A stretch of 64,000 nucleotides of DNA, from the NCBI GenBank assembly GCA_030447445.1, contig JAUJOW010000001.1:152511-216510 (forward strand). Direction: 5' to 3'. Shown here one piece after another: positions 1-64,000 of this stretch (within the stretch, counting starts at the first letter, position 1; every line of letters begins with the position of its first letter). The position numbers and the translations under genes are program-made. This stretch comes from Acidimicrobiales bacterium. Its GTDB lineage: Bacteria; Actinomycetota; Acidimicrobiia; Acidimicrobiales; Iamiaceae. Below the pieces are notes generated by a model, which was not told the origin of the DNA, ran no database searches, and worked only from the letters and a program-made list of their open reading frames with translations.

Positions 1-102
1 GGAGGCGACTGGGGCGGAGGTGGAGGCGACTGGGGCGGAGGTGGAGGCGACTGGGGTGGCGGCGGTGACTGGGGCGGCGGCTTCGGGGGAGGTGACTGGT
101 AG
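1..102 (+). CDS. C-terminal end of a Gly/Trp-rich-tailed membrane protein (partial; TPM/DUF2207-like tail)
   Basis: Frame 1 reads GGDWGGGGGDWGGGGGDWGGGGDWGGGFGGGDW-stop; similar Gly-rich tail to the DUF2207-like protein ending at 26010. Confidence 0.5.
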   Translation, partial: GGDWGGGGGDWGGGGGDWGGGGDWGGGFGGGDW

Positions 103-160
103 CGGCCTCGCCGTCGAGAGATCGTCCGGAGCGGGCAGTGACGAGCTGGCGTCAGGCGGG

Positions 161-790
161 TCACGTGCGGTCGTCGTCTCGGGCCGCGTCAACCGTGGCG
201 AGGGTCAGGTCCGTCCATGCCGTGAGGGCTCGATCATCATCGATGCCGAGTGGCGGGGAGCCGAAGGTCCAGGCCGTGCGACGCAGGGCGACAAGCGGGC
301 CCAGGACGAGGACGGCGGCTGCCTCCGGGTCCTTGACCTCGGGCGCGAGGGCTGCGATGAGGCTGGCGGCGGTGCGATAGCTGAGGTCGACGATGTCGTT
401 CTTGACCTCGACGGTGCGGTCGGTCATGCGTTGGCCGTCATGTTCGAGCACGCTGGTGAGGTCCTTCAGGCGGTCCATCTCGTCGAGGAACCATCGTCCG
501 AGACCCGAGATGATGCGCCGTAGCAGCGCTCGGTCCGCTCCGATGGCGCCGGCGAGGTCCAGTTCGCTGATCTGAGCCGCCCCGGTGGCGGCGCGGTCGA
601 GGTGCGTTCGCACGGCTGCCTCGAGCAGCGCGTGCTTGCTGGGGAAGTGCTTGTAGAGAGCACCGCGTCGGGGTTGGAGACCGACCGCAGCCTCGATGTC
701 GCCGACTGCGGTGGCTCGGAAACCGCGCTCGGCGAACAGCCGCATGCCCTCCTCGAGGAGTCGCTGGCGCGTCGGTGCGGGATCGGCCAT
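161..790 (-). CDS. TetR family transcriptional regulator
   Basis: N-terminal HTH RQRLLEEGMRLFAERGFRATAVGDIEAAVGLQPRRGALYKHFPSKHALLEAAV. Confidence 0.9.
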   Translation of the reverse strand: MADPAPTRQRLLEEGMRLFAERGFRATAVGDIEAAVGLQPRRGALYKHFPSKHALLEAAVRTHLDRAATGAAQISELDLAGAIGADRALLRRIISGLGRWFLDEMDRLKDLTSVLEHDGQRMTDRTVEVKNDIVDLSYRTAASLIAALAPEVKDPEAAAVLVLGPLVALRRTAWTFGSPPLGIDDDRALTAWTDLTLATVDAARDDDRT

Positions 791-799
791 GCTAGGAGG

Positions 800-815
800 G
801 TAATCGACCGATTAC
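800..815. promoter_or_regulatory. Probable TetR operator, perfect 16-bp palindrome GTAATCG-AC-CGATTAC
   Basis: Inverted repeat just upstream of the TetR gene and between it and the divergent gene. Confidence 0.65.
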
Positions 816-833
816 CGCAGGAGGGTCCTCCCG

Positions 834-1354
834 TTGGTCGCCAAGCTCCGAATCGTCGACCCAACCCGCCCTCCCGGCCTGATCGTCCGCGCCTATGCCG
901 CCTTGAGCGCGACACGCTTCGCCCGATTCATCTCGCGCCATGTCAACTGGAAGCTCGACCCGATCCTCTTGCGAGCCAGTCGGGGCCGCCTCGCCACGAC
1001 ACTCGTGTTCCCGACCGCCGTACTCGAGACCCGCGAGGCGAGGAGCGGCGCCCGACGACGCAACGCCATCATCTACTTCCACGACGGAGACCGGGTCACG
1101 ATCGCCGCATCGAACGCCGGTAGCTCCCGGCACCCGGCCTGGTACCACAACCTTCGAGCGCATCCGGACGTCACCTTCGCGGGGATCCGATGCGGGCGAC
1201 GGTGGTGGAAAACGAGGCTGAGCAGGCGAGGTTGTGGGTACTCGCCGATCGTGTCTTCCCAGCCTTCGCGAGCTATCGACGCGACGCGGCGAAGGTGAAT
1301 CGAACGATCCCGATCGTCCAGCTCACCCAACGCCAGTCAGACTCGGTCCGATAG
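834..1354 (+). pseudogene. Deazaflavin-dependent nitroreductase (Ddn/DUF385-like) with a frameshift near 1185-1192
   Basis: Frame 834 gives ...AIIYFHDGDRVTIAASNAGSSRHPAWYHNLRAHPDVTFAGI; conserved C-terminus MRATVVENEAEQARLWVLADRVFPAFASYRRDAAKVNRTIPIVQLTQRQ is in another frame. Confidence 0.75.
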
Positions 1355-1481
1355 AAGAGCCGCGCCGGGAATCGGACCTCGGAACAGACGACGACTGAGG
1401 CCGGCAGGGATCACAGCAAGGGAACTCGGCTTCGTACGTTGTTGCAGGGAGTGCACGTGCGCGTCATGACGCGCCTGCCGG

Positions 1482-1521
1482 AGGCGGCGCCGGGAATCGA
1501 ACCCGGGTACAGGGCTTTGCA
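1482..1521 (-). tRNA. 3' half of a tRNA-Cys-like sequence (TGCAAA-GCCCT-GTAC-CCGGG-TTCGATT-CCCGG-CGCCGCC-T)
   Basis: Perfect T-arm; acceptor strand complementary to the 5' half at 2380-2386; U73 discriminator and GCA anticodon typical of tRNA-Cys. Confidence 0.55.
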
Positions 1522-2351
1522 GAACCGTTCTGGACCCGAGAAACTCCCGGGTCAGCGCTCCTTTCTAGCAGAACGGGGAGCGAAAAGGGAGCAGCCGGGG
1601 AGCGGAGTCACGGCGTGTAGCGGTCAAGGACAGCGCTGCCGAAGCGCTCGAGTCCACGCTCTCGACTCGAACCCATTGGCGTCTCCTGGTCAAGGCGACC
1701 TTTCGCAAACCGAGCGCTCGATCGATCCAAGTAAGAGCGCTCCTTCTCCACTAGCGACACGGTCGCGTTCGCTGACAGCTTCGACCTGCCCGTGCGATGG
1801 TCCTTCTCTCCTACGTGTCCGAAGCACGCCCACGGGCGCCGACCACGGCAGACCCCTGTCTGCCGACTGCGCAAACGATCTGAGACGGCTCCTGACCGTG
1901 ATCGCTCGCGCCGCCGAGCATCGTGCCAACGTCGATCAGCGCTTGCGGCGTTCGACCACCAGACCACGCGCGCTCCCACGGAAGGGTGGTGCTCACTGCC
2001 AACGGGGCGCGGGTTCGCTCGACGAGCCCGCGTGATCGTCCGATAGAAGAACTGCGCTCGGACCTCGGAACAGACGACGACTGAGGCCCAGTCACAGCAG
2101 ACTCGGTCCGGATAGAAGAGCTGGAGGCGCCGGGAATCGGACCTCGGAACAGACGACGACGAAAAGGGAGGCCGGCAGTCAGATCACAGCTGAAGGGAAC
2201 TCGACCTCGAACCCATTTGCGTTCGGGTACGTTGTTGCAGGGAGTGCACGACTCGCCCGTGCGATGGACGTCGCCCACCGGAGGCGCGCCGGCGACGATC
2301 GAGACGGCCTCGACCGGATCGGCGCACCGGAGCATCGTGCCAACGTCGATC

Positions 2352-2386
2352 AGCCCTAGCGGCCTTCGCCACTCGGCCACGCCGCC
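2352..2386 (-). tRNA. 5' half of a tRNA-Cys-like sequence (GGCGGCG-TG-GCCGAGTGGCGAAGGC-...-AGGGCT)
   Basis: Acceptor GGCGGCG pairs 7/7 with the distant 3' half, AGGGC pairs 5/5 with GCCCT; D-arm GCCGAGTGGCGAAGGC. Confidence 0.5.
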
Positions 2387-2431
2387 GGGAACGGTGAACC
2401 CTAGCGCCAGCACCGGGGCGTCCACCGGTGG

Positions 2432-2845
2432 TCAGGTCACGCAGAGCACACTGTCGAGGCCGCTCACGGTGAAGAGGCGGCGCAACTCCGGCGGCGGGTC
2501 ACGGAACTCGATGTCGCCACGAGCGGCCACCGCTCGCCGGTGGGCGCCGATGAAGACACCGAGGGCGGTGGAGTCACAGAACGTCACCCCGGACAGGTCG
2601 ATGACGAGATGCGCACGCCCCCCTCCGATCTGATCGGCCAGACAGGAGCGCAACTGCGGGACCGAGGCCAAGTCCAGATCACCGCTCACCCGAACCAGAA
2701 CCGGGCTGTCGTCGTGGTCGGTGACCTCGATCCGCAGGTCGGGCGTCTTGGCCCAGGGGTTGGAGCGGAGCAGGCGCACCAGCGTCCACCGTGCCCGACC
2801 CGGCCGCAGTCGAAACGGGCGGCCCCCGACGACGGCGCCCACCAA
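2432..2845 (-). CDS. STAS-domain anti-sigma factor antagonist (start uncertain)
   Basis: LVRVSGDLDLASVPQLRSCLADQI...HLVIDLSGVTFCDSTALGVFIGAHRRA. Confidence 0.85.
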   Translation of the reverse strand: MVGAVVGGRPFRLRPGRARWTLVRLLRSNPWAKTPDLRIEVTDHDDSPVLVRVSGDLDLASVPQLRSCLADQIGGGRAHLVIDLSGVTFCDSTALGVFIGAHRRAVAARGDIEFRDPPPELRRLFTVSGLDSVLCVT

Positions 2846-2874
2846 CCCGACAAATGTTGACAGCGACAGATGCG

Positions 2875-3500
2875 ATGATCACATTCCAGAATGTGATCGT
2901 TGAGCCGGGGGCGGACGCCGACCTGTCGGTCGAGGCACTCGCCGAGGCCAGCGGGACCAGCGTGCGGACGATCCGCTGGTACCAGTCCGAGGGCCTGCCC
3001 CCCCGAGCGCCGTGGTCGGGAGGCCCGCTATGGCGCTGCTCACCTCGAGCGCCTCCAGCTGGTGGCCGAGAGCTGCAGCGACGAGGCCTCCGGCTGAGCG
3101 CCATCGCCGAGTTGCTGCGGCGCTCGCCGTCGGCTTCGGCGGCGGACTGGCTCGGGCTGAGCGAGGCCATCGAGCAGCCGTGGGGCGGCGACCGGGCCGA
3201 GCTGCTCTCCGAAGAGGAGCTGGCCCAGCGGGTCGAGCCCAGCCCGGTGGAGGACTACGTGGCCGCCGGGCTCGTCGAGCGACGTGACGACACCGTCCCC
3301 GTCGTCTACCTCGTCCCGAGTCCCGGGCTCCTCGACGTGGCCGTGTCCTGGACCGCCGCCGCCCTCGACCTCGACGCCGCCGCCCGCTTGGCCGACCTCC
3401 TGGCCGGCCATGCGGGCCATGGCCGACGACCTGGTGGCGCGGTTCACCGAGGAGGTCAGCCTGCGACGGCTGGCCGGCGAGGGACCGGGCGGTCCTGCTC
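2875..3500 (+). pseudogene. MerR family regulator remnant, several frameshifts
   Basis: LSVEALAEASGTSVRTIRWYQSEGLPP, then ERRGREARYGAAHLERLQLVAE in another frame, then LQRRGLRLSAIAELLRRSPSA, then ADDLVARFTEEVSLRRLAGEGP in another frame. Confidence 0.7.
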
Positions 3501-4596
3501 TTCGGCAACGGGCCCCTCGCCGAACCGTCGATCCCCGACCTTCCCGGCCTCGACCGCTTCGCTGGCACCATGTTCCACTCCGCCGCCTGGCTGGCCGACC
3601 ACGACCTCGGCGGCGAGCGGGTGGCGGTGATCGGCACCGGCGCTTCGGCCATCCAGTTCGTGCCCCGGATCCAGCCGACCGTGGCGTCACTGACCGTGTT
3701 CCAACGCACCGCCCCGTTGGTCCTCCCCCACCGGAACCGACGCATCACTCGCGGCGAGCGGGCCCTCTACCGTCGGGTGCCGGCCGCCCAACGGTTCGTG
3801 CGGGGCCTCGTCTACTGGAGCCGCGAACTGTTCGCCGGCGCCTTGCTGCGCAACTCCGAGAAGTCCCTCGGCAAGCTCGAGCAGGTGGCCCGCAAGCACC
3901 TCCAGGACGGCATCCCCGACCCGGCGCTGCGGGCCAAGGTCACGCCCGAGTACACACCGGGCTGCAAGCGGCTGCTGCCCTCCAACGACTGGTACCCGGC
4001 GTTGGCCGCCGACAACGTCGACGTCGTCACCGACAAGATCGTGGAGGTGACCGAGACGGGCGTGCTCACCGCCGACGGCACGCAGCACCCCGTCGACACC
4101 ATCATCTTCGGCACCGGCTTCCACGTCATCGGCAACCCCGTCGCCGATCGCATCAAGGGCGTCGACGGCCGCACGCTGGCCGAGCACTGGGCGATGTCGG
4201 GGATGAGCGCCTACCTCGGCACCACCGTGCCCGCCTTCCCCAACCTGTTCCTGTTGGCCGGCCCCAACACCGGGATCGCCCACACCTCCCTCGTGGTCAC
4301 GATCGAGGCCCAGGTGCGCTACGTCGTCGACGCCCTCCGGCGCATGGCCGAGGTGGGCGCCGGCACCGTCGAGGTGCGACGCCCCGTCTTCGACGCCTGG
4401 ACCGAGGAGATGCTCAACAAGGCGGCGCCCACCGTCTGGAACTCCGGGGGTTGTGCCAGTTGGTACCTCGACGACGCCGGCCGCAACCCCGTGCTCTGGC
4501 CCGACTACACGTTCCGTTTCGCCCGCCGCACCCCGGCGCTTCCGCCCCGCCGACTACCAGCTCCTCGCCGCCGTCCACCCGAAGGACGCCACCTGA
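3500..4596 (+). pseudogene. Flavin-containing (Baeyer-Villiger type) monooxygenase, N-terminal FAD-binding part missing, C-terminal frameshift
   Basis: GNGPLAEPSIPDLPGLDRFAGTMFHSAAW...GERVAVIGTGASAIQFVPRIQP...VDTIIFGTGFH; no N-terminal GxGxxG; end reads YQLLAAVHPKDAT in a shifted frame. Confidence 0.75.
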
Positions 4597-4765
4597 TGGC
4601 CGTCGAGCTGGCCGGCGCCACCACCCTCGTCACCTGAGCGGGCCGCGGCATCGGCCGGGCCACCGCGCTGGCCTTCGCCGGGCGTGGTGCCACGGTGGCT
4701 GCGGCTCGACTGGCGTCGGTCCCGTGTCGGGTCAGCGCCGTACTCGTGCGCGTCGGCCTCCGCTG
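4596..4765 (+). pseudogene. Short-chain dehydrogenase fragment with in-frame nonsense codon
   Basis: MAVELAGATTLVT-stop-AGRGIGRATALAFAGRGATVAAARL: TGA replaces the Gly codon of the TGxxxGxG motif. Confidence 0.65.
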
Positions 4766-4812
4766 ATAGGGAGCGATCCACCACCGTCGAGTTGCTACAG
4801 TGGCGGGCCCAC

Positions 4813-4888
4813 GCGGACGTGGCTCAGCTGGTAGAGCATCACCTTGCCAAGGTGAGGGTCGCGGGTTCGAATCCCGTCGTCCGCTCCA
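4813..4888 (+). tRNA. tRNA-Gly(GCC), CCA encoded
   Basis: GCGGACG...TTGCCAA anticodon loop...GCGGGTTCGAATCCCGT-CGTCCGC-T-CCA cloverleaf. Confidence 0.95.
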
Positions 4889-4921
4889 GAAGTGCTGGTC
4901 TGGCCCTTCCGAAGGGTCTGA

Positions 4922-5935
4922 CGCGAGTATCCGAACCGGCGGTCGAGCCAGCACCACCCACGCGCCATCGAGGCCGAGGCCCTCGCCAAGCGCTACGGCG
5001 AGGTCGAGGCCGTCCGTGGCGCCTCGTTCACCGTCGCTCCCGGCGAGGTCTTCGGCTTCCTCGGTCCCAACGGCGCCGGCAAGAGCACGACGATCAACAT
5101 GCTCTGCACGCTGGCGCGTCCCACCTCCGGCACCGCCCGCGTGCACGGCTTCGACGTTGCCGGCGAGCGGGACGACGTCCGCCGGCACCTCGGCGTCGTC
5201 TTTCAGGACCCGACGCTCGACGGCTACCTCACCGCCGAGCAGAACCTCCGCCTGCACGCCGAGCTGTACGGCATCGACGCCGGTGTCATCCGGGCGCGGA
5301 TGCGCCAGATGCTCGAGATGGTCGACCTCTGGGACCGCCGCGACCAGCCGGTCCAGACCTACTCCGGCGGCATGCGACGGCGCCTGGAGATCGCGCGCGG
5401 CCTCATGCACTCGCCACGGGTGCTGTTCCTCGATGAGCCGACCATCGGTCTCGACCCGGACGCGCAGCTCGATCTGGCGCTACATCCGCGCCCTGCAGGA
5501 AGCCGAGGGCACGACGATCTTCATGACCACGCACCACATGGACGAGGCCGACTTCTGCGACCGCATCGCGATCATGGACGGCGGGGACATCGTCGTGCTG
5601 GACACGCCCGAGGCCCTCAAGGCGAGCGTCGGGGCCGATCGGGTGGTGCCGGGCACCGCCGACGACGCGGCCCTGACCGCCCTGCGCGACCGCTTCGTCA
5701 TCGAGGCGACGGCCGCCGGAGGTGGGTGACCTTCCCCGTCGCCGCCGGCGAGGCGTTCGTGCCCCGGTTGTTCGCCGAGCTCGACGTGGCCATCACGTCG
5801 GTGGCGGTGTCGCGACCGACGCTGGACGACGTCTTCATGCGCTACACGGGCCTGACGATGCGGGACGCCGAGACTGCGTCGACGTCGGATCGCGACCGGG
5901 CGATCCTGCGGGTGCTGGCGAGGTCTGGCCGATGA
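4922..5935 (+). pseudogene. ABC transporter ATPase (DrrA/multidrug type), no obvious start codon and internal frameshifts
   Basis: GFLGPNGAGKSTTINML, TYSGGMRRRLEIARGL, LFLDEPTIGLDP; frame switches near 5475 (IWRYIRALQEAEGTTIFMTTHHMDEADFCDRIAIMDGG) and back near 5725. Confidence 0.75.
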
Positions 5936-6675
5936 GCATCGTGGCGTGGCTGCTCCAGCCGTTGCTGTTCCTGCTCGTCCTCGGGCCCGGGCTGCAGACG
6001 CTCTCGGCCGCGTCCACCGACGGCGTGGACCTCACGACGTTCATGTTCCCCGGCGTCATCTGCATGGCGCTCCTGTACAGCGCCATGTTCAGCGCGGCAT
6101 CGCTGGTCTGGGACCGCGAGCTCGGGTTCCTGCGGGAGATGATGGTCGCGCCGGTCCGGCGGTCGTCGATCGTCCTGGGCAAGTGCCTGGGCGGCGTGAC
6201 CATCGCCGTGAGCCAGGGCGTGCTCGTGCTGGCCCTGGCCGGCCTCGTGCACGTGCCCTACGACCCGGTGCTGCTGCTCGGCGTCTTCGGCCTCGAAGTG
6301 CTGATCGCCTTCACGATCACCGCCTTCGGCGTGATGGTCGCCATCTGCATCAAGCAGGCCCGGACGTTCACGAGCGTGATGCAGCTGTTCGTGCTGCCGA
6401 TGATGTTCCTGTCCGGCGCGCTGTACCCGGTCGCCGAGCTGCCCGACTGGCTGCGCCTGCTCAACCGCCTGAACCCGCTGACCTATGTCGTCGACCCGAC
6501 GCGGCGGCTGGTGTTCGACCGCCTGGACATCTCGGAGGCCGCCCGGCACCGGCTCGCCCCCGGCGTCACCTGGTGGGGCTGGCGGGTGCCGTCGTTCGTC
6601 GAGGTGGGGATCGTGCTGGCGCTGGGCCTGGCGATGCTGGCGGTCGCCATCTTCCGGTTCACGCGGACGGAGTGA
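5932..6675 (+). CDS. ABC-2 type transporter permease (N-terminus appears short)
   Basis: MSIVAWLLQPLLFLLVLGPG...FPGVICMALLYSAMFSAASLVWDRELGFLREMMVAPVRR... Confidence 0.85.
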   Translation: MSIVAWLLQPLLFLLVLGPGLQTLSAASTDGVDLTTFMFPGVICMALLYSAMFSAASLVWDRELGFLREMMVAPVRRSSIVLGKCLGGVTIAVSQGVLVLALAGLVHVPYDPVLLLGVFGLEVLIAFTITAFGVMVAICIKQARTFTSVMQLFVLPMMFLSGALYPVAELPDWLRLLNRLNPLTYVVDPTRRLVFDRLDISEAARHRLAPGVTWWGWRVPSFVEVGIVLALGLAMLAVAIFRFTRTE

Positions 6676-6795
6676 CGGCTGGCCCGACGGCGAGGCCGAT
6701 CCCCGTCGCTGGGCCATTCGCGGCGCTGAGGCCACGGGCGCACTCAAAGGCGCTGACTCAAGGCGCGCAGTCCGTCGACCGCTCGCACTTGACGC

Positions 6796-7683
6796 TTACG
6801 CCGTCGCTGCCACCCGGAAGCCAGCCCCGCCGCCTTGCTCGTAGATGCCGTGTCGACGCGCACATCGAGCGAGGTCCTTGCCATGCATGTAGCTCCCGCC
6901 ACGGGTGATGTGGGGGTCGAACGCGTGATGCTCGACGCTGGGGACTTCGGCGGGAGCGCCCGGGTACGCGTAGTACTGCGTCGAGGTCCACTCGTCCACG
7001 TTGCCTGCCAGGTCGACGACACCGTAAGGGCTGGCACCGAAGGGGAGCGATCCAACAGGCAGCGCTCGGCCGATGCCAAGTTCTGCGAGGTTCGCGCATC
7101 GGCGCTCGAAGACATCGCCCCACGGGTACTCGCGCCCGTCGTCGCCGCGCGCTGCACGCTCCCATTCGTCCTCAGTGGGGAGCCGCACTTCCCCGCCCGT
7201 CACCTCAGAGGCCCACTCGCAGAAGGCCGACGCCTGCCACCACGCCAGTTGGTCGATCGGCAGGCTTCCGCCGCCAGCCGGCGCATCCCAACCGGCCACG
7301 GCGCAGAAGGAACGCCACTGGTCGAACGTCACCGGCGTTGTCGCGATCGCGAAGGCGCCGACGGGGATCTGCGACCGCGGGGCCTCTTTGGCGAAGTAGG
7401 AACGAGGGAGGCCGGGGTGGCGCTCCACGACGTCATCGATCTCGTCCGTCGGCGTTCCTCGAAGCAAGACACCCTCAGGGACGTCCGACCACCTGATCGC
7501 CAGAGCCTGCACCCGCCCATCTTGCCGTCGCCCGGCGCCCTCAGCCCGTGTGGCGCCTCCCAGCTTCGGCGACAGGGGAGTTGTCTGTGCACCGTCGGTC
7601 GCCTGGGCCGCAGGTCTGTGAGGCCCTACGCGAGGTCGCTCTGATGGGGATCGGTTCAGCGAGCGGCGGATCGCGTCGTCCAT
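6796..7683 (-). CDS. SUMF1/formylglycine-generating enzyme family protein
   Basis: VRLPTEDEWERAARGDDGREYPWGD...GVVDLAGNVDEWTSTQYY...RGGSYMHG...GFRV. Confidence 0.85.
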   Translation of the reverse strand: MDDAIRRSLNRSPSERPRVGPHRPAAQATDGAQTTPLSPKLGGATRAEGAGRRQDGRVQALAIRWSDVPEGVLLRGTPTDEIDDVVERHPGLPRSYFAKEAPRSQIPVGAFAIATTPVTFDQWRSFCAVAGWDAPAGGGSLPIDQLAWWQASAFCEWASEVTGGEVRLPTEDEWERAARGDDGREYPWGDVFERRCANLAELGIGRALPVGSLPFGASPYGVVDLAGNVDEWTSTQYYAYPGAPAEVPSVEHHAFDPHITRGGSYMHGKDLARCARRHGIYEQGGGAGFRVAATA

Positions 7684-7697
7684 GCCCCTCGATGACC

Positions 7698-8120
7698 TCA
7701 GCCGACCTCAGCGACAGTCATGCGCTCTGCCGTGGCGGCATCGAGCAAGGCCAGGTCACCGGCGACGACGACGAGGCTCGGGTCACGCAGCCGGTCGGCC
7801 GCGGCCAGATGGACGGCGTCGTAGCCGCGGAGGCGGTGCCTCTGGGCAAGGTCGCCCGCTCGGTGGGCAAGTTCGTCGTCGACATCGACGAGGTCGACCT
7901 CGTCGTAGAGCGACTCCAACGCCGTGGTGGCGTCTCGAAGCTGCCGGGCCGTGAGTCGCTCGAGCCGCTGGGCCTGAGCGAGCGCGGCACGCGCCTCTGG
8001 ATAGAGCAGTCGGACGCTCACGATCCGATCAGCACCGTCCCACAACGAGGCGGCACGCACGGAGCCTGCCTCGGCGATCAGCAGCGGCACGACGGCCGAC
8101 GTGTCGAAGTACGAGATCAC
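7698..8120 (-). CDS. PIN-domain toxin (VapC-like)
   Basis: ISYFDTSAVVPLLIAE...LRGYDAVHLAAADRL...; GTG start overlaps antitoxin stop (GTGA). Confidence 0.85.
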   Translation of the reverse strand: MISYFDTSAVVPLLIAEAGSVRAASLWDGADRIVSVRLLYPEARAALAQAQRLERLTARQLRDATTALESLYDEVDLVDVDDELAHRAGDLAQRHRLRGYDAVHLAAADRLRDPSLVVVAGDLALLDAATAERMTVAEVG

Positions 8121-8371
8121 CTTCGCTGTTCGGCCACGAGCTCCGAGACGGTGCCTCTCGTCTTGATCGGCTTGCCCATCGGGCGCCGCGGCTGTCGCGC
8201 CGGCGTCACGATGCCCTCGGCGATGAGTCGGTCGAGGACGCGCTCGGTCCCGATCGGGACGACGCGGGCGATCGCTCGGCCTCGGTCGGTCACGACGACC
8301 TCGTCGCCACCACGAACGCGATCGAGGTAGCGGCTCAGGTTGTTCCGGAGCTCTCTGACACCGACCTCCAT
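8117..8371 (-). CDS. Type II antitoxin, Phd/YefM-like
   Basis: MEVGVRELRNNLSRYLDRVRGGDEVVVTDRGRAIARVVP. Confidence 0.85.
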   Translation of the reverse strand: MEVGVRELRNNLSRYLDRVRGGDEVVVTDRGRAIARVVPIGTERVLDRLIAEGIVTPARQPRRPMGKPIKTRGTVSELVAEQRR

Positions 8372-8542
8372 CGACACGCCCTCCCTGTGATGTAGCCACT
8401 TGACGAGCACAATCGTAGCTACATCGGCGAATAGCGCGCTCTCGACGGCGCTGGCAGAGACCGTCGGCGAACCTCGTCCCCGAGGATCCTTTACACCACC
8501 ACGGGCAGTGGTCACAGTGTCCGTCGACCGGTTCTCGGGCTC

Positions 8543-9445
8543 GTGGGGGGAAACGTGAAGCGTCGCATCGGCATGCTGTCGACGGCCTTGGCAGTTGTGG
8601 TCGCCCTGGTCGGGCTCGGCACCCCGGCGGTGGAGGCCCGGACCGACAACCGCTCCAAGCCGGTGGTCTACGTCCACGGGTACAACGCCTTTGGCGACGG
8701 GACCGACTGCAACATGTGGTCGTCCATGGACGGCACCTTGCGATCGTGGGGGCTGACAGGTCGGAAGGTCACCGTCCGCTACTACAAGGGCGACACCAAC
8801 TGCACCCACGCCCTCGAGAACTACGGCACCGGTGGCCGACACTACGACCCGGGCGGCCCCTATGACCGCTACGTCCGCTTGGAGCACCTCGGCTACCGGC
8901 TGGCCTGGCTGATCTACAGCCAGTGGTCGAGCCGGGGCGTCACCGTGGACGTGGTGAGCCACTCCATGGGCGGGCTCATCACCCGCTACGCGCTCGCCCA
9001 GGTCGCTCGCCGACATCCGGACTTCCCGCCCTACCTCTACGTTGAGGACTCGGTCACGCTTGGTACGCCCCACGCCGGCACCGGTTGGGCCGACTGGTGC
9101 TGGACGACCCAGTGCGAGCAGATGCGCCCCGGCTCCTCGTTCGTCAACTGGCTGGGTAGCTACGCACCGAACCCGCAGGGCTCCGGTGGCACCGATTGGA
9201 CCGCCATCGGGTCCTACGACGACGAGATCGTCTCGGAGGGCTCGGCCGTGGCCATGAGCGCTGCCCACAAGACCCAGTACCTGGGCAGCGCCGACGTCGC
9301 GCACAGCGACTACTACAAGGACACCACCGACGCCCGCACCGCCGACGTCCGCTACAACGACAACGGCGGGGCGTACTACACGTGGTACGACGCCCCGTGG
9401 GCGGTGCGTTGGAGCGACTACTCGCTCCTCTACGGCAGCTGGTGA
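8543..9445 (+). CDS. Secreted alpha/beta hydrolase (lipase-like)
   Basis: Signal peptide; PVVYVHGYN; catalytic VVSHSMGGLITRYAL. Confidence 0.85.
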   Translation: MGGNVKRRIGMLSTALAVVVALVGLGTPAVEARTDNRSKPVVYVHGYNAFGDGTDCNMWSSMDGTLRSWGLTGRKVTVRYYKGDTNCTHALENYGTGGRHYDPGGPYDRYVRLEHLGYRLAWLIYSQWSSRGVTVDVVSHSMGGLITRYALAQVARRHPDFPPYLYVEDSVTLGTPHAGTGWADWCWTTQCEQMRPGSSFVNWLGSYAPNPQGSGGTDWTAIGSYDDEIVSEGSAVAMSAAHKTQYLGSADVAHSDYYKDTTDARTADVRYNDNGGAYYTWYDAPWAVRWSDYSLLYGSW

Positions 9446-9449
9446 CGGC

Positions 9450-9973
9450 CTAAGAGCCGGACCTGGCTCGGAGGCGGTGGACCAGGTCGTAGGCGGGCTG
9501 CTTGTCGGTGACGGCGTCGAAGGTGGCGGCCCGTCCGGCGGCCGTGAAGACCATGGTGGCGCCCTGCGCGTCCTCCCAGCCCCGCACCGACAGGGCACCG
9601 TTGACGCCGAAGGCGGCCACGGTGGGGTCCCACTCCCGCTGGTTGGCCAGCACCAGGCGGCGGTCGGTGAGCACCGCGGCGGCGGGCGCACCCTCGAAGC
9701 GGCCCAGGGCCAGGGCCTCGACCCGCTCGCCGGTCTCGAGCACTGCAGCGGCGACGGTGATGGCGACGCCGGCCGCCCCCGGCCTGCGGGGGCCAAGCGG
9801 GCGACGGCGGCACCGAACCCGTGCGGGTCACCGGGAGCGACGGGGGCGTCGGACGCGGACGCGGCGGCCGGTGCGGGGGCGGAGGCTGGCGTCGGCTGGC
9901 CCAACTGGGTGGCACAGGCCATGCAGAACCGTGACCCGGCCGGGTTGACCGCACCACAGGATGGACAGAGCAT
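9450..9973 (-). pseudogene. Zinc-ribbon protein with a probable frameshift near 9780
   Basis: MLCPSCGAVNPAGSRFCMACATQL in one frame; VLETGERVEALALGRFEGAPAAAVLTDRRLVLANQREWDPTVAAFGVN in another, G/C-run at the junction. Confidence 0.5.
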
Positions 9974-10027
9974 GCGCCACCTCGCCAGTACGTCCGCGAG
10001 GCGTCAGCGTAGGGCAGCGCCGGGTCG

Positions 10028-10615
10028 TCAGTGGGCGGCGGCCAGGGCCCGGTCGAGCAGGTCCCGGGAGCGGTCCGACAGGGGCACCATGGCGGCTGCG
10101 CTCGTGCCTTGCTCGCTCATCTTGGCGAGCGTCTTGGTCAACACCTCGACGGTCCGCTCGTCGCCGAGCTCGTCGGCCAGGTCGTCGAGCTGTGTGCGGA
10201 GGAAGACGAGGCAGAGGGCGTCCTCGTGGGTCTGGACGGCGGGGTCGGTGCCCAGCCCTTCCTTGCGGATGATGCGCTGCACCCGCTCGATGGTGCCGGG
10301 GTCATAGCCGGCGTCGGCCAGGATGACCCCTGTCTCCTCGGCGTGCTGGCGCTTCAGCGCCGCCCGCCACCGCAGGTACCCGGCCCGGCCGTCAGGGTAG
10401 GAGTCCCGGGCGATGCTCCACCGGCGGAGGTGGTGGGCCCGAGCGGCGAGGAGCTGGGCTTCGCTGGCGTCGGGATCGAGGTGCGTCACCCACTCGGTCA
10501 TCAGCTCGGCGTGGGCCTGCTCCTTGGCCCGCTCCACGCCGTCGAGCTCGATCGTGCTCGGATCCCCTGTGTTGGCGGCGTCGATGGCGGCGATGGCCCG
10601 AGCGAAGCGCGACAT
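10028..10615 (-). CDS. DUF4202-like protein
   Basis: RFARAIAAIDAANTGDP...ERAKEQAHAELMTEWVTHLDPDASEAQLLAARAHHLRRWSI. Confidence 0.75.
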   Translation of the reverse strand: MSRFARAIAAIDAANTGDPSTIELDGVERAKEQAHAELMTEWVTHLDPDASEAQLLAARAHHLRRWSIARDSYPDGRAGYLRWRAALKRQHAEETGVILADAGYDPGTIERVQRIIRKEGLGTDPAVQTHEDALCLVFLRTQLDDLADELGDERTVEVLTKTLAKMSEQGTSAAAMVPLSDRSRDLLDRALAAAH

Positions 10616-10617
10616 GC

Positions 10618-10851
10618 CTACTGGCTGTCTCCCGCAGGCGGTCGAAGGTCCACCCGCAGGGTGAGCACCCCCTCGTCCAGCCGTCCTTCGGCGTCACCGA
10701 TGATGGCGAAGTCCTGGAAGTCGAGTTGCGCCTGCTCGATGAACTTGGTGCGCTCGGGGCCGGCCACGGGAGGAAGGTTGCGGTTCTTCACCGCTTTGGC
10801 CCGCTCGCGGAACCGCTCCAGCATCGCGTCGACGTCGAATGCCTCGGCCAT
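10618..10851 (-). CDS. Small conserved hypothetical protein
   Basis: ORF MAEAFDVDAMLERFRERAKAVKNRNLPPVAGPERTKFIEQAQLDFQDFAIIGD, adjacent to DUF4202 gene. Confidence 0.6.
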   Translation of the reverse strand: MAEAFDVDAMLERFRERAKAVKNRNLPPVAGPERTKFIEQAQLDFQDFAIIGDAEGRLDEGVLTLRVDLRPPAGDSQ

Positions 10852-10885
10852 GGCGCAACGCTACCGGCCACCCTCCGGCGAATGG

Positions 10886-11512
10886 TCAGCGGTCGCCGTC
10901 GTCCCGTTTGCGGGCCCGGATCGGTCGCGGCGCGCCGGCGTCGCGCCGACGAACGGTGGCCGAGGTCGCTCCGGCCGACGGTCGGCTCCGGGGTGGACCT
11001 GGCCTCGGTGTCTCCCCGGCGCTCGAGGATGGCGCCGCTCGCGGGCGCGGTTGGGGGCGGGCTCGGCCATCCGCCTCGGCCACCGGGCGAGGCGGGGCGG
11101 CTGGGCGGCGGTGGGCATCCGGCCGAGCGTCGCCGGCGTCCTCGCCGACGGGCCTGGTGCGGTACCAGTAGCCGATGGTCAGGGCGGTCAACGCCACGGC
11201 CACAGCCACCAAGCCGATGACGATGGCCCAGACCTTGCGGGTGTCCTCGTTGCCAGGGGCGTCGCCGGAATCGGCCGGGACGACGGTCGTTGACGAGGCA
11301 GCGGTGGTGGGAACGGTGGTGGGTCCGTCGAGGAGGTCCTCGGTCGTGGTGGCCGGTGCGTCCTCGCCGGCGACGGTGGACGTCGTCTCGTCCTGGGCCC
11401 CCGTGATCGCCGTGGCCGCCGTGGGCAGCGCGGCGGTGGCGGCGAGGGTGGCGACGCCGATGGCGGTGGCGGACGAGAAGGCGACGACGAGTGACACCGC
11501 TCGGGCCGGCAT
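10886..11512 (-). CDS. Putative secreted/membrane protein
   Basis: N-terminal hydrophobic segment, Thr/Ala-rich stretch, second TM segment. Confidence 0.5.
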   Translation of the reverse strand: MPARAVSLVVAFSSATAIGVATLAATAALPTAATAITGAQDETTSTVAGEDAPATTTEDLLDGPTTVPTTAASSTTVVPADSGDAPGNEDTRKVWAIVIGLVAVAVALTALTIGYWYRTRPVGEDAGDARPDAHRRPAAPPRPVAEADGRARPQPRPRAAPSSSAGETPRPGPPRSRPSAGATSATVRRRDAGAPRPIRARKRDDGDR

Positions 11513-11569
11513 GGTGCGGCGATGGTATCCGCCGTCGCCGTCGCCGGGCTCACCGCTGATGGCGCCGGG

Positions 11570-12364
11570 TCACCGCTGGTGGCGGGGACAGGAGTAGGAG
11601 GTGCGCCCTCCGATCGTGCGCCGCTCGAGCGGGGCGCCGTCGCGCGGGCAGGACGCTCCCCGGACCCTCGCCACGTGCAGGTCACCGGTGTGGGAACCGC
11701 CCCGTTCGAGCAGATCGGTCACCGTGGTGCGGAGGTGGCGGTGCAGGCGGCGGACCTCGGCCGGCGACAACGAGTTGGCGGGACGGGCCGGGTCGAGGCT
11801 GGCCCGCCACAGCGTCTCGTCGCAGATGAGGTTGCCGATGCCGGCCACGGCGCCCTGGTCCATCAGCCGGGCCTTGAGGGGAGCTCGGCTGCCGGCCAGC
11901 AGCACGCGCAGCGCCGCCGGGGCGAGGACGAGGGCATCGGTGCCGAGACGGTCCTCGTCGGGGTCCAGCTCCACGCCGCCGAGCCGCCGAGGATCGGTGA
12001 TGCGGAGTGCCCCTCCGTCGGCGAAGGCGATGGTCAGCCGGTCCCACGCCGGGTTCGAGCGGGTGCTGGCGTAGGCCAACTGGTCGATACCGGCCGAGTC
12101 GTCGAGGAGGAGACGCCCGGTCATGCCGAACCGCAGCCCCAGCGTGGGTCCTCCGGCCGGGGGCTCATGGGTGTCGAGCAGGAGGAGCTTGCCGATGCGG
12201 CGAGCGGCGGTGAAGGAACGACCGATCAGCGCGGCGGCGAGACCCTCGCCGGTCGTGCCCCGTTTGAGGTACCACGCGTCGGGGGCGGCGACGGCGTCGA
12301 TCCGCCGCCCGAGGGACCGCTCGGCCAGCCGCCGGTAGTACTCGACCTCGATCAGCTCCGGCAT
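11570..12364 (-). CDS. Fpg/Nei family DNA glycosylase
   Basis: MPELIEVEYYRRLAER; GIGNLICDETLWRA; C-terminal zinc finger. Confidence 0.85.
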   Translation of the reverse strand: MPELIEVEYYRRLAERSLGRRIDAVAAPDAWYLKRGTTGEGLAAALIGRSFTAARRIGKLLLLDTHEPPAGGPTLGLRFGMTGRLLLDDSAGIDQLAYASTRSNPAWDRLTIAFADGGALRITDPRRLGGVELDPDEDRLGTDALVLAPAALRVLLAGSRAPLKARLMDQGAVAGIGNLICDETLWRASLDPARPANSLSPAEVRRLHRHLRTTVTDLLERGGSHTGDLHVARVRGASCPRDGAPLERRTIGGRTSYSCPRHQR

Positions 12365-12379
12365 CGCCGTTCGCTCCGC

Positions 12380-13576
12380 CTAGGCCCCCGCCCGGGCCAG
12401 GGCCGCCTCCAGATCGGCGCGGATGTCTTCCGGGTGCTCGAGGCCGACCGAGATCCGCACCGTCCCCGGCCCGATGCCGTTGGCCTCGAGCTCTTCGAGG
12501 GTGAGGTTGACGTGGGTGGTCGACGCCGGATGGGTCACCAGCGTCTCGGGCCCGCCGAGCGACGGGGCCATCTGCGCCAGCTCCACCGACTCCACGAACC
12601 GCCGCCCGGCGTCGAAGCCGCCGGCCAGGTCGACGGTGAGGATGGTGCCGGCCCCCTCCATCTGCCGCTTGGCCAGGTCGTGCTGGGGGTGCGAGGCCAG
12701 ACCGGGGTAGCGGACGCCGTCGACGCCGGGGTGGCCTTCGAGCGCCTCGGCCAGGGCCTGGGCGGTGGCGCACTGGCGGGCGAAGCGGACCGGCAATGTG
12801 CGCAGCCCCCGCAGGCCGTTGAGAGCATCGAAGGGCGAGGCGATGGCGCCGTGCAGCACGGCGAACGACCACAGCCACTGGCACAGCTCGCTGCTCCCGG
12901 CCACCACGCCGAGGGTGGCGTCGTTGTGGCCGGCGATCCCCTTGGTGGCCGAGTGGACGACGAGGTCCACGCCATGGTCGAGCGGACGCTGCGCCAGCGG
13001 GGTGGCGAACGTCGAATCCACGACGGTCATGGGACCGGCGATGGCGCCGACGGCATCCAGGTCGACGAGGTCGAGTCGGGGGTTGGCCGGCGTCTCGGCC
13101 CAGACCAGCACCGTCCGGCCGGGCCGAACGGCAGCAGCGAAGGCTCCGGGATCAGTACCGTCCACGAACGTCACGTCGATCCCGAACCGAGGGCAGGCGG
13201 TCTGCAACAGCAGCTGGGTGCCGGCATAGAGCTGGCGCTGGGCGACGATGTGGTCACCGGCCGAGCAGAGACCGAGGACGACCCCGCTCACGGCGCCCAT
13301 GCCGGACCCGTAGGCACGGGCATCCTCGGCGCCCTCCAGGTCGGCGATGGCGGTCTCGAAGTCACGGATGGTCGGGTTGCCGTACCGGGAGTAGAAGCGC
13401 TCGGGAGCCATCGACGTCGCCATCTCCCTGGCGTCGTCGACGGTCGGTGTGATGAACGTGGACGACGCCCACAACACCGGGGCGAGTGCCGTGGCGCTGC
13501 CTCCTCGCCCGGCCCGGATGGCCCGGGTCTCAGGGTGCCAGCGGCGATCGTCGTCGGGGGGTGGGCGATCAGCCAT
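12380..13576 (-). CDS. PLP-dependent trans-sulfuration enzyme (cystathionine gamma-synthase/O-acetylhomoserine sulfhydrylase family)
   Basis: VDSTFATPLAQRPLDHGVDLVVHSATKGIAGHNDATLG. Confidence 0.85.
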   Translation of the reverse strand: MADRPPPDDDRRWHPETRAIRAGRGGSATALAPVLWASSTFITPTVDDAREMATSMAPERFYSRYGNPTIRDFETAIADLEGAEDARAYGSGMGAVSGVVLGLCSAGDHIVAQRQLYAGTQLLLQTACPRFGIDVTFVDGTDPGAFAAAVRPGRTVLVWAETPANPRLDLVDLDAVGAIAGPMTVVDSTFATPLAQRPLDHGVDLVVHSATKGIAGHNDATLGVVAGSSELCQWLWSFAVLHGAIASPFDALNGLRGLRTLPVRFARQCATAQALAEALEGHPGVDGVRYPGLASHPQHDLAKRQMEGAGTILTVDLAGGFDAGRRFVESVELAQMAPSLGGPETLVTHPASTTHVNLTLEELEANGIGPGTVRISVGLEHPEDIRADLEAALARAGA

Positions 13577-14831
13577 CGGGTGCCTCCAGGGAGTCGAGGA
13601 CGTCGGTGAGGGCCGCCGCCATCTGGTCGGTGTCGATCAAGAAGCCGTCGTGGCCGTGGGTGCTCTCGATCTCGATGAAGCGGGCGTCGACGCCCTGGCG
13701 GCCAAGCCGCTCGCAGAGCTCGCGCTGCTGGTAGGCCGGGTAGAGCATGTCGGAGCTGACCCCGACGGAGACGGTGGGAACGGTGATCCGGGCCAGGGCG
13801 GCGTCGATCCCTCCCCGGCCTCGACCGAGGTCGTGCAGGTCCATGGCCTTGCTCAACAGCAGGTAGGAGTTGGCGTCGAAGCGGCGGGCCAACTTGTCGC
13901 CGTGGTGCTCCAGGTAGCGCTCGACCTCGAAGCGCTGCCACATCTCGAAGGCGCCGGCCAACGGCTCGACCACGTCCCGTCCGAACCGGTCGGTGAAGAC
14001 GTCGTCGGTGCGGAAGGTGATCTGGGAGATCATGCGGGCCAGGGCCAGGCCGGCGTGGGGGCCGTCGCCCGGGGCGGCGTCGTAGTAGTCGCCCCCCCGC
14101 CACTTCGGGTCGAGGACGATCGCCCGCCGGCCCGTCGACCAGTAGGCGATCTGTTGCGCGGTGGCGGCCACGCAGGTGGCGATGGGCACCAGCGACGCCA
14201 CCCGGTCGGGGAACATCACCCCCCACTCGAGGACCTGCGGGCCGCCCATCGAGCCACCCACCACGGTGCGCCACCGGCCCACGCCGAGGGCGTCGGCCAG
14301 GCGGGCCTGGGTGCGCACCATGTCGCGGACCGAGACGACAGGGAAGGCAGAGCCGTACGGTGCCGTCCCGTCCGGGCGGAGCGAGGCCGGACCGGTGCTG
14401 CCCTGGCAGCCACCGAGGACGTTGGCGCACACGACGAAGTAGCGGTCGGTGTCGAGGGCCCGGCCGGGTCCGATGAGGTGGTCCCACCAGCCCGCCGTGA
14501 GCTGGCCGGGTCCGGCACGCCCGGCGGCGTGGGCATCGCCGGTGAGCGCGTGGCAGACGAGGACGGCATTGCTGCCCACTGCGTTCAGCTCGCCCCAGGT
14601 CTCGAAGGCGATGGTGAGGTCGCGCAGTTGGCCGCCGCCTTCGAGGATGAAGGGCCGGTCGACGGCCATGCGCATGAACTGACGATCGGCGGGCGGATGG
14701 CTAGGCCGCCAGGCGCCGGTCACCGGGAGGGTGCTGGCGTGCGGCCGGCGCCACCCGACCGGGACGAGGGTGACAGGAGGCCGTGGCGCGATGGTCATGT
14801 GCTGGCCTCCTCCTCGGTCGAGGGGGGACAC
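13569..14831 (-). CDS. metX: Homoserine O-acetyltransferase
   Basis: AFETWGELNA...VCHALTGDAHA...VVGGSMGGPQVLEWGVMFPDRV. Confidence 0.9.
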   Translation of the reverse strand: MSPLDRGGGQHMTIAPRPPVTLVPVGWRRPHASTLPVTGAWRPSHPPADRQFMRMAVDRPFILEGGGQLRDLTIAFETWGELNAVGSNAVLVCHALTGDAHAAGRAGPGQLTAGWWDHLIGPGRALDTDRYFVVCANVLGGCQGSTGPASLRPDGTAPYGSAFPVVSVRDMVRTQARLADALGVGRWRTVVGGSMGGPQVLEWGVMFPDRVASLVPIATCVAATAQQIAYWSTGRRAIVLDPKWRGGDYYDAAPGDGPHAGLALARMISQITFRTDDVFTDRFGRDVVEPLAGAFEMWQRFEVERYLEHHGDKLARRFDANSYLLLSKAMDLHDLGRGRGGIDAALARITVPTVSVGVSSDMLYPAYQQRELCERLGRQGVDARFIEIESTHGHDGFLIDTDQMAAALTDVLDSLEAPDG

Positions 14832-14844
14832 CCGTGGGCGTCGT

Positions 14845-14975
14845 CATGAGCGCCCGGACACTTCGTTGCCCCCGGACGAGCCGGGTGGCCACATCCCCGC
14901 CGGAGCGGGAGAGCACCTTGGGTGTCCGTCCCAGGTTGCCGGACCCGGTATCCCGGGCCTCTCCTGATGTCGCCG
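14845..14975 (-). promoter_or_regulatory. Candidate SAM riboswitch (SAM-I/SAM-IV clan) upstream of metX
   Basis: Minus strand has AGGAGAGGCCCGGGATACCGGGTCCGGCAACCTGGG...CCAAGGTGCTCTCCCG: CGGCAACC and GGTGCTC conserved elements, in the metX leader. Confidence 0.65.
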
Positions 14976-15030
14976 TCATTCGACTACGTGCCGGACCGGG
15001 GGGTCAAGCCCACCGCTACCCTCGGCCCGG

Positions 15031-15561
15031 ATGTCGGATCGGCCGCCCCCATCCGGGCCACGGCCTTCGGGCGGGGCCGGCTGCTGGCTGTGGGTGGTGG
15101 CGTTCATCGTGATCACGCTCGGTGGCTGCGTGGTGGGGTTGGCGCTGCGGCCCGGGCCCGACGAGCCCGAGGAGGCGTCCGGCGCCGTGACGTTGGCTTC
15201 GGAAGAGTCGGCGTCCGCAGCGGAGGGCTGGACGCTGCGCGGCCGCACCGACGAGGCCGGTGACCCCTGCACGGAGCTCTTCGTGGACGGGGACCTGCGG
15301 TCCGGTCAGTGCGGCTTCGGGACCGGGCGGTACCGGGCCACCTCGGCGGTGCTCGACGACGGCCGGGTCGTCATCTTCGGTCCCGTGCCGGAGGAGGCGG
15401 AGCGGGTCCGCCTGCGGCTCGCCGACGGTTCGAGGCCTTCGGTGGCCGCGCGCACCGCCGACGGCTTCGCCGGCCGGTTCTTCGTCTACGAGACCGACGG
15501 GGTGGCCGACCGAGGACCGACCGTGCTCCTCGACGAGTCGGGCGCCGAGGTCGAGAGCTAA
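15031..15561 (+). CDS. Hypothetical membrane-anchored protein
   Basis: ORF with N-terminal TM segment CWLWVVAFIVITLGGCVVGLAL. Confidence 0.5.
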   Translation: MSDRPPPSGPRPSGGAGCWLWVVAFIVITLGGCVVGLALRPGPDEPEEASGAVTLASEESASAAEGWTLRGRTDEAGDPCTELFVDGDLRSGQCGFGTGRYRATSAVLDDGRVVIFGPVPEEAERVRLRLADGSRPSVAARTADGFAGRFFVYETDGVADRGPTVLLDESGAEVES

Positions 15562-16273
15562 GAGGCCGAGCCGATAGGCGAGGCCTCCATCAAGTACGGC
15601 GCGTGTTGCGGCGAAGCCGCACTGATTTCGGAGACACGACGTGACGTATCCGCGCAACCTGTAAGAGTCAGCCCCAGCTGGTCAGCCGGCCGAGCCACCA
15701 GCCGAGGACGGGGTGGTCGGGGGCGAGCCCGTAGGCGGCGCCCATCTCGGCGCCGAAGTCGGCGGGGTCGGGAGCGGGACCTGACCCCGGGTCGGACTCG
15801 GCCAGAAGGTCGGCGGCCCGGCGCCACCGATCTTCGTCGGCGGGAAGGGGGACCTCGAGCACTTGACGGGCGGAGAGCTTGATGGCATCGGCGGTCAGGG
15901 CCCCGCCCCCGACCCGGTGGAGCGCCCACGCCGATATCGGTGGGGCGAGGAGGACGGCGGCGACCAGGGCCAGCCGGTCGACCGGTGCGGCGACGGCCAC
16001 CACCGGGACGGAGGGCACCATGTGGCCCTCGCCGTCGATCACGGCCTCCACCACCTTGGTCTGGGTGGCGACCAGGACCTTGGGGCCGAGCCGGTCGTCG
16101 ACCCAGCGGGCCAGCGGCGGGTTGGCGGCGGCCAGCGCCGCCCGGTCGACGACGGGTCGGCACCACCGCCGGCCGGCGAACCGGGCCGACCGGTCACCCC
16201 ACCGGCAGACCAGCGGGTCGATGAGACCGACGGTGACCAGCGGCGGATGCTCCGCTCCGGGGTCGGCGGCGGC

Positions 16274-16305
16274 GTGGCGGCGAATCGGCGTCGATTCGCC
16301 GCCAC
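16274..16305. repeat. Dispersed palindromic element, copy 1 (inside methyltransferase ORF)
   Basis: gtggcggcgaatcg-gcgt-cgattcgccgccac, 14-bp perfect arms. Confidence 0.85.
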
Positions 16306-17185
16306 CGGACGCCGGGTGGTCCCTGACGTGCGGGGCGAGGCCGTAGAACTGCGGAAGCCGGCGGTGGCGCCGGTGACGAGGTCGGTGAGCGTGCCGGCGG
16401 TGCGCAGCTCGACGGGCGGGGTGGCGCGCGCGGCGGCGGCCAGGTGGGCCCACGACGGCGGAGGATCCGTGCCGTCGTCGCAGGACGAGGGGGCGAGGGT
16501 TCGAACCGTGCGCCGACCCAGCGCGCGCGACCGGTGCCGGTTCGGTCGGCTTCACGGTGAGAACGGGTGCGCATACCCGCACCCCGGCCGAGAAGTGCGG
16601 GTCGCGGCCGATCCAGAGCCCGTCGAGCTCGGCTCGCGCCAGCACCGCCTCGCGCAGCGGCTGGGCGTGGTGCGTCACGAGCATCGACTCGGGCTGCACG
16701 AGGGCGACCCGGCCTCCGGGCCGTACGAGCTGGCACCCAGCCAGGAGGAACAGGGCGGCGGTGTCGACGTAGCCGTGCGCCGCCGGGCCCCACCGGTCCT
16801 GCAGCCGGACCCGATCGACCGCTGATCGGGCGGTGGACCGCGCGAGCTGGTTGAGGAAGGGTGGGTTGCCGACCACCGCGGCGAAACCGCCCGGTGGTTG
16901 ATCAGGCCAGGCGTCTGATCCGGCGAAGCGCAGGTCGGCGGCCACGAGGCGGTGCCGGCCGGCGATGGCAGGTGGTCGTTCGGGCTTGCCTGCCACTGTC
17001 CATGCCCAGAGGGCGAGCGCGGCCTCCGGCGCGGCGACGGCGACCGGGTCGATGTCGGCGCCGAACAGGCACTCGGCCCCGATCCGGGCCGGGTCCTCGC
17101 CCCGACGGTGGAGCCAGCGCGGCGGCGAGCAAGAAGGCGCCCCCGCCCACGGCCGGATCACAGATCGTCACCATCGAACGGCCGC

Positions 17186-17213
17186 GGGGGCGATCCGACG
17201 TCGATTCGCCGCC
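17186..17213. repeat. Dispersed palindromic element, degenerate copy 2 (inside methyltransferase ORF)
   Basis: gggggcgatccgacgtcgattcgccgcc. Confidence 0.6.
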
Positions 17214-17622
17214 GTCGACGAGCCCGTCCAGGGCGATGGCCACGAGGCGGTCGGCGATGGCCGGCGGTGTGTAGTGCACGCCCGTGGCCCGACGACCGCC
17301 TGGCTCGACGAGTGCCTCGTGCACGGCACCGAAGAGCTCCGGCACAGCCATCTCGACTGGGACGGGTGCGAGCTGGTTCCCGCCTTCGGCAGGGTCGCCA
17401 CCGGCCCCCGGGATCAGCCGGAGCCCGGCCCGCTCGACCGGCCAGCCGGTGGCCACGGCGGCGGCCTGCACCACCGCCGCCATGGCCGCACCGGGGCCGT
17501 CGGCAGTAGCGATTCGCCGCGCCCGTCCCGCACCTCCGCCCATCCTGGGTGATCGGCGGGATCTGCGGTCCCATCACCACCGGAGCGAGCGGTGCGTCCC
17601 AACGCAGCCGCGCCGGCCGGGT

Positions 17623-18795
17623 TCAGGCCGGCACGGAGTCGCCCTGCGGCTCCCAGCCGGCGAGGTCGGCGAGGCGGACGTCGTTCGAGAAGACCTCGAC
17701 GATCGGTTGCTTGACGCCGATCCGGTTCTGGAGGCGCCGCACGTCGAGCTCCTGGTCCCACAGCACCAGCGTGACCACCACTCCGACCTCGCCGGCCCGG
17801 GCGGTGCGACCGGAGCGGTGCAGGTAGGCCTTGTGGTCCTCGGGTGGGTCGTAGTGGATCACCACGTCGATCTCGTCGACGTGGATCCCCCGGGCCGCCA
17901 CGTCGGTGGCCACGAGCACGCGAAGGCGTCCCTTCCCGAAGTCCGACAGCGCCTTCTCCCGCATCTGCTGGCGCAGGTCGCCGTGGATGGCGCCGGCATC
18001 GACGCCTTCGGCCTTGAGCTGGCGGACGAGTCGATCGGCGCCCCGCTTGGTGCGGACGAAGATGAGGGTGCGGGTGACGTGCCGGCTGACAGCGGCGGTC
18101 ACCCGGACCTTGTCCATCTCGTGGACCAGGAGGAAGCGGTGGATCATCTCCTCCACCGTCACCTCGGTCGAGGCCACCTCGTGGCGCACGGGATCGTGTT
18201 GGTAGCGATCGACGAGGCTCTGGATGGCCCCGTCGAGGGTGGCCGAGAACAGCAAGGTCTGGTGGCGTTCGCCCGCCCGCCGCAGGATCCACTCGACCTG
18301 GGGCAGGAACCCCATGTCGGCCATCCGGTCGGCTTCGTCGATCACCACGTTGGTGAGCGCCGTGAGGTCGACCTGGCGGCGTTCGAGGAGGTCGATCATG
18401 CGACCCGGGGTGGCCACCACCACCTCGGCGCCGTCGACGAGCCCTTTCACCTGACGTTCGAAGTTGGCGCCCCCGTAGATGGCGGCCACTCGGACGCCTC
18501 GAGCCTTGCCCAAGGGGGCGAGCTCGTCGGTCACCTGGTTGGCCAGCTCCCGGGTGGGCACGAGGACGAGGGCCAGCGGGCGGCGGCTCTCGGCCCTGCC
18601 GACGGTCTGGAGGATGGGCAGACCAAAGGCCAACGTCTTGCCGGATCCCGTCTTGGCCTTGCCGCAGACGTCACGGCCGGCGAGGGCGTCGGCGATGGTG
18701 AGCGACTGGATGGGGAAGGGCCGCGTGATGCCGCGCTCGGCCAGCGCAGCCACGAGGTCGTCGTCGACACCGAGGGCGTCGAACGTGGTCGGCAT
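17623..18795 (-). CDS. DEAD-box RNA helicase
   Basis: AKTGSGKTLAFGLPIL; VIDEADRMADMGF; LFSATLD; HRSGRTARAG. Confidence 0.92.
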   Translation of the reverse strand: MPTTFDALGVDDDLVAALAERGITRPFPIQSLTIADALAGRDVCGKAKTGSGKTLAFGLPILQTVGRAESRRPLALVLVPTRELANQVTDELAPLGKARGVRVAAIYGGANFERQVKGLVDGAEVVVATPGRMIDLLERRQVDLTALTNVVIDEADRMADMGFLPQVEWILRRAGERHQTLLFSATLDGAIQSLVDRYQHDPVRHEVASTEVTVEEMIHRFLLVHEMDKVRVTAAVSRHVTRTLIFVRTKRGADRLVRQLKAEGVDAGAIHGDLRQQMREKALSDFGKGRLRVLVATDVAARGIHVDEIDVVIHYDPPEDHKAYLHRSGRTARAGEVGVVVTLVLWDQELDVRRLQNRIGVKQPIVEVFSNDVRLADLAGWEPQGDSVPA

Positions 18796-18909
18796 GAGTT
18801 TTCTCGCTTTGCTCTCGTCAGTCGGTGGGCCCGCCTCGGCCACGTGACGAAGGCATGCGAATGAGGAAGACCCGCGACGGCGTCGGGAAAGGGACGCTCG
18901 CTCGCCGGA

Positions 18910-19785
18910 TCAGCCTACCGGCTGGGTCTCCTTGGGCAGCGCGTCCTCGATGGCGGCCACCACCTCCGGAGCTTCCGGCTCCGTCTGGGGCGCGAACCTG
19001 GCCACCACCTCGCCGCCGGGGGCGACCAGGAACTTCTCGAAGTTCCAGCGGATGTCACCGGCGTGGCCTTCGCCGTCAGCGGTCTCGGTGAGCTCGCCGT
19101 ACAAGGGGTGGCGGCCCTCGCCGTTCACGTCGATCTTCTCGTACAGCGGGAAGGTGACGCCGTAGGTGGTGGAGCAGAAGGTGGCGATCTCGTCGGGGGT
19201 GCCCGGCTCCTGCTCCAGGAACTGGTTGCACGGGAACCCGAGGACGGTGAAGCCCTGGTCTCGGAACCGCTCATGGAGGCGTTCCAAGCCCTCGTATTGC
19301 GGGGTGAGCCCGCACTTGGAGGCCACGTTCACGATGAGGACTGCTTCATCGGCGTGATCGCGGAGGTCGGCGGGGGCGCCGTCGAGCGCCTTCACCGGAT
19401 GGTCGTAGATGGACACCGTCGGTCTCCTCGGGGTGGGCCGGGTCTCGCCCAGTATGTCGGGGCGGGGCCGTGGCACCGACCGGCGGCCAGCCATGCCAGC
19501 GACGTGGCCGCCGGCCAGCTCGACGCCCTCGTCCCGCAGCCGCCGGGTCTGCTCCTCCTCGTGGCCGGGCACCAGTCGACCCGTGGCCGTCACCACCCGC
19601 CACCACGGATGTCTGCCGCCGTGCCGAGCGAGGAAGCTCCCCACCGAGCGGCTGGCTCTCGGCGAGTATCCGGCTTCGACGGCCACCTCGGCGTAGGTCA
19701 CGATCTCGCCGCGGCGGGTGGCCCGCAGGACGGCGGCGACGGCGCGTTCGAACTCCGTCGCTGCCTCGGGGCCGGAATGGTCCAT
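18910..19785 (-). CDS. Alkyltransferase-like (MGMT-type DNA-binding) domain in one open frame with glutathione peroxidase
   Basis: N: RGEIVTYAEVAVEAGYSPRASRSVGSFLARHGGRHPWWRVVTATGRLVPGHEEEQ; C: VSIYDHPVKALDG...VNVASKCGLTPQYEGLERLH...GFPCNQF...IRWNFEKFLV; a GTG at 19416 may start GPx separately. Confidence 0.8.
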   Translation of the reverse strand: MDHSGPEAATEFERAVAAVLRATRRGEIVTYAEVAVEAGYSPRASRSVGSFLARHGGRHPWWRVVTATGRLVPGHEEEQTRRLRDEGVELAGGHVAGMAGRRSVPRPRPDILGETRPTPRRPTVSIYDHPVKALDGAPADLRDHADEAVLIVNVASKCGLTPQYEGLERLHERFRDQGFTVLGFPCNQFLEQEPGTPDEIATFCSTTYGVTFPLYEKIDVNGEGRHPLYGELTETADGEGHAGDIRWNFEKFLVAPGGEVVARFAPQTEPEAPEVVAAIEDALPKETQPVG

Positions 19786-19874
19786 GCCGACAGCCTTCCA
19801 ACTCGGGCGGTGGCGCTGCGGCTTCCCCTGAGGTCACCCAGAGGCGGTATGGCGGGGGTCGTAGCATCTCGACG

Positions 19875-20816
19875 GTGACCATCGAGACCCGGGCCGAGGG
19901 CAGCACGGCCGATGTCGGGCTCGGGGTTCCGCCGGCCGAGTGCAGCCCGAGCGAACCCGACATCGTCGGACGGGATCGGTCGAACGGGGCCGGGTCGGCG
20001 CCGCTGTCGGCACTGGATGCGGTCGTCGGGTGGCCGGTGTCGTCGGCTGCCGTGGTCGTCATCGGCCGGGACGGCGTGTTCGATTCCGTGGGTGAGGTCC
20101 GCCGTCGGTTCCCGTTGGCGTCGGTCACGAAGGTGCTCGTGGCGCTGGCTGTCCTGGTGGCGCTGGAGGAGGAGTCCCTCACGCTCGAAGCACCGGCCGG
20201 GCCCGAAGGTGCGACGGTCCGCCACCTGCTCGCGCACGCGTCGGGGCTGGGTCCCGACGGCGGGGTGCTGGCCCGCCCGGGGACGCAACGCATCTACAGC
20301 AACGCCGGGTTCGAGGAGCTGGGCGAGGTGCTCGAACGGGTCACGGACATGCCGGTCGTCCGCTACCTGACCGAGGGGGTCTTGGACCCGCTCGGCCTGG
20401 ACTCGACGACCCTCGAGGGGTCGCCGGCCCGTGGTGCGGTCTCGACGGCCGAGGACCTGGCCCGCCTGGCTCAGGAGTTGCTCGTGCCGACGCTGGTCGA
20501 CCGGGCCACCCTGGCCGCCGCCACCGAGGTCTCCTTCCCCGGCCTCGACGGCGTGCTGCCCGGTTTCGGGAGGCAGCGACCCAACGACTGGGGACTCGGT
20601 TTCGAGGTCCGCGGTCACAAGTCGCCTCACTGGACCGGACCCACGAACGCCCCGGCCACGTTCGGTCACTTCGGACGGACGGGCACGTTCCTGTGGGTCG
20701 ATCCCGTGGCCCAGCTCGGCTGCGTGTGCCTCACCGGTAACGGGTTCGGCCCGTGGGCGGTCCGCGCCTGGCCGGCGCTCAGCGAGGCTGTCCTGGCCGA
20801 ACATCGCGCAGCCTGA
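19875..20816 (+). CDS. Beta-lactamase-family serine hydrolase
   Basis: FPLASVTKVLVALAVLVAL; RIYSNAGFEELGEVLERV; FGHFGRTGTFLWVDP. Confidence 0.85.
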   Translation: MTIETRAEGSTADVGLGVPPAECSPSEPDIVGRDRSNGAGSAPLSALDAVVGWPVSSAAVVVIGRDGVFDSVGEVRRRFPLASVTKVLVALAVLVALEEESLTLEAPAGPEGATVRHLLAHASGLGPDGGVLARPGTQRIYSNAGFEELGEVLERVTDMPVVRYLTEGVLDPLGLDSTTLEGSPARGAVSTAEDLARLAQELLVPTLVDRATLAAATEVSFPGLDGVLPGFGRQRPNDWGLGFEVRGHKSPHWTGPTNAPATFGHFGRTGTFLWVDPVAQLGCVCLTGNGFGPWAVRAWPALSEAVLAEHRAA

Positions 20817-20870
20817 GCCTGGCTTCGTCGGGGTCCGAGCAGCCCTTTCCCCCACCGCGCGCCCTGCCCT

Positions 20871-20900
20871 GCGGCGCCGAATCGACATCGATTCGGCCGG
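20871..20900. repeat. Dispersed palindromic element, copy 3 (between convergent genes)
   Basis: gcggcgccgaatcga-ca-tcgattcggccgg; perfect core ccgaatcgacatcgattcgg. Confidence 0.75.
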
Positions 20901-20918
20901 GTCGTCGACGACGACGGG

Positions 20919-22766
20919 CTAGCGAGCGAGCTGGGCCGGGGTGAGCGCGAAGAGACCACGTCCACCCGCCATCACCGGGCCGACCAGCCCGTGGACCTCG
21001 GGCAGCAGGCGCTCGGCGAAGAACCGGGCGGTGACCACCTTGGCCTCGAAGAAGGACCGCTCGGACCCATCGACGGAGCCGCCGTCGAGCGCGGCGCGGG
21101 CGGCCAGGGCCGACCGTCCCATCAGCCACCCGCCGACGGTCGTGGCGAACAACCGTTGGTACGGGGTGGCCACCGACAGGGCCTCGACGGGATCGGCCAC
21201 CCCGTGCTCGAACATCCAGCCCGTCGCCGCCTCGAGCGTGCTCACCGCTTCGGCCAGACGAGCCCCGATGACGGCCAGATCACCCTCGCCATCACCTTCA
21301 GGGTCCCCACCACCGAGCTCGGCCACGGTCGCCCGCATCCGGCTGATCTGGTCCCGCACCACGGCTCCGCCCCGCAACGGGAGCTTCCGTCCCACCAGGT
21401 CCATGGCCTGGATGCCGTTGGTGCCCTCGTAGATCTGGGTGATCTTGGCGTCCCGGTAGTGCTGGGCGGCGCCGGTCTCCTCGACGTATCCCACGCCGCC
21501 GTGCACCTGGATGCCGATCGACGTCACCGTCTCGGCCAGATCGGTGCACCAGCTCTTCACGATCGGCGTCAGCAACTCGACGAGCTCCCGGGCCTCGGTC
21601 GCCGCCGCCTCGTCAGGGTGGTGTTTGGCCACGTCGATCTGGGCCGCCTGCACGTAGCACATGGCCCGCATGGCCTCCGTGAAGGCCTTCATGGTCAGCA
21701 ACATCCGCCGGACGTCGGGGTGGTCGATGATGGTCGACGACTCACCCGGGGACGCTCCCGGCGCCCGTCCCTGGACCCGTTCGCTCGCGTAGGCGACGGC
21801 CTGCTGGTAGGCCCGCTCGGCCAGGCCCAGGCCCTCCACGCCCACCCCGAGACGGGCGTTGTTCATCATCGTGAACATGTACCGCATCCCGGCGTGCTCC
21901 TCACCGATGAGGTACCCCACCGCTCCCTCGCCGCGAGCGCCGCCGTCCCCACGCTCACCGAAGGCCAGCACACACGTGGGACTGGCCCTGATCCCCATCT
22001 TGTGCTCGATGGACACGACGTGGACGTCGTTGCGGTCCCCCAGCGAACCGTCCTCCTCGACGAGGTACTTGGGCACGATGAAGCACGAGATGCCCTTCGT
22101 CCCCGGTGGCGCCTCGGGGGTGCGGGCCAGCACCAGGTGGACGATCTGTTCGGTGAGGTCGTGCTCGCCGAAGGTGATGAAGACCTTCTGACCGGTGATG
22201 CGGTAGGTGCCGTCGTCCTGGCGCACGGCGCGGGTCCGCAACGCGCCGACATCAGAGCCGGCGTCGGGCTCGGTCAGGTTCATGGTCCCCGACCACGCAC
22301 CGGTGACCATGGGCCGCAGGAACGTCTCCTTCTGCGCCTCGTCGCCGTGGAAGGCGATGGCGTCGATGGCCCCCTGGGTGAGGAGCGGCGCCATGGCCAG
22401 GGCCATGTTGGCGCTGTTGAGCATCTCCTGCATGGCGATGCCGACCACCCAGGGGAAGCCGCCGCCCTGGTAGTCGACGTCGAAGGGGACCGCCGGCCAC
22501 CCGCCGGCGACGTAATGCCGGTAGGCCTCACGGAACCCGGCCGGCGTGCGGACCTCGTCGCCCTCGTGACGGGACCCCTCGGCGTCGCCCACGGCATTGG
22601 TGGGAGCCCACACCTCGCTCATCAACCGGCCGAACTCCGCGAGCACCCCGAAGACCGACGCCGCGTCGGCGTGGCCGAACGGCTCGAGCTTGGCCAGGTC
22701 GTCGAGGCCGGCCAGGTGCTCGAGCACGAAACGGATGTCACGCAGCGGAGGCGTGTAGTCGGCCAT
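20919..22766 (-). CDS. Acyl-CoA dehydrogenase
   Basis: MNLTEPDAGSDVGALRTRAV; YRDAKITQIYEGTNGIQAMDLVGRK. Confidence 0.92.
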   Translation of the reverse strand: MADYTPPLRDIRFVLEHLAGLDDLAKLEPFGHADAASVFGVLAEFGRLMSEVWAPTNAVGDAEGSRHEGDEVRTPAGFREAYRHYVAGGWPAVPFDVDYQGGGFPWVVGIAMQEMLNSANMALAMAPLLTQGAIDAIAFHGDEAQKETFLRPMVTGAWSGTMNLTEPDAGSDVGALRTRAVRQDDGTYRITGQKVFITFGEHDLTEQIVHLVLARTPEAPPGTKGISCFIVPKYLVEEDGSLGDRNDVHVVSIEHKMGIRASPTCVLAFGERGDGGARGEGAVGYLIGEEHAGMRYMFTMMNNARLGVGVEGLGLAERAYQQAVAYASERVQGRAPGASPGESSTIIDHPDVRRMLLTMKAFTEAMRAMCYVQAAQIDVAKHHPDEAAATEARELVELLTPIVKSWCTDLAETVTSIGIQVHGGVGYVEETGAAQHYRDAKITQIYEGTNGIQAMDLVGRKLPLRGGAVVRDQISRMRATVAELGGGDPEGDGEGDLAVIGARLAEAVSTLEAATGWMFEHGVADPVEALSVATPYQRLFATTVGGWLMGRSALAARAALDGGSVDGSERSFFEAKVVTARFFAERLLPEVHGLVGPVMAGGRGLFALTPAQLAR

Positions 22767-22806
22767 GGGCGCACAGTACCGGCGCGATCTGGGGCAGGCT
22801 TGGTCC

Positions 22807-23214
22807 ATGACCGACCACACCAAGCCCTCCAGCGAAGATCTGCGCGAGCGCCTCACACCCCTGCAGTACGAGGTCACCCAGGAGGCCGGGACCGAACGGG
22901 CCTTCAGCGGCGAGTACTGGAACACCAAGGACGACGGCACCTACCACTGCGTGGTGTGCGATGAGCCCCTGTTCCGCTCCGATACCAAGTACGACTCCGG
23001 CACCGGTTGGCCCAGCTTCTGGGACGCCCTCGACCCGGCCAAGGTGGAGCTGGTCGAGGACCGGGCCCACTTCATGGTGCGCACCGAAGTCCGGTGTGCC
23101 CGCTGCCACGCCCACCTGGGGCACCTCTTCGACGACGGCCCACGGCCCACCGGGGAGCGCTACTGCATGAACTCGGCCTCGCTGCGGCTCGAGCGCGAGC
23201 CGAAGGAGGCCTGA
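22807..23214 (+). CDS. msrB: Peptide-methionine (R)-S-oxide reductase
   Basis: CVVCDEPLFRSDTKYDSGTGWPSFWD...CARCHAHLGHLFDDGP..RYCMNSASL. Confidence 0.95.
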   Translation: MTDHTKPSSEDLRERLTPLQYEVTQEAGTERAFSGEYWNTKDDGTYHCVVCDEPLFRSDTKYDSGTGWPSFWDALDPAKVELVEDRAHFMVRTEVRCARCHAHLGHLFDDGPRPTGERYCMNSASLRLEREPKEA

Positions 23215-23215
23215 G

Positions 23216-24175
23216 TTGGAGTACCGCACGCTCGGTGCCAGCGACCTCCGGGTCTCCGAGATCAGCCTGGGGTCCTGGCTCACCTACGGGGTGGGCGTCG
23301 AGCGCGACGCCGCCGCCGCCTGCGTCGACCGGGCCTTCGAACTCGGCATCAACTTCTTCGACACGGCCAACGTCTACGGGCGAGGAACGGCCGAGTCGGT
23401 CCTCGGCGAGATCCTCGCCGGACGACCCCGAGAGTCCTACGTGCTCGCCACCAAGGTGTACTTCCCGATGTCGGACACCGACCACGGTCTGTCAGCCAGC
23501 CAGATCCGCACCCAGATCGACGCCTCCCTCCAGCGCCTCGGCGTCGATCACGTGGACCTCTACCAGTGCCACCGCTACGACGAGGAGACACCGCTCGAGG
23601 AGACCATGGGGGCGCTCACCGAGGTGGTCAGACAGGGCAAGGCGCGCTACCTCGGGTTCAGCGAGTGGAGCCCGCAGCACATCCAGGACGCCATCGACCT
23701 CAGCGCCGACGGTCGATACGAGCCGTTCGTGTCGAGCCAGCCGCAGTACTCGGCCCTGTACCGGCGCCCGGAGAAGAAGGTCATGAGCCTGTGCGCAGCG
23801 CACGGCATCAGCCAGATCGTCTGGTCACCGCTCGCCCAGGGCGTCCTCACCGGGAAGTACGAACCTGGCCACCCACCGCCCGAGGACTCCCGAGCGGCCA
23901 GCCCCGAGATGGGCGGCATGATGCAGGCCTGGCGGGACGACCGCATCCTGGAAGCGGTGCAGGGCCTGCGCCCGATCGCCGATGAAGCCGGGCTGTCCAT
24001 GGCCCAGCTCGCCCTGGCCTGGGTCCTCCAGCACGACAACGTGGCCTCGGCCATCATCGGCGCCAGCCGGCCGAGCCAGGTGGACGACAACGCCGCCGCC
24101 GCCGGCGTCAAGCTCGACGACCAGGTGATGCGAGCCATCGACGAAGCTCTCGCGGGAGCCGTCCAGGGCCTCTGA
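23216..24175 (+). CDS. Aldo/keto reductase
   Basis: EYRTLGASDLRVSEISLGSWLTYG...INFFDTANVYGRGTAE...VDLYQCHRYD. Confidence 0.9.
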   Translation: MEYRTLGASDLRVSEISLGSWLTYGVGVERDAAAACVDRAFELGINFFDTANVYGRGTAESVLGEILAGRPRESYVLATKVYFPMSDTDHGLSASQIRTQIDASLQRLGVDHVDLYQCHRYDEETPLEETMGALTEVVRQGKARYLGFSEWSPQHIQDAIDLSADGRYEPFVSSQPQYSALYRRPEKKVMSLCAAHGISQIVWSPLAQGVLTGKYEPGHPPPEDSRAASPEMGGMMQAWRDDRILEAVQGLRPIADEAGLSMAQLALAWVLQHDNVASAIIGASRPSQVDDNAAAAGVKLDDQVMRAIDEALAGAVQGL

Positions 24176-26010
24176 TGCGATCGATCTCCCTGCTCTGGCG
24201 GTTGGTCGGGGCTCTCGCCCTGGCCGGGTTCGGCTTCGCCGTCGGCACCCATCCAGCGACCGCCGCACCGGCCCAGCCGAGCGGTGAGCGCATCCAACGC
24301 TTCGCCTCCACCGTCGACGTCGCCCGCGACGGCACGGTGACGGTCACCGAGGCGGTCACCTACGACTTCGCCGACACCCCCGACCGCCACGGGATCGAAC
24401 GGATCATTCCCGTCCGGTTCCCGTACGACGACGTCAAGGAGAACCACGACAGGATCACCCCCCTCGAGGTGGAGTCGGTCGAGGCCGACGCCGGCGCGCC
24501 CGCCGACTACGAGGTGAGAGGCGACGGCGACGACCGGACGATCCGCATCGGCGACGCCGACGTCGTCATCTCCGGCGTCCACACCTACGAGATCACCTAC
24601 CGGCTCACCGGCGTCCTCAACCACTTCGAGGACCACGAGGAGCTGTACCTCAACGTCACCGGTAACGGGTGGGAGGTGCCGATCGACTACGCCGTCGTCG
24701 AGGTCTCGGTGCCGGCACCGGTCGGCCGCATCGCCTGCTTCGCCGGACCGGTCCGGTCGAGCATCCCCTGCGACGAGGCCGAAGAGAACGAGGGTCGAGC
24801 CACCTTCTCGGCTCGGAACCTCGCCCCGAACGAGGGGCTGACCATCGTCGTCGGGTTCCCGACCGGTGTGATCGATCCCACCCCCTCACCGATCCTTCGG
24901 GAGCGGTGGACGGTGGGCCGGGCCTTCGCGGTGCGCCCCGACACCCTGGTCCCCGCCAGTGCGCTCACCGCCGCCGCCGTGGGCGGCTTCGCGCTGCTCC
25001 TCACCCGCGTGGGCCGGGACCGACGTTTCGCCGGGTCGCCCACCGACGTTGCCTTCGGCAACGTGTCGGGCGACAGCGAGCTGGCCCCGATCCGTGACCG
25101 CGACCCGGTCCCGGTCGAGTTCGTGCCCCCCGAGGGGCTGCGACCAGGACAGGTGGGCACCCTGATCGACGAGCAGGCCAACACCCTGGACGTCACGGCC
25201 ACGATCGTCGACCTGGCCGTGCGCGGCTACCTGCGGATCACCGAGGTCCCGAAGCAGGGTTGGCTGGGGTCCACCGACTGGGAGCTGACCTCGCTCAAGC
25301 CCGGCACCGGCCTGAAGCGGTACGAGAACACCCTGCTGACGGCCCTGTTCGCCACCGGTCCGCAGGTGAAGCTGTCGGACTTGAAGGGCACCTTCGCCAC
25401 CCACCTCAAGCAGGTGGCCGACGAGCTCTACGACGACATGCTGGCCAACGGCTGGTACCGCGACCGGCCCGACCGGACCCGGGCGAAGGCCGCCGCGCTC
25501 GCCGTGGCCGTCATCGTGGCCGGCATCGCCGTCACCGTGCTGCTCGCCCTGTTCACGAGCTACGGCCTGGTCGGCGTGCCGCTGGTGCTGTTCGGCTTGC
25601 TCCTCGTGTTCGCCCACCGGGCCTTCCCGTCCCGGACGGCCAAGGGCTACGCCGCCCTGCGGCGGGTGCGGGGGTTCAAGCGCTTCATCGACGAGTCGGA
25701 GAAGGAACGGGCCCGCTTCGCCGAGCAGCAACACCTGTTCTCGGAGTACCTGGGCTACGCCGTGGTGTTCGGCGCCGTGGACAAGTGGGCCCGGACCTTT
25801 GCCGGGATCGACGGTGAGCTGCCCACCGGGAACTGGTACGTCGGCGCCTACCCGTTCAACGTGATCACCTTTACCGGGGCGGTCAACGGGTTCACGGTGG
25901 CCACCTCCGGGACGATCTCCTCGGTGCCGGCCTCGAGCGGCGGGAGCGGCTTCGGTGGCGGCGGGTTCAGCGGGGGCGGCGTCGGGGGTGGGGGCGGCGG
26001 GTCCTGGTAG
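24175..26010 (+). CDS. DUF2207-like membrane protein with Gly-rich tail
   Basis: VTEAVTYDFADTPDRHGIERIIPVRF...; TM segments; GGGFSGGGVGGGGGGSW end. Confidence 0.8.
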   Translation: MRSISLLWRLVGALALAGFGFAVGTHPATAAPAQPSGERIQRFASTVDVARDGTVTVTEAVTYDFADTPDRHGIERIIPVRFPYDDVKENHDRITPLEVESVEADAGAPADYEVRGDGDDRTIRIGDADVVISGVHTYEITYRLTGVLNHFEDHEELYLNVTGNGWEVPIDYAVVEVSVPAPVGRIACFAGPVRSSIPCDEAEENEGRATFSARNLAPNEGLTIVVGFPTGVIDPTPSPILRERWTVGRAFAVRPDTLVPASALTAAAVGGFALLLTRVGRDRRFAGSPTDVAFGNVSGDSELAPIRDRDPVPVEFVPPEGLRPGQVGTLIDEQANTLDVTATIVDLAVRGYLRITEVPKQGWLGSTDWELTSLKPGTGLKRYENTLLTALFATGPQVKLSDLKGTFATHLKQVADELYDDMLANGWYRDRPDRTRAKAAALAVAVIVAGIAVTVLLALFTSYGLVGVPLVLFGLLLVFAHRAFPSRTAKGYAALRRVRGFKRFIDESEKERARFAEQQHLFSEYLGYAVVFGAVDKWARTFAGIDGELPTGNWYVGAYPFNVITFTGAVNGFTVATSGTISSVPASSGGSGFGGGGFSGGGVGGGGGGSW

Positions 26011-26099
26011 CACCGGCTCCTCACCTCCGGCTCCTCGCCACTGGTGTCTACGCCTGGATCGAGGAGCGACCCGGCCCGGGGCGGCCCAACGCCGGCGCC

Positions 26100-26834
26100 G
26101 TGATCGACGCCAACGGCGTGACGGTCATCGACACATTGTGCGTCGCGTCGCAGTACGAGCCCTTCGCCGCCGCCGTCGACGCACTGGGTTTCCCCGTCCG
26201 GCGCATCGTGTTGACCGGCGACCACATCGAGTACGTCGGCGGCACCGTCCGCTTCGCCATGGCCGCCATCTACGGGTCGCCGGCGACGAGCGCCCACCTC
26301 GACCAGCCCCCGAGCCCGGGTATCTACCGCCGCCTGTTCCCCGACCTCGCTCACGAGTTCGACGAAGAGCTGCGCACCCGCCCGGTCAGCCACGTCGTCG
26401 CCGACGCCGTCGAGCTCACCCCGGCCCTCGTCGCGCTCCCCCTGGCCGGCCAGGCTCCCACCAACCTGGCCGTGCTGGTCCCCGAGGCCGACGTGCTCTT
26501 CGCGGGCGCACTGTGCAGCTTCGGCGTCGCTCCCCTGGCCTTCGACGGTGACCCCGCCGCCTGGGCCGAGACCCTCGAATCGCTCGTCGAGCTGGCGTCG
26601 GTGATCGTGCCCGGGCACGGGCCGGTGGGTGGGGCCGAGGAGGTGCGGGCCCTGCAGGGCTACCTCCGGGCCTGCGTCGACGCCGGCGGCGACCCGGGGC
26701 GGGTGCGGCCGGGCCCGTGGGACCGCTGGCCCGGCCGGCAGTGGGACCCGGTGAACGTCGAACGGGCGGCCATGCTCGCCGCCGGCGACACCCGGGTCCC
26801 CCCGTCGATGCTGCGGGCGGCCGGCCTGGCGTGA
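26100..26834 (+). CDS. MBL-fold hydrolase-like protein (likely start further upstream; no ATG/GTG seen)
   Basis: GVYAWIEERPGPGRPNAGAVIDANGVTVIDTLCV...VLTGDHIEYVGG...VIVPGHGPVG. Confidence 0.7.
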   Translation: MIDANGVTVIDTLCVASQYEPFAAAVDALGFPVRRIVLTGDHIEYVGGTVRFAMAAIYGSPATSAHLDQPPSPGIYRRLFPDLAHEFDEELRTRPVSHVVADAVELTPALVALPLAGQAPTNLAVLVPEADVLFAGALCSFGVAPLAFDGDPAAWAETLESLVELASVIVPGHGPVGGAEEVRALQGYLRACVDAGGDPGRVRPGPWDRWPGRQWDPVNVERAAMLAAGDTRVPPSMLRAAGLA

Positions 26835-26863
26835 CCGCAGCACCGCGCTCGTAGGGTGAGCCA

Positions 26864-28651
26864 GTGACCGAGACGGTGACCCCGGGGGTGCTCCGGCGCG
26901 GCGTCCGCCTGCTCGCCCACGCCGTGCGCACCCACCCCTGGCCGTTCGGCACCGCCCTCGCCGGCGCCACCCTCTTCGCCTTCATGTCGGTGGCCACGAC
27001 GATCGTGCTCGGACGGGTCACCGACCACCTCATCATCCCCGCCTTCCGCGACGGGGCCACCGGGAGCGCCGTGGTCGGGTCGGTGGTGGCCATCCTCCTC
27101 GTGGCCGCCCTGCGAGCCGTCGGCGTGGTCGCCCGGCGCTACTTCGGCGGCATGACCTCGTACCGGATGCAGGCCACGTGGCGCCGCCGCCTCACCGACA
27201 CCTACCTCGGGGTGCCGTTGTCGTTCCACCAGGCCCGGCCCACCGGGGAGCTCATGGCTCACGCCGACATGGACGTGGAGGCCGCCACCGACGTCATCAA
27301 CCCGGTGCCGTTCTCCATCAGCGCGGTGATCATCGCCGTGGTCGCCGTGGTCCGCCTCGCCTTCGTCGACCCGGTGCTCACCCTGATCGGCTTGACCCTG
27401 TTCCCCTTGCTGGCGGTCATGAACCGGGTCTACACCCGCCTCGTCGAGGAACCGGCCGCGCTCGTCCAGGCCCGGTTCGGTGACGTGGCCTCGGTGGCCC
27501 ACGAAAGCTTCGACGGTGCCCTGGTCGTGAAGACGCTCGGCCTGGCCACCCACGAGACCGGCCGCCTCGCCCGGACGGCCGACCGGTTGCGCGAGCAGCG
27601 CCTCCGGGTGGGACGGCTCCGAGCCTCCTTCGAGCCGGCCATCGACCTGCTGCCCAACGTCGGCATCATCGCCCTCCTCGGGTTCGGGTCGTGGCGGGTG
27701 TCGAACGGTGAGCTCACCACCGGCGACCTGGTCGAGGCCATGGCTCTGTTCGGGATCCTCAGCCTGCCGATGCGGGTGCTCGGCTACCTGCTCGAGGAGA
27801 TCCCCCGCGCCGTCGTGTCCGAGGCCCGCCTCCAGGAGGTGCTGGCCACCGACCCGACCCCGGCCCCGGACGCCGACACCGTGGCGAGCCTCGGCGACGG
27901 TCCCCTCGACGTCGAGGTCCGCGACGTCACCTACGGGCCCGGCGACGTGCCCGTGCTGCACGACCTGTCGTTCCGGGTCGCCCCGGGCGAGGTGGTGGCC
28001 CTCGTAGGGCCCACCGGTTCGGGCAAGAGCACCGTGTGCCACCTCCTCGCCGACCTGGCCGAGCCGTGGCAGGGCACGATCTCCGTCAGCGGTGTGGAGC
28101 TGTCTCGGGTGGCGCCCGCCGAGCGGCGCGACGCCGTCGCCCTCGTGTTCCAGGAGAGCTTCCTGTTCGCCGACACCGTCGAGGAGAACCTCACCCTCGG
28201 CCGGCCCGTCGACAGCGAGCGGGTGCGATGGGCCACCGAGGTGGCCAGGGCCGACGGCTTCGTCTCCGCCCTCCCCGATGGACCGGCCACCGTCCTGGGC
28301 GAGCGAGGAGTGACCCTGTCGGGCGGCCAGCGGCAGCGCCTGGCGCTGGCCCGGGCCCTGGTACGGCGTCCCCGGCTGCTCCTGCTCGACGACGCAACAG
28401 CCGCCGTGGACCCCCGGGTGGAACAGCAGATCCTGGCCCGCCTCAGAACCGAGCTCGACACCACGACCGTGGTGGTCGCGCACCGGGTCTCGACGATCGC
28501 CCTGGCCGACCGAGTGCTCTACATCGACGGGGGGCGCCTGGTGGCCGAGGGCACCCACAGCCAGCTCCTGGCCACGGTGCCCGGCTACGAGGCGCTCGTG
28601 CGGGCCTACGAGGACGACCTCGACGACGAGCTGGCCGAGGCGGAGGCATGA
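26864..28651 (+). CDS. ABC exporter (TM-ATPase fusion)
   Basis: VALVGPTGSGKSTVCHLLADL; GVTLSGGQRQRLALARALVRRPRLLLLDDATAAVD. Confidence 0.92.
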   Translation: MTETVTPGVLRRGVRLLAHAVRTHPWPFGTALAGATLFAFMSVATTIVLGRVTDHLIIPAFRDGATGSAVVGSVVAILLVAALRAVGVVARRYFGGMTSYRMQATWRRRLTDTYLGVPLSFHQARPTGELMAHADMDVEAATDVINPVPFSISAVIIAVVAVVRLAFVDPVLTLIGLTLFPLLAVMNRVYTRLVEEPAALVQARFGDVASVAHESFDGALVVKTLGLATHETGRLARTADRLREQRLRVGRLRASFEPAIDLLPNVGIIALLGFGSWRVSNGELTTGDLVEAMALFGILSLPMRVLGYLLEEIPRAVVSEARLQEVLATDPTPAPDADTVASLGDGPLDVEVRDVTYGPGDVPVLHDLSFRVAPGEVVALVGPTGSGKSTVCHLLADLAEPWQGTISVSGVELSRVAPAERRDAVALVFQESFLFADTVEENLTLGRPVDSERVRWATEVARADGFVSALPDGPATVLGERGVTLSGGQRQRLALARALVRRPRLLLLDDATAAVDPRVEQQILARLRTELDTTTVVVAHRVSTIALADRVLYIDGGRLVAEGTHSQLLATVPGYEALVRAYEDDLDDELAEAEA

Positions 28652-30576
28652 CCTCCACGCAGCGAAGGCCCCACGAGCTCCCCCGCGAGGTGCCCGCCGA
28701 GGAACCCGTCCACGGAGCCGACGGCGGCTCGATCGTCGGTCCCGGCCCTCCCGTCGAGGACGACCTGCCCGTCACCGGCGCCCTCGCCGACGCCGGGGCC
28801 GTCGAGGTGCTCCGTCGAGGCCTCGCCGTGAGCCCCGAGCTCAAGGTCGGCATCGCCTTCACCGCTCTCATGGCCCTCGCCACCGCCGTCGGCAAGATCG
28901 CCGTGCCCGTGCTCATCCAGCAGGCCCTCGACCGAGGGGTGCTCGCCCCCGACGGCTTCGACGGCCGTTTCGTGGCCACAGCCTGCATCGCCACCTCCGT
29001 GCTGGTGCTGGTGCTCTACGGCGTGAGCCGGCTCACCTACCGCCGCCTGGTCCTGGCCGCCGAGAACACGCTCTACGGGCTGCGGGTCCGGGTCTTCGCG
29101 CACATCCACGCCCTCGCCATCGCCGACCACGAGGACACCCGGCGAGGCGTGCTCGTGTCCCGCGTCACGAGCGACATCGAGACCCTCGCCCGGTTCGCCG
29201 AGTGGGGAGCGGTGGCCTGGATGGTCAACGGCACCGTCATCGTCGGAGTGCTCGTGGTGATGTTCGTGTACTCCTGGCCCCTCGCCCTCGTCACCACCGC
29301 CATCTTCTTGCCCCTCACCGTCGCGTTGCGGGCGCTGCAACGGCGCCAGCTCGCCGCCTACGACACGGTGCGGACCAGGGTGTCCGAGACGCTCTCGGAG
29401 TTCGCCGAGAGCATCGGCGGCGCCGGCGTCATCCGGGCCTACGGCCTCGACCACCGGGCTCGGCGACGCCTCCACGACGTCATCGACCGCCAGTACCGCA
29501 GCGAGGTGAAGGCGGCGAAGTACTTCGCCGTCATCTTCCCCCTCGGCGACCTCTTCGGGGCCGTCGCCCTGGCGGCGGTGGCGGCGATCGGCGCCTGGTA
29601 CGGGCCGGGCTGGGGCCTCGGAGCCGGGGAGCTCATCGCCTTCCTGTTCCTGGTCAGCCTCGTGCTCACCCCGATCGCCGAGATCGGCGAGGTGCTGGAC
29701 CAGACCCAGACCGCCATCGCCGGCTGGCGCAAGGTGCTGTCGGTACTCGACGTGCCGATCGACGTGGACGAGCGGCGCTCGGGCATCGACCTTCCTGCCG
29801 GGCCGCTGGCCGTCGCCGTCGAGGAGGTCGAGTTCTCCTACCGCCGGGGCGATCGGGTGCTGCGCGACATCGACGTCGACATCCCGGCGGGCACCTCGGT
29901 GGCAGTCGTGGGCGAGACCGGTTCGGGCAAGACCACCTTCGCCAAGCTCCTGTGCCGCCTCGCCGACCCCACCGTCGGCCGGATCCTCGTGGGCGGCGTC
30001 GACCTGCGCGACGTCGACCCGAACGCCCGGCTGCGGGCCATCCGGCTGGTCCCCCAGGACGGGTTCCTGTTCGACGCCACCCTGCGCGAGAACCTCCGGG
30101 CCGGGCGCCTCGACGCCAGCGACCACGATCTCGACGCCGCCGTCGACGTCCTCGGGCTGCGCTGGTGGGTGGACCGCTTGCCCGAAGGCCTCGACACCGC
30201 GGTCGGTGAGCGGGGCAGCGGGCTCTCCGTCGGCGAGCGCCAGCTCGTGGCCCTGGTGAGGGCCGAGCTCACCGATCCGGGCCTGCTCATACTCGACGAG
30301 GCCACGAGCGCCGTGGATCCCGAGACCGAACAGGCGCTGGCCGACGCCCTCGGACACCTGGCCGAGGACCGGACCACGGTGAGCATCGCCCACCGCCTCT
30401 CCACCGCCGAGCGGGCCGACCTCGTGCTCGTGTTCGACGGCGGTCGGCTGGTCGAGCGGGGATCCCACGCCGGCCTCGTCGCCGCCGGGGGCGTCTACGC
30501 CCGCCTCTACCGGAGCTGGCTCGGTACATCCGGGTTCCAGTGGAGATTGATTGAAACGATACGAGGAGAGATGTAG
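28648..30576 (+). CDS. ABC exporter (TM-ATPase fusion), partner of preceding gene
   Basis: VAVVGETGSGKTTFAKLLCRL; GLSVGERQLVALVRAELTDPGLLILDEATSAVD; ATG overlaps upstream gene end. Confidence 0.9.
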   Translation: MTSTQRRPHELPREVPAEEPVHGADGGSIVGPGPPVEDDLPVTGALADAGAVEVLRRGLAVSPELKVGIAFTALMALATAVGKIAVPVLIQQALDRGVLAPDGFDGRFVATACIATSVLVLVLYGVSRLTYRRLVLAAENTLYGLRVRVFAHIHALAIADHEDTRRGVLVSRVTSDIETLARFAEWGAVAWMVNGTVIVGVLVVMFVYSWPLALVTTAIFLPLTVALRALQRRQLAAYDTVRTRVSETLSEFAESIGGAGVIRAYGLDHRARRRLHDVIDRQYRSEVKAAKYFAVIFPLGDLFGAVALAAVAAIGAWYGPGWGLGAGELIAFLFLVSLVLTPIAEIGEVLDQTQTAIAGWRKVLSVLDVPIDVDERRSGIDLPAGPLAVAVEEVEFSYRRGDRVLRDIDVDIPAGTSVAVVGETGSGKTTFAKLLCRLADPTVGRILVGGVDLRDVDPNARLRAIRLVPQDGFLFDATLRENLRAGRLDASDHDLDAAVDVLGLRWWVDRLPEGLDTAVGERGSGLSVGERQLVALVRAELTDPGLLILDEATSAVDPETEQALADALGHLAEDRTTVSIAHRLSTAERADLVLVFDGGRLVERGSHAGLVAAGGVYARLYRSWLGTSGFQWRLIETIRGEM

Positions 30577-30789
30577 CGTCACCTCTGTGACCGGCCCGCT
30601 GCACCGCTTCCGAGCCCACCTCGCCAACGGGGACGGCCCTGCCGCCGCCGCCGCCCTCGCTGACGCCGACCTGACCACCGCCGACCTCGCCGCCCTGCTC
30701 GACCTCGTGGTGGCCGACTCATCGGAGCACCTCTCGGCCCACCGGCCCCTGACCTCCCCCCTCCACCGGTCAGCCGCCGAGAGGTCCCC

Positions 30790-31854
30790 GTGCCCACCAC
30801 CGCCCGCGCCGTCCCCACCCGCCTCCTCGCCTTTGCCACCGGATCCCGAGCGCACAGCCTGAGCCAACGCTCCGACGCCGGGGAGCTCCAAGCCGCCCTC
30901 GCCCCCTTGCGGCTCTCCCTCAACGCCGGCATCGGCGTCCCACCGCCCCTCGAGGCCCACCTCGGCGACCTCGTCGATCGGTGGGAGGCCCTCGAGGACC
31001 ACGTCGAAGCGGTGGCCCGAGCCTTCCACACCGCCGATCGGCACGGCCTGCTCCCACCCCTGGTGGGCGACGCCGTGCGGTGGGTTGTCGATCAGGCCGA
31101 CGACGTCGGCCTCGTGAGGCACCTCCGCCCCCCGCTGTGGATGCTGGTCACCGGCGCTGTACCGCCGGTGCTGGCCCGCTTCCCCAAGACCGTTCGCACC
31201 GCCGGGGGGCGGCTGATCCCCGCCATCTCGCTGGGGTTCACCGCTGCCGCCATGCTGGAGGACCTCGGCGTCGTGGTGAACCAGGGGAACCCGGCCCGGG
31301 CCTTCGGGGACCGAGGCACGAACTACGTAGCCGACGTGGCCGAGGTCCAGTTCGACCTGGCTCTCGGCGCCTTCACCGCTCGGCCGCACCTGGTCACCGC
31401 CGCCGTCGCCCTCGGCGCTGGGGTGAACTGGGGCAACTGGAAGACCTTCGACGAGCGTCGGCGAGCGGCCGGGCGGGTGGTGGAGACCCTCGACCGAGCC
31501 CAGGACGACGTCCGGGACGAAGCCCGCGACGTGGTCACCGGCGTCATCGACGCCGCCCGGGGCGCCTTGGGCGGTGCCGGGCGGGCCCATCCGACCTTGG
31601 TGCCTCCCTGGTTCGATCCCGTCCTCGACGCCGCTGAGGAGGTCGTGGAAGGGGCCGACGAGGCGATCGACGAGGCCGTCGGGCAGGTCCGGGACACCAC
31701 CGAAGAGGTGACCGAGACCTTCGCCGAGGCCGTGAAGGTGAGCCTCGAGGCCGGTGCGGAGGTGGCCGACGAGGCGATCGAGGGCGTCGGGCGCACCGCC
31801 GTCGCCGTCGGGACCGGGGCGAAGGAGGTCTGGGACACCCTGTCGGGCGACTGA
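30790..31854 (+). CDS. Hypothetical protein
   Basis: 354-aa ORF; helical C-terminus rich in E/V/A repeats. Confidence 0.55.
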   Translation: MPTTARAVPTRLLAFATGSRAHSLSQRSDAGELQAALAPLRLSLNAGIGVPPPLEAHLGDLVDRWEALEDHVEAVARAFHTADRHGLLPPLVGDAVRWVVDQADDVGLVRHLRPPLWMLVTGAVPPVLARFPKTVRTAGGRLIPAISLGFTAAAMLEDLGVVVNQGNPARAFGDRGTNYVADVAEVQFDLALGAFTARPHLVTAAVALGAGVNWGNWKTFDERRRAAGRVVETLDRAQDDVRDEARDVVTGVIDAARGALGGAGRAHPTLVPPWFDPVLDAAEEVVEGADEAIDEAVGQVRDTTEEVTETFAEAVKVSLEAGAEVADEAIEGVGRTAVAVGTGAKEVWDTLSGD

Positions 31855-31885
31855 CCCCAGGTGGGCCACCGGTACCGTGCCCGGC

Positions 31886-32755
31886 GTGCCGGAGCTGCCC
31901 GAGGTCGAGACCATCCGGCGCCAGCTCACCCCCCTCCTCACCGGTCGCCGGGTGGTGCGGGTCGAGGCCCACCCCTCGGCGAAGTTCTCACCGGCCGCCG
32001 CCGCCGTCGGCGCCACCGTCACCGGCGTCGACCGGCGGGGGAAGTACCTCCTGTGGGCGCTGGGAGACGGTCGCGAGCTGATCGTGCACCTCGGCATGAC
32101 CGGCGTGCTGCGACCGGCCGAGGCGGCGGCGGCGGCCGACCCCTACGTCCGGGCCCGTTGGCACCTCGACGACGGTGGCGCCCTCGAGCTGCGGGACGTC
32201 CGTCGGTTCGGTCGCATCGCCGTCGTCCAGACCGGCCACTACGCCGCCCTCCCCACCCTGCATCGACTCGGACCCGAGCCCTTCGACGCCGCCTTCACCC
32301 CGGAGGGGCTGTGGCGGGCGATGGGCGCCAGCTCGGTTCGGGTCAAGACCCAGCTGCTCGGCCAGCGGGCGGTGGCTGGGGTGGGCAACATCTACGCCGA
32401 CGAGGCCTTGTGGCGAGCGGCCGTCGATCCGGCCGCTCGGCGCATCACCCGGGCGCAGGCGGCGGCGCTGCACGGGGCCGTCCGCGAGGTGCTCGCCGCC
32501 GGCATCGCCCACGGGGGGACGACCCTGCGGGACTACCGGACCCCGGCCGGCGGGACTGGCGGCAACCAGCACCACCTCGCCTGCTATGGCCGGGCCGGGC
32601 AGGCCTGCCGCCGTTGCGGGACGCTGCTGCGACGGCGGCTGGTGGACGGCCGCGGCACCACCTGGTGCGGGAGCTGCCAATCCCGTCGGTCGCCCGCCCG
32701 CGGCGGCGCCGCCAACCAGAGCCTCTATGGTCAGCCCATGAGTGGGCAGCCATGA
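31886..32755 (+). CDS. fpg: Formamidopyrimidine-DNA glycosylase
   Basis: VPELPEVETIRRQLTPLL; GVGNIYADEALWRA; C-terminal zinc finger CYGRAGQACRRCG...CGSCQ. Confidence 0.9.
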   Translation: MPELPEVETIRRQLTPLLTGRRVVRVEAHPSAKFSPAAAAVGATVTGVDRRGKYLLWALGDGRELIVHLGMTGVLRPAEAAAAADPYVRARWHLDDGGALELRDVRRFGRIAVVQTGHYAALPTLHRLGPEPFDAAFTPEGLWRAMGASSVRVKTQLLGQRAVAGVGNIYADEALWRAAVDPAARRITRAQAAALHGAVREVLAAGIAHGGTTLRDYRTPAGGTGGNQHHLACYGRAGQACRRCGTLLRRRLVDGRGTTWCGSCQSRRSPARGGAANQSLYGQPMSGQP

Positions 32756-33519
32756 GCGACCTGTTCTCCGTCGAGGGCAAGGTGGCCCTCGTCACCGGCG
32801 GCTCCCGCGGCATTGGCCTGATGATCGCCCGTGGCTTCGTCGAAGCCGGGTCCCGGGTCTACGTCTCGTCCCGCAAGGCCGACGCCTGCGAGGAGGTCGC
32901 CGCCGAGCTGTCCAAGGTCGGGACGTGCGCCGCCCTAGCGGCCAACCTGGCCACCGAGGACGCATGCCGTCGCCTCGCCGCCGAGGTGGCCGACCGGGAG
33001 GACCGCCTCCACGTCCTGGTCAACAACGCCGGCGCCACCTGGGGGGCGCCCATCGACGACTTCGACGATGCCGCCTGGGACCGGGTGCTCGACCTGAACG
33101 TGAAGGGCGTGTTCCACCTCACCCGGTTCCTGCGCCCTACCCTCGAAGCCGCCGCCACCGGCGACGATCCCGCCCGGGTCATCAACATCGGCTCCATCGA
33201 CGGCATCCGCACGCCGGTCCTGGAGACGTACTCGTACTCGGCCAGCAAGGCCGCCGTGCACCAGCTCACCCGCCACCTGGCCCGCCGCCTCGCCCCCCGG
33301 ATCACGGTCAACGCCGTGGCCCCCGGCCCGTTCGAGTCCAAGATGATGGCGGCCACGCTCGAGGCCTTCGGCGACGAGATCGCCGCCAGCGCCCCGATGC
33401 AGCGCATCGGCCGCCCCGACGACATGGTCGGCGTGACCCGCTACCTCGCCTCGAGAGCCGGTGCCTACCTCACCGGCGCCGTGATCCCCGTCGACGGCGG
33501 CATCGCCGCCACCGCATGA
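32752..33519 (+). CDS. SDR family oxidoreductase
   Basis: VALVTGGSRGIGLMIARGF; NNAGATWGAP; YSASKAAVHQLT. Confidence 0.9.
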   Translation: MSDLFSVEGKVALVTGGSRGIGLMIARGFVEAGSRVYVSSRKADACEEVAAELSKVGTCAALAANLATEDACRRLAAEVADREDRLHVLVNNAGATWGAPIDDFDDAAWDRVLDLNVKGVFHLTRFLRPTLEAAATGDDPARVINIGSIDGIRTPVLETYSYSASKAAVHQLTRHLARRLAPRITVNAVAPGPFESKMMAATLEAFGDEIAASAPMQRIGRPDDMVGVTRYLASRAGAYLTGAVIPVDGGIAATA

Positions 33520-33569
33520 GCCGGCCGCGATGAGGGAGCCCTGATGAGAGCAGAGACCAGGGAGCACCG

Positions 33570-34346
33570 ATGACTGACCAGGAGGAGACCAGGGCGTGGT
33601 CAACCGACGGGAACGGCGCCACTCACGCCTGGCGAGCTGACGGCAGCGACAGTGGGGAGGCCACCAAGGCGTGGCGAAACGGGGACACCGCGGCTGCCGG
33701 TCCGTCCACCCTGCCGGAGGGCACGGCCACCGAGGCGGCCGCCGGCGCCGGGGTGGGGGCGCCGTGGCTACCGGCCCCGGAGAGCGCCGATGGCGCCACC
33801 AGCATCGACGGCCCGCCACCACAGGACGAGCGGTCCGGAGGGGCTCCCCGGGGGTTGATCGCCGCCATCGTCGTCGTGCTCGTGGCCATCATCGCCCTCG
33901 CCATCGCCCTGTTGGTCCTCAACATCGGCGATGACGACGACGACGGCCCGCCGGCGACCACCACGACCACCACGGCTCCGTCCACCACCGCCTCCACCAC
34001 CGCCGCCACGGCACCGACCACGCCAGCGCCTCCGAGCTCGGCGACGACACCTGAGCCGACCACCGAACCGACCACGGCGCCGACCACCGACGCGCCCACC
34101 ACCACGACCACCAGGGCACCCACGACCGCGGCGCCGACCACCGATGCGCCGACCACCGAAGCGCCCACGACGACGGCCACCACCGCCCCGGCCACCACCG
34201 CCCCGACCACCACGGCCCCGACCACCACGGCCCCGACCACCACGGCCCCGACGACCACGGCACCCACGACCACGGCGCCGACGACCACGACCACCACGAC
34301 CTCGACGACCACCACCACGACGACCACGACGACGGCGCCGGCCTGA
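33570..34346 (+). CDS. Membrane protein with long Thr/Ala/Pro low-complexity tail
   Basis: Single TM segment LIAAIVVVLVAIIALAIALLVLNI then TTTTTAPSTT...APTTTAPTTT repeats. Confidence 0.6.
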   Translation: MTDQEETRAWSTDGNGATHAWRADGSDSGEATKAWRNGDTAAAGPSTLPEGTATEAAAGAGVGAPWLPAPESADGATSIDGPPPQDERSGGAPRGLIAAIVVVLVAIIALAIALLVLNIGDDDDDGPPATTTTTTAPSTTASTTAATAPTTPAPPSSATTPEPTTEPTTAPTTDAPTTTTTRAPTTAAPTTDAPTTEAPTTTATTAPATTAPTTTAPTTTAPTTTAPTTTAPTTTAPTTTTTTTSTTTTTTTTTTAPA

Positions 34347-34393
34347 GCGCGCCGGTCAGCGGTCCGGCTGGCCCCATCGGCCATGATGGCGAG

Positions 34394-34735
34394 ATGTCCG
34401 AACACGACGAACGCCCCTGGGGCAGCTACACGGTCATCGACGACGCCGACTCCCACAAGGTGAAGCGGATGGTCGTGGCCCCGGGGAAGCGGCTCAGCTA
34501 CCAGCGCCACGCGCACCGGGCCGAGCACTGGTTCGTCGTGGCCGGGGAGGGTACCGTCGTCGTCGACGGGGAGGAGCGGCCGGTGCGCTCGGGGCAGGCC
34601 GTCGACGTCCCCCTGGGGGCGGCCCATCGCATCGGGAACACCGGTGCCGACCCGCTCGTGTTCATCGAGGTGCAGCACGGCGATTCGTTCTCCGAGGACG
34701 ACATCGAGCGCCTCGACGACGACTACGGCCGCTGA
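34394..34735 (+). CDS. Cupin / mannose-6-phosphate isomerase type II-like
   Basis: ERPWGSYTVID...KRLSYQRHAHRAEHWFVVAGEGTVVVDGEERPV...GAAHRIGNTG. Confidence 0.85.
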   Translation: MSEHDERPWGSYTVIDDADSHKVKRMVVAPGKRLSYQRHAHRAEHWFVVAGEGTVVVDGEERPVRSGQAVDVPLGAAHRIGNTGADPLVFIEVQHGDSFSEDDIERLDDDYGR

Positions 34736-36213
34736 CCGAGGGCCCGGAGGGTGTCGATGGTGTCGGCCTCGGCCGGTGCCTTGTCGGGCCGGTAGCGGAC
34801 CACCCTGGCGAAGCGGAGGGCGATCCCGCCGGGGTACCGGGTCGAGCGCTGCACCCCGTCGAGGGCGATCTCGACCACCTGCGCGGGGCGGACGTGCACG
34901 ACGTGGTCACGGCGGTCGGTCTCCAGGGCGAGGAAGCGCTCGGTCTGCCAAGCGAGCAGGGCGTCGGTGAGGCCCTTGAACGTCTTGCCGACCATCACGA
35001 ACCCGCCGTCGGGGTCCCGGGCGCCGAGGTGCAGGTTCGACAACCAGCCCCGACGCCGGCCACTTCCCCACTCCACGGCCAGCACCACCAAGTCCACGGT
35101 GTGGACCGGCTTCACCTTCTGCCAGGCCTTGCCCCGCCGCCCGGCGGCGTAGGGAGAGCCCGCCGCCTTGACCATCACGCCCTCGTGCCCGGCCGCCAAC
35201 GCCTCGGCCTGCACCACCTCGGCGGCAGCGACGTCATCGGTGACCACCCCGGGGATGCGCCACCGGCCGGCCACCTCGTCGAGCACGGCCAGACGGTCCC
35301 GGAGGGGCTCGTCGACGAGATCGACGCCGTCGCGGTGCAGGCAGTCGAAGAACCAGGGCTGCAGCACGGCGACGGCGTCGCGCTCGGCGCCGAACCGGGC
35401 CATGGTGTCCTGGAAGCTGCGTGGTCGGTCGTCCTCGCCGAGGCTGAGCGTCTCCCCGTCGAGCACCACGGTGTCGACGGGTAGGGCTCGCACCGCCTCC
35501 ACCACCTCGGGCAGGCGGTGGGTGACCTCGTTCAGGTTGCGGGTGAACACGGCGACCTCGTCGCCGTGGCGGTGCACCTGGATGCGGGCACCGTCGAGCT
35601 TCCACTCGACCGACGACTCGCCCAGCTCGGCGAGGGCGGCGGCCACGTCGGGGGCGGTGGAGGCGAGCATGGGCCGGACCGGTCGCCCTGCCACCAGCCC
35701 GATGGCGGCCAACGCCGGCTCGCCTCCGCTGAGCGCCGCCGTGGCCGTGGGGCCGAGGTGGCCGCCCAGCATGTGGGCGCGGCGCACGGCGGCAGAGGGC
35801 ACCCCGGCGGACCGGGCCACCGCCTCCACCATCACCCCCTCGAGAGCGCCCTGGCGCAGCTCCCCCACGAGGAGGCGACGGACGAAGTCGGCCTCGGGAG
35901 CGGTGGCCCGGCGCAGCAGGTCCGAGAGCAGCCGCTCCCGGAGGCCGGCCGAGCCGGGGCCGCCGAGGGCGGCGAGCGCATCGAGGGCGGCGTCGAGGTC
36001 GCCGACGGTGAGGGTGGGGACGGCGGCGGGCTCGACGGCCAGGCCGACGACGGTCCGCCAGCCGACCCCCACCTTGCCCTGGCGGGGTTCACCGGTGAGG
36101 AAGGCCACGGCCGCCGTCACCTCGTCGAGGGCCAGGCGGTCGAGCAGCTCGGACAGGGCGGCGACCTTGGCCGAGCGGGCCGACGTGGCGGCGACGCCGT
36201 CGGCGGTGGCCAC
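34723..36213 (-). CDS. ATP-dependent DNA ligase (start approximate)
   Basis: VEWKLDGARIQVHRHGDEVAVFTRNLNEVT; VLDGETLSL; EGVMVKAAGSPYAAGRRGKAWQKVKP. Confidence 0.88.
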   Translation of the reverse strand: MATADGVAATSARSAKVAALSELLDRLALDEVTAAVAFLTGEPRQGKVGVGWRTVVGLAVEPAAVPTLTVGDLDAALDALAALGGPGSAGLRERLLSDLLRRATAPEADFVRRLLVGELRQGALEGVMVEAVARSAGVPSAAVRRAHMLGGHLGPTATAALSGGEPALAAIGLVAGRPVRPMLASTAPDVAAALAELGESSVEWKLDGARIQVHRHGDEVAVFTRNLNEVTHRLPEVVEAVRALPVDTVVLDGETLSLGEDDRPRSFQDTMARFGAERDAVAVLQPWFFDCLHRDGVDLVDEPLRDRLAVLDEVAGRWRIPGVVTDDVAAAEVVQAEALAAGHEGVMVKAAGSPYAAGRRGKAWQKVKPVHTVDLVVLAVEWGSGRRRGWLSNLHLGARDPDGGFVMVGKTFKGLTDALLAWQTERFLALETDRRDHVVHVRPAQVVEIALDGVQRSTRYPGGIALRFARVVRYRPDKAPAEADTIDTLRALGQRP

Positions 36214-36257
36214 GAGGTCGGCCAGCGGGGTCGGGTCCTCGGGAGGTCCGGCGGCGT

Positions 36258-36890
36258 TCAGTGGCCCCGCGCCACCCACTCGTCGAGGTGCGCCGCCTCG
36301 TCGCCGATGCGGGTGTCGTCGCCGTGGCCGGTGTGGACGATGGTGGCGGCCGGCAGGGGCAAGAGTCGGTTCCGGATGCTGTCGATGATGGTGGCGAAGT
36401 CCGAGAACGACCGCCCGGTGGCGCCCGGCCCGCCGTTGAAGAGTGTGTCGCCCGAGAACAGCACGGCAGCCTCGCGGTCGTGGAGGCAGCACCCGCCGGG
36501 GCTGTGGCCAGGGGTGTGCACCACCTCCAGGCGGCGTCCGCCCACGGCCACGACCTGGCCGTCGGCCAGCGCCGCGTCCGGGCGGCGGTCCTCGTAGACG
36601 GAGCCCCACAGCATCGTGTCATCGGGGTGGAGCCAGATCGGGGCCAGCACCTCGTCGGCCAGCGCCGCCGCCACGTTGATGTGGTCGTTGTGACCGTGGG
36701 TGCACACCACCGCCACCACCCGCCGGCCGGCGATGCCGGCCACGATGGGGCGGTGGTCGTGGGCGGCGTCGACGACCACCACCTCGTCGTCGTCACCGAC
36801 GATCCAGATGTTGTTGTCCACCTCGAAGTCCTCGCCGTCGAGCGAGAAGATCCCGCTGGTGACGACCCGGTCGATGCGGGGAGCGGTCAT
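36258..36890 (-). CDS. MBL-fold metallohydrolase
   Basis: VVCTHGHNDHINVAAALAD; HTPGHSPGGCCLHD; HTGHGDDT; adjacent to mscR-like gene. Confidence 0.88.
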   Translation of the reverse strand: MTAPRIDRVVTSGIFSLDGEDFEVDNNIWIVGDDDEVVVVDAAHDHRPIVAGIAGRRVVAVVCTHGHNDHINVAAALADEVLAPIWLHPDDTMLWGSVYEDRRPDAALADGQVVAVGGRRLEVVHTPGHSPGGCCLHDREAAVLFSGDTLFNGGPGATGRSFSDFATIIDSIRNRLLPLPAATIVHTGHGDDTRIGDEAAHLDEWVARGH

Positions 36891-37973
36891 CTACAGGACC
36901 ACGACCGAGCGCAGCACCTCGCCCCGCTGCATGCGGGCGAAGGCCTCCTCCACGTCGTCGAAGGCGATGGTCTCGGACACGAACCGGTCCAGGTCGAGAC
37001 GGCCCTGGAGGTAGAGGTCGATGAGCATGGGGAAGTCCCGGCTCGGCAGGCAGTCCCCGTACCAGGAGGGCTTGAGCCGGCCGCCCCGTCCGAAGAAGTC
37101 GATCATCGGCAGGTCGATGCGCATGTCGGGAGCGGGCACGCCGACCTGCACCAGCGTGCCGGCGAGGTCGCGGGCGTAGAAGGCCTGGGTCATGACCTCG
37201 GGGTGGCCAACGGCCTCGATGCACACGTCGGCGCCGTTGCCGCCGGTGAGCTCCCGGATTGCCTCGACGGGGTCGACGGCGCTGGCGTCGACGGTGTGGG
37301 TGGCCCCGAAGCCGGTGGCCAGGTCGAGCTTGCCGGCGTCGAGGTCGACGGCGATGACGGTGGCGGCCCCGGCCAGGCGGGCGCCGGCGATGGCGGCGTC
37401 GCCCACGCCCCCGCAGCCGAACACGGCCACCGAGTCACCGGGCCCGACCTCGCCGGTGATCATGGCCGCCCCGAGACCGGCCATGACGCCGCAACCGAGC
37501 AGGCCGGCTGCTTCGGGCCGGGCTCGGGCGTCGACCTTGGTGGCCTGGCCGGCGGCCACCAGCGTCTTCTCGGCGAAGGCCCCGATGCCGAGGGCGGGGC
37601 TGAGCGGGCTGCCGCCGAGGGTCATGGCCTGGGTGGCGTTGTGGGTGTCGAAGCAATACCACGGCTGTCCCCGCCGGCACGACCGGCACGTCCCACAGAC
37701 GGCCCGCCAGTTGAGGACCACGAAGTCACCCGGCGCGTGCGTGGTGACGTCGGGTCCGACGGACTCGATCACCCCGGCGGCCTCGTGGCCGAGCAGGAAG
37801 GGGAACTCGTCGTTGATGGCCCCCTCCCGGTAGTGCAGGTCGGTGTGGCAGACGCCGCAGGCCTGCACCGCGACCAGCACCTCACCGGGGCCGGGATCGG
37901 GCACCGAGATGGTCTCCACCGAGACCGGCGATCCCTTGGCCTCGGACACCACGGCTCGGACCTCGTGGGCCAT
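36891..37973 (-). CDS. S-(hydroxymethyl)mycothiol dehydrogenase-like alcohol dehydrogenase
   Basis: [62 protein letters not shown]. Confidence 0.85.
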
Positions 37974-38014
37974 CGGCACTCCCCTCGTCGGCTCCGAGGC
38001 GACGATACCGGCCG

Positions 38015-38971
38015 TCAGTAGCCGGGGGCGGGCTCCCAGAGGTCGAAGGCAACGCCCTGGTCGTCGGTGCACGAGGCGTTCCACCCCGACGGGTACTGGG
38101 TGGGCTCGCTGGCGGTGCCGCCCAACCGGCGGACCGACGCCGCCGCCGCCTCGATGTCGTCGACCCGGAAGTACACCGTGACCGCCGGCTCCTCCTGGCC
38201 CCCCAGGAGCCCCCCCGGCGGCGCGATGTTGGGCACGTGGAAGCCCTCGTCGAGGCTGCCGCTCTCGAACCGCCAGCCGAACAGCTCGCCGTAGAAGGCC
38301 CGGGCCCGGCCGGCGTCGGGGACGGCGATGGCGAAGTAGCCGAGAGACACACCGTCGACGTCGGTCGCCGTCGAGGGCGCGGCCCCGGTCCGGTCGAGCG
38401 AGGCGGGCTCGGGCTCGACCTGGGTCTGCAGCGACCACCGATGGCCGAACGGGTCGCGGATGACCCCTGACCGGGCGCCGTAGAACTGGAGCTCCACCGG
38501 GCGCTCGGCGGTGGCTCCGGCGGCGACGGCCCGCTCGAAGGTGGCGTCGGCGTCGGGCACGTGGAGGGTCAGCATCACCGCCGTGCCGCCCACCGTCTCG
38601 GGGCTGACGGCCCCGACCTCGGGGTGCTCGTCGGCGATCATGAGCACGGAGTCCTCGATCCGCAGCTCGGCATGGCCGATGCGCCCGTCGTCGCCGGTGA
38701 TGGGGGGGTACAGCAGGGCGGCCCCGAACACCTCCTCGTAGTAGGCGATGGCCCGGGCGGCGTCGCGGGCGATCAGGTAGGGGGTCAACGCCCGCAGCCC
38801 GGTCGGGACGTGGGGGCCGCTGGTGGTGGTGGACATGGTTCCTCCCGTGGTGGTGGTGCCGGTGGAGAGGCCGAGCGCGGCCTCGATGCGGAGGCGGAGG
38901 TCGGCGGCGAAGGCGGGGTCGGGGGCCAGGGGCACGACCGGCTGGCGCAGGACGTCGAGGGGATCAGGCAT
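38015..38971 (-). CDS. Two-domain VOC/glyoxalase-like protein with N-terminal ECF-associated-like segment
   Basis: [34 protein letters not shown] then two VOC domains; overlaps sigma factor stop. Confidence 0.8.
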
Positions 38972-39485
38972 CGCCGGTCCTCTCGTCGTAGGCCCGACGG
39001 AACGCCGAGCGGGCCCGGACGAGCAGGGCCTCGGTGGCGTGCAGGGTTCGGCCCAGGTGGTCGGCCACCTCGGCCACGCCGAGACCGTCGAGGTAGCGCA
39101 GCGTCAGCGCCGCCCGGTGGTGGACGCCCAGCTCGGCCAGCACGGCCCGGGCCACGGCGGCGTCCAGATGGGCGTCCCAGGGGTCCTCGCTGACGGTGGC
39201 CTGGTCGTGGACGAGAGCCAGCTTGCGCTGCTCCCGGGCCAGGCGGCGCCAGTGATCGACGAGCTTGTGGCGGGCCACCCCCACCAGCCAGGCCACCGTC
39301 ACCGGGTTCACCGTGCCCCGCTGGACGGCGGTGACCGCAGCGAGGAAGGTCTCGGCACAGAGGTCCTCGGCCACCGGCGGGCTCCCGCAGCGGGGCAACA
39401 GGTAGCCGTACACCTGGGGGAGGGCCCGGTCGTAGAGCTCGAGCAGCACGGTGCCCCGCTCCTCGGCCTCGGCACGCTCGCCCAT
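38964..39485 (-). CDS. ECF RNA polymerase sigma factor
   Basis: VAEDLCAETFLAAV; WLVGVARHKLVDHWRR; RAALTLRYLDGLGVAEVADHLGRTLHATEALLVRAR. Confidence 0.9.
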   Translation of the reverse strand: MGERAEAEERGTVLLELYDRALPQVYGYLLPRCGSPPVAEDLCAETFLAAVTAVQRGTVNPVTVAWLVGVARHKLVDHWRRLAREQRKLALVHDQATVSEDPWDAHLDAAVARAVLAELGVHHRAALTLRYLDGLGVAEVADHLGRTLHATEALLVRARSAFRRAYDERTGDA

Positions 39486-39567
39486 CGCCCCATCGTCGTC
39501 GCTGCGGTCGACCTTCCGACGGGTGACCGAGAGCACCCGAGGGCGCCGCCGCCCGTAGGGTGCGGAC

Positions 39568-39963
39568 GTGGAGGTGCTCTCGAGCCGGGTGCTGCTGGCC
39601 CCGGCGGACCTCGACGCCGCCCTCGAGTGGTACACCAGCGTCCTGGGCCTGCGGGTGTACCGCGAGTACGGGGCCGGCGGCCGGCGCACCGGCGCCGTCC
39701 TGTTCCTCGGGGGTGGCCTGCTCGAGCTCACCGGTCCCCGGGCCGGGGCCCCCGCTGGGCCCGGCGCGGCGACGCTGTGGCTCCAGGTGCCCGACGTGGA
39801 CGCCGAGCACGACCGCCTCCGCGCCGCCGGCGTGGCCGTCGCCGCTCCACCCGAAACCATGCCCTGGGGCCTGCGGGAGTGCTGGGTGGCCGACCCCGAC
39901 GGCACCCGGATCGTGCTCGTGGAGGTCCCCGTCGGCCATCCGATCCGCACCCGCCTCACCTGA
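39568..39963 (+). CDS. VOC family protein
   Basis: LLAPADLDAALEWYTSVLGLRVYREYG...LRECWVADPDGTRIVLVEV. Confidence 0.82.
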   Translation: MEVLSSRVLLAPADLDAALEWYTSVLGLRVYREYGAGGRRTGAVLFLGGGLLELTGPRAGAPAGPGAATLWLQVPDVDAEHDRLRAAGVAVAAPPETMPWGLRECWVADPDGTRIVLVEVPVGHPIRTRLT

Positions 39964-39973
39964 GGGCGCTCCC

Positions 39974-40005
39974 GTGGCGGCGAATCGACATCGATTCGCC
40001 GCCAC
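39974..40005. repeat. Dispersed palindromic element, copy 4 (perfect; intergenic)
   Basis: gtggcggcgaatcga-ca-tcgattcgccgccac, 15-bp perfect arms. Confidence 0.9.
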
Positions 40006-40041
40006 TTGACCGAGCGGTCAGCATCGGTTCCACTGCCAGCG

Positions 40042-41733
40042 ATGACGCTCAGCTACGCCGCCGCAGCGGCGCAGGTCACCGCCCCCGGCCAGCGCTTCGA
40101 GACGATGGAGGAGACCGTGGCCGGGAGGACCCAGACCGTCTTCCGCCACGCCCCGCCCAGTCTCCGCGAGCTGTTCGCCTCGGCCCGGGGCCGCGGCGAC
40201 GACACCTTCCTCGTCTTCGAGGACGAGCGCTGGAGCTTCGCCGAGGCCATGGCCCAGGTCGACGGCCTCGGCGCCGCGCTCGTCGAGCGCTACGGCGTGG
40301 CACGCGGTGACCGGGTGGCCATCGCCATGCGCAACTACCCCGAGTGGGTCATTGCCTTTGCCGCCATCACGTCGGTGGGAGCGGTCTCGGTCTCCCTCAA
40401 CGCCTGGTGGACCGCCGACGAGCTCGACTACGCCCTCGCCGACTGCGGGGCGAAGGTGCTCGTGGCCGACGGCGAGCGGGTCGAGCGGTCCCGGGAGACC
40501 TGCGACCTCCTCGGCCTGCCCACGATCGCGGTTCGGGCTCCCGGCCCGCTCCCGTCCGGGGTCGACCGGTGGACCGACGTGGTCGTACCGGGCCAACCGT
40601 TGCCCGAGGTGCCCATCGACCCCGACGACGACGCCACCATCCTCTACACCTCGGGGACAACTGGCCGGCCCAAGGGCGCCGTCTCCACCCACCGGGCCGT
40701 CCTGCAGGCCCTGCTCGGCTTCGGCTGCCGGTCGGCCATCGAGCGGTTGCGGCGCCCCGAGGAGGCGCCGGGCGACGGCCTGCCGGTCTTCATCCTCATC
40801 GTCCCCCTCTTCCATGTCACCGGGTGCGTGCCGGTGATGCTGTCGTGCTTCGCCAGCGGCCTGAAGCTCGTGATCATGCACAAGTGGGACCCCGATCGGG
40901 CCCTCGAGCTGATCGAACGCGAACGGGTGACCAACTTCGTGGGCGTGCCCACCCAGAGCTGGGACCTCCTCGAGTCGCCCCGCTTCGCCGACTTCGACAC
41001 CTCCAGCCTGGTGAGCGTGGGGGGCGGCGGGGCCCCTGCGCCCCCGGAGCTGGTCAAGCGGGTGGCGTCGAGCTTCTCGCAGGGCCGGCCGTCGATCGGC
41101 TACGGCATGACCGAGACCAATGCCTACGGGCCCCAGAACTCGGGCACCGACTACCTCACCCATCCCACGAGCACGGGGCGGGCCACGCCCATCCTGGACA
41201 TCGACGTCCGCGACCCCGAGGGCCGGTCACTGCCGGTGGGCGAGCGGGGCGAGATCTGGTTGCGGGGGCCGAACCTCATCCGGGGGTACTGGAACCGGCC
41301 CGAGGAGACCGCCGAGACCATCGTCGACGGCTGGCTGCGGACGGGGGACATCGGCCGGGTCGACGACGAGGGCTTCGTCTACGTCGAGGACCGGGCCAAG
41401 GACATGGTGCTGCGGGCCGGGGAGAACGTGTACTGCACAGAGGTGGAGGCGGCCATCTACGAGCACCCCGACGTCCACGAGGCGGCCGTCTTCGGCGTGC
41501 CGCACGAACGCCTCGGCGAGGAGGTGGCCGCCGCCGTCCGCCCCAAGCTCGGGCGGAGCGTGACCCCAGCCGAGGTGCGGTCCCACGTGGCCGAGCGCCT
41601 CGCCGGCTTCAAGGTGCCGGCCCGGGTGCTCGTGCTCGACGACCCCCTCCCCCGGAACCCCGCCGGCAAGGTGCTGAAGCGGGAGCTGCGTGACCGGATG
41701 GACCCGACCGTCAACGCCCCGGCGACGACGTGA
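40042..41733 (+). CDS. AMP-dependent acyl-CoA synthetase/ligase
   Basis: ILYTSGTTGRPKGAVSTHRA; GYGMTETNAYGPQN; DGWLRTGDIGRVDDEGFVYVEDRAKDMVLRAGENVY. Confidence 0.92.
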   Translation: MTLSYAAAAAQVTAPGQRFETMEETVAGRTQTVFRHAPPSLRELFASARGRGDDTFLVFEDERWSFAEAMAQVDGLGAALVERYGVARGDRVAIAMRNYPEWVIAFAAITSVGAVSVSLNAWWTADELDYALADCGAKVLVADGERVERSRETCDLLGLPTIAVRAPGPLPSGVDRWTDVVVPGQPLPEVPIDPDDDATILYTSGTTGRPKGAVSTHRAVLQALLGFGCRSAIERLRRPEEAPGDGLPVFILIVPLFHVTGCVPVMLSCFASGLKLVIMHKWDPDRALELIERERVTNFVGVPTQSWDLLESPRFADFDTSSLVSVGGGGAPAPPELVKRVASSFSQGRPSIGYGMTETNAYGPQNSGTDYLTHPTSTGRATPILDIDVRDPEGRSLPVGERGEIWLRGPNLIRGYWNRPEETAETIVDGWLRTGDIGRVDDEGFVYVEDRAKDMVLRAGENVYCTEVEAAIYEHPDVHEAAVFGVPHERLGEEVAAAVRPKLGRSVTPAEVRSHVAERLAGFKVPARVLVLDDPLPRNPAGKVLKRELRDRMDPTVNAPATT

Positions 41734-42983
41734 GCGCCGCCACGAGCACCGCCCCGCTGGCCATCGAGGCGGAGCCCGCCGAGCTCGGCTTCGACGCCGA
41801 CCGCTTGTCCCGCATCGACGGCCACTTCGCCCGCTACGTCGACGACGGCCGGTTGCCGGGATGGCTCGTCCTGGTGAGCCGCCACGGCCGCATCGTGCAC
41901 CTCGCCACCCACGGCCAGCGGGACCTCGAGGCCGGCCTCCCCGTCGAGATCGACACCCTGTTCCGCGTCTACTCGATGACCAAGCCGATCACGTCGGTGG
42001 CGGCGATGATGCTGGCCGAGGAGGGGGCCTTCGAGCTGAAGGACCCGGTCAGCGCCTTCCTCCCCGCCTTCGCCGACACCCGGGTCTACCGGTCCGGTTC
42101 GGCGCTCAACCCGGTGACCGAGCCGGCGTCGGAGCCCATCCGCCTCTGGCACCTGCTCACCCACACATCGGGGCTCACCTACGGGTTCCACTACGCCCAC
42201 CCGGTGGACTCGATGTACCGGGCCGCCGGCTTCGACTTCGGCACCCCGCCCGGGGTCGACCTGGCCGGCTGCTGCGACACCTGGGCCAGCCTGCCCCTCG
42301 TGTTCCAGCCGGGCCGGGAGTGGAACTACTCGGTGGCCACCGACGTGCTCGGCCGGGTCGTCGAGGTGGTGTCGGGCCAACCGCTCGACCGGTTCCTCGA
42401 GGATCGGGTCCTCGGGCCCCTCGGCATGCACGACACCGCCTTCTGGGCCGATGAAGCCGACCACGGCCGCCTCGCCGCGCTCTACGCCCCCGAGCCGGGG
42501 ACCCGCCGGGCGGTGCGCATCGACGCGCTCGGCGCCACCGCCCTCAGCCGCCCGGCCTGCCTGTCCGGCGGCGGTGGCCTGGTGTCCTCGGCCCACGACT
42601 ACCACCGGTTCGCCCGGATGCTGCTCGGCCGCGGCCAGCTCGACGGCGTCCGCCTCCTCGGGTCCCGCACCCTCGCCTACATGGCCGCCAACCACCTGCC
42701 CGGTGGCGCCGACCTCGAGGAGTACGGCCGGCCGCTGTTCGCCGAGACCACCTTCGACGGGGTGGGGTTCGGTCTCGGGTTCTCGGTGGTGACCGACCCG
42801 GTCAAGCACAAGGTGACGTCCAACGCCGGCGAGCTCGGGTGGGGCGGCGCCGCCAGCACGGCGTTCTCGGTCGACCCGGTCGACGGCGTGATCGCCATCT
42901 TCCTGACCCAGCTCCTGCCGTCGAGCACCCACCCCATCCGGTCACAGCTCAAGGCCCTCGTCTCCCAGGCCCTCGTCGACTGA
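41730..42983 (+). CDS. Serine hydrolase (beta-lactamase family esterase)
   Basis: FRVYSMTKPITSVAAMMLAE; WNYSVATDVLGRVVEVVSG. Confidence 0.9.
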   Translation: MSAATSTAPLAIEAEPAELGFDADRLSRIDGHFARYVDDGRLPGWLVLVSRHGRIVHLATHGQRDLEAGLPVEIDTLFRVYSMTKPITSVAAMMLAEEGAFELKDPVSAFLPAFADTRVYRSGSALNPVTEPASEPIRLWHLLTHTSGLTYGFHYAHPVDSMYRAAGFDFGTPPGVDLAGCCDTWASLPLVFQPGREWNYSVATDVLGRVVEVVSGQPLDRFLEDRVLGPLGMHDTAFWADEADHGRLAALYAPEPGTRRAVRIDALGATALSRPACLSGGGGLVSSAHDYHRFARMLLGRGQLDGVRLLGSRTLAYMAANHLPGGADLEEYGRPLFAETTFDGVGFGLGFSVVTDPVKHKVTSNAGELGWGGAASTAFSVDPVDGVIAIFLTQLLPSSTHPIRSQLKALVSQALVD

Positions 42984-42987
42984 GCTC

Positions 42988-44007
42988 GTGGTGCACCTGC
43001 CCGTCCTCGACGTCGGCCCGCTCGTGGCGCCAACCGGGGACGACCCCGGCGCCCGGGAGCGGCTGGCCGAGGCCATCGACGCCGCCTGCGCCGACGTGGG
43101 CTTCTTCACGATCGTCGGTCACGGCGTCGACCCCGGCCTCCGCCGCCGCCTCGACCGGTTGGCCCGCGCCTTCTTCGCCCTCCCCGACGATGCCAAGGCG
43201 GCGGTGGCCATGGAGCACGGTGGGCGGGCGTGGCGGGGCTGGTTCCCCGTCGGGGGCGAGCTCACCTCCGGCGTCCCCGACCGCAAGGAGGGCCTGTACT
43301 TCGGGGCCGAGCTGGGCGACGACGATCCCCGGGTGCGGGCGGGGACGCCGCTGCACGGCCCCAACCTCTTCCCGGCCGAGCCGCCGGGCTGGTGCGACAC
43401 CGTGCTGGACTACCTGGCCGCGCTCACCCGGCTCGGCCACTCGCTCATGGAGGGCATCGCTCTCGCGCTGGGCCTCGATCAGGGGTGGTTCGACCGCCAC
43501 CTCACCGGCGACCCGCTCGTGCTGTTCCGCATCTTCCACTACCCGCCATCGCCTCCGGTGGCGAGGCACGACGAGTGGGGCGTGGGCGAGCACACCGACT
43601 ACGGCCTGCTCACCATCCTGGGCCAGGACGACGCCGGCGGCCTCCAGGTGCACACGCCAGGGGGCTGGATCGACGTCCCCCCGATCCCCGACGCGTTCGT
43701 CTGCAACCTCGGCGACATGCTCGAGCGCATGACCGGGGGACGGTACCGGTCGACGCCCCACCGGGTGCGGGCCAGCACCGCCTCGTCCCGCCTGTCCTAC
43801 CCCTTCTTCTTCGACCCGGCGTGGGACGCCGAGGTCCGCCCCCTCCCGCTCGCCCCGCCACCGGCCGGTGACAGCCCGGCCCGTCGCCGCTGGGACCACG
43901 CCGACGTGCACTCCTTCGACGGCACCTACGGCGAGTACCTCCTCGGCAAGGTCGGTCGGGTCTTCCCCGAACTCGGCGCCGAGGTACTCGACCGCCCGCC
44001 GGCCTGA
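42988..44007 (+). CDS. 2OG-Fe(II) oxygenase, isopenicillin N synthase-like
   Basis: DVGFFTIVGHGVD; GEHTDYGLLTILGQDDAGGLQVHTPGGWIDVPP; NLGDMLERMTGGRYRSTPHRV. Confidence 0.9.
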   Translation: MVHLPVLDVGPLVAPTGDDPGARERLAEAIDAACADVGFFTIVGHGVDPGLRRRLDRLARAFFALPDDAKAAVAMEHGGRAWRGWFPVGGELTSGVPDRKEGLYFGAELGDDDPRVRAGTPLHGPNLFPAEPPGWCDTVLDYLAALTRLGHSLMEGIALALGLDQGWFDRHLTGDPLVLFRIFHYPPSPPVARHDEWGVGEHTDYGLLTILGQDDAGGLQVHTPGGWIDVPPIPDAFVCNLGDMLERMTGGRYRSTPHRVRASTASSRLSYPFFFDPAWDAEVRPLPLAPPPAGDSPARRRWDHADVHSFDGTYGEYLLGKVGRVFPELGAEVLDRPPA

Positions 44008-44015
44008 GGGAGCGC

Positions 44016-44327
44016 TCAGCCCTCGTCGTCAGCCGCAGGCTCAGCCAGGAGGCCGGCGGTGGCGGCCAGCGCCGTGGCCAGGCCGGCGGCCCGTTCCACC
44101 ACCGCCGCCATGTAGTGCTCGCCCACGGTGCCCTGCCCCTGCAGGGGTGGGTGGCCGAGGGACCGCAACAGCGCCGTGGGGTCGTCGGCGGGCTCGATCG
44201 GATGGGGGTCGGCCAGTTGCGGCACGGGACGCCAGAGGTCGACCGGCTTGGGCTTGCGGGCCCGCCGCCGACGACTCTGGGACCGTGTGGATCGCCCCTC
44301 GCTGGTCGGTGCCGTCTGCTCGCTCAT
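44016..44327 (-). CDS. Small hypothetical protein
   Basis: ORF overlapping the start of the helicase operon. Confidence 0.5.
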   Translation of the reverse strand: MSEQTAPTSEGRSTRSQSRRRRARKPKPVDLWRPVPQLADPHPIEPADDPTALLRSLGHPPLQGQGTVGEHYMAAVVERAAGLATALAATAGLLAEPAADDEG

Positions 44328-47300
44328 GAGCCCTCCTCGGTGAGCAGCTCGTCGGGTCGCAGGCCGAGCGCGGCCTGGAGTTGGGTGGCGTCGAGGTCGG
44401 CCAGCGAGCTCGACTTCGGGAGCACCAGGTCGGCGATGTGCCGCTTGCCGGCCACCACCTCCTCGACCCGTTCGTCGACAGTGCCCGGACACACGAGCCG
44501 GTGGGACACCACGGTGCGGGTCTGGCCGATGCGCCAGGCCCGGTCACGGGCCTGGTCCTCGACGGCGGGGTTCCACCAGCGGTCGTACAGCACCACGTGG
44601 CTGGCGGCGGTGAGGTTCAAGCCCGTGCCGCCGGCCTTGAGGGACAGCACGAGCGCCCCCGGTCCATGCCCGCCCTGGAACTCGGTGACGAGGCGGTCGC
44701 GGGCACCGCGGGCCAGCCCGCCGTGGTAGCAGGCGATGGGCACACCGGTGGTCTCGGACAGGTGGTCGGCCACCCGCTTGCCCCACTCGGCGAAGTGGGT
44801 GAACACCAGGATCCGCTCGCCGGCGGCGAAGACCGATTCGACGATCTCCTCCAGGCGGGCCAGCTTGCCCGACCGGCCGGCCAGCTCCCTGCCGTCGTCC
44901 TGGTAGGCGGCCGGGTGGTTGCAGATCTGCTTGAGGGCGGTGATGGCGGCGAGGATGGCGCCCTGCTTGGGCTCGGCACCGGCGCCGTCGCCCCCGGTGG
45001 CACCGGCCACGAGCCCGTCGAGCACGGCCTGGTAGAGGCCGATCTGCTCGGGGGTCATCGTGCAGCGGTCGAGCTCGTCGATCCGATCGGGCAGCTCGGC
45101 GGCCACCACCGGCTCGCTCTTGGTGCGGCGGAAGACGAGGAGCCCGTTGAGGGCGCGGAGGGCGGCCTCGCTCTCACCGGACAGCTGGGCGACGAAGGTC
45201 GGTCGAGTCCCCACGAGACCGGGGTTGGTGAAGTCGAGGATGGCCCACAGGTCACCGAGGCCGTTCTCGATCGGTGTGCCGGTGAGGGCGAGCCGGGACC
45301 GAGCCGGGATCCGCCGCAGTTGCTGGGCGGTGTCGTTGGCGGGGTTCTTGATGGCCTGGGCCTCGTCGAGGACGACGCGGTACCAGGTCCTTGCGGCCAG
45401 CGCCTCGACGTCGCGGACGGCAGTGCCGTAGGTGGTGATGACGACGTCGGCCGCAGCTACCTCGGCGGCGAGGTCGTCGGCCGATGCCCGGGCCGCCCCG
45501 TGGTGGACGACCACCCGCAGCCCGGGGGTGAACCGGGCCGCCTCGGCGGCCCAGTTGCCGACCACCGCCGGCGGGGCGATCACGAGCGCAGGACCCTCGC
45601 CCGGGGCGCGGGCCATGTGGGCCAACACCGTCGGCGTCTTGCCGAGACCCATGTCGAGGGCGAGGCAGCCACCGAGCTCGACGGCGTCGAGGAACCCGAG
45701 CCAGGCCAGGGCCTCGGCCTGGTAGCTGCGCAGCTCCCCGACGAAGCCCGCTGGTGAGGTGACCGGCTCGGTGGGCACCGCCTTGGCCCGGTGCAGCAGG
45801 TCGTTGGCCCACCCCCGTCCCTCGACGGTGAGGCCACCGCCGAGGGACGAGCCCTCGAGGCCGACGGCGTGGCGCAGGATCTCGGCTCCGGTGAGCCGGG
45901 TCACCGACTGCCGCTCGGCCAGCGCCGCCTGCGCCTCCTTCAGGTCGACCTGGTCGAGCTCCACCCACCGGCCGCGGGACCGCACCAGGGGCCGAGCTTC
46001 GGCGGCCAGCCGAGCCACCTCCGCAGCGGTGAGCTCGACGTCGTCGAACACCGCTGACCACCGCACGTCGCTCAGCTGGTGGGCACCGACCACCGAATCA
46101 CCGGTCGGCTCGGTGAACAGCCGGAGCCCGGCGCTGGGCTTGCGCCGCGACAGTGCCGGGACCCGGACGTCGAAACCGGCGGCCTCGAGCGATGCGCCGG
46201 TGACCGTCATGAGCTCCCACGCCTCGGGCTGACTCAGGTAGACCTGGCCGCGGCGCAGCGCTCCCGGCCGGAGCAGCTCGGGCAGGATGCGCTCCAGCCG
46301 GGACAGCTCCTCGGCCAGCGGCTTGGTGGCCTTGCTGTCCCCGAGCGCCACCTCGATGGGCAGCAGCCCTCCTTCGGCGCCCGGACCGAGCACGGAGAGG
46401 AACCAGGCGTCGCCGGTGTCGGGAGGGTCGAGCTGCACCACCAGCCTGGGCCGGGACCGGGCCGTCACCGGCTCGACCCAGCGGTCCAGCCGCTTGGAGA
46501 TCTCGGCGCCCGCGGCCACGGGCGCCTCGAACGAGGAGCCGTCGAGGCGGGTGGTGACGGCCTCAGCCACGGCGGCCGCCGTGCGGGTGCTCGGTGGGGG
46601 CGCCGGCAGCTCGAACCGCCCGGCGGCATCGGCGGCGATGGCGTGGACGACGGCCCGGATCACCTCGAGCGTGACCGTCCGGGCCTCGGCCCGAGCCAGC
46701 GCCGTGACCGACCCCGGCATGGCGGCGGCCAGCTCGGCCAGGGTGGTCTCGTCCACGAGCGCCGGCACCCACCGCACGGACAGCTCGAGGGCCTTGCGCT
46801 CGGGGCGCTTGTCGCCCCGCAACGTGGGCACCACGCACCCCTTCGCCACCAGGCGCACGGCGGCCACGGCGATGCGACCCAGCCAGATCACGCTGGCCCC
46901 CACCCCTTCGCCACCGAGCCCCCCGCCCACGGCCACCAACCACCCGAGCGCCTCGGCCACCGGGATGGACAGCGCCGCCGCCCGGGCGCCGGTAGGCAGG
47001 GTCACCGGCGAGTGCAGGCTCCAGCCCACGGCTGGCCCGCCCATGGCCTCGAGCCGGTCGGCCAGCTCGTCGTTGGTGGCCGGCGCCGTCCCCGGTCCGG
47101 CCGCCCACACCACCACCTCGCCCCCCGACCACGACGCCTGCAGCCTCACCTCGCCGGCGGGGTCGGCGGCCACCACGATCGCCGCCCGGTCGGGGGTGCG
47201 GGTCACGGCGTCGTAGGCCGCCTCCAGCCAGGTCAGCTCCTCCTCGAAGTCGGCCACCACCTGGTCGCGCTCGGGCCCGGGGAGCTGGCGCACCGCCTCG

Positions 47301-47449
47301 AGACGGTCCTCGGTCTCGTCGAGCAACCGCTCGAGCGTGCGCCGCTGCGCTCGGGGGTCGGCCGCCAGGGTGGCGAGCTGCTCGGCGGTGGCGGTGCCCT
47401 CGACGGCGGCCCAGACGGCGGCCTCGAGGGCTCGGGTGGCGTCATCCAT
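44324..47449 (-). CDS. SNF2/SWI2-family helicase
   Basis: CLALDMGLGKTPTVLAHMA; LDEAQAIKNP; LTGTPIENGLGDLWAILDF; YDRWWNPAVEDQARDRAWRIGQTRTV. Confidence 0.92.
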   Translation of the reverse strand: MDDATRALEAAVWAAVEGTATAEQLATLAADPRAQRRTLERLLDETEDRLEAVRQLPGPERDQVVADFEEELTWLEAAYDAVTRTPDRAAIVVAADPAGEVRLQASWSGGEVVVWAAGPGTAPATNDELADRLEAMGGPAVGWSLHSPVTLPTGARAAALSIPVAEALGWLVAVGGGLGGEGVGASVIWLGRIAVAAVRLVAKGCVVPTLRGDKRPERKALELSVRWVPALVDETTLAELAAAMPGSVTALARAEARTVTLEVIRAVVHAIAADAAGRFELPAPPPSTRTAAAVAEAVTTRLDGSSFEAPVAAGAEISKRLDRWVEPVTARSRPRLVVQLDPPDTGDAWFLSVLGPGAEGGLLPIEVALGDSKATKPLAEELSRLERILPELLRPGALRRGQVYLSQPEAWELMTVTGASLEAAGFDVRVPALSRRKPSAGLRLFTEPTGDSVVGAHQLSDVRWSAVFDDVELTAAEVARLAAEARPLVRSRGRWVELDQVDLKEAQAALAERQSVTRLTGAEILRHAVGLEGSSLGGGLTVEGRGWANDLLHRAKAVPTEPVTSPAGFVGELRSYQAEALAWLGFLDAVELGGCLALDMGLGKTPTVLAHMARAPGEGPALVIAPPAVVGNWAAEAARFTPGLRVVVHHGAARASADDLAAEVAAADVVITTYGTAVRDVEALAARTWYRVVLDEAQAIKNPANDTAQQLRRIPARSRLALTGTPIENGLGDLWAILDFTNPGLVGTRPTFVAQLSGESEAALRALNGLLVFRRTKSEPVVAAELPDRIDELDRCTMTPEQIGLYQAVLDGLVAGATGGDGAGAEPKQGAILAAITALKQICNHPAAYQDDGRELAGRSGKLARLEEIVESVFAAGERILVFTHFAEWGKRVADHLSETTGVPIACYHGGLARGARDRLVTEFQGGHGPGALVLSLKAGGTGLNLTAASHVVLYDRWWNPAVEDQARDRAWRIGQTRTVVSHRLVCPGTVDERVEEVVAGKRHIADLVLPKSSSLADLDATQLQAALGLRPDELLTEEGS

Positions 47450-47942
47450 GTGTCATCGGGCGTTCCCTGCGCCCGGCTACGGCCGTCCACGTGACGCCGT
47501 AGCCCTGTTGTCCGGCATCTCGGAGGGGGCTCGTGCCTCGACCCTGCTCCACCGCCCGTCGGAGGCGGGACGCCGAAACGCTCATGCTAGCGACGATCAC
47601 GGCCTCCGCGCGCGCGGCGCGAACGCCGCCGGTCGTCGGTCAGCACGCGGCCCGTTCGGCCGGGGTCTCGCTGTCGGACCGAAGAAGGCGCTCTTCAGGA
47701 CTACCGAGAACGCGCCTCACTGATGCCGCCATCCAGGAGACGGAACGTCGGACGGGTTCCCGGCAACACATCGACCGCGGGGACGCCCGGATCGCCTATG
47801 CCGACTTGCTGGGAAGGACAAGCCTGAAGGGCTTGCGGGCGGACGCCAACGGCCAGCTGCGGACGGGCAAGCTCGTCAACGCCGGTCTCCTGTAGCCGGG
47901 TCGGCGCGAGATCGACCTGGTCCGGATGACCGAAGCCGTCCG

Positions 47943-48389
47943 CTACTCGCTCCTTGTGGATGACCGGGGACTCACCAATGGCGGTTCGTGGCCTCCCCCC
48001 AGCCATTCGCCCGTTGCGTGGAGCAGCTCATGGTGGAGGAGCCACTCGGACGTCCAAGGGACCGTCGTGCGGGCGATCAGGAGGTCGCCTTTCCATTGGT
48101 GATGCATATGCAGACACAGCTCGTCGCCAGGGTACACGTGGCGCAGCCGACCACCGGGCGGCGGCTCAAGTGGAGGGTCGAGCACTGTGACGCGGGGTGC
48201 CTTGCCGAGGGCATATTCGATCTTGACCGTGTACTCCAAGCTGACCGCACTCGGCTGCAACGTCCCCACCCAGGTCAGGCGATTAGGTCCCAGCTTGACT
48301 CGGCTGGTCGGGAACATCGCTCGGAGGGCCAGCGCCTGCTTCGCCGGGTTGCGGTCAGGCCCTGTCCGGCTCTTCACCGAAGAAGTCAT
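47943..48389 (-). CDS. CBASS-associated E2-like protein (type II-short)
   Basis: VSLEYTVKIEYALGKAPRVTVLDPPLEPPPGGRLRHVYPGDELCLHMHHQWKGDLLIARTTVPWTSEWLLHHELLHATGEWLGGGHEP: VYPG..LCL with candidate catalytic Cys and TxxPWTSEWL..ELxxATGEWLGGG. Confidence 0.75.
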   Translation of the reverse strand: MTSSVKSRTGPDRNPAKQALALRAMFPTSRVKLGPNRLTWVGTLQPSAVSLEYTVKIEYALGKAPRVTVLDPPLEPPPGGRLRHVYPGDELCLHMHHQWKGDLLIARTTVPWTSEWLLHHELLHATGEWLGGGHEPPLVSPRSSTRSE

Positions 48390-49514
48390 GCCTGGGAACC
48401 GGGTTCGTCGCAGTGCGTCCCAGCATCCCCGTGCCAGCCGCCATCCCCAACCGCCCGGCTTGCCTGTCGTCGAGCGCCGTGGCTCCAAGTTTCCTGGCCG
48501 CCTTCGTGACCGGCCCCTCGCCGAAGCTCGCGGCCATCCTCTTCGACACCTCCGGCAGGCCACGCGTGCCCGCGATGTCGTCCAGGTCCGCAGAGAGATC
48601 GCTCAGCCAAGCGAAGAACTTCTTGGCCCGAGATGGAACGGCTCCCCACCGGTCTGCGAAGTTCTCCTGGGGTTGTACCGGGTTCTCAACCCGCCACCCG
48701 CTGGACGTCTCCTCGATGAACGTCGGCATGAGGCGCGCTGCCTCCTGTACGGAGGTAAAGAGGTTGCCGGCACCTCGGTAGACGTGGGCAGCCAGCGTGG
48801 TGATCAGGATCGACGGCGGCCGACTATCGAGGTCGTTGGCGAAGTAGAGGTCCCGGTGGCGCTTGAACACCTGGACCTCTCGCTGCAGGGTGGTCTTGAC
48901 CTCCCACTCCGAAACGTCCTCCACCTGCGCCGCCTTACGAACGGCAGCCATCTCGGCCCGTTTTTCGGCAAACTCAACCGCCATGCGCCCGTGGAACCAA
49001 GCCGCGTATCCGATGGGGTCGCTGTACTGCCAGAAGCGCAGTTCCCGATCGGTGATGAGAATGCCCGACCTTCCGCTGTTCGGGTCGGGGATGGACGGGA
49101 GTACGTCCATGTGGAAGCCCGGATATGACAGCGTCCAGCAGCGCTTGCCGGCGCTCAGACCAGTCGGGTCACCGCGCTCGTCACGACGCTTTTCGACGTA
49201 CAGGGTGAGGACGCCGCCCACGTCGGACTTCAGCCTCTCCTGGGTGATGCTCTCCTTGGCCACATGTCGGAGGCACACACCAGGTCGATGTCGTACTCGT
49301 CCCGCCTGACCACCGGGCGCACGACCGTCCCCAAGCGAAAGGAGCCCTGCGGGTAGATGTCCCAGCTCGGTCCGGTGCCGGCGTGCTCGGACAGCCACGC
49401 GCCCACGTCGCGGTACCGCTGCTCCGCCGTGGTGTACAGGTACGGCGGGATGTCGAGTTCCTCGATGGCTCCCAGGAGGAGGGCGGACAGCAATTCTTCG
49501 GCGGAGTCCAGCAT
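48355..49514 (-). pseudogene. CBASS CD-NTase (cGAS/DncV-like nucleotidyltransferase) with +2-nt frameshift at 49274-49280
   Basis: IYPQGSFRLGTVVRPVVRRDEYDIDLVC in one frame, then LRHVAKESITQERLKSDVGG...CWTLSYPGFHMDVLPSIPD...ILITDRELRFWQYSDPIGYAAWF...VQVFKRHRDLYF in another. Confidence 0.8.
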
Positions 49515-50463
49515 GGTCAACTCGCTTCCTGGAGGGTACACCGGGACAAACGGTGGCGCCTGGTGGGCGGTGAACAGCTCCTCGAATCGGGGCAGGCACT
49601 TGCGACTCTCCACACGTGCGTCCAATCAGCTCGTCGGTGTTCACACCATCGAGACGAAGGAGGTTGGCAGGTACGGTCGGGTCCAGCCGCAAGAGACGCC
49701 GTTCGTCGAGCAGGTGTAGCGCGGTGTTGCATGCGGCGATGCTCTGGCCGCGCAACAGCACATCGATCGCATCGGCGGCCCACTGGATCAAGCCACCGCG
49801 ATCGAGCCGGTCGTGTCGCTGACGGACGTCCGAGGTTGTGCCGACACTGAAGACACGGATGGCGTCGAGCGAGGCGCCGCACATGCTGATGGCCTCGGCG
49901 ACCCCGACGGTCGTTGGGTTGTTGGCCCAAAGACCGCCATCGACCAGCCGCTGGCGCTCGAACTCGAACGCCGGGAAGTACGTGGGGGCGGCCGAGGTCG
50001 CCATGGCCACGTCGGCCATCCGTACCCGCCAATCGCGCCGGAGGCGGGGATGGTGCGGAGTCTTGAACAGGTACACCGTGTCGCTGGTGATGCTGTAGGA
50101 GGGGACCACGAGCCGCACGCGGCTCTCCCCAATCGTCATCTCACCGAAGACCTCGTCCAGGGCGTCTCGTAGCGGGGCGGCCGGGTACTTTGACCGGAAG
50201 CACCGCTTCACGGCACGCAGCCGAGATCGGGCGAAAATCCTCGGCCCATGGGTCTCGTAGAAGTCGATGACTTCCCGAGGGGTTATCCCGGCACCAAGCG
50301 CCAAGGAGATGATCCCGCCCGTCGAGGTTCCGGTGACTAAATCGAAGTGCTCCAAGATGGGCCGCCCGACATCCTCCTCGAACGCAGCAAGCACCGCAGC
50401 GGCGAAGAGCCCTCGATAACCGCCTCCATCCAACGAAAGGATCTGGAACGGGCGATCGTTCAT
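49515..50463 (-). CDS. CBASS effector: patatin-like phospholipase (CapV-type); C-terminal frameshift near 49622
   Basis: ILSLDGGGYRGLFAAAVLAAFEEDVGRPILEHFDLVTGTSTGGIISLALG; ATSAAPTYFPAFEFERQRLVDGGLWANNPTTVG. Confidence 0.85.
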
Positions 50464-50525
50464 CTGCGGTGAACCGCCAGGCTCATCAGGGGTGAATCCT
50501 TGGTTCAAGGGGAGTGAATTCAACA

Positions 50526-53500
50526 TCAGCTGCAGCCGCTCGTGCTGCCGCAGCTCGGGCAGGCGCGGCAGCTGCCGGCCCGAACCATCTGGACACCGCA
50601 CTGCATGCAGTAGGGGGCGTCGTGGTGCTGGACCCGCTGTCGGGGACCGGCACGGCGGGCAGGGCCACGTCGGCGTCCTCCATCGAGGCCGCCAGCTCGC
50701 TGGCCGACGGGATCGACTTGGGGTCGGCCACCACGTCGGAGCCCTGGCGGTTCTCGGTGATGGTCTCCTCCACCCCGGGGAGGGTGGGCTGGGTGCGCTC
50801 GGCCACGGTGAGGATGCCCAGCTCGGCCCGCTCCTCGTAGCTGAGGTAGTCCACGGCCAGGCGCCGGAAGATGTAGTCGAGCACCGAGGAGGCGATGCGG
50901 ATCTCGGGGTCGTCGGTCATGCCGGCCGGCTCGAAGCGCATGTTCGTGAAGGCCTCGACGAAGCTGCGCAGCGGCACCCCGTACTGCAGGCCGTGGCTGA
51001 CGGCGATGGCGAAGGAGTCCATGATCCCGGCCAGGGTGGAGCCCTGCTTGGACACCCGCAGGAACACCTCGCCCGGGCGCCCGTCCGCGTACTGGCCCAC
51101 GTTGACGAAGCCCTTGCAGTCGGCCACCCGGAACTCGAACGTGCGGCTGGTCCGGCTGCGGGGCAGCTTCTCCCGCACCGGCACCTTGACCACCTTCTCG
51201 ACGATCCTCTCCACCACCTGGGTGGCAACGTCGGTGGGAGCGACGCCGGCCTTGTCGCCCTTCTTGGCCATGGCGAGGGGCTGGGCCACCTTGCAGTTGT
51301 CGCGGTAGACGGCCACCGCCTTGACGCCGAGCTTCCAGGCGTCGACGTGGAGCTGCTCCACGTCCTCGACGGTCACGTCCTCGGGCATGTTGACGGTGTT
51401 GTGGTTCACGATCCCGTTGCCGACAAAGGCCTGGGTGGCCGGCACCGACACGTCGAAGACCTCTCGCTCGCCGCCGTAGGCGGAGGACTCGACCGGGGAG
51501 AAATGAAGGCCGTCGTCGAGCACAGTGCGCAGCCACGCGGGCAGCACCACGCCCGGCACCGACGCCACCCGTTCCAGCGCCGCTCGGCTGACCGCACGGC
51601 TGCGGGTGTCGAGCAGGAACCCGTACCTCGCACGCACCCCGTAGCCGTTCCTGCCGCTCTTGCCCCGGGGCAGGAGGTTGTAGAGATCAGCGCCGGCGAT
51701 ACCGGGGACGACATCGGCGCCGTTGCGATGACCCGAGAAGCTCAGGGCTTCCAGTGCGGCCGCCCGAGCGGCCTTGTCGGGCTCCATGAACGGCACGAGG
51801 CGGGACAGCTGCTGGGCGTGCTCACCGCAGGCGTACACCTCCCCGTAGGACTTGCGGTACTCGACGTTCCACTTCGAGATCCGACCGTGGACGATTCCGA
51901 GGTTGGTGAGGACGGCTTGGAGATCATCGAGGAGGCCGGCGGAGTCGAGGCAGATGGCCCACTTCGGCGTCGACGACACCGTGACATAGGCGTCGAGGGC
52001 GAGGCCCTGGAGGAATGCCAGCACCATGTGGCGCGGCGAGAGGAGGACCGCATCCGGGATGCGCTTCCCCGACGACAGACTGCCGCACCCGAGGTGCTCG
52101 AGGAACTCGACGACGGTCTTCGAGGCGATCATCACGGAAGGGCAACGCACGCCGTCGTCCACGACCCTCGCCTCGATGCCGAACAGGTCTCGCCAGGCAT
52201 TTACCACCCGCTGTCGAACGGTCGACTGGGAGTTCGTGATGTGCACCGTCCAGTTCGACCGGGTGACGTGACCCTCAGCTGCGAAGGCGCCGAGGAGGAA
52301 AGCCAGCTCCTCGGTCATCTCGAAGGGAAGGTGGACGCGCTTCTGACTGCCGTAGGCGGCCGATGGCTCGAACTCGTCGAGGCGAGCCGGCAGCGGCGAC
52401 CACAGTTCAGCGCCGTAGGACACCGCCACCTCATCGCCGACAGCGAGCTCGTCCACCCGCTTCCAACGGAGCCCGTCGAAGCCGGCCGTGAGCAGCCGGT
52501 GGTTCGGCGTGGCGGTGATCCGATGACCGGATCGGAGCACCACGTCGTGAACCGGCCGAACGCCGCCGTAGTAGAAGGCGTCGGTCTTCTGGGTGCCCTC
52601 CAGCGACCCCACCTCGGCGACGTGGGTCCGGAACGTGTCGGGTGCCTCGTCGCTGCGCAGTGAGCCGATGCGGACCAAGCCGTCGGCGGTCGGCAGCAAC
52701 GTGTCACCCACGACGCACTTCGATATGGCGCCGCTGATGAACGGCTGCACCGCCCCCATCATCCGCACGTGGCCGCCGTAGTGGATGGCGTTGTCGCCCA
52801 TGGAGCAGGCGAACACGGGCAGGTGCTCGGCGAGCACGTGGGGGGCGCCGAGGATGGTCTTGTGGTCGTCGATCCAGGCGACGATCTCCTCGATCTGGTC
52901 AGGGGTATAACCGAGGTTCTTGAGGGCGCGGGGCACCGTCTGGTTGACGATCGTCATGGTCCCCCCACCCACCAGCTTCTTCATCTTGCACAGCCCGAGG
53001 TCGGGCTCGACGCCGGTGGTGTCGCAATCCATCATCAAGGCGATGGTGCCGGTCGGAGCGATGACCGTGGCCTGGGAGTTGCGCACGCCGAACTCCGCCG
53101 CGAGCTCACAAGCCTGGTCCCAGGACTGCTGGGCGGCGCCGAGCAGCTCTGCGGGCACCAGCTCCTCGTCGATGCCGGCCGCCTCCTCCCGGTGCATGTT
53201 CAGCACCCGGAGCATGTGGTCGGCGTTGTCGGCGTAGCCGGCAAAGTGGCCCATGCGGGCGGCGGTGCGGGCCGAGGTGGCGTAGGCATGGCCGGTCATG
53301 AGGGCGGTCAGCGCAGCGGCCCAGGCCCGCCCGGCGTCAGAGTCATACGGCATGCCCAGCGCCATGAGGGTGGCCCCCAGGTTGGCGTAGCCCAAGCCCA
53401 GCTGGCGGAACTTGCGGGCGTTCGCACCGATGGATTCGGTGGGGTAATCGGCGCGGCCGACGAGGATCTCCTGGGCCGTGAACACCACCTCGACGGCCTG

Positions 53501-55127
53501 CTTGTAGCCCTCCACGTCGAACACGTCGTCGTCGCCCAGGAACTGCAACAGGTTGATCGAGGCCAGGTTGCACGCCGAGTTGTCGAGGTGCATGTACTCG
53601 CTGTTGTGCACGATCACGGACGGATACGGCGTGCACGTGTCGCTGGTGACGGCGAAGTTGTGCGTGCCTTCGACCTCCAGGTCATACACAGGCACGGCGT
53701 CGTCGAGCTCGACAGGCTCCACGAGATGCACGGTGTCTTCGATCGTGCCGCCGTCGAGCGTTCGGAGGACGTCCCCGGCATGGAGGCGCTCGGCATCGAC
53801 GTAGCGACCGTCGTGCAGGAGGAACTTGTGCTCCGGAGTGCACCGGAGGCGGAGTCCCCCAGCGGTGACGACGTCGACAAGCCGCACGTCGCCGGCGTGT
53901 GTCCTGCGATCCACACATTCGACGCCGGATCCTGCGCAGAACGAACCGCTCGGCGGCCGCGCCGAACGTGTGCGCCAGTGACACCTCACCCGCTTCGTGC
54001 CGCTTGTGCAGCATCTCGAAGGAAACTGCGCCGTCATCGGTCTCGACGAGAGTGTCGCCCACGAAGCAGCACGGGTTGGAGGCGTTGATGCGGCCGGTGG
54101 TGGCGGCGGTGTGCCAGCGGTTGATGGTGGTGTCGAACTGCATGCCGGGATCGGCGCACTCCCAGGTGGCCTGGGTGAACTGGCGCATGAGGTCACGGGC
54201 CCGGACGGTCTTGACCACCTCGCCGGTCGTCACGGCCCGCAGGTGCCAGTCGGCGTCGGCCTCGACGGCCTGCATGAACTCGTCGGTCACCCGCACCGAG
54301 TTGTTGGCGTTCTGGTACTGGATGGAGTGGGCGTCGCGGCCGTCGAGGTCCATCTCGAAGCCGGCGTCGCGCAGCACCCGGGCCTTTGCTCTTCCCGGGC
54401 CTTGCACCAGATGAACTCCTCGACGTCGGGATGGTCGACGTCGAGGATCACCATCTTGGCGGCGCGACGGGTCTTCCTCCAGATTTAATTGTGCCGGCGG
54501 AGGCGTCGGCGCCCCGCATGAAGCTGACCGGCCCCGAGGCCGTGCCGCCGCCCTTGAGCAGCTCCGCCGAGGAGCGGATGCGGGACAGGTTGATGCCCGA
54601 GCCCGAGCCGCCCTTGAAGATCGTGCCCTCTTCGACGTACCAGTTGAGGATCGAGTCCATCGTGTCCTCGACCGAGAGGATGAAGCACGCCGAGGCTTGC
54701 GCCGGGACGCCGGGGACGCCGATGTTGAACCAGACCGGGGAGTTGAACGCCGCCTTCTGGGTCACCATGAGGTGCTTGAGCTCGGCCCGGAAGGCCTCGG
54801 TCTCGGCGGCGTCGGTGAAGTAGCCGCCGTCGCTCCCCCACCCGGTGATGGTGTCGACCACCCGGTCGATCACCTGGCGCAGCGACGTCTCGCGCTCGGC
54901 GGTGCCGGGCGTGCCGCGGAAGTACTTCTGGGCCACGATGTTGGTGGCGTTGAGCGACCAGGCGGTGGGGAACTCCACCCCGAGCTGCTCGAAGGCCACC
55001 GAGCCGTCCCGGAAGTTGGTGATCCGCGCGCTCGCCGCTCCCACGTCAACTGGTCGTAGGGGTGGGTGTCGGGCGTGGTGAAGTGCCGACGGATGCCGAT
55101 GCCGGTGTGCTCGGGGGCGAGAGCCAT
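50526..55127 (-). CDS. nrdJ: Adenosylcobalamin-dependent (class II) ribonucleotide reductase, two inteins, several frameshifts
   Basis: [95 protein letters not shown]-terminal [11 protein letters not shown] in a shifted frame. Confidence 0.88.
51398..52717 (-). mobile_element. Intein b in nrdJ with LAGLIDADG-type endonuclease region (~440 aa)
   Basis: [23 protein letters not shown]...[14 protein letters not shown]...[10 protein letters not shown]...[26 protein letters not shown]. Confidence 0.88.
53603..54068 (-). mobile_element. Intein a in nrdJ, mini-intein (~155 aa), frameshifted
   Basis: [32 protein letters not shown]...[26 protein letters not shown]...[41 protein letters not shown]; length 466 nt is not a multiple of 3. 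Confidence 0.8.
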
Positions 55128-55211
55128 GCGGTGCTCCTCTACGGGGGTGGATCGGTGCCCGTCGCCCAACCACAAGGGGTTGTAGCGATGACGTCCCCCG
55201 ACGCCCCGGCA

Positions 55212-55227
55212 CCACAAGATGTAGGGG
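55212..55227 (-). promoter_or_regulatory. Candidate NrdR box upstream of nrdJ (CCCCTACATCTTGTGG)
   Basis: Matches much of the ACACWATATATWGTGT-type consensus; nrdR is in the same window. Confidence 0.45.
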
Positions 55228-55507
55228 CAAATTACAGCACGGTAACTACATCGGTGTCAACGGAGGAAGTGGCGCGAAGCCCCAGGTCAGGGGGCGTTCG
55301 CGAAATCTCGCAGCCCGCTCCCAAGGACGTCGCCGTGGCCATGGTGGCCTCAGCGCCCACACCACCAGTTCCGGGGACCGCGCCACCCCTCCGTCGACAC
55401 CGCCACGACCCTAGGAGCCGCTTCCTGTGGAACGGAAGGGGAACAACCATGTGAATTGCGGGTGCACAACCCCGATCCGGTCCACATGGCGGTGGACAGC
55501 GGAGCGG

Positions 55508-56071
55508 TCAGTTCCGGCGGACGGCCTCGGCCTCGATCTCCACCTTGATGGCCTTGCCGACGAGCACGCCGCCGGTCTCGAGGACCTGGTTCCAGGTCAG
55601 GCCGAAGTCCTCCCGGTCGACCTCGGTGGTGGCGGAGAACCCGATCCGCTCCCCACCCCAGGGATCCTTGCCGCCGCCCTCGAAGGTGGCGTCGAGGACG
55701 ACGGTGCGGGTGACGCCCCGCACCCTGAGCTCGCCCTCCACCCGGAAGTCGGTGCCCTCGATGTCGAAGATGCGGGTGCTCGTGAAGGTGAGCGAGGGGT
55801 GGGTCTCCACGTCGAGGAAGTCGGGTGAGCGGAGATGGGCGTCGCGGTCGGGCACGCCGGTGTCGATGCTGGCGGCGTCGATGGAGACCTGAACGCTCGA
55901 AGCGGCCGGATCGTCGGCCACGGTGACGGCGCCGGACACGGTGCCGAAGCGGCCCCGCACCTTGGACACCATCATGTGCCGGGTCGAGAAGCCCACCGAC
56001 GAGTGGGACGGGTCGAGGTCGTAGGTGCCGGTCGGGATCGAGATGCGGCCGACGGTGGCGGTGGTGCTCAT
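55508..56071 (-). CDS. YceI family protein
   Basis: GTYDLDPSHSSVGFSTRHMMVSKVRGRFGTVSGAV...DAHLRSPDFLDVETHPSLTFTST. Confidence 0.92.
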   Translation of the reverse strand: MSTTATVGRISIPTGTYDLDPSHSSVGFSTRHMMVSKVRGRFGTVSGAVTVADDPAASSVQVSIDAASIDTGVPDRDAHLRSPDFLDVETHPSLTFTSTRIFDIEGTDFRVEGELRVRGVTRTVVLDATFEGGGKDPWGGERIGFSATTEVDREDFGLTWNQVLETGGVLVGKAIKVEIEAEAVRRN

Positions 56072-56117
56072 GGGAAGGCTCCAGGGGTTGCGGGTCGTGT
56101 TCCCCTAGCCCAACAAC

Positions 56118-56129
56118 TTGCGTGCGCAA
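56118..56129. promoter_or_regulatory. Palindrome TTGCG-TG-CGCAA between divergent yceI-like and marR-like genes (probable MarR operator)
   Basis: Inverted repeat in the divergent promoter. Confidence 0.5.
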
Positions 56130-56151
56130 CTATTCCGCTAGTGTGCCTCCC

Positions 56152-56715
56152 GTGCCCCCCGCACCCCTCGACGACGACCGGCTGACCGCCCTCGGCCTGT
56201 TCCTCGAGGCGCACGACGGCCTCCAGCGCCGGCTGGAGCCGCAACTGGCCGAACACGGCCTGCCGCCGGGTGAGTTCGAGGCGCTGCTCCGCCTGGCTCG
56301 CACGCCCGGCGGTCGCCTCCGGATGAGCGACCTCGCCTCGCAACTACGCTTGTCGACGAGCGGCGCCTCCCGTCTCGTCGACCGCCTGGAGCAACGGGGT
56401 CAGGCCGAACGGGTGGCCTGTCCCACCGACCGTCGGGGTGCGTTCGCGGCGGTCACAGCGGCCGGACGGCGAGACGTCGAGGCCGCCCTGGTGGAGCACC
56501 TCGAGCTGGTCAACCGCTGGTTCTGTGCCGTTCTCGATCCCGAGGAGCTCTCGGCCCTCACCGCTGCCCTGCGCAAGGTGCGCGACGTGGTGCACCCCGG
56601 GGCCGCTGCCGGCGCCGTCCCAGACCCTCCGCCCGAGGGCGGCACCGACCCCGCTGCGTCTCCGGGCCGGTCACGGCCATCTGGTCCGGGTCAGGGCCGC
56701 GTCCGCGGGAGGTAG
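56152..56715 (+). CDS. MarR family transcriptional regulator
   Basis: LRMSDLASQLRLSTSGASRLVDRLEQRGQAERVACPTDRRGAFAAVTAAGR. Confidence 0.9.
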   Translation: MPPAPLDDDRLTALGLFLEAHDGLQRRLEPQLAEHGLPPGEFEALLRLARTPGGRLRMSDLASQLRLSTSGASRLVDRLEQRGQAERVACPTDRRGAFAAVTAAGRRDVEAALVEHLELVNRWFCAVLDPEELSALTAALRKVRDVVHPGAAAGAVPDPPPEGGTDPAASPGRSRPSGPGQGRVRGR

Positions 56716-56742
56716 CGGACCTCGAACGAGCGGGCAACCGCG

Positions 56743-57210
56743 TCAGCGGCGCTTGGGGGCCGAGTCCTTGGTCAAGAGGCCGAGCTCGCGGGCGAAGTCG
56801 GCCGGATCGTCGAACTCCTTGTAGACGCTGGCGAAGCGCACGGCTGCCACCTGGTCGGTGGCACGGAGCTGCTCGAGCACGGCCATCCCCACCTGGGCGC
56901 TCGTGACGTCGCCGCCAGCGAGGCGCAGGTCGTCCTCCACCGCCGAGGCGAGGCGGTCGAGCTGGTCGGCGCCGACCGGGCGGTTCTTGGCGGCGGCCTG
57001 TACCCCGGCGACGATCTTCTCCCGGTCGAACGGCTCCCGCTCACCCGAGCGCTTGACCACCATCATCGGTACCTCCTCCAGGCGCTCGAAGGTGGTGAAG
57101 CGCCGCCCACAGGCCAGGCACTGCCGGCGCCGGCGGATGGCCACGCCGTCGTCTGACGCCCGCGAATCGACCACCTTGTCCTCGAGGCTGGCACAGGCCG
57201 GGCACCGCAC
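56743..57210 (-). CDS. nrdR: Transcriptional repressor NrdR
   Basis: VRCPACASLEDKVVDSRASDDGVAIRRRRQCLACGRRFTTFERLEEVPMMVVKRSGEREPFDREKI. Confidence 0.95.
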   Translation of the reverse strand: MRCPACASLEDKVVDSRASDDGVAIRRRRQCLACGRRFTTFERLEEVPMMVVKRSGEREPFDREKIVAGVQAAAKNRPVGADQLDRLASAVEDDLRLAGGDVTSAQVGMAVLEQLRATDQVAAVRFASVYKEFDDPADFARELGLLTKDSAPKRR

Positions 57211-57241
57211 GCTGGCGACGCTACCGCCACCGTGTCGCCGC

Positions 57242-57664
57242 TCAGCCACCGATGGCGGCACCGATCGGCACCACCTCCCCCACCTCGAGCGGGCCGGGCC
57301 CGTGGGCGGCGGCGAGACGGTCGACGGCGGCCCGCACGTCGCCCCCGGGCGATGCGCGGCGGGCGATGGACCACAAGGTGTCGCCGGGGCGGACCACGAC
57401 GACCGGGCCGGCCGCTGACCCGGCCCCATCAGCCGTTGCCCCGGTGGGAGGGCGGGCGGGTGAGGACGGGGTCACCGCCGCCACCACCACTCGGCCGGTG
57501 ACGAGGGCCCCGAGGCCAAGCACGAGCGCCGCCACCAGGACGACGAGGCGCCGTCGCCGGTAGGTAACGGCCAAGCGCTTGGGGGATCGGCCGCCGTCGA
57601 TGACCCGCAGGTGGGGACGCTCGGAGGGGCGCTGGGGACTGCTGGAGACGAGGATCGCGGCCAT
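57242..57664 (-). CDS. LysM-domain membrane protein
   Basis: TM segment; VVVRPGDTLWSIARRASPGGDVRAAVDRL. Confidence 0.8.
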   Translation of the reverse strand: MAAILVSSSPQRPSERPHLRVIDGGRSPKRLAVTYRRRRLVVLVAALVLGLGALVTGRVVVAAVTPSSPARPPTGATADGAGSAAGPVVVVRPGDTLWSIARRASPGGDVRAAVDRLAAAHGPGPLEVGEVVPIGAAIGG

Positions 57665-57710
57665 GAGGTGTGAGTCTCCCCAAGGGGTGTGACACCCGAA
57701 GATGGACTAG

Positions 57711-57724
57711 GGAACGAGAGTTCG
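57711..57724. promoter_or_regulatory. Candidate SOS (LexA) box 3, GGAACGAGAGTTCG
   Basis: Degenerate match to CGAAC-N4-GTTYG upstream of lexA. Confidence 0.45.
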
Positions 57725-57741
57725 CTTCCTTCAGCACATCA

Positions 57742-57755
57742 CGAACGGACGTTCC
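57742..57755. promoter_or_regulatory. Candidate SOS (LexA) box 2, CGAACGGACGTTCC
   Basis: Matches CGAAC-N4-GTTYG-type box with one mismatch. Confidence 0.6.
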
Positions 57756-57769
57756 CGTCAAGCGCGGTC

Positions 57770-57783
57770 CGAACGAACGTTTG
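57770..57783. promoter_or_regulatory. SOS (LexA) box 1, CGAACGAACGTTTG
   Basis: Full match to CGAAC-N4-GTTYG upstream of lexA. Confidence 0.8.
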
Positions 57784-57861
57784 GATCGAGACCGGCCAAC
57801 TGCTACGGTGCCTGGGTACGTGAGTTCGCCGAGTTCAGCCCACCGATCCGAGGAGGCCCCG

Positions 57862-58494
57862 ATGGCCGACACCGCCCTCACCGACCGCCAACGAGAGATC
57901 CTCGACTGCATCGAGCGCAGCATGCGCGACCGCGGGTACCCGCCGTCGGTCCGCGAGATCGGCGCCACCGTCGGGCTGACCTCGCCGTCCACGGTGCACA
58001 GCCACCTGGCCACGCTGCAGCGCATGGGCTACCTGCACCGGGACCCGACCAAGCCCCGGGCCATCGAGGTGCGCTACGACGCAACCACCGGGGCCGCCGT
58101 CGACCGGCGCCCCGTGCGCCACGTCCCGCTGGTCGGCGACGTGGCGGCGGGCACCGACGTGCTGGCCCAGGAGAACGTCGAGGAGACGATGCCGCTGCCG
58201 GCCGACCTGACCGGCGAGGGCGACCTGTTCATGCTGCGGGTGCGGGGTGACTCGATGATCGACCTCGGCATCCTCGACGGGGACTTCGTGGTGGCCCGCG
58301 CCCAGCCCACCGCCGAGAAGGGCGACGTGGTGGTGGCCGGCATCCCCGGCGAGGAGGGCACCATCAAGACCTACGGCCGCCGGGGTTCGAAGGTGGTGCT
58401 CGAGCCGGCCAACTCCCGCCTCGAGCCGATGGTGTTCGACGCCGACGACGTGCACATCTACGGCAAGGTCGTCACCGTGCTGCGCCGGCTCTGA
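57862..58494 (+). CDS. lexA: LexA repressor
   Basis: LTDRQREILDCIERSMRDRGYPPSVREIGATVGLTSPSTVHSHL; RVRGDSMIDLGILDGDFVVA; EEGTIKTYGRRG. Confidence 0.96.
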   Translation: MADTALTDRQREILDCIERSMRDRGYPPSVREIGATVGLTSPSTVHSHLATLQRMGYLHRDPTKPRAIEVRYDATTGAAVDRRPVRHVPLVGDVAAGTDVLAQENVEETMPLPADLTGEGDLFMLRVRGDSMIDLGILDGDFVVARAQPTAEKGDVVVAGIPGEEGTIKTYGRRGSKVVLEPANSRLEPMVFDADDVHIYGKVVTVLRRL

Positions 58495-58525
58495 CCCGGC
58501 GACCGGCTCTGACCCGGTGACCGGC

Positions 58526-59683
58526 TCAGGCCCCCCGCCGGAGCAGGTCGTCGAGGGCCACGAAGCAGCGGTCGATGGTCGCCCGGGTCACCCGCTCGTC
58601 GGCGCTGTGGGCCACGGTGGCGTCGCCGGGGCCGAAGTTGGCGGCGGGGATGCCGTGGGCGGCGAAGCGGGCCACATCGGTCCAACCCAGCTTGGCCCTC
58701 ACCGGAAGGCCGTGGCGGGCGACGAGGGCGGCCAGCAGGGGGTGGTCGACGGCCGGCGGGCTGGCGTCGGCCACGTCGACCACCCGGATCTCGTCGCCGG
58801 CCTCCAGGCACGGGTCGAGCACCTCCCGCACGTGGGCCTCCGCGGCCGCCGGGTTGCGGTCGGGAGCGAACCGGTGGTTGATGGTGAGCACGGCCCGGTC
58901 GGGTACGACGTTGCCGGCGACGCCGCCCTCGACGGCCACCGCCTGGAGGGCCTCGCGGTACTCGCACCCGGCCAGCACGGGTCGCCGCTCCTGGTAGGCG
59001 TCGAGCCGAGCCAGCACGGCGCCGAGCCGGTGGACGGCGTTACGGCCCACGGCCAGCACGGGTCGCCGCTCCGGGCAGGCGTCGAGCCGAGCCAGCACGG
59101 CGCCGAGCCGGTGGACGGCGTTACGGCCCATCCAGGGTCGGGCGGTGTGGGACCGGACCCCGGCCATGGTGACCTCGACCCGCATGGTGCCCTGGCAGCC
59201 GGCCTCGATGGCCGCCGCCGTCGGCTCGCCGAGCAGGGCCACGTCGCCACCGACCAGGTCGGGGCGCTCGCCGAACAGCACCCCGAGACCGTTGTGCTCG
59301 GCGGCCACCTCCTCGGCGGCGTAGAAGACGTAGGTGAGGTCGACGGCCGGCTCGGCCACGGTGCGGGCCAACGCCAACATCACGGCCAGGCCGCTCTTCA
59401 TGTCGGCGGCGCCGAGGCCCCATAGGGTGTCCCCCTCGATCCGGGCCCCGGCGTTCCCGTTGGCGGGCACGGTGTCGGTGTGGCCGGCCAGCACGATGCG
59501 GTGGCGGCGACCCAGGGTGGTGCGGGCCACCAGGTTGTCGGCCACCCGGTCGACGGTGAGCCAGGGGACCGCTCCCAGCTCGTCCTCCAGCCGGTCGGTG
59601 ATCGGTCCCTCGGCGAAGCTGACCGAGGGGATGTCGACCAGCTCGGCGGTCAGGGCGAGGAGGTCGGCGGGGACCGGCGGCAC
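58526..59683 (-). CDS. dapE: Succinyl-diaminopimelate desuccinylase (start approximate); contains internal tandem duplication
   Basis: VLAGHTDTVPANGN; LWGLGAADMKSGLAVML; FYAAEEVAAEHNGLG; GWTDVARFAAHGIPAANFGPGD. Confidence 0.88.
   Translation of the reverse strand: MPPVPADLLALTAELVDIPSVSFAEGPITDRLEDELGAVPWLTVDRVADNLVARTTLGRRHRIVLAGHTDTVPANGNAGARIEGDTLWGLGAADMKSGLAVMLALARTVAEPAVDLTYVFYAAEEVAAEHNGLGVLFGERPDLVGGDVALLGEPTAAAIEAGCQGTMRVEVTMAGVRSHTARPWMGRNAVHRLGAVLARLDACPERRPVLAVGRNAVHRLGAVLARLDAYQERRPVLAGCEYREALQAVAVEGGVAGNVVPDRAVLTINHRFAPDRNPAAAEAHVREVLDPCLEAGDEIRVVDVADASPPAVDHPLLAALVARHGLPVRAKLGWTDVARFAAHGIPAANFGPGDATVAHSADERVTRATIDRCFVALDDLLRRGA
58971..59132. repeat. 81-bp in-frame tandem duplication inside dapE
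   Basis: GRNAVHRLGAVLARLDA(CP/YQ)ERRPVLA encoded twice in a row. Confidence 0.9.
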
Positions 59684-59696
59684 GGCGTCAGGGGAG

Positions 59697-60515
59697 TCAG
59701 ATGGTGGCGCCGTGGGACCGCAGCACGTCGTTGAGCAGTGACTTGTCGTGGCGCTCACCTTCGGTCAGGCGCTTCACCACCAGGACGCAGGCCATCCCGA
59801 AGGCGCCCCCGGGGTAGGACCGAGGCCGGGTGGCGGCCACGGCCACGCACCACGGCGGCACCACCCCACGCCCGAGCTCGGCGCCGGTCTCGGCGTCGAT
59901 CACCGGGATGGAGGCGGTGAGGATGGCGCCGGCGCCGAGCACCGTGCCGTCACCGACCCGTGCCCCCTCGGCCACGATCGACCGGCTGCCGATGTAGCAC
60001 TCGTCGCCCACGATGGTGGGCGCGGCCTGGGCCGGTTCGAGCACCCCGCCGATGCCGACCCCGCCGGAGAGGTGGACGTTACGGCCGATCTGGGCGCAGC
60101 TCCCCACCGTCGCCCACGTGTCGACCATGGTGCCCTCCCCCACCCGGGCGCCGATGTTCACGTAGCTCGGCATGAGGATGACCCCGGGGGCGAGGTAGGC
60201 ACCCCACCGGGCCGACGCCCCGGGCACGACCCGGACACCGAGGGACTGGTAGTCCCGCTTGAGGGGGATCTTGTCGGCGTACTCGAAGGGCCCCACCTCC
60301 ATGGTCTCCATGTCGGCCAGGCGGAACAGCAGGAGGATGGCCTGCTTGCACCACTGGTGGACGACCACGGTGCCGTCGGGGCCGACCTCGGCCACCCGGG
60401 CCTTGCCCTGGTCGAGCCGGTCGATGGCCTCGTCGACGGCCCCGCGGGCGTCGGCGGGGTCGAGCCTGTCCCGCTGGACCCACAGGTCGGCGATGCGGGT
60501 CTCGACGTCGGCCAT
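59697..60515 (-). CDS. dapD: 2,3,4,5-tetrahydropyridine-2,6-dicarboxylate N-succinyltransferase
   Basis: LAPGVILMPSYVNIGARVGEGTMVDTWATVGSCAQIGRNVHLSGGVGIGGVLEP left-handed beta-helix. Confidence 0.93.
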   Translation of the reverse strand: MADVETRIADLWVQRDRLDPADARGAVDEAIDRLDQGKARVAEVGPDGTVVVHQWCKQAILLLFRLADMETMEVGPFEYADKIPLKRDYQSLGVRVVPGASARWGAYLAPGVILMPSYVNIGARVGEGTMVDTWATVGSCAQIGRNVHLSGGVGIGGVLEPAQAAPTIVGDECYIGSRSIVAEGARVGDGTVLGAGAILTASIPVIDAETGAELGRGVVPPWCVAVAATRPRSYPGGAFGMACVLVVKRLTEGERHDKSLLNDVLRSHGATI

Positions 60516-60526
60516 GGCCGGCGAGG

Positions 60527-61273
60527 CTATCGCTGGCCGGGCCCGTAGCCCGGCGGCGGGGGCGGGACGATCGGCGGGCCGGCCCGCGCCGGCGCCGGTG
60601 GGCTCGGCCCGCCGAGCCAAGCCGAGGGTGGGAGCCGGCGCTTGGCTCGCCCCCGGGTCACGGCCAGGGCGATGCCGGCGACGAGGGTGACGACCAGGCC
60701 GATCGAGGTGGTCACCAGCGCCGCCAAGGCCCCTCGCCCCAGCTCGCCGTAGACGCTCCGGCCCACCGACACCCCGGCCCGCTCCGGGTCGACGTCGTCG
60801 ACGAGGGCGCACGAGAGCCGGTAGTCGCCGACGCGGTCGATGGAGAACGTCTGCACCGGCACGGCCTGGTAGCCGCCGTCCCGGACGTCGTTCAACCCCT
60901 CGTAGGGGCGCAACGGCACCGGTGGTCCCCCGCCGACCGGCTCGAGCGAGACGTCGAGCTCGGCGGCGAGGCGAGCCACGTCGGCTTCGGTCACGGCTCG
61001 GACCGGGCCTTCGTAGGCGAGGGTGTAGTCACCGGTCCGGTCGAAGGTGACGATGCCCTCCTCCCCCAGGGCGATGCGGGTGTACTCGCGCCCGGTCGAC
61101 TCGGCCCGGCGGTACCCGGCCACCACGAGGGCGACACCGGCCACGAGCGAGGCCACGGCCAGGCCCCCGACGGCGAGGTACCACCATCCCGACGGGCGCA
61201 CCGGTCGACGGCCCGGCCCCGCCGTGGGGACCGGCGGACCCGGCCAGCCCGGCGCACCGAAGGGGACGGCCAC
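60527..61273 (-). CDS. Hypothetical two-TM membrane protein
   Basis: ORF with two hydrophobic segments. Confidence 0.55.
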   Translation of the reverse strand: MAVPFGAPGWPGPPVPTAGPGRRPVRPSGWWYLAVGGLAVASLVAGVALVVAGYRRAESTGREYTRIALGEEGIVTFDRTGDYTLAYEGPVRAVTEADVARLAAELDVSLEPVGGGPPVPLRPYEGLNDVRDGGYQAVPVQTFSIDRVGDYRLSCALVDDVDPERAGVSVGRSVYGELGRGALAALVTTSIGLVVTLVAGIALAVTRGRAKRRLPPSAWLGGPSPPAPARAGPPIVPPPPPGYGPGQR

Positions 61274-61274
61274 C

Positions 61275-62387
61275 TCAGCTCCCGGACAACCGCGCCGCCA
61301 TCAGATCGAGGCGGTGCTCGGGTTGCACGAGGGCGAGCCGCACGTGGCCGGAGCCGTCGGGCCCGTACGCCATGCCGGGGGTGACGAGCGTGCCCGCTCG
61401 GTCGGCGAACCAGCCGGCCAGCGCCTCGCCGTCCCTGTCGGGGGCCGGGACCCACAGGTAGAACGACCCGCCGGGCCGGGCGGCGTCCAGGCCAGCCGAC
61501 CGCAGCACGGCCACCACCTGGTCGACCCGCCGGCGGTAGCGGGCCCGCTGCTCGTCGACGTGGGCGTCGTCGTCGAGGGCCACGACGGCGGCGCTCTGCA
61601 CCGGGCCGGGCACCATGAAACCGGCGTGCTTGCGGAGCTGGGCCAGGTAGGCGACGAGCGAGGGATCGCCGGCGTAGAAGCCGGCCCGGATCCCGGCCAG
61701 GTTGGAGCGTTTGGACAAGGAGTGGACGGCCAGCACCCCGTCGGTCCCGTGCTCGAGGATGGTGCGGGGCGGCCCGTCCCAGGTGTACTCGGCGTAGCAC
61801 TCGTCGGACAGGACGGGGACGCCGTGGTGCCGGCCCCAGGCCGCCGCCGCCCCGAGGTCGTCGAGGGCACCGGTGGGGTTGGACGGGCTGTTGACCCACA
61901 GGCAGAGGGCCCGGGCGGTGTCGGACGGGGTGATGGCGTCCAGGTCGAGGGTTCCACTGCCGGTGACCGGCACGGGCACCGCCCGGCAGGACGCCAGCGT
62001 GGCCCCCATGGCGTAGGTCGGGTAGCTGATGGCGGGGTACAGCACCGTGTCCCGGTCCGGGGATCGCAGCCGCAGCCACTGGGGCACCCCGGCCACCAGC
62101 TCCTTGGAGCCGACGGTGGCGGCCACCAGGTCGGGTTGGACGGTGACGCCGAGCCGGCGCTGCATCCACCGGGCGGCGGCCTCCCGGTAGGCCTGGCTGC
62201 CGATCGAGGCCGGGTAGCCCCGTTCGGCCCCGGACCGGGCCAGGGCGGCGACCACGGCGGCCGGCGGGGGGTCGATCGGGGTGCCGATGGTCAGGTCGAC
62301 GGCTCCGCCCGGGAACCGCTCGGCTACCTCCCGCAGGGCGCCGAGGGTCTCCCACACGAGCGGTGGCGGCGAGAACGGCGTGGTCAC
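61275..62387 (-). CDS. dapC: Succinyldiaminopimelate transaminase
   Basis: YPASIGSQAYREAAARWMQRRLGV; CLWVNSPSNPTGALDDL; HSLSKRSNLAGIRAGFYAGD; next to dapD/dapE. Confidence 0.9.
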   Translation of the reverse strand: MTTPFSPPPLVWETLGALREVAERFPGGAVDLTIGTPIDPPPAAVVAALARSGAERGYPASIGSQAYREAAARWMQRRLGVTVQPDLVAATVGSKELVAGVPQWLRLRSPDRDTVLYPAISYPTYAMGATLASCRAVPVPVTGSGTLDLDAITPSDTARALCLWVNSPSNPTGALDDLGAAAAWGRHHGVPVLSDECYAEYTWDGPPRTILEHGTDGVLAVHSLSKRSNLAGIRAGFYAGDPSLVAYLAQLRKHAGFMVPGPVQSAAVVALDDDAHVDEQRARYRRRVDQVVAVLRSAGLDAARPGGSFYLWVPAPDRDGEALAGWFADRAGTLVTPGMAYGPDGSGHVRLALVQPEHRLDLMAARLSGS

Positions 62388-63292
62388 GAAGCCTCCCCGG
62401 TGGGCCCGAAAGTGGGATCGTCGGCCCACACCGCCGCCGCCATCGCGAAGAGCTCGTCGAGCGTCGCCCGTTGACCGCCGTCGAGGGCCGAGCGGAGCTC
62501 GTGGAGGCGCCCGATCAGGTCCTCGATCCGGTCCGAGACGGCGTCGCGGTTGGCCCAGACCATGTCCGGCCCGAGTGAGGAACCGGTGCGGGCCACCCGG
62601 GTCGACCCGGCGAGGGAGCCCCCGCTCAGCCGGCGGGTGAGCGCAGGGTCATCGGTGGCCCCGACCGCCACCGAGAGGGCGGCAGCCAGCACGTGGGGCA
62701 GGTGGCTGGTGAGGGCGACGATGGCGTCGTGGCGTTCGGCGCCCACGATCACCGGCGTCGCCCCGAGGAAGCCGACGAGGGCGGCCACGGCGTCGCACCG
62801 GGCGGGATCGCTGGGTGGGTCGGCGACGAGCGCCCAGTTGGTCCCGGCGAAGAGCGACGGGTCGGCATGGGCCCAACCGGTGCGTTCGGTGCCGGCCAGG
62901 GGGTGCCCGGCCACGAACACCGAGGGGTCGGGGAGGGCTTGTGCGGCGTGGGCCACGACCGGGGCCTTGACCGAGCCGACGTCGGTGACCGTGGGCGGAT
63001 CGGTACGGCCGGCCAGGGCTCGGCCGACCTCGTCGAGGGTGGGGGGGAGGGCAGCCAGCGGCGGGGCCAGGACCACGATGTCGGCCCGGGCCACGACCTC
63101 GGCCACCGACGAGGCCGGCTCGACGCCCTCGGCGGCAGCGGCGGCCAGCGTGGCCGGTGTGCGGGTGCATCCCACCACGGGCCGGCCGCCGGCCAGGAGC
63201 GCCTTGGCCAGCGAGCCGCCGATGAGGCCGAGCCCCACCACGCCGACGAGTGGCGGCGGTTCGACGTCGATTCGCCGCCGCTGGTCAGCCAT
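62384..63292 (-). CDS. tyrA: Prephenate dehydrogenase
   Basis: VGVVGLGLIGGSLAKALLAGGRPVVGCTR; DVGSVKAPVVAHA; FVAGHPLAGTERTGWAHADPSLFAG. Confidence 0.9.
   Translation of the reverse strand: MADQRRRIDVEPPPLVGVVGLGLIGGSLAKALLAGGRPVVGCTRTPATLAAAAAEGVEPASSVAEVVARADIVVLAPPLAALPPTLDEVGRALAGRTDPPTVTDVGSVKAPVVAHAAQALPDPSVFVAGHPLAGTERTGWAHADPSLFAGTNWALVADPPSDPARCDAVAALVGFLGATPVIVGAERHDAIVALTSHLPHVLAAALSVAVGATDDPALTRRLSGGSLAGSTRVARTGSSLGPDMVWANRDAVSDRIEDLIGRLHELRSALDGGQRATLDELFAMAAAVWADDPTFGPTGEAS
63250..63281. repeat. Dispersed palindromic element, copy 5 (inside the tyrA 5' coding sequence)
   Basis: gtggcggcggttcgac-gtcgattcgccgccgc; translated as QRRRIDVEPPP. Confidence 0.7.
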
Positions 63293-64000
63293 CGGTGGGG
63301 GTGGCACCGTCGGGCCGCCACGCCGGGTAGGAGCCGAGGAGCTTGACCGTGGCGCCGTGCCCCTCGAGGTCGGCCACCGCCTCGATGACCGCAGGGTCGT
63401 CGCCGTGGCGGTCGACGGTGAGCAGGAAGCAGTACTCACCGAGCCGCTGGCGCAAGGGCCGGCTCACGATGTTGGAGATGTTGATGCCTCGGTCCGAGAT
63501 GGGCCGCAGCGTGCGCAACAGGGTCCCGACCCCCTCCGACGGTGGGGTCACCACCAGCGTGGTCTTGTCGTCACCGGTCGGGGCCACGAGGTCGCGGCCG
63601 ACGAGGGCGAACCGGGTGCTGGCCCCCGGGAAGTCCTCGATGCCGCTGGCGACGGTGACGAGCCCGGCCAGCTCGGCGGCCTTGGGCGAGGCGACGGCCA
63701 CGAGCCCCGGGTCCTCGGAGGCGGCCACCACCCGGCAGGCCTCGGCGGTGGAATCGGTGCTGCGGGTGGCGAGACCCCGCTCGTCGCACCAGCGGCGGCA
63801 CTGGGCCAGGCCGACGGGGTGGCTGAGCACTGTGGTGGCGGCGGCGGCGGCGAACTCGGCCCGACGGTGGGCCCCGAAGGTGACCGGTACCACCACCTCC
63901 TCGCGGATGCGGGCCTCGTGGACCTCGAACACGAGCACGTCGATGGTGGAGGTCACGCCGCCGTCGATCGAGTTCTCGAGGGGGACGAGGCCGTAGTCGC
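63285..64000 (-). CDS. pheA: Prephenate dehydratase, partial (runs off window end)
   Basis: DYGLVPLENSIDGGVTSTIDVL; ACT-like DDKTTLVVTPPSEGVGTLLRTLRPISDRGINISNIVSRPLRQRLGEYCFLLTVDRHGDD. Confidence 0.9.
   Translation of the reverse strand, partial: DYGLVPLENSIDGGVTSTIDVLVFEVHEARIREEVVVPVTFGAHRRAEFAAAAATTVLSHPVGLAQCRRWCDERGLATRSTDSTAEACRVVAASEDPGLVAVASPKAAELAGLVTVASGIEDFPGASTRFALVGRDLVAPTGDDKTTLVVTPPSEGVGTLLRTLRPISDRGINISNIVSRPLRQRLGEYCFLLTVDRHGDDPAVIEAVADLEGHGATVKLLGSYPAWRPDGATPTDG

Follow-up and report, generated by a model that had tools for sequence, protein, structure and literature searches.

Two Parts of a tRNA-Cys Gene Beside a STAS-Domain Gene

The window analyzed here, a 64,000-nt stretch of an Acidimicrobiales genome, carries two separated parts of a tRNA-Cys(GCA) gene on its minus strand. 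When compared with the consensus of intact tRNA-Cys genes from related genomes, which served as the reference, the 5' part (2362-2386, minus strand; nt 1-25, comprising the acceptor strand and the D-arm) was identical at 23 of 25 positions and the 3' part (1480-1522, minus strand; nt 32-74) at 43 of 43. The best local scores against tRNA-Cys were 86 for the 3' part and 40 for the 5' part, versus a maximum of 29 in 100 control alignments to other 1151-nt segments of the window. The pattern of the 3' half was matched in 32 of the 41 genomes searched, and most relatives possess an intact tRNA-Cys. An earlier, sequence-only reading had described tRNA-Cys halves here; both sequences are indeed present and the genes of relatives confirm what they are.

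The boundaries that had been given were revised. Homology of the 5' part ended in the D-stem at 2362, not at 2352, and the 3' part began one base earlier than had been thought, at 1522 instead of 1521. Its first base is C32, the exact start of the anticodon loop CTGCAAA. The 5' part differed from the consensus in the D-loop and then ceased to match, the window reading GGCCGCTAGGGCTGATCG where relatives read GGCAAGGGCCTGCAAA. Identity to the tRNA-Cys of relatives was thus lost after nt 25 and regained exactly at nt 32, and nt 26-31 had no homologous counterpart in the two parts. When the parts were joined as first proposed (5' part to 2352, 3' part from 1521), ARAGORN called tRNA-Cys(GCA) but placed the anticodon at position 37, where 34 is normal. 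This agrees with the three extra bases that had been noted between the D- and anticodon stems, which arise because homology ends after the D-stem and nt 26-31 are not homologous. When long introns were allowed, ARAGORN called the locus Leu(caa). Further, the complete (5/5) anticodon-stem pairing of the joined parts may be fortuitous, because the window has 'CGCTAGGGCT' where relatives have the mismatching 'AAGGGCC'. A degenerate repeat copy at 1908-1954 has AGCGC at the position of 'CGCTAGGGCT'.

Upstream of the 5' part, and separated from it by 46 nt, is the end of a STAS-domain gene (2432-2845, minus strand; Pfam STAS_2, 6.3e-21). In four relatives (G002, G003, G010, and G015), a homologue of this gene is the immediate upstream neighbor of the intact tRNA-Cys. 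Downstream of tRNA-Cys, G002, G003, G006, G010, and G013 have a PutA homologue. The window has a PutA homologue 5.7 kb downstream of the locus. Because the STAS/tRNA-Cys gene order, with PutA downstream in several of them, is common to relatives, the locus is the ancestral place of tRNA-Cys, and the STAS gene marks it. Two neighboring stretches carry broken reading frames. At 834-1354, a probable deazaflavin-type nitroreductase, named by eye, reads in two frames (834-1298 and 1190-1354) and is likely a pseudogene. At 2880-3630, a MerR-like and a monooxygenase N-terminal reading are broken across frames, which looks like decay or sequence errors.

A tRNA search of the genome gave 39 matches, none of them Cys. 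No intact tRNA-Cys was found in this assembly, which is 86% complete and consists of 37 contigs; tRNA-Asn and others were likewise missing. Since the genome is incomplete and lacks tRNA-Asn too, the absence of an intact tRNA-Cys is uninformative. A tRNA-Sec is encoded in the genome (L030; G000:C22:13082-13372). A split tmRNA was rejected as an identity of the locus: the Rfam tmRNA match covered the T-arm only, and a separate tmRNA is present elsewhere in the genome.

A Conserved Module Adjoins the tRNA-Cys 3' Part

Directly beside the 3' part lies a conserved module of ~85 nt (1523-1606, minus strand; alignments A1/A2, model R1) that contains three GCTCCC direct repeats, spaced ~11 nt apart in most copies. 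Model R1 detected it in its own genome (E = 9.8e-25) and in G059 (2e-26), G332 (7.8e-27), G116 (9.9e-19), and G040 (1.6e-12). At E<=0.01, matches were found in 25 of 397 genomes of the order, weak matches being included as candidates. The module together with the tRNA part occurs at two places in G059 (88% identity over 124 nt and 81% over 121 nt). Units of the module plus a tRNA-Cys 3' half, with no 5' half before them, were found in G059 (twice), G332/JAHWJH01, G116, G040, G214, and G069. At least six further genomes of the order, none of them a close relative, carry the unit, and twice it stands beside a tyrosine integrase. In phage, plasmid, and viral collections, the only matches were to the tRNA-Cys 3' end, or one chance match within a phage tail gene.

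We read the module as a putative integrase-binding (P) arm of an integrative element; three GCTCCC repeats would fit what is expected of integrase arm-binding sites. The fragment equals the target tRNA at every position between the presumed crossover and the 3' end (43/43, nt 32-74), and beside it stands a conserved, putative attP arm that is common to other elements. This is the composition expected of an att remnant, and the 3' part would then be an att core and a displaced, attR-like fragment.

These solo units also bear on whether the ~830 nt between the parts could be an unrecognized intron, self-splicing or enzymatically spliced, from which a functional tRNA-Cys is made. The joined parts fold like a tRNA that ARAGORN calls Cys, they are the sole tRNA-Cys-like sequence found in the assembly, and the acceptor strands are paired in the predicted full precursor. 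However, the supposed 3' end of the intron is a DNA module that accompanies 3' halves without any 5' half, and its RNA folding was not above that of shuffled sequences, so the module was rejected as a structured RNA. Covariance models of group I and group II introns gave no match at E<=1 in window 1-6000, and both families were rejected for want of a catalytic core. Further, the join carries three extra bases, and nt 26-31 are without homology. A single fold of the trimmed junction, inspected by eye, showed no evident bulge-helix-bulge of the kind found in archaeal/eukaryotic-type tRNA introns. We therefore consider an intron very improbable, and the intron suggested in the sequence-only reading found no support. 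Extremely improbable, in our estimate, is that the bacterium has no tRNA-Cys other than these two parts and splices their transcript in some unknown way, with a former att scar now acting as the intron.

Integrases and Element Ends in Relatives

Tyrosine integrases adjoin the equivalent sites in L115, L116, G040, G035, and G036. L115 encodes a tyrosine integrase (Phage_int_SAM_3, Phage_integrase) along with a helicase (AAA_30) and an HTH gene, and the 3' end of the integrase abuts the tRNA-Cys 3' half. In L116, the order is arm, 3' half, and then integrase homology. G040 and G036 have the integrase directly after an intact tRNA-Cys; in G035 it stands behind a tRNA-Cys 3' half whose first base is at the edge of a contig. 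In G036, the arm and core CTGCAAAGCCCTGTACA lie ~9 kb beyond the intact tRNA-Cys and integrase. G036 thus displays both ends of one element, laid out in the attL/attP/attR manner of integrative elements that target tRNA genes.

In G332 (L166 = C177; L138, L163), two model-detected copies of the arm plus 3' half accompany an intact tRNA-Cys. Such coexistence is the usual state for elements of this kind.

In the window, no integrase or other element gene was found between the two tRNA parts, and no integrase adjoins the site. At the other end, where G036 and G040 have an intact tRNA, only nt 1-25 are left. The window locus is thus a remnant and not an intact element, because the integrase is absent here although it stands beside the equivalent sites.

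Diverged Repeats Between the tRNA Parts

Short diverged repeats, which the first reading had overlooked, form a mosaic over positions 1338-2386. The flank of the 3' half (1338-1457) matches 2098-2250 collinearly at 74%, with perfect blocks of 24 nt and 34 nt. Positions 1875-1969 repeat, in degenerate form, the tRNA 5' half and what comes after it (82% over 95 nt versus 2382-2295). Two degenerate tRNA-Cys 3' ends had also escaped notice, one at 2123-2152 (minus strand; nt 42-71, local score 35) and one at 1359-1387 (minus strand; nt 42-70, local score 33), both above the control maximum of 29. At the latter, 34 nt are identical to the copy at 2127-2160. We read both as probable old att scars, left by earlier or tandem integrations that were followed by deletions.

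A repeat-rich interior may also mislead an assembler. If the contig were a chimera, the true genome would have an intact, restored tRNA-Cys (attL), and its 5' flank would have been misjoined to the attR side through the repeats. The assembly is of metagenome style with the incompleteness and contig number given above, and att repeats break the contigs of relatives: contig C99 of G035 starts exactly at CTGCAAA, and L115 ends 14 nt before CTGCAAA. However, collapse across the shared 43-nt 3' half would yield an intact tRNA and not a broken one, and the divergence of the repeats (74-87%) resembles old decay. We consider a chimera unlikely.

Integration and Decay as the Probable Origin of the Broken Locus

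We conclude, with a probability of roughly 87%, that integrative elements whose attachment site is tRNA-Cys disrupted the native tRNA-Cys(GCA) locus when they integrated there and decayed. Positions 1480-1606 of the window are the arm plus 3'-half unit of such an element. A tRNA broken by a repeat element had been the other option of the sequence-only reading, and it gains support from the recurrence of the arm at solo 3' halves, some of them beside tyrosine integrases; the repeat element would, more specifically, be the att site of an integrative element.

The tyrosine integrase of the element would recombine within the anticodon loop (CTGCAAA), the probable position of crossover. Since attP would bear the 3' half of the tRNA, integration would normally restore the gene by joining the 5' half to the 3' half of the element (attL), and would leave the displaced 3' half behind the arm sequence (attR). 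Later deletion and rearrangement may then have cost the attL side its restored 3' half, the integrase, and most of the element. What was left behind would be the 5' stump and attR, with rearranged remnants of ~840 nt. Such a course requires no splicing. The decay history of the interior, the order of its events included, is conjectural.

Two observations count against a locus broken in this manner: the 86%-complete genome has no intact tRNA-Cys, and the sequence between the parts retains neither an integrase nor any other gene of an element. With no intact copy assembled, the living cell must, if the locus is broken, have a tRNA-Cys outside the assembly. The copy in the window is probably dead.

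Comparison With Known Systems

The mechanism of disruption is an ordinary one. Islander uses the pairing of a tDNA with its fragment as a signature of genomic islands, and the anticodon loop is a common crossover site (PMC4383910). The elements described here resemble such tRNA-targeting islands in the presumed anticodon-loop crossover, the displaced 3' tDNA fragment, and, at related loci, the integrase beside the tRNA (PMC4383910). Unlike those islands, the window has lost the restored tRNA and the integrase and retains the 5' stump, attR, and scars. The interruption also lies near the anticodon loop, as do group I introns of bacterial tRNA genes, but it differs from them: an intron core is lacking, the 5' boundary is in the wrong place, there are extra bases, and the 3' boundary is att-like. 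The locus illustrates how a genome scan may mistake a failed or decayed integration for a tRNA that is split or holds an intron. If the native tRNA-Cys has truly been lost in this strain, the whereabouts of the functional copy becomes a concrete question.

Actinobacterial AICEs such as pSAM2 integrate into the 3' part of a tRNA gene, and tRNA remnants are also noted as sites; tRNA-Cys is not mentioned in the main text of that article (PMC3218068). The present elements resemble AICEs in their actinobacterial host, in a tyrosine integrase beside an HTH (Xis-like) gene, in an attP at the integrase end, and in the use of the 3' part of a tRNA gene for integration (PMC3218068). AICEs have a replication initiator, an FtsK-like translocase, and Int/Xis, whereas only a helicase, an HTH gene, and Int were seen in L115. 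A limited literature search found no description of a tRNA-Cys element family with a GCTCCC-repeat arm, and the integrative elements with this arm at tRNA-Cys in this actinobacterial order are possibly an undescribed family. In G059 (contig C5), HicA/HicB-like toxin-antitoxin genes were recognized by eye (L108, 4953-5366) close to a unit of arm and 3' half and to the C-terminal end of an integrase.
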